Assembly (NCBI GenBank): GCA_949361645.1
Contig: OX442435.1
Location: 5,256,220-5,320,219 of the forward strand
Reading direction: 5' to 3'
DNA: 64,000 bases
From: Spongilla lacustris
Taxonomy: Eukaryota > Porifera > Demospongiae > Spongillida > Spongillidae
Below are positions 1 through 64,000 of the stretch, piece after piece. Below the pieces are notes generated by a model that saw nothing but the letters and a program-made list of their open reading frames with translations, made no database searches and was not told where the DNA came from. The position numbers and the translations under genes are program-made. Within the stretch, counting starts at the first letter, position 1, and each line of letters begins with the position of its first letter.

Positions 1-1036
1 GGGAGGGAGGGAGGGAGGGAGGGAGGGAGGGAGGGAGGGAGGGAGGGAGGGAGGGAGGGAGGGAGGGAGGGAGGGAGGGAGGGAGGGAGGGAGGGAGGGA
101 GGGAGGGAGGGAGGGAGGGAGGGAGGGAGGGAGGGAGGGAGGGAGGGAGGGAGGGAGGGAGGGAGGGAGGGAGGGAGGGAGGGAGGGAGGGAGGGAGGGA
201 GGGAGGGAGGGAGGGAGGGAGGGAGGGAGGGAGGGAGGGAGGGAGGGAGGGAGGGAGGGAGGGAGGGAGGGAGGGAGGGAGGGAGGGAGGGAGGGAGGGA
301 GGGAGGGAGGGAGGGAGGGAGGGAGGGAGGGAGGGAGGGAGGGAGGGAGGGAGGGAGGGAGGGAGGGAGGGAGGGAGGGAGGGAGGGAGGGAGGGAGGGA
401 GGGAGGGAGGGAGGGAGGGAGGGAGGGAGGGAGGGAGGGAGGGAGGGAGGGAGGGAGGGAGGGAGGGAGGGAGGGAGGGAGGGAGGGAGGGAGGGAGGGA
501 GGGAGGGAGGGAGGGAGGGAGGGAGGGAGGGAGGGAGGGAGGGAGGGAGGGAGGGAGGGAGGGAGGGAGGGAGGGAGGGAGGGAGGGAGGGAGGGAGGGA
601 GGGAGGGAGGGAGGGAGGGAGGGAGGGAGGGAGGGAGGGAGGGAGGGAGGGAGGGAGGGAGGGAGGGAGGGAGGGAGGGAGGGAGGGAGGGAGGGAGGGA
701 GGGAGGGAGGGAGGGAGGGAGGGAGGGAGGGAGGGAGGGAGGGAGGGAGGGAGGGAGGGAGGGAGGGAGGGAGGGAGGGAGGGAGGGAGGGAGGGAGGGA
801 GGGAGGGAGGGAGGGAGGGAGGGAGGGAGGGAGGGAGGGAGGGAGGGAGGGAGGGAGGGAGGGAGGGAGGGAGGGAGGGAGGGAGGGAGGGAGGGAGGGA
901 GGGAGGGAGGGAGGGAGGGAGGGAGGGAGGGAGGGAGGGAGGGAGGGAGGGAGGGAGGGAGGGAGGGAGGGAGGGAGGGAGGGAGGGAGGGAGGGAGGGA
1001 GGGAGGGAGGGAGGGAGGGAGGGAGGGAGGGAGGGA
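1..1036. repeat. (GGGA)n tetranucleotide array, at least 1 kb
   Basis: About 259 copies of GGGA run from the first base of the window with no interruption, so the array is truncated by the window edge. Every unit gives a run of three Gs, so the plus strand is an almost ideal G-quadruplex substrate and the minus strand is polypyrimidine. Perfect identity over 1 kb suggests recent expansion or gap-filling by the assembler. Array length in an assembly is unreliable for this kind of sequence. Confidence 0.98.
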
Positions 1037-1556
1037 AGTAATAATGGAAGTGGTTGAATACACAAAATGCGCCATTCTCATCATGATATGTGTACATTTT
1101 TGTACTGCATTAATGAGAGCAATCTGCTTTCCCCTGTGCTTGGGACTATATTCAAAAAGATAATGTCAATTGCTACCTGTAAACACAAGTGCTTTATATC
1201 ACTAAATGATTGCAATCTGCTCATGCCACCCCTGCATGTGCTAGATAGCGTGTCCTCGAAAACAACATGATATCAATTGGTATGTTAAGGGGAGCTTTAT
1301 ACATGACTAAACACATATCGCTGACAATGAACATAAATCCTGCTATAAAAGTTAATTTAACATGCGAGCCATTTGATTTGACACGTACCATGTTTCCTGC
1401 AGGGAGGAAAGAATGTTATAGTGATGTTCCCTTATCTAAAAATAGCTTGGACACAGTTCATTAAAAGCCTGGCACTAGTGAAGTGTAACTAATGCATATG
1501 ATGATCACATGACATCACATGATGGAATATGTGGATCACATGCACTGCAGGCTTAC
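1037..1556. other. No gene recognised; 3' flank or intron of the L-domain gene
   Basis: AT-rich single-copy-looking sequence. Two short plus-strand ORFs (67 and 65 codons) have no recognisable domain and no splice-site support. On the minus strand this is the intron after the L-domain exon, or a 3' region. Confidence 0.6.
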
Positions 1557-2027
1557 TACTGCTGGGAACAGAACACCCTGACATAGTGTAGTCAAGCTGT
1601 CCATTATTGAAGATGTCATTCCAGTTCACATTGAGAAAGCCACACATCCCATTGGTGGATACAAAAGCAGCCCCTCCATAGGATATCTCAGTGAGGTTGG
1701 GAAGGTTCAAGGATCCAATGTAGGAGTTCTCCACTACAAGAGCCACAGGACCATTGGCTGAATTGAAGGTACTCTGGCCTCTGATGATGTGCAGGTTAGG
1801 TAGAGTGATGTTGGCCACTTGAGGGATGTCTCTGAGGTAGAGAGAACCAGATATCTCCTTGAGGTAGTACAGAGCATTGAAGCTGTCTTCTGTAAGGGAC
1901 GAGGGGCCAGGTGTGAGCTGAATGGACAGGCTCCCAGTGATGTAGGTACAGCCACAGAACCTGGAGTTCAGAGTAGCCAGGACTTGATCATTAGTGACCC
2001 CACTCACAGACACACCTATGACATCTC
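1557..2027 (-). CDS. Receptor L-domain exon (EGFR/insulin-receptor type)
   Basis: Internal minus-strand exon of 471 nt (157 codons), bounded by an acceptor (tgtgcag, AG at 2029-2028) and a strong donor (gtaagc, starting 1556). The length is a multiple of three, so the exon is phase-symmetric. The translation has the receptor L-domain signature: a CGCTYITGSLSIQ-like first strand, then LYYLKEISGSLYLRD, then LPNLHIIRG, and a C-terminal MCGFLNVNW/DYTMSGCS pair of cysteine segments. This beta-helix fold forms ligand-binding lobes of EGFR and insulin receptors and also occurs in many orphan invertebrate receptors. No furin-like or kinase exon is visible nearby, and the 200-N gap lies on the upstream side. 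The GTG at 2013 is an internal Val and not a start. Domain call is firm; gene identity is unknown. Confidence 0.75.
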
Positions 2028-3740
2028 CTGCACACGTTGTGGCTGTTTCAAGGAGAAATCAAAATTAATTTTTTTCATTGGGTGCCAGATGTGTAAAGCA
2101 AATCGCACACCAACACTAGTAACCAGTGGCGGCCTGGCTATACTTTATGGTAGGGAGGGCACGCACGAGAAGCGCGCAATACTGAATAGGCAGGTATAGG
2201 GGCAGTTTGACATGATATGGTATTTGACGTTTAGCCACGCCTACATATATAAGTAGTATCGTACATGTACATGTATACTGTACTATCGTACATAGTACAT
2301 GCGCGCAACTGAATATGGCGCAAGACAAAAGTGTTTTCAGGCTATAGTGGGTTTGACAACAAGAGAATCACAAAATGTTCAGGAGGGACTGTCCATTGAT
2401 ATAACGTCTGTCCGACTCTGCTGTTCCACTGGCTACGTATACGTTCTCGGCGGCGAATTAAGTTTTAGTACATATATTCTGATACAGATCGAAGAACAGT
2501 GAGGTGATCGCAAGTTAAAGTCTTTGTTTATCTTCAGGACAAAGGTATTCCAGTTACAAGTAATACATGCGCAGCAGTGCGCAAAGACTTTGTAAAAAGT
2601 GAGCGAGTTAAAAATAAAAAAAGATAGTTGGTATCTTTAATGATGGGGCGGCCCGTGAGTCCATATTATATACATATCATGTCATGGCGTACATGTGGCA
2701 TGTATTTATTAGTATAAAGCTGTATTTCATGTGGACTCTACCAGCCCTAATAATATTCATGCATCTTGTGATAGGCCTTTAGTTTACCCATACTGGATTA
2801 TCTACCTAAACAATAGATAATCTACGTACATGTAAACAAGTGAGTCCACAATGTACATGTATACACCACTGAAACAGATTAATAAACAACAAAATGCCTT
2901 CACAGCAAACACCTGTACAGTAGGTTGCACGGATATACATACATGCATGCTATATAAAACTGTTAAAAAGGTTACATGTGTACTATTTAAACGCATTTGC
3001 AGATCATGTGGGATGTCTACAACCACTATATGGGTAAAGGTCCAAGTTCAGGGGGACCTTGACAGTCACACCTACATTACCTTTATCAGACCCTGAAAAA
3101 CCATGGGGAAGCACTTCTTGTCCAACTTGTGTCTCAGAAGGGGTTTGCAAAGGGCACAGCTATACAATGTTGTGGATACAAGCTGCATGCATGCAATTAT
3201 GCCTCCCTAGCTCTGTTGTTTGAAGAGCTGCCTTTCAGACTTGTGCAAGATGATATATATAATAATTCAGCTGCAAAGAAAACACTGGATATATGGTTGG
3301 ACCACATCAATACGGCTACCAGTGATGTATCTAAAGGTGAATTGTAGAGACATAAAACTTCTACTCCTACAGTGACTGTTCTGGCAATAGAGAACCCAGC
3401 TGCATTCTAAATTGTGGTGTGCTGAAGTATGATGATGACGAGTCTGACATTTGATGTGACCTATACACCATGCAGAAACGTATATCGATGGCTATATACT
3501 GCCTGTACATCAGAAACGTATATCTGCCCTCATTGTTGCGTGGGAAAACTGTGTCGTTTATTTGAAATTTCCCTTTTTATAAAAGTATCAAGTTTTATAG
3601 TACATGTATGACAAATGCGTGTCACAGCAAAAAAACCTCATCAAATCAATCATTGATTTCGCAACAGATTTTTAATCAATTGTTAAATCAACACATGATT
3701 TCACAGCAAAATCAAGTGCACTTGATTTTACCGTGGAATC
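2028..3740. other. Intergenic/intronic, no gene recognised
   Basis: Contains a 2122-2230 stretch (CAGTGGCGGCCTGG, then GC-rich agcgcgc) that resembles the end of hAT-like MITEs seen later, without a matching second end. Scattered TACATGTA motifs are present. An ORF at 3129-3347 (72 codons, plus) has no recognisable domain. Near 3711-3728 there is a perfect 18-bp palindrome AATCAAGTGCACTTGATT. Otherwise I see nothing. Confidence 0.6.
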
Positions 3741-3940
3741 NNNNNNNNNNNNNNNNNNNNNNNNNNNNNNNNNNNNNNNNNNNNNNNNNNNNNNNNNNNN
3801 NNNNNNNNNNNNNNNNNNNNNNNNNNNNNNNNNNNNNNNNNNNNNNNNNNNNNNNNNNNNNNNNNNNNNNNNNNNNNNNNNNNNNNNNNNNNNNNNNNNN
3901 NNNNNNNNNNNNNNNNNNNNNNNNNNNNNNNNNNNNNNNN
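3741..3940. other. Assembly gap (200 N)
   Basis: Exactly 200 unknown bases, probably a scaffold gap of nominal size. It lies 180 bp upstream of the COPS5 start, so part of the COPS5 promoter and any upstream exons of the L-domain gene may be missing. Confidence 0.99.
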
Positions 3941-3978
3941 GACAAAATACACAATTGTCTCCACATTAAACGTACAAC

Positions 3979-3980
<2 letters not shown>

Positions 3981-4010
<30 letters not shown>
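3981..4010. repeat. Poly(C) tract, 30 nt
   Basis: Uninterrupted C30 just after the assembly gap and 110 bp upstream of the COPS5 start. It probably contributed to the gap. Confidence 0.97.
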
Positions 4011-4120
4011 ATTTGTCATAACGAACATTGCAGACACTCCAGAATCTGGATTCATTTGGTGCCCCGCCCCAATCGGGCATGTAATATTCTTAATATCCGT
4101 ATTGAGAGGAAATATCAAAT

Positions 4121-4539
4121 ATGGAGGCAGCCAGAGCTAGCTTCGAAGAAAGTAACAACGTCCGGAGTGTGCAGAGTGTGGACTCCATATTCAGATACAA
4201 CCACGCCCAGCAGCAAGAAATTCTTGCCTCCAAGCCGTGGGAGAAGGAGTAAGTTGCTCGCCCTACGGAATACCCGATTTACGTAGATATATTTTCTGTG
4301 TTAGTCCACACTACTTCAAAGATGTTAAGATCTCATCTCTGGCGCTGCTCAAGATGGTGATGCATGCGCGCTCAGGCGGGAAACTGGAAGTGATGGGTTT
4401 GATGTTGGGCAAGACGGACGGCCCCAGTATGGTCGTCATGGATACTTTCGCCCTGCCCGTGGAGGGTACGGAGACGAGAGTGAACGCTCAAGCGGCGGCC
4501 TACGAGTATATGTCAACGTACATTGAGACGGCCAAGAAG
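4121..4539 (+). CDS. COPS5: COPS5 exons 1-2 (N-terminus and first half of MPN domain)
   Basis: Exon 1 (4121-4248) ends GAGAAGGA before the consensus donor gtaagt. The 56-nt intron is among the shortest in the window. Exon 2 (4305-4539) follows ttag and carries the catalytic Glu in [12 protein letters not shown], then [19 protein letters not shown]. It ends AAGAAG before gttggt, a weaker donor. Codons 1-121 are encoded here. Confidence 0.95.
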
Positions 4540-7500
4540 GTTGGTTTGGATTCCTACTCGTGTACTTGTGTGTTAATGGTTACATACAGTTGCTTTTCTA
4601 AAGAATAAATAAATAAATACTTGTAATGGATACCGGAAATAGTAGTACGGTTATTTGTGCTCATACGTGTTTTTACATACTGGTATGTACATGAAGGTTT
4701 TACTGCTACTAAATAATCACCACCATACACATCCGAACACTTATATTGGGAAACTCGACATCTCTGAAATGCTATTGATTTCGCTTTCATTATCAATGAG
4801 CACCGTTACAGCTCGATGATGATGGCATTACCTGTTCCCCAGTAGTGGGACAATGTGGCTGGGGTTGGGGGCTTGTGCAGGTTCATTTAGGCACCTGGTG
4901 CTGGTGGCCTGGGGATGAATTGTATCATAGATTGAAGAATACCTGGATACGAAACGCGGAGATAATTAGAAATGATCCACGTTTCGGCATGTGACACATT
5001 TGGTGTTATAGTACATACATGTATAGAGATAGCCTACCAAGGGCCAAAACTGACTTGCCGTAATACGAGCGATACGGGAGATGATTACGGACAGTAAGAT
5101 ACCTGAAACAAAGGCCAAACAGATCCTCTTAACGAGTTGCTTACAACTTTCGATACCGTTCGGTTGGTCCGTTGCTTTCAATACATTTTGCTGTGGCCGG
5201 GTTACGTTCGGCTATTCTAGCTTGTCTACATCACCCAAGAATAAAAGCACATTCAGCTAGAGAGAGAGCTTACAGATGTTTCAAACAGACACGTTTGATG
5301 GAATTGCCGCCTATTTGGAAACGCTTTTTCTGTGTCATTGGTCTGCTGTCGGATCATCAATCGCACTTACAAGGCATTTGTTCAATCAGCTACTACACAA
5401 CTTTAAGTACTATAAGTGCATTCCCTACAACTGATCATGGTAACTGCGTAGATGTGTCTAAGTGCTATCTGACCGTGCAAGAGATGTACCGAAACATATA
5501 TCGGTCCAGGGACGATTTAATGAAAATAACCCGCACAACTATAACTTCTACATGTATAAACATTTGCATAACCTTGGTCCACCTTTGGCTGTATGCGTTC
5601 CACAGAACAACTCTTTCTGAACATTGAAAAACAAATTTGGACTTTGTTGTGTGTGTCTGACTCACACACTATGTTATGAAACACGATGGGTCTGTGACCT
5701 GTTCACCAGGCAGTTGTACCCACATGCTAAAGCCCCTTACAACGGCTATACGTTCGTTCCACAGAGGGAATAGCATAATGCTTTGTTTTTAGAAATGAAT
5801 GGTTGGAAGCATCTCTAAGCTGAGATATACATGTATGTTCCGAAGAGGCGGAAATGATAGATACGGTACCTACGTAGAGTGTGCTTAGTGAATTGCATGA
5901 ACAATACATGGTGTAGTTACTAACCTGGAAAGCAAGATCAGTGGGAGTACGAAGAATGCCTAAGACCTCGATTTTTCTGTTAAACAGCAGTGAAAGTAGG
6001 GGGAAAAGCGTAATCTACAAAAGTGTTAACCGAAACACAGTTCACTTCAAAGGGTCCACCGCTTACAATTGACAATTCAACGGATCACGTGACGCGTTTC
6101 GTATCCAGGTATTCTTCAATCTATGATTGTATGCAGTGTACAAGATATGCCTACAGGCGTTTGTTTGTGTCGAATCTGTTTGAAACACTAACGTAAGATG
6201 TGTAGAAATATGCACCCATATTCAATCGTAATCACAATTGTCAGTGCTCAATTCACTCATCACGTGGTAAGGGAGCAGGGAAAAGCACACACACACACAC
6301 ACGCACAAGTCATGATACTACCCTGTAGTATCCGCAGTATCATGACCAATTTATGGAAGTGTAATTACTCCAGCGTTACTTTTATTAGTATGTGGTCTGG
6401 CCAAGGTGTATGTGTGCTGGGACCTGGGTGTGTGGAGATATTCGGGCACAGGTGGATGGCACCACATGCAGGTAACTTCAGGGCCCCTGTACATGTACAC
6501 ATACTTCAATGGTTTACAATTACTGCTTGCTGCATAATTGATTGTTTTTGTTGATGTTTGGTTATTGGTAACAACCATTAGTGTAATTGTTATCCCAGTC
6601 CATGATCTAGGAAATTATTGATAATCCTTTTAGAAATTAGTGATAACTTTTATCTTAATCTCAATGGTTGATCAAGCTCTCCAAAATCAAGCACACTGCA
6701 ACTTGTGTGATTAGTTAGCTTACAGTACAGTATTGGGTTGACCTTTGACCGTGTTGTTGAGTAGCTGATATTGTTAATTTGAAATCTGTGGGTATGCAAT
6801 TTTGATTACATGTACAGTGGTGTTCACCGAAAGAGGGGGAAAATGCAATAATGCATAATATCTCATGAATGGTATAATGGTATCATGCCAATTACATTTT
6901 TAGATTCAGCATCTATTTCTGAACAGAGTACATGTACATGTACATTCACTTTAATTCAATTATGACTTGTAAACAAAACAATGCACCATAGTAAACAACT
7001 GCTGGTCAGGTTGGATGTTCAAGGCTATAGCTCCTCTATTCTTTGCAGTTAAGCTACCAAATTTTTTTTTGTATGTACCCAATACAGGTGAGTACCTATA
7101 GTGTTGTGTTGAGCTCTTAAGTCTCACTGGCTGTGGAGATTGGTAGGAAAGTATCACGTTTCAGAGGGAGGCGTGGTCTTCGTGCAGTTTTGGACGATTT
7201 AGTTCGACTTAAGGAATGAAAAGTATTCCATTGCATTATGCAGTCCCTAGTACATGTATATATATTTTTGTATTTTATTGCGTTAATGGAACACCGATTT
7301 ATAATTGATCAAAAGCTAACAAGCTTAAAAAACGCAGCCATTTTAGTAATCCATGACGTATCACAACATTCCATAAATAGTAACTACGTCACAATCCGCA
7401 TGATGCAATACATTTACTCAAACGAATGCTTTGCTCTATATGCATGTACACACATCATAAATGTTTTATAATATGATTCAAGCAAGATCTAAATACATGT

Positions 7501-10500
7501 AGTTATTAAATGTGGGAAGAATGCACTCTTCGATGTGACTTATATAATTTTGCTTGCTGTTCTGCTGCACTGCTGCTGAATCCTTCGTTGTATCCACGCT
7601 CATACATGTAGTCCCTGCATTTGTTAAAAACTTTAGAGATTAGTTCCATATTGCAGCTTTTAAGGGCTTCAGGAACTAGAGTTCTTTGTTTGGTGATTGT
7701 ACCATTGGCATAGGCCCGTGTGTGCTGCTTTGCATGGCACCACACCCATTCAATAGGGCTTAATTCACAGTGGTATTTAAGGTAAAAGAGGCACATGTGT
7801 CCTTGTTACTCTTCTAAAATACACTTCTGTTGTGAAAAGTCTGGGAAAGAATTTAATGTACATGTACTCCTCATATCATTTCCATTCATGCAAGTTGGAT
7901 CTATGCCTCGTTCTACAAAATTTTCATACCCTTTGGCCTTCCATCTTCTAATACCATTCTTTGCACTCTGCCATTCCATGTGGTGTCTCTCATCACTGGC
8001 TGCTTACCTCCAGGACCTACATTTTTTTAGCATTTAATTGATCCTCTCCAAATTTCTTGTGGGAGGTCGAGGGAGCATTATCAAAAATAAATAGTCCTCG
8101 GGCAAATGGGTATTTGGCTTCAAATATGTTTAGTGCATTTGAAACTTGTTGCATAAGTTTATCATTATTGAAGTACCCATCTTTCTGCACTTCCAAGGTA
8201 CACCTTGCCATATTGCCTAGAAATTCCAAATATCCATTCAACTCATCTACATGTACATGTATGAAGTCTGAAGCCATTATTGATTGCCGTAATGGCTTCT
8301 GCTTAAGTACATTAGTCTAATCATCTCCCCACAAATACAGTTAGCATCAAAAGTAGACTCATCATGCACCACTCGTATAAGAGGCTTCACACCTTCTGGA
8401 CATGCAGGACTCATGTTACCAGGTACAATAGTTACCTTATCCAACTCCTTTTATGTAGCTAAAATCTTACCTCTATACTCTACTATGTCTTGTCGTTCAT
8501 GCCCATCAAAATAAATGCCCCTCTGATGATGAATACGCCTGAATCCTAGTTTATGCAGCCATCTTCTCGCAGTTGCAACAGAGATATCTGTATTGCTAGT
8601 GAAGGTCTTCATAATCCATTTGAAAAAGTTTTGAATTGTAAGATTTGGTTGTCCTTTCACACATGCATTGTTTCGGATATACACACCAGCTTTCAACTGA
8701 AATTGCTCATCATTTGTCAAGCCACATGGATGGGAGAGTGTGGAGTGCCCTCTTTCAGATGATAGAATATCTTCAATGTCATCTTCTTCAACAATAGTCG
8801 ACATGCAGCGTATCCACAACTGCATTCATGTAAAGCGTGGTCCACTTATAGATGGTTTTAGACAAATATCCAGTCACATCTGATGCTTTATCAGCCGCTT
8901 CTGACAGTTTGAAACCCCACATTGTTGCTGCAGTACTCATAATGACGATGCCTTTTGTATCTCAAAAGAAGCATTCTTTTGTATTTATGACGGTGCTGCG
9001 GAGACAGCTTTGCCAATAGTGTCTGTGTCATATTTGACCGCATCGTGAAGTGAGAAAGTTGATCTTTCGTCTGCAGCAGATGACTCCTTTTGAGAGTGGT
9101 TCATTACGATGGCTTGCAGAGCTTTCTCTTTGCATCCTCTTTTTGATGGCCACATGCTGCTTCCTGCCACTGGCACTGTCAATAGCGCTGTCATATCTCA
9201 TTTGTATCTCGTTGGCCTCTTTTCAGGAACACCCGATCTACTTGAGCACGGACCTTCTGATGCATTGGTTCTGAAAAGAACCCATGGCATCGTAATCACT
9301 GAAAATATCGCCTGAGCTGTTGCCGTCAAATGCCATCATATCCCAATAGACATTTACGTGATGTTAGCAAGTCCGATGCTTTACTAAGATTCACAAGAAC
9401 GGAACAAAATGGCTGCGTTTTTTAAGCTTTTTAACTTTTGATCAATTATAAGTTAATGTTCTCATTAACCCAATAAAATATATATATTTTTAATGTATAC
9501 ACTGGGGACTGCATAATGCAATGGAATACTTTTCATTCCTTAAGTCGAACTAAATCGTCCGAAATTGCACGAAGACCACGCCTTCCTCTGAAAAGTGATA
9601 CTTTCCTACCAATCTCCACAGCCAGTGAGACTTAAGAGCTCAACACAACACTATAGGTACTCACCTGTATTGGGTACATACAACAAAATTTGGTAGCTTA
9701 ACTGCAAAGTATAGAGGAGCTATAGCCTTGAACATCCAACCTGACCAGCAGTTGTTTATAATGGTGAATTGTTTTGTTTACAAGTCATAATTGAATTAAA
9801 GTGAATGTTCTCTGTTCAGAAATACATGTAGATGCTGAATCTAAAAATATAATTGGCGTGATACCATGTATACTATTCATGAGATATTATCGAAAATATG
9901 CATTATTGCATTTTTCCCCTCTTTCGGTGAACACCACTGTAAGTGGGCTGATTTTCCCTGTGTGGGGACCACATTTTTCTAAATTAAATATGAACATTTT
10001 AATGCTTCAGTTGATTTGGTTAATTGGTGTTCCCACGTTACAAAACCATTGCAATGAACTAAATTACTGTGGGATATCCGAAAAGCCAGCAAGTTGTTAC
10101 CGGCATGTAAGTAAACCATCAGTAAACTATCAGTAGACTATGATCAGTAAACCATCAGTAAACCATCAGTAGACTATGATCAGTAAACTATCAGTAAACC
10201 ATCAGTATACTGAACATAGATGCTGGCAACAAGTCACCTCACGTACACATGTACTTGTATGCCAATCTTTAGCCTGTTCCTGTGAGTGATGTTGCTGTTG
10301 ACAGTGATGATCACAGTTTGTGTGTATGTGGGGTGTGATGTGTGGGGTGGATATGTGGTGTGTATGTGTGGGGTGTGATGTTTGTGGGGTGTGTGTTTTG
10401 TTTAGGCCTTTGTTATTTATTTTGAAAGTTGTTATGATGGCCTTGCAGGCTAACCCTTTGGGTTTCCTTAGGTTCCCTTAGGTTTCCTTAGGTTCCTTTA

Positions 10501-13500
10501 GGTTCCATTGGTACCAGTGCAGTTGACTTAGGACATTAGTACATTAATGTGGACCCTTTTGGTCAACTGGACTGTTGTGCTTGTTAGAGAAGCTGTGAAG
10601 GCATCCAGATGTGTAATGTAATATTGGGGCTAATCGAGTAAGATGTCTAACAAGACATAATCCAGTGCAGATGGCCAGTGTCTGCTCAGAGGTGCAAGGA
10701 AGGAAGGATAGTGTTGTAAACACAGCCCTCTTGCATATGCTAACATGTGCATGTGCGTGTGTTTACAACTCCTAAACCACATTCAAATGTGCGATAATGG
10801 ATTGTCTGGTTTCATAGAGGATGTTAAAAATAAAAAGGTAGAATTGGCTATTGTAACTGGCTAACTCTAAGGCCAGGCACACACTAGGCTACATGTATAT
10901 CTAAGGCCAGGCACACACTAGGCTATATCTAAGGCCAGGTACACACTAGGCTATATCTAAGGCCAGGCACACACTAGGCTATATCTAAGGCCAGGCACAC
11001 ACTAGGCTACATGTATATCTAAGGCCAGGCACACACTAGGCTATATCTAAGGCCAGGTACACACTAGGCTACAGTGTATATCTAAGGCCAGGCACACACT
11101 AGGCTATATCTAAGGCCAGGTACACACTAGGCTATATCTAAGGCCAGGCACACACTAGGCTATATCTAAGGCCAGGCACACATCAGGCTATATCTAAGGC
11201 CAGGCACACACTAGGCTATATCTAAGGCCAGGCACACACTAGGCTATATCTAAGGCCAGGTACACACTAGGCTATATCTAAGGCCAGGCACACACTAGGC
11301 TACATGTATATCTAAGGCCAGGCACACACTAGGCTATATCTAAGGCCAGGCACACACTAGGCTATATCTAAGGCCAGGTACACACTAGGCTATATCTAAG
11401 GCCAGGTACACACTAGGCTATATCTAAGGCCAGGTACACACTAGGCTATATCTAAGGCCAGGCACACACTAGGCTACATGTATATCTAAGGCCAGGCACA
11501 CACTAGGCTATATCTAAGGCCAGGCACACACTAGGCTATATCTAAGGCCAGGTACACACTAGGCTATATCTAAGGCCAGGTACACACTAGGCTATATCTA
11601 AGGCCAGGTACACACTAGGCTATATCTAAGGCCAGGCACACACTAGGCTATATCTAAGGCCAGGCACACACTAGGCTACATGTATATCTAAGGCCAGGCA
11701 CACACTAGGCTATATCTAAGGCCAGGCACACACTAGGCTATATCTAAGGCCAGGCACACACTAGGCTATATCTAAGGCCAGGCACACACTAGGCTATATC
11801 ATCAGAGATAATTGTTTGTAGTTTTGGAAAGCAACTAAATCACTTTTAAAATACGCATGTAGTAGAGCATTTCTTTACTTTGCTCGATGGCTTCAAGCAG
11901 ACCAGGCAAGATATGGTAATCAATATTACCTAGTACATGTACATGTATGTTCTGGGCCTAGGCACAGGTGTACACAGGTGTCCATATGGGTTACATGTAG
12001 ATGGAAGAACATTGGATCATGAATAACAGATAACAGATACAGTTGTTGTGGAACTACAATGTACAGTGTACTAACTTGTACTTGTTTGGGGAACACTATT
12101 CTTTATACATGTAACTGCCCTTAAAGCAAAAATAATTTCAAAAGGGGTCAATCTCCTGTAGTGGGGTCACAATGATGTCTCATCTCAGGTATTGATGTTC
12201 CATCTCCTCCTGTACATGTACATGTACATGTAGGTGGCGGATGTGAACACATGCATATATCCATGTATCATATTGCTTATGAGCACATCTAGTTCCCCAT
12301 GAACCACATCAAACGCAGCAAGCATTTGAATGTATCGTGTACTGGCTTCCTGCTTTTCCTGTGAACTGCAAAGGGTTGTGTGTGGGGCGATCTGGGCACC
12401 ACATTTGGATTCCCTCCTGGTTGGGAGTCAGGAAAGGGGGAAAGTGCATGTACCATAAGTATTTTTACGCAAACCTTGCACAGCAAAGAACAATGACAGA
12501 TCGGACAAACGCCTACATATGGGTGTTTAGCCTACGTGTAGGCGTTCTATTGCAACCTATGGTCCTTGCATTCAATGGCGTTCAGAACTTTGAACTCGAA
12601 TGATGTAGCACTTATTAAGCATAGGGCTTCGTTTTTAATTCGCTTTGGAGCTCATTCAACTTTAGCAAGCCTACATGTAGGTTAACGCACCTATGCGTAG
12701 GCGACGATGTACAGGTATCATTAAAAGCTAAAGTTGGCATCAGAATGTCCATACTGCTTCAATATCCTGAGTGAGCTCTCTGGTTGTGGTGTATGATAGC
12801 AGAGCACAGGTGTATGATAGCAGAGCACAGGTGTATGATAGCAGAGCACAGGTGTATGATAGCAGGGCACAGGTGTATGATAGCAGGGCATAGGTGTATG
12901 ATAGCAGAGCACAGGTGTATGATAGCAGAGCACAGGTGTATGATAGCAGGGCACAGGTGTGTGATAGCAGAGCACAGGTGTATGATAGCAGAGCACAGGT
13001 GTATGATAGCAGGGCACAGGTGTATGATAGCAGAGCACAGTGTATGCATAGCAGAGCACAGGTGTATGATAGCAGAGCACAGGTGTATGATAGCAGAGCT
13101 GTATGATCGCAGAGCACAGGTGTATGATAGCAGGGCACAGGTGTGTGATAGCAGAGCACAGGTGTATGATAGCAGGGCACAGGTGTATGATACATGTACA
13201 TGTACATGTAGCAGAGCACAGGTGTATGATAGCAGAGCACAGGTGTATGATAGCAGGGCACAGGTGTGTGATAGCAGGGCACAGGTGTATGATAGCAGAG
13301 CACAGGTGTATGATAGAGCATAGGTGTATGATAGCAGAGCACAGGTGTATGATAGCAGAGCACAGGTGTATGATAGCAGAGCACAGATGTATGATAGCAG
13401 AGCACAGGTGTATGATAGCAGAGCACAGGTGTATGATAGCAGAGCACAGGTGTATGATAGCAGAGCACAGGTGTATGATAGCAGAGCACAGGTGTATGAT

Positions 13501-16500
13501 AGCAGGGCACAGGTGTATGATAGCAGAGCACAGGTGTATGATAGCAGGGCACAGGTGTATGATAGCAGAGCACAAGGCAGTCGCTCTTAGAAGTATTGCA
13601 GTTGACTTTCGCTGAATCGTTACAGATTGCACACTGTAGATACTCTATTTGGGGCTGTATTGTAGACAGATCCAGCCCAACGGTCTTGCCAGAAACAAAA
13701 TCGTGGTTAGCACTGAATACAAACTCATTCAGCTGAGTACCAGTATCTGAATGTATGGTAGCAGTTCGGATGATGTTATGGGTGTGGTTGATGAAAGGCA
13801 TTGGAGCGAGGCACCAATGTACAGTGTACTGTACTGTAGATCTTCTTCACTTAAAACAATAAAGAATCTTGGAATTGGAATGAGTGCCGTTCACTTGGCG
13901 GTTGTACCCTTTCCTGGGAATAGTATTTCATGTTTACTGTAGGCTATTTGCATGATCTCATCATGTACCTTATGCATTTCTGTCTTCTTGTAATGCTACA
14001 GTGAATGCACCACATCTTTCAAACTTTTGTGGGAAGGGCCCAAAACTATGCATGCCAACAGGTAATAATACAACAGTTTAATCTGATACATGTAGCTATG
14101 TTATTTTTATTCCTGTCTCCACAACCACACCATGACCTAAAGCTATCATAGTGAGTATGTAATGCTATGCGGAGGGCATTCCTGCTCCATCTGATGTGCA
14201 TTGCAACACATACATGTACAGTAGAACATGTTGACCAGAAAGTTGAAAATTGAATATTTAGCATTGTAACCCAGCAAAAACTGATGAGCATGTACTTGTT
14301 ACAGGTGCAAGATGGAGTTGGTATTCTTGCATAATATAATGTAATACCTTGTCTATCACTGCCAAACCACTGATCAGTGCATCTGTTTCTACCCATATTT
14401 TCTACCTGTTGTGGAATGTCCCTTGGAATCCTGTCTCTTAGAGACCTGCTCATTTGAGTTTGTTTCTGTATGTGTTTGTACATTGCACATGTGCTGTTCA
14501 GCCAGTCCTGTGTGTGTGCATTGTCAGCCATATCCTATTTCACTTTCATGTACAGGCCACCTCTGAATACTGTGTTGTTCAGTCTGGAGGTTGTAGGTGT
14601 TGTCATTGCTGTGAGGGTTTGAGGTGAAGGGTGAATGTGTGGTGTGCACATTCTTATCACAGTACCGATCATGAACCTCATGAGGTGGGTGACAGGGAGG
14701 TGGAGGTTGGAATGAAGGTCATACTGTTGCTGATCTTCATGTCACCTTCCTGTCGCTCACCTCACATCAATTCCTCAATGTTTGTGCATATTTGGGTAGA
14801 GATGTTTGTGCACATGTGGGTCTTTGAGTTGCATGTCTCATTTGTGATGGTCCTGTCGGGTAACACACGAGCACTCATTCTCACTGTTGCCCCTCCCTTA
14901 CACCCTCACTGTTGCCCCTCCTTTACACCCTCACTGTTGCCTCTCCCTTACACCCTCACTGTTGCCCCTCCCTTACACCCTCACTGTTGCCCCTCCCTTA
15001 CACCCTCACTGTTGCCCCTCCCTTACACACTCACTGTTGCCCCTCCCTTACACCCTCACTGTTGCCCCTCCCTTACACCCTCACTGTTGCCCCACCCTTA
15101 CACCCTCACTGTTGCCCCTCCTTTACACCCTCACTGTTGCCCCACCCTTACACCCTCACAGTTGCCCCTCCCTTACACCCTCACAGTTGCCCCTCCCTTA
15201 CACCCTCACTGTTGCCCCTCCCTTACACCCTCACTGTTGCCCCTCCCTTACACACTCACTGTTGCCCCTCCCTTACACCCTCACTGTTGCCCCACCCTTA
15301 CACCCTCACAGTTGCCCCTCCCTTACACCCTCACAGTTGCCCCTCCCTTACACCCTCACTGTTGCCCCTCCCTTACACCCTCACTGTTGCCCCTCCCTTA
15401 CACCCTCACTGTTGCCCCTCCCTTACACCCTCGCAATCCCTCTCCCAGTTCAGAATGTCTATTGTCTTCGACTCTAGCCTCATAAGGTTGTGGCCTGGAG
15501 TGTTATGGGCTGGAGTGTGATGTTATGGACTGGGGAGGAGTGGTCTGGGGTGGTACTAAAAGACCATTCCTCCAAAAGGACCTCACATGTATAAAAGGTG
15601 TGTTAAGGTGTGGATGTGAAAACAATTTTAATTAGCTATGATGATAGCATATCTGGGAAATGTTAGCCAATGCAATGCATCCTCTGAATACTATACAGTT
15701 GACAAGACCATTCAAAAGGACCATCCTTATTTTGGGGGGGGGGGGTGTGATGTGGCTGTTCACACCTCTACTATCTTTCCATACCTTTTTTTTTTCACCC
15801 CAAAGTATGTACATGTATCCCCCAGTGACTAAGGCTACATGTATCCCCCAGTGACGTGTGGCTAAGGCTACCTCAAATGTGAGGTCACAATAGTTTACAC
15901 AGGTTGTCTAAACTAACCTTACTACCAATCAACTTCAAAGCCATGTGGTCACTTTTATCCTTTTGCTTTTATCTGATTATGTGTGTGTATTGTGTGTGTT
16001 GTGTGTGTGTGTGGTTTGTGTTATGTGTGTGGTGTGTGTGTGTGTTATGTGTGTGGTGTGTGTGTGTGTTATGTGTGTGGTGTGTGTGTGTTATGTGTAT
16101 TACATGTACATGTATGTTTGTGGTGTGTGTGTTATGAGTGTGTGCGTGTATGTGTGCTCGCTCGACACATGTGCATTTAGATGTACATGTAGCTATACTC
16201 TGGTATGAGGTACATGTATGACTACAACCCAAAGCCATGTTATGCGCATACCTGACCTGTACCTGTACCTCTGGAGCATGCCAAAGGTGGTGTGGTTTTG
16301 TTTGTTGTTGTGGTGTTGATTAGAGCTGTTGAATGCCATTATGGTGTTACCTCTCACCTGTGTGTATGCAAGTATGTGTGTGTGTTTGTGTGTGTGTATG
16401 TGCATGTGTGTGTATGTGTGTTGTGTGTGTGTGTGTGGCTAGCTGTCCACCACACCTCCATGCCACCATACATACATGTGTGCCACCTACTTTGTATGTA

Positions 16501-16866
16501 TGCATGCATGTATTTACGAGGTCACTGTGGTTCAGTCTTTCATTGTACATGTATCTGTTATTATGTGCTGGGGAAGGGACCAGTAAAAATGGTGTGTCAA
16601 AAACAAATTGGTACAATCTTTGGCTAATGAATTCTTTTCATCACTAGAAGGGTTATACATGTACCTGTTTCTTTCGAAGCGTTTGTTTTTTGGTGCCCCT
16701 CCCACCCTCCCATATCCCTACTGTGGGCGTGGCATCTCAGGTCCCTCTCTCAACTTTAGAACCTGAAGAATTGCACCTACATGTACATGTATGCATCCAA
16801 GTACACTCCACACAACATCACACACACAAACACACACACACACAAACACACACACACAAACACACA

Positions 16867-16946
<80 letters not shown>

Positions 16947-18745
16947 AGCAGAGCAGGAGGAAATCTTTCTGTTGCTATCAGTAGGGTCCATCCATCTGCC
17001 TGTATATACATGTATGGGTCCAGACAACTATCACTTACCATTGTACATGGCATTCTGTCCATTCAGCTGGTAGTTGATAAGATACCAGCTGTCCACTGGT
17101 CCCATGTCAGTTGTCAACAATACACCTCTCCAATTTGCCCTTCCCATGGCCCCCCCCCCCCCCCCCCCCCCCCCCCTGCCACCTATGCCCCACAATTACC
17201 CACTCTGGTACACAATGTACATGTATGTGAGCTTGCTGTAATGATGTTGTTATGCAAGTGAGTACGTGTACATGTAAGAATATGAATTGTGTGTCATGCC
17301 CCCAATACAGTGTGCTTGTGGACATGCCCCCCCAATACAGTGTGCATGTGGACATGCCCCCAATACAGTGTGCTTGTGGACATGCCCCCCCAATACAGTG
17401 TGCATGTGGACATGCCCCCAATACAGTGTGCATGTGGACATGCCCCCAATACAGTGTGCATGTGGACATGCCCCCAATACAGTGTGCATGTGGACATGCC
17501 CCCAATACAGTGTGCTTGTGGACATGCCCCCCCAATACAGTGTGCATGTGGACATGCCCCCAATACAGTGTGCATGTGGACATGCCCCCAATACAGTGTG
17601 CACCCTCATACACCCATATGATGTTGAGACCCAAGCTTGTAAACGTGTGTGTGCAACTGGGGTGGGTGTCTAGACATACATAGTGACACACACACACAAT
17701 GGGAAAGCACATGCTTGTGCAATGGCCCTCCCAGAGATGTCATAAGGTTCTCTTTTGTTAAATTTTCTGAAACATCTCCCCTTTGGTATGTGTGGTCCTT
17801 ATTGCCACCTCTGATGTGGTTAGTGGCAGGAGTGTCAAAAGTTCTGTTTGCTAAAATAAGTATTATTGCTCCATATTTTATGACCTTTTGATTGGCTTTC
17901 AGGTGGGAAGGCTGGAGAATGCCATTGGTTGGTACCACAGCCACCCAGGGTATGGCTGCTGGCTCTCTGGCATTGATGTCAGCACACAGATGATGAACCA
18001 GACCTACCAGGAGCCCTGGGCAGCCATTGTGGTATGTTGTCAAGGGGGAGGCAGGGAGGGGGGGGGGGGGGGGGGGGCTTAGCTGTGTTCATTCAGGACA
18101 ATGTCGGCTCTTCCATTGGCAGGTGGACCCAATCAGAACAATGTCTTCTGGCAAAGTCAACCTTGGGGCATTCAGGACATACCCGAAGGCATGTGAATGG
18201 GCGTGTTGATAGTGGGTGGATGGAAGGGAGGAGGAAGAAGGAAGAATGAGATAAAGAATAAAAGCTGCATTGTTTGGAGGGGATAATTTTTTTGGGATGG
18301 TGTGGATGTGTTGAAATGAACATGTGTGAGATGCTTACCATATATGGTATGCTCCTTGCACCTTATAATTTCTGTTGTCCTGGGCACAGGGCTACACACC
18401 TGCCTCCGAGGGGCCCTCAGAGTACCAGACCATACCGCTGGAGAAGATTGAAGACTTTGGTGTCCACTGCAAGAGGTAGGGTCCCTGTGTGGGTGTTTAT
18501 TAGTAACCACGGTAACTGTAGTGCTCCCTGTGCTTTTTCTGAAAGTGAAAGGGCAGGACATGTTGCATTGGAATGCATCAACTTACTCCACCCATTATTC
18601 TAATTAGAGCCCTTGTTTCCAAACAGGTACTACAGCCTGGAGGTGACGTACTTCAAGTCTTCCCTAGATTCACACCTGCTTGACCTGCTGTGGAATAAGT
18701 ACTGGGTCAGCACCCTCTCCACATGCTCCATACTGACAGTCAGTG

Positions 18746-18827
<82 letters not shown>

Positions 18828-19396
18828 TATGTGGGTATGTGTGCATGTGCACGTGTGATGCTTATACATGTAGCTTCTCTGCCTCCTTATGCTGGGCTTT
18901 TATTAGAATGCAGACTACACCACTCAGCAAATGGCAGATCTGACACAGAAGCTAGAGAGAGTTGATTATCAGGTCTGGATGCTGAATGTGCTAACTACAG
19001 GTGTACTTGTTCATGTGGTGCTCTATAAAAAGAGTTCTTGTCTCCTTGCGTGTACTGTTTGCCTCCATTCATGGAGGTGCATGTGGTCTTGTACATGTAC
19101 CATATTACATGTGTGCTTATTAGAAGGTATGCGTGACTGGAGATTTTCATATTCACTGTTTGCGGAGCAGTGTTTACATCTGCACTAGTTTAAAAAGCAA
19201 AACCAAAACTTCCAAGTGTTTTACCAGAACCATGTATGGTACATGTACACCGGTACATGTACAGTGTACATGATACATGTATCTACTTATTCCATTTCTT
19301 CTGTAGGTGGCATAAGTACATAACATTGTGTATAGTGCACTTTGGTAGGTCTCTCCAGTCCACTTGACTCACAGGTGTACATGTAATGGTTGATCT

Positions 19397-19436
<40 letters not shown>

Positions 19437-19838
19437 CATATGTCACATACAGGTGTAATGTGCATCAGGAGAGGGGGGGGGGGGGGGGGGGGTATTATAT
19501 TCATATCATATAACTCCAGGTGGCATGTGGTACATATCACTCCAACTATGTTAAGGTGTTCTCTCTCCCTCACTCACTCTAGTCATCTACTAACCCATAC
19601 CGTTTCGGCAAGGTGTCCGATGCAGGTGTTGGGCTGGGAGGGGGAGGAGGTAAAGGAGAAGGTCGACTTACCAAAGCTGTACAGGACTGGTAATCCTCAC
19701 CACCTCACAGCAGGTTACATCCATAAGTATTTTCATCTCCTTTTTTTTTTTTAAAGCTCCAAGGCTACCATTGAAGTGCTCCATGGTCTGATGGGACAGG
19801 TGCTCAAGGACCGGCTGTTCAACTCCCAGGCGCCATAG
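4121..19838 (+). CDS. COPS5: COP9 signalosome subunit 5 (CSN5/JAB1), whole gene, 9 exons
   Basis: Catalytic subunit of the COP9 signalosome, a JAMM zinc metalloprotease that removes NEDD8 from cullins. Exons: 4121-4248, 4305-4539, 17903-18031, 18123-18188, 18390-18475, 18627-18738, 18907-18972, 19583-19689, 19757-19838. All junction phases agree and sum to 1011 nt (336 aa plus stop; the human protein is 334 aa as I recall). The JAMM residues are present: Glu71 in EVMGLMLGK, and His133, His135 and Asp146 in [14 protein letters not shown]. The C-terminal half ([51 protein letters not shown]) matches the family to the end. The ATG at 4121 gives [11 protein letters not shown]. The region around residues 275-300 is Gly-rich ([11 protein letters not shown]), which is unusual. 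Intron 2 is 13.4 kb; intron 4 is GC-AG. Confidence 0.96.
4540..4925. other. Start of COPS5 intron 2
   Basis: Intronic sequence with no recognisable element before the 1.2-kb TIR element. Confidence 0.7.
4926..6125. mobile_element. 1.2-kb TIR transposon with 7-bp target duplication
   Basis: The ends are near-perfect inverted repeats of about 33 bp: CATAGATTGAAGAATACCTG at the left, with its complement ending at 6125, and the match continuing through GATACGAAACGCG. The direct repeat ATTGTAT flanks it at 4919-4925 and 6126-6132, so the element boundaries are well defined. No known transposase is recognisable. On the minus strand there are exon-like pieces, for example a hydrophobic segment around 5050-5190 ([20 protein letters not shown]) and a piece at about 5930-5995 followed by a gttagt donor. 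The element may have captured host exons. A 7-bp duplication fits few superfamilies, so I leave it unclassified. Confidence 0.8.
6133..6812. other. COPS5 intron 2, no element recognised
   Basis: Holds a short CA repeat at about 6287-6305 and, next to it, a small hairpin (CATGATACT ... AGTATCATG, about 6312-6343). No coding signal. Confidence 0.65.
6815..9939 (-). mobile_element. Tc1/mariner-type transposon with ~430-bp TIRs
   Basis: Long inverted repeats (about 6815-7247 and 9502-9939) end in CAGTGGTGTTCACC and its complement. They are flanked by TA at 6813-6814 and 9940-9941, the hallmark of Tc1/mariner insertion. The element is 3125 bp and carries a decayed minus-strand DDE transposase. 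The two TIRs differ by small changes and by insertions of CATGTA units at TA sites (see findings). It sits inside COPS5 intron 2. Confidence 0.9.
7506..8825 (-). pseudogene. Broken DDE transposase of the Tc1/mariner-type element
   Basis: Three minus-strand pieces in different frames follow family order. 8825-8451 is the DNA-binding part ending [12 protein letters not shown] and [14 protein letters not shown]. The segment around 8400-8300 contains [10 protein letters not shown], the likely first catalytic Asp. 8277-8017 contains [14 protein letters not shown], the second Asp. 7796-7506 contains [13 protein letters not shown], the third acidic residue. Order and motifs fit an IS630/Tc1-like DDE enzyme of the GHER subgroup that I associate with fungi and invertebrates. 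Frameshifts separate the pieces, so it should not be functional. Confidence 0.75.
9942..10862. other. COPS5 intron 2 with low-complexity patches
   Basis: Includes the short tandem patch at 10105-10207, TG-rich sequence at about 10318-10400 and a four- to five-fold GGTTTCCTTA-like repeat at about 10466-10510. No coding signal. Confidence 0.65.
10105..10207. repeat. Short tandem repeat, ~11-bp units (CAGTAAACCAT)
   Basis: Units of the type CAGTAAACCAT/CAGTAAACTAT/CAGTAGACTATGAT repeat about eight times with a higher-order period of roughly 47 bp. Confidence 0.8.
10863..11801. repeat. 28-bp minisatellite (ATCTAAGGCCAGGCACACACTAGGCTAT type), ~32 copies
   Basis: About 32 near-identical units. 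Two variant sites mark subtypes: GGCACAC versus GGTACAC, and the junction GGCTATATC versus GGCTACATGTATATC. The latter is six bases longer and occurs at about 10888, 11008, 11302, 11474 and 11677. One unit at about 11070 reads GGCTACAGTGTATATC instead. The ordered recurrence of subtypes shows duplication of multi-unit blocks. Confidence 0.97.
11803..12788. other. COPS5 intron 2, no gene recognised
   Basis: Contains a (TACATG)3-4 run at about 12213-12232 and several CCTACATGTAGG-like palindromes (about 12526-12545 and 12670-12685). ORFs on both strands near 12290-12600 have no recognisable domain. Confidence 0.6.
12789..13574. repeat. 21-bp minisatellite (GTGTATGATAGCAGAGCACAG), ~37 copies
   Basis: The unit is GTGTATGATAGCAGAGCACAG with an A/G variant (AGAGCAC or AGGGCAC). 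Because 21 is a multiple of three and most frames lack stops, the array produces long false ORFs on both strands (up to 353 codons). One unit is interrupted at 13193-13210 by three CATGTA units placed exactly at a TA. Confidence 0.98.
13575..14347. other. COPS5 intron 2 between repeats and a candidate exon
   Basis: On the minus strand 13580-13801 is open and non-repetitive (beginning [13 protein letters not shown]), but it runs straight into the minisatellite and has no recognisable domain. It could be an exon of the same minus-strand gene as 14348-14531; unproven. Confidence 0.4.
14348..14531 (-). CDS. Candidate first exon of an unknown minus-strand gene inside COPS5 intron 2
   Basis: ATG at 14531 opens 61 codons, beginning [20 protein letters not shown] and later [11 protein letters not shown]. 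It ends at GACAAG before gtatta, a plausible donor. The residue mix (Gln/Arg/Asp, few hydrophobics) looks more like real coding sequence than the flanking repeats. I do not recognise the family and could not find the next exon. It may be chance. Confidence 0.25.
14880..15432. repeat. 25-bp minisatellite (CTCACTGTTGCCCCTCCCTTACACC), ~22 copies
   Basis: Pyrimidine-rich 25-bp unit with a few variant positions (CCCC/CCTC, CACTG/CACAG, ACACC/ACACA). Blocks of variants repeat in the same order, indicating multi-unit duplication. All three plus-strand frames stay open, giving false ORFs of up to 284 codons. Confidence 0.97.
15433..15977. other. COPS5 intron 2, no gene recognised
   Basis: Holds G12 at 15734-15745 and a short repeat of TACATGTATCCCCCAGTGAC (about 15808-15855). 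Nothing else recognised. Confidence 0.6.
15978..16135. repeat. TG-rich cryptic microsatellite
   Basis: TG runs broken by a repeating TTATGTGTGTGG motif, a compound repeat of about 24-26 bp. Confidence 0.9.
16372..16437. repeat. TG-rich microsatellite
   Basis: Interrupted (TG)n within COPS5 intron 2. Confidence 0.9.
16817..16945. repeat. (CA)n microsatellite, ~130 bp
   Basis: CACACA with CAAA interruptions in the first 55 bp, then uninterrupted (CA)n of about 75 bp. It produces false His/Thr and Cys/Val ORFs. Confidence 0.97.
17150..17176. repeat. Poly(C) tract, 27 nt
   Basis: Uninterrupted C27 in COPS5 intron 2. Confidence 0.97.
17294..17602. repeat. 28-bp minisatellite (CCCCCAATACAGTGTGCATG... 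type), ~11 copies
   Basis: The unit contains CAATACAGTGTGCATGTGGA preceded by ATGCCCC. The C-run is five or seven long, giving 28- or 30-bp units. Both strands have long false ORFs. Confidence 0.97.
17903..19838 (+). CDS. COPS5: COPS5 exons 3-9 (JAMM motif to C-terminus)
   Basis: Exon 3 (17903-18031) carries [18 protein letters not shown] and the zinc-binding residues. Exon 4 (18123-18188) ends TACCCGAAG followed by gcatgt, and exon 5 starts GGCTACACACC after gggcacag, so the 201-nt intron between them is GC-AG. Exon 5 is 18390-18475 and exon 6 is 18627-18738 with donor gtcagt, eight bases before an 80-nt (TG)n run. Exon 7 (18907-18972, donor gtctgg) encodes [20 protein letters not shown]. 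Exon 8 (19583-19689) has the Gly-rich segment. Exon 9 (19757-19838) ends in TAG. No AATAAA is seen before the Frizzled start. Confidence 0.95.
18058..18077. repeat. Poly(G) tract, 20 nt
   Basis: G20 in COPS5 intron 3, 26 bases after the exon 3 donor and about 45 bases before exon 4. Confidence 0.97.
18747..18826. repeat. (TG)n microsatellite, 80 bp
   Basis: Pure (TG)40, eight bases inside COPS5 intron 6. TG repeats near donors can bind splicing regulators, but no effect is shown here. Confidence 0.98.
19399..19434. repeat. Poly(G) tract, 36 nt
   Basis: Longest homopolymer in the window, in COPS5 intron 7. Confidence 0.97.
19473..19492. repeat. Poly(G) tract, 20 nt
   Basis: Second G-run in COPS5 intron 7, 38 bp from the first. 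Confidence 0.97.
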
Positions 19839-20065
19839 GTCCTGTTTTTGTGGTGCTTGTGCGTTTCCTGTGATAATTGGTGTGACAGTTAACTTTTTAA
19901 TAACCAGTTGTACTTGTGTGGTATCCGTTAAAACCTTACAAGTGTTCCGTTCGGACTTTGTGCGGCAAACACCTGTTCCGAAACCGCTAATTTTTACTGT
20001 TGTATTGTGCCAAATTTGCGAGTCAAGCATTCTTGTGCAGCTATACCGCTAACTGGCTGGGAAAG
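19839..20065 (+). other. COPS5-Frizzled intergenic spacer (227 bp)
   Basis: This spacer must hold the COPS5 3' end and the Frizzled promoter and 5' UTR unless an upstream UTR exon exists. No canonical AATAAA or TATA box is visible. An upstream in-frame TTG at 20000 is open but non-ATG. Confidence 0.6.
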
Positions 20066-21751
20066 ATGACATTCGTCTTATTGTCGGTACTATGGGCATG
20101 TGCTGTAGCGCAGATCCTTCCCGTCGACCCGAACACTACCCCGGGCGTGTCGTGTGAATTGATAGTCAACATATCCTTCTGCAAAGGAGTCAACTACTCC
20201 CATGCGTCCTTCCCCAACTTCCGAATGCAGACAAAGCAGTCCGACGCCAACAGCGAACTAATGCAGTTCATCCTCCTTGTCAACTCGGCATGCTCGAACG
20301 CCCTGGTTCACTATCTGTGCTCCGTGTATGCCCCATTCTGCGAGGCAAGCTACCGCAAGATCCCTCCGTGTTCGAACCTGTGTACGTACGTGCGCGACTC
20401 TTGTGCCCCCAAGCTACAGGCGTATGGGATCTCATGGCCGCCACAGCTGGCGTGCGATCAGTGGCCCGCTTACGGAGCGGTGTGTTTCGGACCGCCTACG
20501 GAAAAGCTGTCTACGCTCGTCATCCCTAGCAACCCTCTCTTCAATCTACCCAATGCGACCGCGACCTCCACCGTTGCGACCACTCCCTCCTCTACTGGTG
20601 GCAATAACAGCTCCTTAGGCAGTGGCGACTGTCCCATGGGCATGAAAATCCCCGCGCAGTACTCCGAGTACACTTTCGGCGGGAAAAGCGCGTGCGCGGT
20701 GAGCTGCAGCAAGTCGCCCTACTTCAGCATCGCCGAGACGGAGAGCTCAGCCCCTGCCTTCATCCTCGTCTTCGCGATCACGTGCCTCCTCTTCACGCTG
20801 TTCACGGTCGCCACCTATCTCATCGACCGGCGCCGCTTCCACTACCCAGAGCGACCCATCATCTTCCTCTCTGGCTGCTACCTGTTCATCTCCATCGCCT
20901 ACATCGTGGGCGCTGTTTCCAAGCTGAGCGCCAGCTCGTCGTTCGCCTGCGACAGCGCCACTTCGGACGCCATGGTTGACAACCAAGCGGCCGTGTTCCA
21001 AAGGCAACCCAGCTCGTCTGCGAACGTGTACAAGCAGGCCAGCTGCATCATCCTCTTTCTATTGGTCTACTACTCCCACATGGCGGCCGCTGTCTGGTGG
21101 GTGATGCTGACCCTTACCTGGTTCCTGGCTGCCGCCCTCAAGTGGGGAGAGGAGGCTGTCGAGCGCCTGTGGGTACTGTACCACATTGTTGCCTGGAGCG
21201 TCCCCGCCATACAGGTCATCATCATTCTGGCGTTGAGGTTGGTGGATGGGGACCAGCTGGCTGGCCTGTGTTACGTTGGCAACCAAAATGTGGTTGCCCT
21301 GGCAACCCTTGTCTTCCTACCTCTCCTTGTTTACCTTGTTGTTGGGGTTGTATTCTGGGTGGTTGGGTTCGTTGCCCTCATCAACATCAGGGAGCACCTG
21401 AGCCGGGACCCGCCCAAGGCCCAAAAGCTTTGTCGTCTCGTCATGAGGATTGGTGTGTACGCGGCTTGCTACATACTCCCCAATGTTGTGCTCCTGTTAC
21501 TGCTGGTGTACGAGATTGTGCAGCGGAAGATGTGGGAGAATGCCATCGTTCAGAACCAAGGTGCACCGATGCCAAATTTTGCTGCCTTTCTTCTCAAGTA
21601 CCTGATGATATTCACAGTTGGCATAGGCTCCACCTGCTGGGTCATGACTCAGAAGACCTTTGCTGCTTGGCACAAGTTCTTTGCCAGCTGCAGTTGCAGG
21701 AGAAGTGCAAAGAAAGAGTATGAACCCTCTAAGAGCCAGTCTGTACTCTAG
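20066..21751 (+). CDS. FZD: Frizzled-family Wnt receptor, intronless
   Basis: Seven-pass Wnt receptor, 561 aa from the ATG at 20066. That start is chosen because it opens a clean signal peptide (MTFVLLSVLWACAVAQ). Residues about 30-145 form the cysteine-rich domain (CELIVNISFCKGVNYSHASF, CSVYAPFCEAS, CSNLCTYVRDSCAPKL). A Ser/Thr-rich linker follows. A cysteine-rich hinge then leads to seven hydrophobic segments from about residue 230. After the last segment comes KTFAAW, the KTxxxW motif that binds the Dishevelled PDZ domain in Frizzleds, which argues against Smoothened. The tail is short and ends QSVL, a possible class I PDZ ligand. The gene has no introns, unlike its neighbours, and the first two thirds are GC-rich. 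It may be a retrocopy, or intronless as many vertebrate FZD genes are; no poly(A) tail or target duplication is visible. Confidence 0.93.
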   Translation: MTFVLLSVLWACAVAQILPVDPNTTPGVSCELIVNISFCKGVNYSHASFPNFRMQTKQSDANSELMQFILLVNSACSNALVHYLCSVYAPFCEASYRKIPPCSNLCTYVRDSCAPKLQAYGISWPPQLACDQWPAYGAVCFGPPTEKLSTLVIPSNPLFNLPNATATSTVATTPSSTGGNNSSLGSGDCPMGMKIPAQYSEYTFGGKSACAVSCSKSPYFSIAETESSAPAFILVFAITCLLFTLFTVATYLIDRRRFHYPERPIIFLSGCYLFISIAYIVGAVSKLSASSSFACDSATSDAMVDNQAAVFQRQPSSSANVYKQASCIILFLLVYYSHMAAAVWWVMLTLTWFLAAALKWGEEAVERLWVLYHIVAWSVPAIQVIIILALRLVDGDQLAGLCYVGNQNVVALATLVFLPLLVYLVVGVVFWVVGFVALINIREHLSRDPPKAQKLCRLVMRIGVYAACYILPNVVLLLLLVYEIVQRKMWENAIVQNQGAPMPNFAAFLLKYLMIFTVGIGSTCWVMTQKTFAAWHKFFASCSCRRSAKKEYEPSKSQSVL

Positions 21752-22663
21752 TTGTCTCTCTTCTTTGAAGGACACGCCTCGATCTCATTCCCTCCTTTTT
21801 TTTTTTCTTTGCTATATATTTATGTTCCATATAATGTGCTTTTGTTGTAAGCATTCTGTACCACTGACCAAACTGATCAAAGAGCGCGATCCTTAATTGG
21901 TAATTGGATTAAATTGATCATCGTTGGGCGGTGGCTATGTCGAAATTACATTGAAAGACAGGTATTCACACTGTACCATCATGACACAATATAATGGAAT
22001 CGCACTCGTTAATTAGCTAGCGCATTAAAGCATATGCAAGTGTGTGTGTATTCAGAGATAATATATATTAGCTTTGGTGTAGTTGACAGGTTGTTCCGTA
22101 CCCAGGCCCAGATTACATCACCGCTACGCGGTTCACTCTCGCGGCCGACCAGCTCCAGCCGCTATGAAAATATAACATGCATAATTGACGCGTAAAAAAA
22201 AAATCAATGAGTATACTAGTTGCATGTAACACGCTTTATTAAGTGCTCAAGGCGGGAGGTAGTAGTTTGGGCCTAAAGCCAAGACCCTCTGTGACATACA
22301 AATGTAGATCGTTGCTCCATAATAGTGATAATACCATGCGCGCCAGAGGAATTTGTTGTCAATAAAACTTTGTTCCGAGGGAATCACCACATCGAAGGTA
22401 ACAACCTTATTTGGAAGTCGATAGCCTTTACTCCAATCGAATAAGGACTACAAGCCTCGTGCATGTATAGGATTAATAATAAGAGCAGACCGGTAAAATT
22501 ATCTTGATAAACACACTGCGTTTGTATGCACTGAACGCACATCCTCTCGTTACAAGCACAGAGGCGGGATTTTAATAAACCCATGCACAAGGTACTAGGT
22601 ACACTAGCAAATGAAAACAATGAAATAATAAATAGCATGTTTCAGAGCTCACGGTTGACTTAT
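21752..22663. other. 3' flank of Frizzled; decayed MITE fragment
   Basis: Around 22100-22150, CCGTACCCAGGCCCAGATTA followed by CATCACCGCTACGCG resembles the left end of the MITE at 25594 and is probably a decayed relative. No gene recognised. Confidence 0.55.
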
Positions 22664-22672
22664 ACTGACACC

Positions 22673-23066
22673 TAGCCTCGTCCCCAGGCCCTGATTTATT
22701 AAAGTTACGGGGGGAAAAACAGACACTGCCAGGGTCGAAGCGCACATGCGCTAGTTTGTCCCAGAATACCTGGGGTAACCGTAATTTCCTTTTGGAAACC
22801 ATTCCATATACTCGTCTGATTTCGCGATGGCGTATGCTGCTCGCCTGATTTCGTTCGTTAAGACACGATAAAGAATAAGCCACCGCTTCTCGGAACTCAA
22901 CAGAATACGCCATCGCGAAATCAGACGAGTATACGGAATGGTTTCCAAAAGAAAATTACGGTTACCCCAGGTATCTTGGGACAAACTAGCGCATGCGCGC
23001 TTCGACCCTGGCAGTGTGTTTTTTCCCCCCGTAACTTTAATAAAACAGGGCCTGGGGACGAGGCTA
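22673..23066. mobile_element. Foldback MITE with 9-bp target duplication (Mutator-like?)
   Basis: The element is nearly all inverted repeat: arms of about 170 bp around a spacer of roughly 50 bp. Its ends read TAGCCTCGTCCCCAGGCCC and the complement. The 9-bp direct repeat ACTGACACC flanks it (22664-22672, 23067-23075). Duplications of 9-11 bp with long TIRs fit Mutator-like elements. No coding capacity. Confidence 0.88.
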
Positions 23067-23075
23067 ACTGACACC

Positions 23076-24019
23076 ATAACCTATATACGGTTATTGGTCA
23101 GGTTGCACGGCTGTTTCATTCCATTGAAAAGTTGGACATTAGGTCTCGTCCCCATTCCCTGCTTGACTGAACCCTAGTTACCGCATGGCACTGGAATGTG
23201 GCTTATTCTTCTTTATCCGTACAACGTAAGCTCACTTTGAATCGATATATCAGTCAGGCGTCCTACGAGGACTAAAACAGTATAAGTTTCATCTTCGTTG
23301 TATTTACATACGCGCGAAGAGAGGGCCGAGACTACATGCGCTTTATTTTGAGTTGTTCGTGTCAATAGGCTTTTTTGAGAAATCCGCCCGGCCAAATGAA
23401 AAAACTCTTTTAGAAACGTGTACTCAAGAGACGGCTGTATTTGGTTCTGTTTAGGGTGTAACGGGGCTTATTTTCTGCGCGTCGTGCCAACGCTTTGAAA
23501 AGGGCAGATTTATTTACGTAGCGAAGTGGTCCTCTCATATCGTGTATGTGCGAAACACACATAGGCCCTACTAGTATGCTTGGAAAACAAAAATCACACA
23601 CTATTCTTTGCATTTTCTATTTCGACTTAGCTTTTCTGGCCTCAAAGACTCCAGTTTGGAAACACACTTACAATCAGGCGTACTAGCCCGACCTTCGCGT
23701 ATATTCGGGCTACGCCTAATAATTAAGTGTCCTTGGGCGGTTGGCCATATTCATATGTCCTGTACGACTGATTGAAATGGTTGTGTGCTTCGTTACCCCA
23801 TCAGCCCAAAGCCTGCATGCATTCATGATTGCACATTTCCACCCATGGTGTTCGAGTGCTGCTTCTTGTACTTGCACGCTCTGGAGGGATATCAAACAGT
23901 ATCATTGCGTATGTCTGCATGTCAAATAAGAGCTCCATTGAAAAGGCAGCACGGGTATATTTTGTTTGAAGAACTCGTTTTCCACCCTTATATAGTTCAG
24001 TTATGACCAAATACTCTCT
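23076..24019. other. Intergenic, no gene recognised
   Basis: A decayed GGTCTCGTCCCCATTCCCTG at about 23140 resembles the end of the foldback family. Short ORFs lack domains. Confidence 0.6.
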
Positions 24020-24027
24020 GACAGAAC

Positions 24028-24678
24028 CAGTGGCGAGGTGGCTTGTCTGTCACTGGGGGGGCAAATACACAGACTGCCGCCCCCCCCCCCCCCCCCCCCC
24101 CCTCCCCCACGCACACACACACAAACACGCATGCTGCTTTTCTGTCAGAATTTCTTACAGGGGCGGATGCAGGATTTTGGCGAGGAGGGGGTGGGTTCCA
24201 CATGGAAAATTGACGCGTTGATGATAGGGAGGGGCGCGCGCGAAGCGCGCGAAAATTTTTGTGGTGCGCGTTCTAATTTTTCTAACTAAGGGCAATCAAC
24301 ACCAATAAACTGTGCCTCTGATCGAGCAGCACGATAACAATAACAAAAACTGGTAGCAATTAACACGTAGCCGATTCTAGATCTCATGACATCAGTCAAG
24401 CCGAAGTTTTGGCCGGAACTATTTACAACTACATGTATAGAGCAATGTGTTTACCTGCTATAAATATATACACGTGCGGTGAAATCCCGCCTTCTTTCTG
24501 ACGTTCGCTATTGATGAACTCATCCCCAGCATTATGACTGCTACATAAATAATCATCTTAATTAAACACATTTCGCTTGGCGGCTGGTGCGCCCCTATCG
24601 TCATTTTGGCGCCCCCTTTTTAAGGCCCGCTGGGGGGGCAATTGCCCCCCCTGCCCCCCCCCGGCCACCTCGCCACTG
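24028..24678. mobile_element. Non-autonomous hAT element (MITE), 8-bp target duplication
   Basis: Ends are CAGTGGCGAGGTGG and its exact complement, flanked by the 8-bp direct repeat GACAGAAC (24020-24027, 24679-24686). An 8-bp duplication and CAGTG-type termini identify the hAT superfamily. The 651-bp interior has poly(C) at 24080-24102 and a GC-rich gcgcgcgaagcgcgcg palindrome. No transposase ORF. Confidence 0.9.
24080..24102. repeat. Poly(C) tract, 23 nt
   Basis: C23 inside the hAT MITE. Confidence 0.95.
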
Positions 24679-24686
24679 GACAGAAC

Positions 24687-25584
24687 TTCTGGACATGACG
24701 TCCATTGCGTGTTTTCCATCATAGATTAATAACCTTAGTTATTAACCTTAGTTATTAATCTATGTTCCATTGTCGTCGTATGTCAAATTTATACAGATGG
24801 GTGTGGCGACGTGCATTATTCATTAGTTGCATGGTCCCGAGTAACCGTGTCGTTCTCTCACCAGAAAATAAGCCCCATCATGTACTAAACGCAAAGGTGA
24901 AGTACAACGATCGCTCTTTGAGTAGGAGAAGTTTTTAAAACCATCTGCCGGGCGGGTTTCGAGGTTGCCGCCTGAGCACTTAATGAAGACATTAAAAGGC
25001 ATGCCTTCAATAGTACCATGCGCGGCAATTATGGGCCAAAGAAGAGCGTACTTTAACTGTGCGTATCATTCTTTTTAAGTACGAAATTGGTTGTGGAATA
25101 GCTCAAAAGCATAATGGTTGTGTATATTGAATTGGTAGTGGCAAGCAGCGCCTCTGAACGTAAACCACAAAATAATTAGCTTCTCTAGGATCCCAAATAC
25201 CAAAGTACCGTAATGTTCGAATGTGTTCTAATTACAAACCTAATGTCCAGCTCGAAACAGCCGTGGTTGCAGTTTGTCGTGTTTTATTAATGGCTTATAC
25301 ATATTATGATGTATGGGGTAAATGAAAAATTATAGCATGTACATAAGACATTTGTAATAAACGCGCAATTCCGTCATTACACACACAATCCCGACCATGT
25401 AATGTAATCCATACGACGGTGATAAAACAATTGCAACATCGCATGCAAAAATTAATTTTGATATAGCCGTGCACAATTTCGTTATACATCAGGGGCGGTC
25501 CCCCCGTGACAGTGGGGTCTAGGGCGAAGCCCCAGCCGCTGTTTTGCTTTTGCATTCAGTTATTTAGCATGAAATTCACATGCA
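24687..25584. other. Intergenic, small hairpin, no gene recognised
   Basis: 24720-24764 is a short inverted repeat (CATAGATTAATAAC ... GTTATTAATCTATG). Near 25489, CAGGGGCGGTCCCCCCG resembles a hAT-type end with no partner. ORF 25304-25555 (minus) has no recognisable domain. Confidence 0.6.
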
Positions 25585-25668
25585 GTAATATCCTAGTCTC
25601 GTACCCAGACCCACACTCGCAGTAGCGGATGGATTACATCACCGCTACGCGAGAAATGGCGTTGGAAG

Positions 25669-25814
25669 TGTGACGAGATAGCGTGGTAGCAACTTAATAG
25701 CAGCAAGTTGCAAGCATATAGAACTGACTAACATAAGAAAATATAGACTATATATGCACAAGCAGTCTGTCACCTGATTCCATGGGTTCAATGCGCAAGC
25801 GCGTACTCATTACA
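25669..25814 (-). repeat. Gypsy 3' LTR (146 bp)
   Basis: Differs from the other LTR only at one C/T position (gcaagCatatag versus gcaagTatatag). Confidence 0.95.
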
Positions 25815-25830
25815 CTGCTCCCTCTTTTCA
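25815..25830 (-). other. Polypurine tract of the gypsy element
   Basis: On the minus strand, GAAAAGAGGGAGCAG lies directly before the 3' LTR, the expected position for plus-strand priming. Confidence 0.8.
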
Positions 25831-25831
25831 A

Positions 25832-28800
25832 TTAATGAGCGATGAAAGGCCCATAGAAGTCTGTCTGTTTCCGTACACGGTTTGGATACCTCTTTGGAAC
25901 CGGTATCATTCTCCTGTGGTCCTCTGGCACCGGTGCAGGCTCGGGAATTTCTGCGTGCCTCATCGCCGGATCAGGTTCGGGTAGGTCAATTTCTGGAGGC
26001 GGGGCTGCCAAATCATCGTCTTCATCCAGAAGCTGCAAACTTCTGCTTGTATGTTGTTCCACTTGATGGGCTGCCTCCCCACTATCATCATTGCTGTCAC
26101 GCTGTACCATGTTATCGCCTTCTTGGTCCAACCTGATCTTCGCTGGGCAAGGTTTAAGTCTATCAAAATGCACTATTTGCATTTTTGTGCCTCGTATTCC
26201 CTTGATCTTATAAGTGCTGTTGCCGATCCGCTCTACCACCTTGAATGGCCCCTTCCAGGGACAATGTAACTTCCGAGACAACCCTCGTGGTACAGCAGGA
26301 GAATGCAACCAGACAAGATCGCCTTGATTGAAGGGTGCCCCGTGAACCTTTTCATCGTATATAGCCTTCTGTCGTTTGTGTTCGGTCACACATCTGTCTC
26401 TCACTAGTTGATAAGAACTTTGTAGGTCTTCTTTCAACTTCTGCACATACTCTTGGACTGGAACTTCCTCAATTTTACTGCTACCATACATCAGATCAAC
26501 TGGAAGCTTCACCTGTCGACCAAACATCAGAAAGAATGGACTAAACCCTGTTGAAGCGTGAACGCTTGAATTATACGCCAGGCAAACCCTGCGTATATTC
26601 TGCTCCCAATTAGAAGGATGCTTTCCCACTGTTGTTGATAACATATCCAGCAGAGTTCGGTTAAATCTTTCTACCATCCCGTTGCCCTGTGGATGGTACG
26701 GCGTAGTGTGGGTCTTCTTTACCCCAAGAATATTGCATATCTCCTTCACCAGTGCAGATTCAAATTGCCGGCCTTGATCGCTATGCAACTGCTCTGGTGG
26801 TGAAAATCGGCAAAACATCTCATCCACGAGCTTCCTGGCTACAGTCATTGCTTCTTGGTTGGGTATACCATAGGCTTCCACCCATCTGGTGAAGTAATTT
26901 ACAGCCACCAAGACGTACTTACTTCCCTGGTCTGTTTCTGGAAGAGGGCCCATTATGTCCACACAAACTATTTGCAATGGGTATCCAGCCTGGATTGTTT
27001 GTAGACCCGCCTTCCGCTTTGGGGCAGCTGATTTCCGTGTGCAACATATAGCGCACGTTGCACAATAATCTTTGACCGCATCGGTACATCCCGGCCAATA
27101 GAAGCGCTCCTTTAACTGTTGCAGCATCTTCTCTTCGCCCAGGTGGGCAGACGTAGCCCCCTCATGAAGACTCCGCAAGACGTCTGCCTGAAATTCAGTC
27201 GGGAGCACAAGCTGAAGGTCGGATTCATTTCCGCCAAGTCTCCTTCTCCACAGAATACCATTTTTAATGCGAAGAGATTCCCATTGTTGTAGTAGTTGTA
27301 GTAACAGGCGACTCTCTCGACTCCAAGACTTCGTTACATCCAGAGGGGGTTGGTGCCCATTCTGCACCGCAAGGTACACTGGCTGGATCTGATCGTCATC
27401 AAGTTGATGATGCCCCATGTTTCCAGGATCTTGTGACACAGGTAGGGGAACGAGAACCCCTACAGTTTGCTCATCATCCGACAATAACTCCTTCCGAGTC
27501 ACGCAATATCGCCTCTCAGGTCGGCTCAATGAGCGACTGGCATACGCAGTAACCACTTCAGAGCCATCATCCTTCACCTGCGACAGAACAGCTCCAATGC
27601 CAGTATCACTGGCGTCCGTGTCCAGCACGAATCTCCTACTATAGTCTGGGTAGGAAAGGACAGGGGAAGAGACCAAACATGCACGCAATTTATCAAAGGC
27701 ATGCTGACACTCTATGGTCCATTCAAAATTGCTATTCTTCTCAGTGAGACGCTGAAGTGGTCCAGCAATGGCTGCAAAATTCTTCACGAATCGTCTGTAG
27801 TAGTTCGCGAGTCCTAGAAATTGCTGCACTTCTCGTCGGGACTGTGGGGTGGGCCATTTTGCAACTGCCTCCGTTTTGCTCGGGTCGGTGGTGATTCCCT
27901 CGGCTGACACAATATGTCCAAGAAAGGCAACACGTTCCTTGCAGAGACGACACTTTCCTGGTTTCAGCTTCAGCCCCGCCCCCCGGAGCCTTGCAAGAAC
28001 GCCACCGATATTGGACAGGTGGTCTGCAAAGGATGTCCCTACTACCATAATTCGTCGAAGTACACAAGGCAGGTAGACCATTTCAGACCACTCAGAACTC
28101 GATCCATTAGCCGCTGGAAAGTGGCGGGTGCGTTGCATAGCCCGAAAGGCATTACACGAAATTGGAATAATCCTTCCGGTGTGGTGAACGCCGTCTTGGG
28201 TTGGTCGTTCTCAGCAACTTCCACCTGCCAGTAGCCACTAGCAAGATCCAGCGTCGAGAAGTATTTCGACCCGACAAGAGTGTCCAATGTATCGTCCACT
28301 CGCGGTAGCGGGTACGCGTCCTTCCGTGTGACTTCATTCACCTTCCTGTAGTCGATACAAAATCTGGTGGACCCATCCTTCTTCTTTGCGAGGACCACAG
28401 GTGAGGACCACGGGCTTTCCGAATGCTGAATGGCTCCTTGGTCTAGCATTTCTTGAATGAGTCGTTTCACTTCATCCCTGCGAGCCTGTGGAATGCGGCG
28501 AGGAAGGAGGTGGACTGGTTGAGCATCGCCAGTGTTGATATGATGCTTCGTCACTGCGGTTCGACCCAGTTCACCGCTGCTGAGAGAGAACACATCAGAG
28601 TATTCCATCAAAAGTGCATACAGCTGCTCCTTTTCAGCGTCACTAGTGTAGTTCCCAGATTCACACACCATCTTCCACAAGGTTGACTGGTCTTCTTGCG
28701 ATAAATTAGACTTCTTACTAATTGCTGAGACATTGACAGTGCAGTCGTCGTCGATAAGCTCCATCTTTGCCAAATGCACTCCTTTGATAAGAACGACCTC

Positions 28801-29568
28801 TTCATCGCGTGGGTTAAGTACACGTACGGGAACCAGGCCATTTCTGCTGGGACATACCAACCTTCTAGCAACAATCACTCCGAGCCGACTGGAAACATCA
28901 CTCTCAACGAACCATGTACCCCCGGTAGCTCCACTTGTCTGCTTCACCATCAGCTCCATTTCACTGCTTGGCGGTACCACAATTTTCTCCGCAGTCAACA
29001 GCCCGACAGTCTCCCCGAGGGCAGCTGCAGTGTGAGAGCTAGGGCGGCACTGGATCTGCACAGATGGACCGTCACGTGGAAAAGCCAGGAGCTTTCTACT
29101 GCAGTCGATCAGACATTTATGCTCTTCTACAAAATCCAGCCCAAGGATGGCTTCGTGAACGGTGAGGTCACTGGTAACAATGAGCATCACATCCAGTGGC
29201 ACATTCCAGCCTTCCAGAAACACCTGAAATTTCCCGAAGCCCCTCACAGACAATGGGGAACCGTTGACACCAACCAGTCTCTTGCCCTTCCACTCTTGGA
29301 GCCGCGGTCCCCCTGGTGATTCTTTGGAGATCCGGTTCCAGACATCTTCACGTATCAGCGACACGGCGGCTCCAGTATCTAAAACAAATTCAACAGGAAC
29401 AGACAAAATTGCACCCTTAATACAATAGCTACTTCCACATGACACAGACAGGGTAGGTACAATGACAGGACTTTCTTTGGCCTTTAGGCGTTGTCCCTCG
29501 AGTGGTTGGCCTTTACCATCGAGGGGCTGGAGTTTCCCGACTGCTGTTCGACTCCACGACTCCGGCAA
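25832..29568 (-). pseudogene. Gypsy pol (protease, RT, RNase H, integrase), frameshifted
   Basis: First part, 29568-28042. An aspartic protease DTG lies in VEFVLDTGAAVSLI. Then come RT fingers and palm with SPVVLAKKKDGSTRF, DLASGYWQ and VMPFGLCNAPATFQ. A one-base deletion shifts the frame inside the catalytic RT box (about 28050). Second part, 28138-25832. It holds the rest of RT, the start of RNase H (LDTDASDTGIGAVLSQ), an abrupt jump after RKELL where most of RNase H is missing, then integrase with an HHCC zinc finger, the D,D-35-E core (CVDIMGPL, LHSDQGRQFES, NGMVERFNRT) and a GPY/F-type tail (GPFKVVERIGNSTYKI). No chromodomain recognised. It should not make an active polymerase as assembled. 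Confidence 0.92.
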
Positions 29569-30373
29569 AAACGCGCTATGTGTCCCTTTCTACAACAGGT
29601 CCAGCATGTCTTTGCGGTAGCCCACTTTTTCCTCTGCTCCGCGTCCACGTACTGCCTCGGGCTTCCCTTTTCGCTGTCCATGCGCAGCTCCAAATGGTGC
29701 AGCCTTTCATTCAGTGCCTTCAAAGTTTCAGTCAGTGAGTCGTCTCCTCCACGGGAAGTATCTGCACGAGGTGTAACCACAGCCACAGCTGCAGCGTTAC
29801 ATTCCTGCACGCTGTCTGGTAGGGGAACTGTAGCGCTAACTCGTAGGACATCAGCAGTTGTAAGATATGACTCCAGCTCTATCGTCGCAATGACAGCATC
29901 CTCGACTGTCTTTGGGCCCTAGCCTTCTGCTTTACCCCGAATGCGACTTGAGGGTTTCCTATTTCTGTCAGAAACTGGTTCAAGGCGAGGCGCTCTCTTG
30001 CTTTGTCTTCTAAGTCTCCGTAGGCCTTGTCCGCAAGTACCTTCAAGGCATCACCAAACGACGCCCAGTCCTCGTCTTTTCGCCTCTTTCTCGAATGAAG
30101 TTCCGCTACGTACAGCTCACGCTTGCTGTCAGGGTTGAAACGCTTGTTAAGGGCTACCATAGACTCACTAAATTTCTCTCTGACAGCTCCCGGGAACCTC
30201 ATGAAGGCGGTTTGGGCCTTCCCCGTCAGTCGTACGCGCAGCCATTTCAATTTGTCATCTTCCCTCTCCCACTTGTTGACGATAGCTACGTTTTCGAAGT
30301 GTGCCGCCCACTCTGGCCAGCTCCCTGTCACACCGTCGTACGGTTCAGGCAGCACCAGCGGTCGCTGTGCCAT
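29484..30373 (-). pseudogene. Gypsy gag with one frameshift
   Basis: ATG at 30373 lies just after the 5' LTR. The capsid-like part (WPEWAAHFENVAIVNKWERE, LRVRLTGKAQTAFMRF) runs to about 29925, where the frame shifts. The following frame continues through a conserved gag segment (TVEDAVIATIELESYL) to a CCHC zinc knuckle (CWTCCRKGHIARFC, CX2CX4HX4C) and stops at 29484. The overlap with pol in a third frame (29568-29484) could be a normal programmed frameshift site; the mid-gag shift is probably damage or a sequencing error. Confidence 0.88.
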
Positions 30374-30379
30374 GTCGTC

Positions 30380-30395
30380 TAGCCGACTACGCCAA
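30380..30395 (-). other. Putative primer-binding site of the gypsy element
   Basis: The minus strand directly after the 5' LTR reads T then TGGCGTAGTCGGCTAG. TGG at this spot is what pairing with a tRNA CCA end requires. The tRNA is not identified. Confidence 0.5.
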
Positions 30396-30541
30396 TGTGA
30401 CGAGATAGCGTGGTAGCAACTTAATAGCAGCAAGTTGCAAGTATATAGAACTGACTAACATAAGAAAATATAGACTATATATGCACAAGCAGTCTGTCAC
30501 CTGATTCCATGGGTTCAATGCGCAAGCGCGTACTCATTACA
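30396..30541 (-). repeat. Gypsy 5' LTR (146 bp)
   Basis: Upstream LTR of the minus-strand element, presumably with its promoter. One mismatch to the 3' LTR. Confidence 0.95.
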
Positions 30542-30593
30542 GAAGCGATAATGCTAGCGTACGTTTGGGTCTGGGTACGAGACAGTGATATCC

Positions 30594-31297
30594 AATACAT
30601 ACATCACGCGAAATACGGATTACTAGAGCCTGCATGGATAGTGACTTCATTCTTTACAATGCTATGGTTCCTACTGCTCAGCAATTAAATTCCTGACGCA
30701 AAGTTTTTGTGAATTTGCGATCGAAGCGTGCACGTGGCCATGAACCAGCTACATGTCGGTCTATAAACGACACTTGTATGTTTTACTATAGTATTAGTAT
30801 TGTTTTCTGAGGAAAAGAATCTGAGATCCATCCCATTGATTCACCTTCAATTACTGCTCACACGCACCATTAGATCGCACGATTAAATACTAATTAACCT
30901 CACATGCAAAATAAAATTTCTTTAATAGGAGGATTTAGTTACATCGATATAGACCCCGCTTGGCTAGAACGATGTGCAAGCTTGCAAATCCAAGGACGGT
31001 AACATGCAGAATGCTGCATAAATTACAGTATACATTACGTCATTCTTCACTTGGACCTCCCCCCCCCCCCCCCGGCCCCCCCCCCCCCCCAAATCCGCCC
31101 CTGAACATGTACACGTAAGCACAAGGAATTGAGCTAACGCGATTATAATAATTATACATTCCCCATGTCGTCTTCATTCCTTATTCAGTACACCTTCATT
31201 CATAAATATAAATCTTGGTGTCGGTCCAGACCCAGTTTTTAGTTCTCACTACAATAATGAAATTCAAGAGTACTAATAGTCAGTGGCACGTGATTAC
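30594..31297. other. Upstream region of RBKS; poly(C) tracts
   Basis: C15 and C15 separated by GG at 31059-31090, followed by AAATCCGCCCCTGAA, a hAT-end-like motif. An E-box-like CACGTG (31287-31292) lies 6 bp upstream of the RBKS ATG. No TATA box seen. Confidence 0.6.
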
Positions 31298-57026
<25,729 letters not shown>

Positions 57027-57151
57027 ATTGCAATATGCAATATCAGTGTTATTTCTGTTGGACTCTTACATGTACATGTTCCTGATCTTAAGCTCTATGT
57101 TTTGTGTTTTGGTGTAGTGTCTTCTGAAGTGTTTGTCAGTTTAAGTTCAAA

Positions 57152-57157
57152 AATAAA
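57152..57157 (+). promoter_or_regulatory. RBKS poly(A) signal AATAAA
   Basis: Canonical hexamer about 125 nt after the RBKS stop, followed by AT-rich sequence. Confidence 0.7.
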
Positions 57158-59069
57158 ATTATTCATTAAAACTGACCTTATCAGATTTGAAATGAGCATT
57201 GAACATTGAAGTTTTAAAAGTACTAGTTGAAAATAATAAGAAAGGTAAATATGAATAGTATTACAGTTCAGAATATGTACTGCAGCAGGCTCAGCTGCCC
57301 TCTCAGCAGAAGTTAGGAAATGCACCAACAATGACCAGAAGGGCACCCAACTTAACTGCGTATGTGTCCCAATGGTGTGGAGGTATATGGAGCTTGGGAT
57401 GAGGAGGCTTGTCACACTTTAGAACGTCTGGCCACAAGACTTGCTGCGAAGACTTCTATACTAAAACCAGAAGCACTGTTCAGCATATACATGATGCAAA
57501 GGCTTTGCTAAGCAGAGTTACTCTAGGTTAATTATATGTACTAGGCCAGGACTTTAATTGCGTTATTCAATACTGCAAGTACATGTATGTATTAGTATTT
57601 TTTATTGCAGCATGCATGTCTTCAGTTCTTAGTATTAGGCATTGTGTTTTCTGCACACCGAGCAAGACCATGCATAGTGCCCAGTGTACTGCAAGTTTTG
57701 CACATTCACGACTACATGTGCTTGTACAGAAGAGACAAGCCATTCCAATAGGGCACCATAGTGACTTACCCATAAAAATGGCAATAGGGCAGTGGATTCG
57801 CCAGTGCCATGGCTATCAAAGCATATCAAGTGAGCAACACGCTGACAGTTGCAGGTAGAACCAAGGGCTGAGGATTATACTAATGTTGTGCTTTATACTT
57901 TGGGAACTTTGATGTTTTCTTTCTTCATTAAAGACCATGTAAGTCTCATTTCTCGAAATCCTTTTATATTACTATCCCTAGGGCTTTTCGCGAAACTCAC
58001 TCTGCACACATTGAACATTAATACTTTGGAAAAATGGCACACATGTCATACAGGATCATCTATGTTAATTCTTGTGTGCTAATGTGCTTTATCAGCACCA
58101 GTTAAACTTTCAAGTCGTTCAGTTTCGATTTTCACGTGCACTGCGTGTAAGTGTGTCGTGTACAGAGCTAGAGATTCTGCATGTGCTACTGTGTTGATGC
58201 ATATGCCGAAATGTTCTTATCGGGATATTTAGTATGTTGCATGACAGAGTGGCACAGTGTGGACCAATATCGTGGATACGGAGTAGGGAGACATATATGG
58301 TATATATATGTAAACTGCAACTAATGCTGCTTTGATATTCAAGTGATCTGCAAGCAATTGGCATGGGCACAAATTTAAATACAGCAGTCATAAATTACAC
58401 ACGAGAACGCTGTTATTTTGCACTATACTATATGGCCTACTAGTAGTACACTTTTATCCAAAGTGTATAAACTAGACTGCCAAAAGAGGACCTGCATGTA
58501 ACTGACGATCTTTTTATATACCATGTGTCCAATGTACTTGGTATACTGATAACTCATGAGAGAGTCGTGCTTGATTCAGGGAGAATTAGTGGTTTACCCT
58601 TGAAAAGGCCATGCCCCCAAATGGGCCAATCTATTGTAATGCCATCACCAGTGCATAAGCTAAAACTGTTGCCAGTATATAAAAAAAACAGCAGTTTTCA
58701 ATTCCTACCTACATTGTATATTTGAATTGGATGGTACTGGGTTTGCATACTACTGCTCCATCTGTAAATAACCTATCTAAATACAATACAGTATACACTT
58801 TGTTTATAGCGAGTGTGCACCATGCATGCATATGCGTAACAATTAATATGCAGAGGTAGTATGCATACCATGATATCATTCGTATTAGCGAAACAGCAGT
58901 TATGCTGACTTGCATTTGAATCGTATAGCAAATCACGTATGGTTCATATGCTGATACTTACATGTATATGCACAGAATACACAGGGCTGCATATGGTACA
59001 GTGTTGTGCAGTGCACCTTCTGTTGATTCTATATTGAAAATAGACATAACGTTGTATCGTATTTGAATA
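57158..59069. other. Intergenic between convergent RBKS and the receptor gene
   Basis: Short ORFs only. The minus ORF at 57635-57829 (FDSHGTGESTALLPFLWVSH) faintly recalls a cysteine-protease-like module found in transposon proteins; too weak to call. Confidence 0.5.
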
Positions 59070-59075
59070 TTTATT
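59070..59075 (-). promoter_or_regulatory. Poly(A) signal of the minus-strand receptor gene
   Basis: AATAAA on the minus strand, about 57 nt beyond the stop at 59133. Confidence 0.7.
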
Positions 59076-59132
59076 CAGTGCAATGATAGTAACACAAATT
59101 AAACATGTGATTGCAGTGTTTGCACAATAATA

Positions 59133-62100
59133 CTAAATATATCCACTTTCTTTTAGTATGCCCACACACTCTCTTCTAAAGAATTCCACATTAGCTGCAT
59201 CCTCATCATTTTGTTGTACTGATTGGTCGGTGCTTAACACATGGGCAATGCTCTCAATGGCATCGCATCTTTCATCATCCATGGTATTGTAATGGCATGA
59301 CACTTCTGTTTCATCTACAGACAGAGCACCGACACACTCCAATGAAGATTGGTTAGTGGCAAAGTTTCTCTTTCTCATCTCCTCAGCTAAAGAGCATGTT
59401 ACACTGAGTAAAGGTTCACAATTGTATGCTTCTATGCCATCAGTACCAAATGGAGTGGTTGTTGATATACTGCTGTCAGTTTTTAGGGACAAATTTTTAT
59501 ATCTTTCAGGCATTCCTTGGCTTTGCTTGTTACTTTCCAAATTTGGTGTGTTCTCTTGCCCCTGAATGTTTTGAGTATGATATTGTATTTGTTGTGTCGA
59601 TGAGTTAGATAATTCAAGCATATCTAATTGTGTTGCCACTGATGACATAAAGGAGCAGGCTGATGTGGTTTTGTACTCCAGTGCCTAGTGAAGGGTAACA
59701 ACAAGGACAATGCAAAAATATAACCTTTAAAAAAAAAGCAGAAACAAAATGTACATATACATGTGTGTTTTCACCCTCCATTTCATACAAAAACAAAAAG
59801 CAAAAATGGACTTACTGCAGTATTAATGATCTCCAGGCTTCTGTGCTTTGACTTACTTCTGAAATTAAATATATGTGTAATAGTTGAGGCAATATACATC
59901 CTACTAGCTTGCAGTACATCACTCAGTTTCACTCATTGCAAAATACATTCATTTTTACATAAATGTGCAATATCTATATTCTCCTATTATCAGACCATAG
60001 AACTGCTTGTACTTGGTTTGGAGCATAATTGCATCTTACATACACTTTGATAATGCAAATTTCAGATGAGCTTTGTCCAGGTTGTACTTCAGAACCAAAT
60101 ACAGAAATTGATATTTTCGCAACACTATAGATTACCAACAACCTGTAACTAGAGCTTCTAGTTGTTGGAATCATTTAAATGTCTAAGTGTTATTCATGCT
60201 GACCTTATAGTCTTCATTACCACAAGCACCACTATTGCAGATAGCACCACTAGCAGCAACACAGGCAGTCCAGCAAGAAGACAATACATTGAATTAGAGG
60301 ATGGCTGCACTGGAGATAATATGTACATTGTAAAGCAGTTAAAACTGATTTGAAACATGCACCTACTTAGCATAAGCAGAGCATTTGTGCATTGGGCAAA
60401 ACAGTTGGTTTCCAGCATTTGCATTAAAGTAGGTCTATAGGCACTCATTTGAAAAATTCATATGAACACAGTCAATGACCTCGCTCAGATCTTGCATTGC
60501 TAGGTTGCTAATGGGGTAGCTCATAGTAGTATATGAAATACTTGCATATACTGGAGGTAAGCTTTGTACTAAATAGATTGGTAGTAAAAATATCAAGTGC
60601 ATGCCCTCATTCAGCTAAGCACCTGTATGTATTGGATAAACTGAGCAGAGCTTTATAACCCCTTCGTAAAACCACATTTGCACATGAATATCAAAGAATC
60701 ATTTTGTAGATTGGAAAGGTCATTGACAATTGAAATTTGTCCTTTTGGAGATTGGAAAGGTCAAATAAAATTTGCATTCTTACCAAAAATTGAAGTGACA
60801 TATGATTCATATTCCACTGAGGAAGAAATAGTTATTGTGATTGGTGCTTCAGCATAACTTCTATAAGACATTGTTGGCTTAATGTTTTCAGCTGTGATCA
60901 TGAGTAAATAGATTTGATTTATAACAACATATGATAATTGCAATACGCTTACCAGAAATAATGTGTGAAGATGGAGAGGAATATTCACTTCCAACTGTTG
61001 ATTGATTTGCAAAAATGACAACATATATTAGTCAAATGAAATTCTATTAAATACATTGATGTGCGGATATTAATTAAGACAGGTAGTTAATATACAACTT
61101 TATAATGCAAATTGTGTCACTTGTGCTCTTCTTGATACCAATTATGATCACATATAAATAGTATGTTCAATATTTTGACAAGAATTTAGAATAGTTCAAG
61201 TAAGAAATTATAATATATCTACCTTGTATGTAGACATTCACATTGAATTTCTCCCCAGAAGCTTTATTTCCACATGCCAATATGATGCTGCTTGATGACT
61301 GTAACAATGATGTAGGATTCTTAACAATAAGAGATCCATTAAAGGGTCCCGTTTCCTGGATCTCATGCTCATCAACAGTCCACTCATCACCAATACTTCC
61401 ACTAGGTAGTTGGCATGTAAAACACGCTGTTGCATTGCCAGAGATATTGACGGTTTGCCCTTTTGACATAATAATGTATGGACCAAATGAGCATTGATCA
61501 GCTGTATCAGTGTAAGAAAATCACTGATAGATCATGCAACATAAAAAAAGAATGAATGTACCAAATGAACAGGTTAAAGATGGCAATGTGAAGTACTGCA
61601 GCGGATTTGCTTCTTCCTTAATTGAATAGCAGGCTTGAGTGAAGCATTTGGTGGTGAGACTTGCGTCTGTGACCTCAAAAACGTGAGGTGAGCTTAGTAG
61701 AACTTGTGGAATCTAAATGATGTTATGTAAATGTGGACACATCACAAGTGTATGTTTGTGTTTAAAGCACAACAATTTCTTCAATGTCCAAGGCAAGCAA
61801 TGTAAACTTGGATTTTTTTCGTAATTGAACTGTCCATAACAGAATCATAAGGCACTGGATTTTTTTAAATAAAATATTTTGACTTCCAAGTATACATACA
61901 TGTACACAGTGTCACAGAGTCACTTACTGTTCTCATATATGGATCTGTACAGGTACACTCATAGTACATTCGTACAACGGACGTGGTTAGCGAAGTAAAA
62001 TTCCAGTCAAAAACCACATGTCGGTTGCGTTCATCACACTTTGTAGTTATAGCTTGAGCATATTCTATGGATGCTGTGTGAGTATTTGAATTGATTTTAA

Positions 62101-62475
62101 CCAAAGGAGATGAAAAGTCATTCTTAACTCACTGAACACTGCAATTGCATACATGTGCAATTATATTTACTTTTAGCAATAAATATTATGTCTATGTGCA
62201 TGCACTTTTACTTCCAGACTGTAGTAACTGCATCAAATGTATCTGTATTAAAGCGTATCTTTTTTTCAATTGACTCACTCCTTTTTACCCATTTAAATAA
62301 GCATGCAGTATGTAAGTTGCCTTTCTGAATGTTTACATTATTGTCATTGAGAAAAACAACTACAATTACAATTACAAACTTCCAATAAAATTGAGAATGG
62401 TAGTGAAAATCCACAGATGGAAGTCCATTACCGATTGCATTATAATAACCACCTATATCAATAAAATAATGATGC
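59133..62475 (-). CDS. Ig-like single-pass transmembrane receptor, modular exons (5' end incomplete)
   Basis: Exons on the minus strand: 62475-62212, an exon ending 61928 (start unresolved, near 62110), 61712-61562, 61501-61223 (Ig-like: ACFTCQLPSGSIGDEWTVDE ... GSLIV ... IILACGNKASG), small stalk exons 60994-60953 and 60891-60784, TM exon 60309-60204 (LLAGLPVLLLVVLSAIVVLV), tail exon 60142-60046 and last exon 59684-59133. The Ig, stalk and TM exons all start in phase 1, the usual design for shuffled extracellular modules. The 184-codon last exon is joined in phase 0 from the donor gtgtat. The tail holds YKNL (YxNx, Grb2-SH2 type), YNTM (YxxM, PI3K type), YNCEPLL and a C-terminal SGYI. Most upstream exons contain Cys-rich segments I cannot assign. 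Function is inferred as a signalling or recognition receptor; ligand unknown. Confidence 0.75.
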
Positions 62476-62885
62476 CTACATGCTATGGTTCAATTGCTAG
62501 TAAACGTATACCACAGTGTTCATGCATGTCTTTTAACAAGTAACACTGCCTTTTGGACTATTAAAGTCACGAATGCATATCAGATACATGTACACAACTG
62601 CTCTTATACAGATCCCTGATTATGTATCATTGAATGAATGACACTTTTTAAAAAGCATTCAGCCAGAGTCGACTCTATACTGAGAACAGCAAGGGACATA
62701 ATTTAGACGTGACAGAATATTTCAAATTGTTAATTTAAAAAAAAAAATCAAACATATCGGACATACGACTCATTCAAGAAATTCTAAACCATGTGTGTGT
62801 TGGCGAGCTATGAAATTTGCCACGGTATGTTCCTGCAAAAAAATGTTTTATACTTACAAAATCATATATCACGATGTGGCGTACG
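62476..62885. other. Upstream of or within the receptor gene, no exon recognised
   Basis: The receptor's signal-peptide exon should lie here or beyond but was not found. Confidence 0.5.
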
Positions 62886-63815
62886 CAGGGCTGCCGTAGG
62901 CCGGCTAAGGGTCCGACCTGAGGCAGGCCAAATTATTTGAAATTATAATTTGAAAATATCAAGCAATTATTGTATGTAACATTATCTCTGACGTAACGTT
63001 ACGATGTCGGCGTGCATGTAACTCATCTCCGTCGATTTCAACGATTCCTAATATACCATCTGCTCAGCGGCTCAAACCTGTGAGAACTAATGAGATTCAC
63101 ACGCACGAGATTTAGCAGAAGCACAATTAAACTCTGGAAGGTGAAGGAGGAAGGTACGCAGATAAAGATTGGTGCGTGTGATTGCTGCCACAAGCCATAT
63201 CATTCTCCAGGGAGCACTTCACTCTTTCTAGACACATTGAACGGAATTCAGTATTTTGTGCCAAACTAGAAATGACTGACTATTTAAACATCCTTGAAAT
63301 CGCAGCTCGAGCAGTATTTTACATCGCAAATCCCGTCTCTCACAAAAGATGAGCATGACAAAGCCATGAAACTAATTTGCCCACATCAGTTCTTGCTGAC
63401 AGTCTAACCTTCAGGGAATTTGTTGCATGCATCACAAGAGGTTCCTCAAGATAGCCATGCACATAAAGTGTGTGATATAAAGTCAGTACTTCTCACGTGT
63501 ATTTCTGAGTATACAGTTTGCAATAGCTATAGAGTATACATGCATGTTGCTATTTGACTGTTGTATCTTACTTTAATACTTGAATTGTGAAAAAGAAGTA
63601 AGCTTGGTTCGTACATGTACATGTATGAATTAGGTAGTGGCACATCGAGTGGGCGTGGTCTAGCCTGACAGGCCAGGTTCGGCCTGACAGGTCAGGCCAG
63701 GTTCGGCCTGACAGGTCAGGTCAGGTTCGGCCTGACAGGTCAGGCCGGGTTCGGCCTGACAGGTCAGGCCGGGTTCGGCCTGACAGGTCAGGCCGGCTGG
63801 CCACTCGCAGCCCTG
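62886..63815. mobile_element. hAT-like element, decayed 8-bp target duplication
   Basis: Ends CAGGGCTGCCGTAGGCCGGC and GCCGGCTGGCCACTCGCAGC-CCTG form imperfect inverted repeats. Flanks are GGCGTACG (62878-62885) and GGTGTGCA (63816-63823); the three mismatches are all transitions, two of them at CpG. No transposase recognised. Confidence 0.6.
63676..63797. repeat. 24-bp tandem repeat (GGTTCGGCCTGACAGGTCAG + GCCR), ~5 copies
   Basis: Five near-identical 24-bp units rich in TGACAGGTCA, an imperfect palindrome, near the right end of the hAT-like element. Confidence 0.92.
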
Positions 63816-63823
63816 GGTGTGCA

Positions 63824-64000
63824 TGTTTGCATATAATGGAGATTTTGTTTCATGTGTGGGGGTAGCCTTTGCATGGCTGGTGGAGCCAATTCAGTGCCAG
63901 GGACCGAAGCCTTAATTCACATTGTCACACCTGGTATTTACGGACACTCCCTTTAACTGAAGCCATCATACATACATGTAATTAAGTTTTATTCCCTGCA
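63824..64000. other. Window end, nothing recognised
   Basis: No coding or repeat signal beyond one TACATGTA near 63974. Confidence 0.6.

What the first reader, a model, noticed from the sequence alone, without database searches (positions are those of the whole stretch)
6815..9939. CATGTA units inserted at TA in one TIR but not its partner: candidate Tc1/mariner excision scars
The two TIRs of this element were identical at birth, so each gives the other's empty site. At 9823-9830 the right TIR reads TA + CATGTA + GATGCTG (plus strand), where the left TIR has only TA (6914-6915). At 6929-6942 the left TIR reads TA + (CATGTA)2 + CATTCAC, where the right has no such insert. Both are exact multiples of 6 bp at a TA. 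Tc1/mariner transposases cut inside the element ends and leave TA, a few terminal bases of each end, and TA. For an element ending CA...TG with a 2-base stagger that footprint is TACATGTA, which I recall as the classic Tc1 scar in C. elegans. A new insertion into a scar would give TACATGTACATGTA. This would explain a very abundant genomic motif as transposition scars.
Basis: partly seen in the sequence, partly recalled or inferred. Interest (0 to 1): 0.9.

Follow-up and report, generated by a model that had tools for sequence, protein, structure and literature searches.

The report
Transposon excision scars flooding sponge genome
In what is very probably the freshwater sponge Spongilla lacustris, the short word TACATGTA, found about once per 1,100 bases, looks mostly like the healed cut left where a jumping gene once sat and jumped out, so the genome may carry some 200,000 datable scars of past jumps.

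Summary
At 9823-9830 and 6929-6942 one arm of a TA-flanked inverted-repeat transposon carries CATGTA or (CATGTA)2 after a TA where relatives have only the TA. Genome-wide, 135 arms match the empty first site with exact flanks; the only inserted arm with those flanks is the window's; likewise at the second site. Two more inserts lie inside the element (7859, 8248); one adds His-Val-His-Val to its broken transposase, absent from 29 of 29 homologues with that motif. In unselected stretches, 5 of 13 distinct 6-bp indels are CATGTA at TA. The genome holds 224,449 TACATGTA against about 18,000 expected. Length variants cluster at the CA|TG junction: TACANTGTA 31,050 against 15,246 for its reversed control. 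Young copies have none (0 in 18 elements, about 19 expected). Excision of TA-inserted elements ending CA...TG, keeping both 2-nt overhangs, should leave exactly this. Direct proof is missing: one site was seen with an element, with a bare TA, and with TACTTGTA, one base off the canonical scar, about what chance would give. Some motifs arise by substitution.

The parts
6815..9939 (.). TA-flanked inverted-repeat transposon, ends CAGTGG...CCACTG, long arms, degenerate transposase on the minus strand
   Evidence: arms; TA at 6813-6814 and 9940-9941; relatives; transposase pieces; homologues
9825..9830 (.). CATGTA inserted after TA 9823-9824 in the right arm
   Evidence: 135 empty and 1 inserted with exact flanks genome-wide; arms of L044-L047 lack it
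6931..6942 (.). (CATGTA)2 inserted after TA 6929-6930 in the left arm
   Evidence: majority GAGTACATT; only inserted copy genome-wide with these flanks
7861..7866 (.). CATGTA inserted after TA 7859-7860 inside the element
   Evidence: L045 has the empty site
8250..8261 (.). (CATGTA)2 inserted after TA 8248-8249, adding HVHV in frame to the broken transposase
   Evidence: L045 empty; translation; 29 of 29 homologues with the SDF motif lack it
7251..7258 (.). TACATGTA of unclear origin: one L044 arm shares it, other arms differ in several ways
7494..7501 (.). TACATGTA, no homologous stretch to test it
7603..7610 (.). TACATGTA, no homologous stretch to test it
6807..6814 (.). TACATGTA whose last TA is the left target-site copy of the element
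10859..11800 (.). 28-bp minisatellite (GGCTATATC...): 5 units read GGCTA-CATGTA-TATC (10890, 11008, 11301, 11475, 11677), probably one event copied with the array; one unit (11070-11078) reads TACAGTGTA
13191..13210 (.). TA plus (CATGTA)3 in one unit of a 21-bp minisatellite (12788-13574); most other units read GATAGC there
55410..55473 (.). CATGTA array (nine whole units after a TA), probably secondary tandem expansion
40039..42768 (-). second candidate source element: TA, CAGTCTGCCC..., TA; degenerate DDE_1 transposase
42876..45770 (-). third candidate source element: TA, CAGTC...GACTG, TA, with an open DDE_1/HTH_Tnp_Tc5 transposase frame at 43212-44879

Best explanation
TACATGTA in this genome is mostly the footprint of cut-and-paste excision. 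An element ending 5'-CA...TG-3' inserts at a TA and duplicates it (shown for one family). Its transposase cuts exactly at the 3' ends and two bases inside the 5' ends, leaving 3' overhangs CA and TG on the host DNA (inferred from the biochemistry of the superfamily). End joining keeps both overhangs, turning TA into TA-CA|TG-TA, a net gain of 6 bp (the product is shown, the event inferred). Bases sometimes added at the junction give TACANTGTA and longer forms. Re-insertion next to a scar followed by excision, or later slippage, would give (CATGTA)n. Scars then decay by point mutation.
For: Insertion at bare TA in sister copies and by protein homologues. In L021, 1 scar against 8 of 8 fetched relatives without it. 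TA duplication: 18 of 18 delimited copies lie between TA and TA and begin CAGTGG; 17 end CCACTG and L043 CTACTG; L041 and L042 are one duplicated locus; empty sites with a single TA. Excess 224,449 vs 17,946. Among TA-N4-TA words CATG is the extreme outlier (z 63; next, TATA, 16). Extra bases concentrate at the CA|TG junction: +1 2.4-fold, +2 2.5-fold, +3 1.9-fold, against 1.2-1.6-fold for one base at the other gaps; whole genome TACANTGTA 31,050 vs 15,246 reversed control. One-step derivatives 305 vs 165, against 0.84-1.32-fold for neighbours of ten control words; transitions 2.0-3.3-fold. None in 18 young elements (about 19 expected). 7 of 113 exact element ends directly follow TACATG, against 1.2-1.6% of TAs. 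A at -3 from TA is enriched at scars and at element insertions. One element site exists with element, bare TA, and TACTTGTA.
Against: No locus was found with an element in one copy and the exact scar in another. Of 41 matches to relatives of 6 of 10 element sites (40 of 130 candidates scored), 24 were read: 2, near-identical, have TACTTGTA at the element's TA, 2 a CAGTG duplication, the others no such insert; the 17 unread show no +6 by length. About one scar-like coincidence was expected by chance. The whole flank profile of scars and of this family's insertions did not correlate beyond chance (177 of 2000 and 495 of 2000 random draws as good). One-overhang and 3-nt footprints are hardly enriched (TATGTA 1.08-fold, TACAGTA 1.17-fold). 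In one search, 16 of 61 motif sites had a sister differing by substitution. In satellite L017 the motif arose by substitution, and 2 of the 7 elements next to TACATG sit in that satellite. Multi-unit runs, 29 of 242, exceed independent hits. The family with intact ends is small, so other families must account for most scars.
Confidence: 0.8

Rival explanations
1. A hexamer microsatellite: TACATG units are born and multiplied by replication slippage.
For: 29 of 242 runs have two or more units and one has nine; the L019:230 pair differs from one unit to two.
Against: 213 of 242 runs are single units. Empty sites have one TA and no seed for slippage. Slippage does not predict extra bases at the centre of the palindrome.
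Confidence: 0.07
2. A selected sequence, such as a binding-site palindrome, arising and kept by point mutation.
For: One satellite shows origin by substitution (most units TGCATGTA, one TACATGTA). 16 of 61 aligned motif sites have a sister that differs by substitution. Palindromes are common binding sites (general knowledge).
Against: The clean, polarised differences are whole 6n insertions at TA. One-step derivatives are in excess with a transition bias, as in neutral decay. It also occurs inside a dead transposon and minisatellites.
Confidence: 0.05
3. Another DNA-repair or insertion process adds CATGTA at TA without a transposon, such as templated end joining or a tiny mobile unit.
For: No exact filled-to-scar pair was seen (one search gives only a near one). 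The flank profile does not fully match the one family examined. The one-overhang footprint is missing.
Against: The sequence is what two CA/TG ends at a duplicated TA give, the variable bases sit at that junction, and TA-flanked CAGT...ACTG elements are present (three in this window).
Confidence: 0.08

Closest known systems
Tc1 excision footprint of C. elegans
   Same: Imprecise end joining after excision leaves a short insertion (PMC13148408, passages)
   Different: That paper gives +4 as typical in soma (78%, citing Eide and Anderson 1988); here the product is +6 and TATGTA/TACATA are hardly enriched. The equation of TACATGTA with Tc1 is recalled, not read.
Sleeping Beauty, Frog Prince, ZB and Passer footprints
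   Same: TA target, overhang bases flanked by the duplicated TA (PMC3878927, PMC7913693, PMC9976928, passages)
   Different: Listed as C(A/T)GTA for SB and Frog Prince, 0-3 bp for ZB, 0-4 bp for Passer; here both 2-nt ends are nearly always kept, and TACAGTA/TACTGTA is hardly enriched (1.17-fold)
Stowaway MITE footprints in Triticeae
   Different: A handful of diverse footprints at one intron; here one main form at about 200,000 places
IS630-Tc1-mariner elements with a DDE_3 transposase
   Same: TA duplication, CAGT ends, inverted repeats, HDESTF...FDNAPS...SPIE motifs in homologues
   Different: The second D and the E lie 111 residues apart in 17 of 21 homologues where the script measured it (two of the other four matched a wrong DN), far more than the 34-41 of textbook families (recalled)

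Membership tests
Cut-and-paste excision footprint | Insert lies at the target TA with the TA duplicated | tested here: met
Cut-and-paste excision footprint | Insert is made of terminal bases of resident elements (CA...TG) | tested here: met
   Ends CAGTGG...CCACTG; CAGTC ends of two more elements
Cut-and-paste excision footprint | Length variation at the joining point | tested here: met
Cut-and-paste excision footprint | Same site known with the element and with the scar | tested here: inconclusive
   One site seen with the element (L033), with a bare TA (L082, L085, L086, L088, L089) and with TACTTGTA, one base off canonical (L078, L079, near-identical); about one such coincidence expected by chance
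Cut-and-paste excision footprint | 2-nt staggered cleavage by the transposase | not testable with these tools
   Needs biochemistry
Tc1/mariner-type element (6815-9939 family) | TA target-site duplication | tested here: met
   18 of 18 delimited copies; empty paralogues with a single TA
Tc1/mariner-type element (6815-9939 family) | Inverted repeats beginning CAGT | tested here: met
Tc1/mariner-type element (6815-9939 family) | DDE/D transposase related to DDE_3 | tested here: met
   32 homologues, 8 of them carrying PF13358; Pfam found no transposase match in the broken copies themselves
Tc1/mariner-type element (6815-9939 family) | Short D-to-E spacing of classic families | tested here: inconclusive
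   111 residues in 17 of 21 measured homologues; spacing varies in the wider superfamily (a listed title names a DD82E group)

The most novel reading that the evidence does not exclude
Excision footprints are a leading source of small insertions in this animal: about 200,000 scars, some 1.2 Mb of added DNA, have made a healed transposon cut the most over-represented TA-N4-TA word of the genome. Because sponges set aside no early germ line (general knowledge), somatic-type end joining of excisions in totipotent cells would be inherited, where in a worm it is lost with the soma. The six-base insert keeps the frame and adds no stop in any frame, so excision would also be a mutator that adds pairs of codons.
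Probability: 0.4. Interest if true: 0.88.

Novelty: new variant of a known kind. Interest (0 to 1): 0.72.

Why it matters
Excision is normally invisible in a reference genome; insertions are counted and departures are not. If a fixed six-base scar marks a departure, the history of a genome's cut-and-paste elements can be read from a word count, and the scars can be dated by their decay. The choice of repair path after transposon excision in an animal without an early germ line becomes testable from public assemblies. It would also explain an over-represented palindrome that motif searches could mistake for a regulatory element.

Tried and rejected
Microsatellite birth and selected-motif readings were weighed and rejected (see rivals). 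A test by correlating whole flank profiles was inconclusive. A scan for TA-flanked inverted repeats in the sample was swamped by tandem repeats. A search for scarred versions of element sites found one near-scar and otherwise unscarred sites. A pattern for one TA of the L021 repeat was too strict: 31 places, 29 empty, 2 with other inserts, none CATGTA. Pfam on the broken transposase copies gave no transposase match. Rfam found nothing in the window at gathering scores. TACATGTA is in 290 papers; of the 30 listed, one was opened and its hits were repair oligos. TACATGTA, transposon and footprint together are in 2 papers, by title unrelated. Five other searches listed no title reporting a genome filled with such scars; they showed 20 of 1,018, 11 of 11, 15 of 409, 12 of 24 and 8 of 8 papers. 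The library lacks most subscription journals.

Expected counts depend on the model: the genome-wide figure of 17,946 comes from an order-2 model trained on data that include the scars; trained without them the expectation is lower (9.1 per 209 kb). Rows dropped: L017 (satellite); tandem arrays; L032 and L034, which have one end only, before the count of 18 elements; flanks resembling CATG in the second half. In one search the 39 rows of 6-bp gaps were merged by hand into 19 sites (13 in the unselected stretches, 5 of them CATGTA at TA); the 41 rows of 12-bp gaps into 6 sites, 2 of them CATGTA units. The 9822 case was assigned by eye and is flagged.

They were fetched and read.
Full report
Where the window comes from. 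The window lies in a 248.56-Mb assembly of 51 contigs, at C22:5256220-5320219. Its Frizzled gene (20000-21751, Pfam Frizzled and Fz) is 78% identical to a protein whose source name is Em0012g384a, read here as Ephydatia muelleri, and 96% identical to an unnamed one. The published Spongilla lacustris assembly is 248.7 Mb with a longest scaffold of 31.14 Mb (PMC12141999, passages); contig C1 here is 31.13 Mb. The organism is therefore very probably Spongilla lacustris, by inference.

The observation. The main matching blocks of the two arms are 89-97% complementary. The right arm at the second place reads AACATT, so the clean comparison comes from relatives. Genome search found 332 candidate matches to the arm, 40 of them scored. 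Twenty places were fetched; 18 elements could be delimited, about 1.25-1.27 kb long, 8 to 79 substitutions from their majority, all between TA and TA and beginning CAGTGG, 17 ending CCACTG; two are one locus duplicated; 2 further places have one end only. Their majority sequence has a bare TA at both places. With exact flanks, the genome has 135 arms with the empty first site and one with a longer gap, the window's, reading CATGTA. For the second site the only inserted copy with those flanks is again the window's, reading (CATGTA)2.

More insertions in the same element. Against L045, the window element has +6 at the TA of 7859 and +12 at the TA of 8248. The latter lies in the broken transposase and reads [13 protein letters not shown]; of 32 homologous proteins, 29 have the SDF motif and none has HVHV. 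The motif at 7251 is unclear, and 7494 and 7603 have no homologue to compare. So 4 of 5 comparable places in this element are clean insertions of CATGTA units at a TA.

The rest of the genome. Nineteen unselected 10-kb stretches gave 176,378 readable bases. A first automatic sorting of 61 TACATGTA sites in aligned repeats gave, by site, 35 with an identical sister, 16 with a sister differing by substitution and 5 with an exact 6-bp gap, besides gaps of other apparent length, some of which are 6n gaps placed differently. Of the 16, four are one-step changes, one is the satellite described below, and the others are complex or poorly aligned. Looking at gaps instead, an all-against-all comparison of everything fetched by then, with tandem arrays masked, gave 19 distinct 6-bp indels after merging rows by hand; 7 are CATGTA at TA (5 of the 13 that lie in unselected stretches), and no other sequence recurs (positions). 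The L019 case adds a second unit to an existing one. For the L021 case, eight further copies were fetched and all eight have the bare TA. Two minisatellites in the window show the same thing: in 10859-11800 five units carry +6 and one carries TACAGTGTA; in 12788-13574 one unit carries +18. The five are probably one event copied with the array.

Abundance. TACATGTA occurs 224,449 times in the genome, against about 17,946 expected. Among TA-N4-TA words in 209 kb of unmasked sequence, CATG has z = 63 and the next, TATA, 16. Of 242 runs in the sample and window, 213 are single, 24 double, 4 triple and one has nine units. The motif is absent from the Frizzled frame, the gypsy-like retroelement frames (25832-30433) and the 43212-44879 transposase frame (0 against 2.6, 6.8 and 2.4 expected), and from the 18 young elements (0 against 19). 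This suggests that it accumulates with time rather than being built in.

Mechanism. In this superfamily the transposase cuts exactly at the 3' ends and two to three bases inside the 5' ends (PMC2170065, abstract and passages), and end joining leaves the overhang sequence between the target duplications (PMC3878927, passages). With ends CA...TG and a 2-base stagger that is TA-CA|TG-TA. The model predicts that repair variants sit at the CA|TG junction. One extra base is enriched there (22 against 9.2) but less at the other three gaps (17/13.3, 18/15.2, 21/13.1); two extra bases give 24 against 9.7 and three give 18 against 9.6. Genome-wide, TACANTGTA occurs 31,050 times against 15,246 for the reversed control and 15,279 expected. 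The excess, about 15,800, is some 8% of the excess of TACATGTA; single-base insertion mutations of old scars would have to be as frequent as substitutions to explain it (inference). One sister-copy case of TACAATGTA at a bare TA was also seen (L019:9664). One-overhang and shortened forms are hardly enriched (0.9-1.2-fold).

Decay and re-use. One-step derivatives of TACATGTA number 305 against 165 expected; neighbours of ten control words run 0.84-1.32-fold. The four transition types are enriched 2.0 to 3.3-fold; of eight transversion types one reaches 2.3-fold and seven lie between 0.8 and 1.8. That fits neutral decay, though part of the TGCATGTA excess may have another cause. Of 113 element ends with exact sequence, 7 directly follow TACATG, against 1.2-1.6% of TAs in the sample (P 0.0005-0.002). 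Two of the seven lie in the same satellite, where most units read TGCATGTA and the motif arose by substitution, and one (L027) in a tandem array whose units each carry the motif, so the independent count is smaller. Re-insertion beside a scar, followed by excision, would give the double units; slippage may add to them.

Flanks. Position -3 from the TA is A in 51% of scar flanks and 56% of element flanks against 32% of all TA flanks; the excess remains (39% and 50% against 26%) when flanks resembling CATG are removed. T at -1 is depleted at scars (12% against 25%) and less surely at elements (6 of 45, P 0.08). The full profiles do not correlate beyond chance, as expected if several element families made the scars, but it is not evidence for this family in particular.

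The direct test. Ten element sites were joined and searched; 40 of 130 candidates were scored and the 41 matches fall on 6 of the sites. Twenty-four were fetched and read. At the L033 site the element sits in ...TTACGTG-TA-CAGTGCG; five relatives have the bare TA, two near-identical ones on C5 read ...TTACATG-TA-CTTG-TA-CAGTGC, a 6-bp insert at that TA one base off the canonical scar, and two identical ones carry a CAGTG duplication. This is the closest thing to an element/scar/empty trio seen. With about 1.5% of TAs scarred and decayed scars besides, roughly one such coincidence was expected among 41 places, so it proves nothing by itself. The 17 unread matches show no +6 by length. The alternate haplotype is the right test and was out of reach.

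Rate, as inference with assumed values. If a scar is lost at eight times a per-base mutation rate of 3e-9 per generation (assumed), about 200,000 scars at equilibrium need roughly 0.005 new inherited excision scars per haploid genome per generation. That is modest. The excess of one-step derivatives (140) is smaller than that of intact motifs (about 240) in the same sample, which suggests the process is recent or continuing.

Verdict. The kind of event is known; its dominance here and the near-exclusive retention of both overhangs were not met in the papers listed by the searches named under Tried and rejected.

Noticed in passing
window 6815-9939 and its protein homologues P0121-P0152: The transposase homologues have 111 residues between the second D and the E in 17 of 21 measured cases, far more than in textbook Tc1/mariner families.
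   Followed up: partly
window 42876-45770: A TA-flanked pogo/Tigger-like element with an open 555-residue transposase frame (DDE_1, HTH_Tnp_Tc5), next to a degenerate relative at 40039-42768.
   Followed up: partly
L017 (C13:3500001-3510000): A 25% GC satellite array whose units mostly carry TGCATGTA, in one unit TACATGTA; on C13 and C17 the same kind of satellite site holds an element of the window's family.
   Followed up: partly
L080 and L081 (C1): Two identical relatives of the L033 element site carry a CAGTG duplication right after the target TA; CAGTG is also the first five bases of the element. Slippage or a variant footprint.
   Followed up: no
genome sample: CATGCATG and TGCATGCA are also common among palindromes (42 and 41 in the sample), and TAGGCCTA is over-represented; not explained.
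   Followed up: no
window 1-1036: A perfect (GGGA)259 tract at the window edge, with strong GC skew in the first 4 kb.
   Followed up: no
window 25832-30433, minus strand: Gypsy-like retroelement frames with reverse transcriptase and weak protease matches, free of TACATGTA.
   Followed up: no
L041 and L042 (C9): Two copies of one duplicated locus, both carrying the same element at the same TA, flanks at least 99% identical; a third, scarred copy would be decisive.
   Followed up: no
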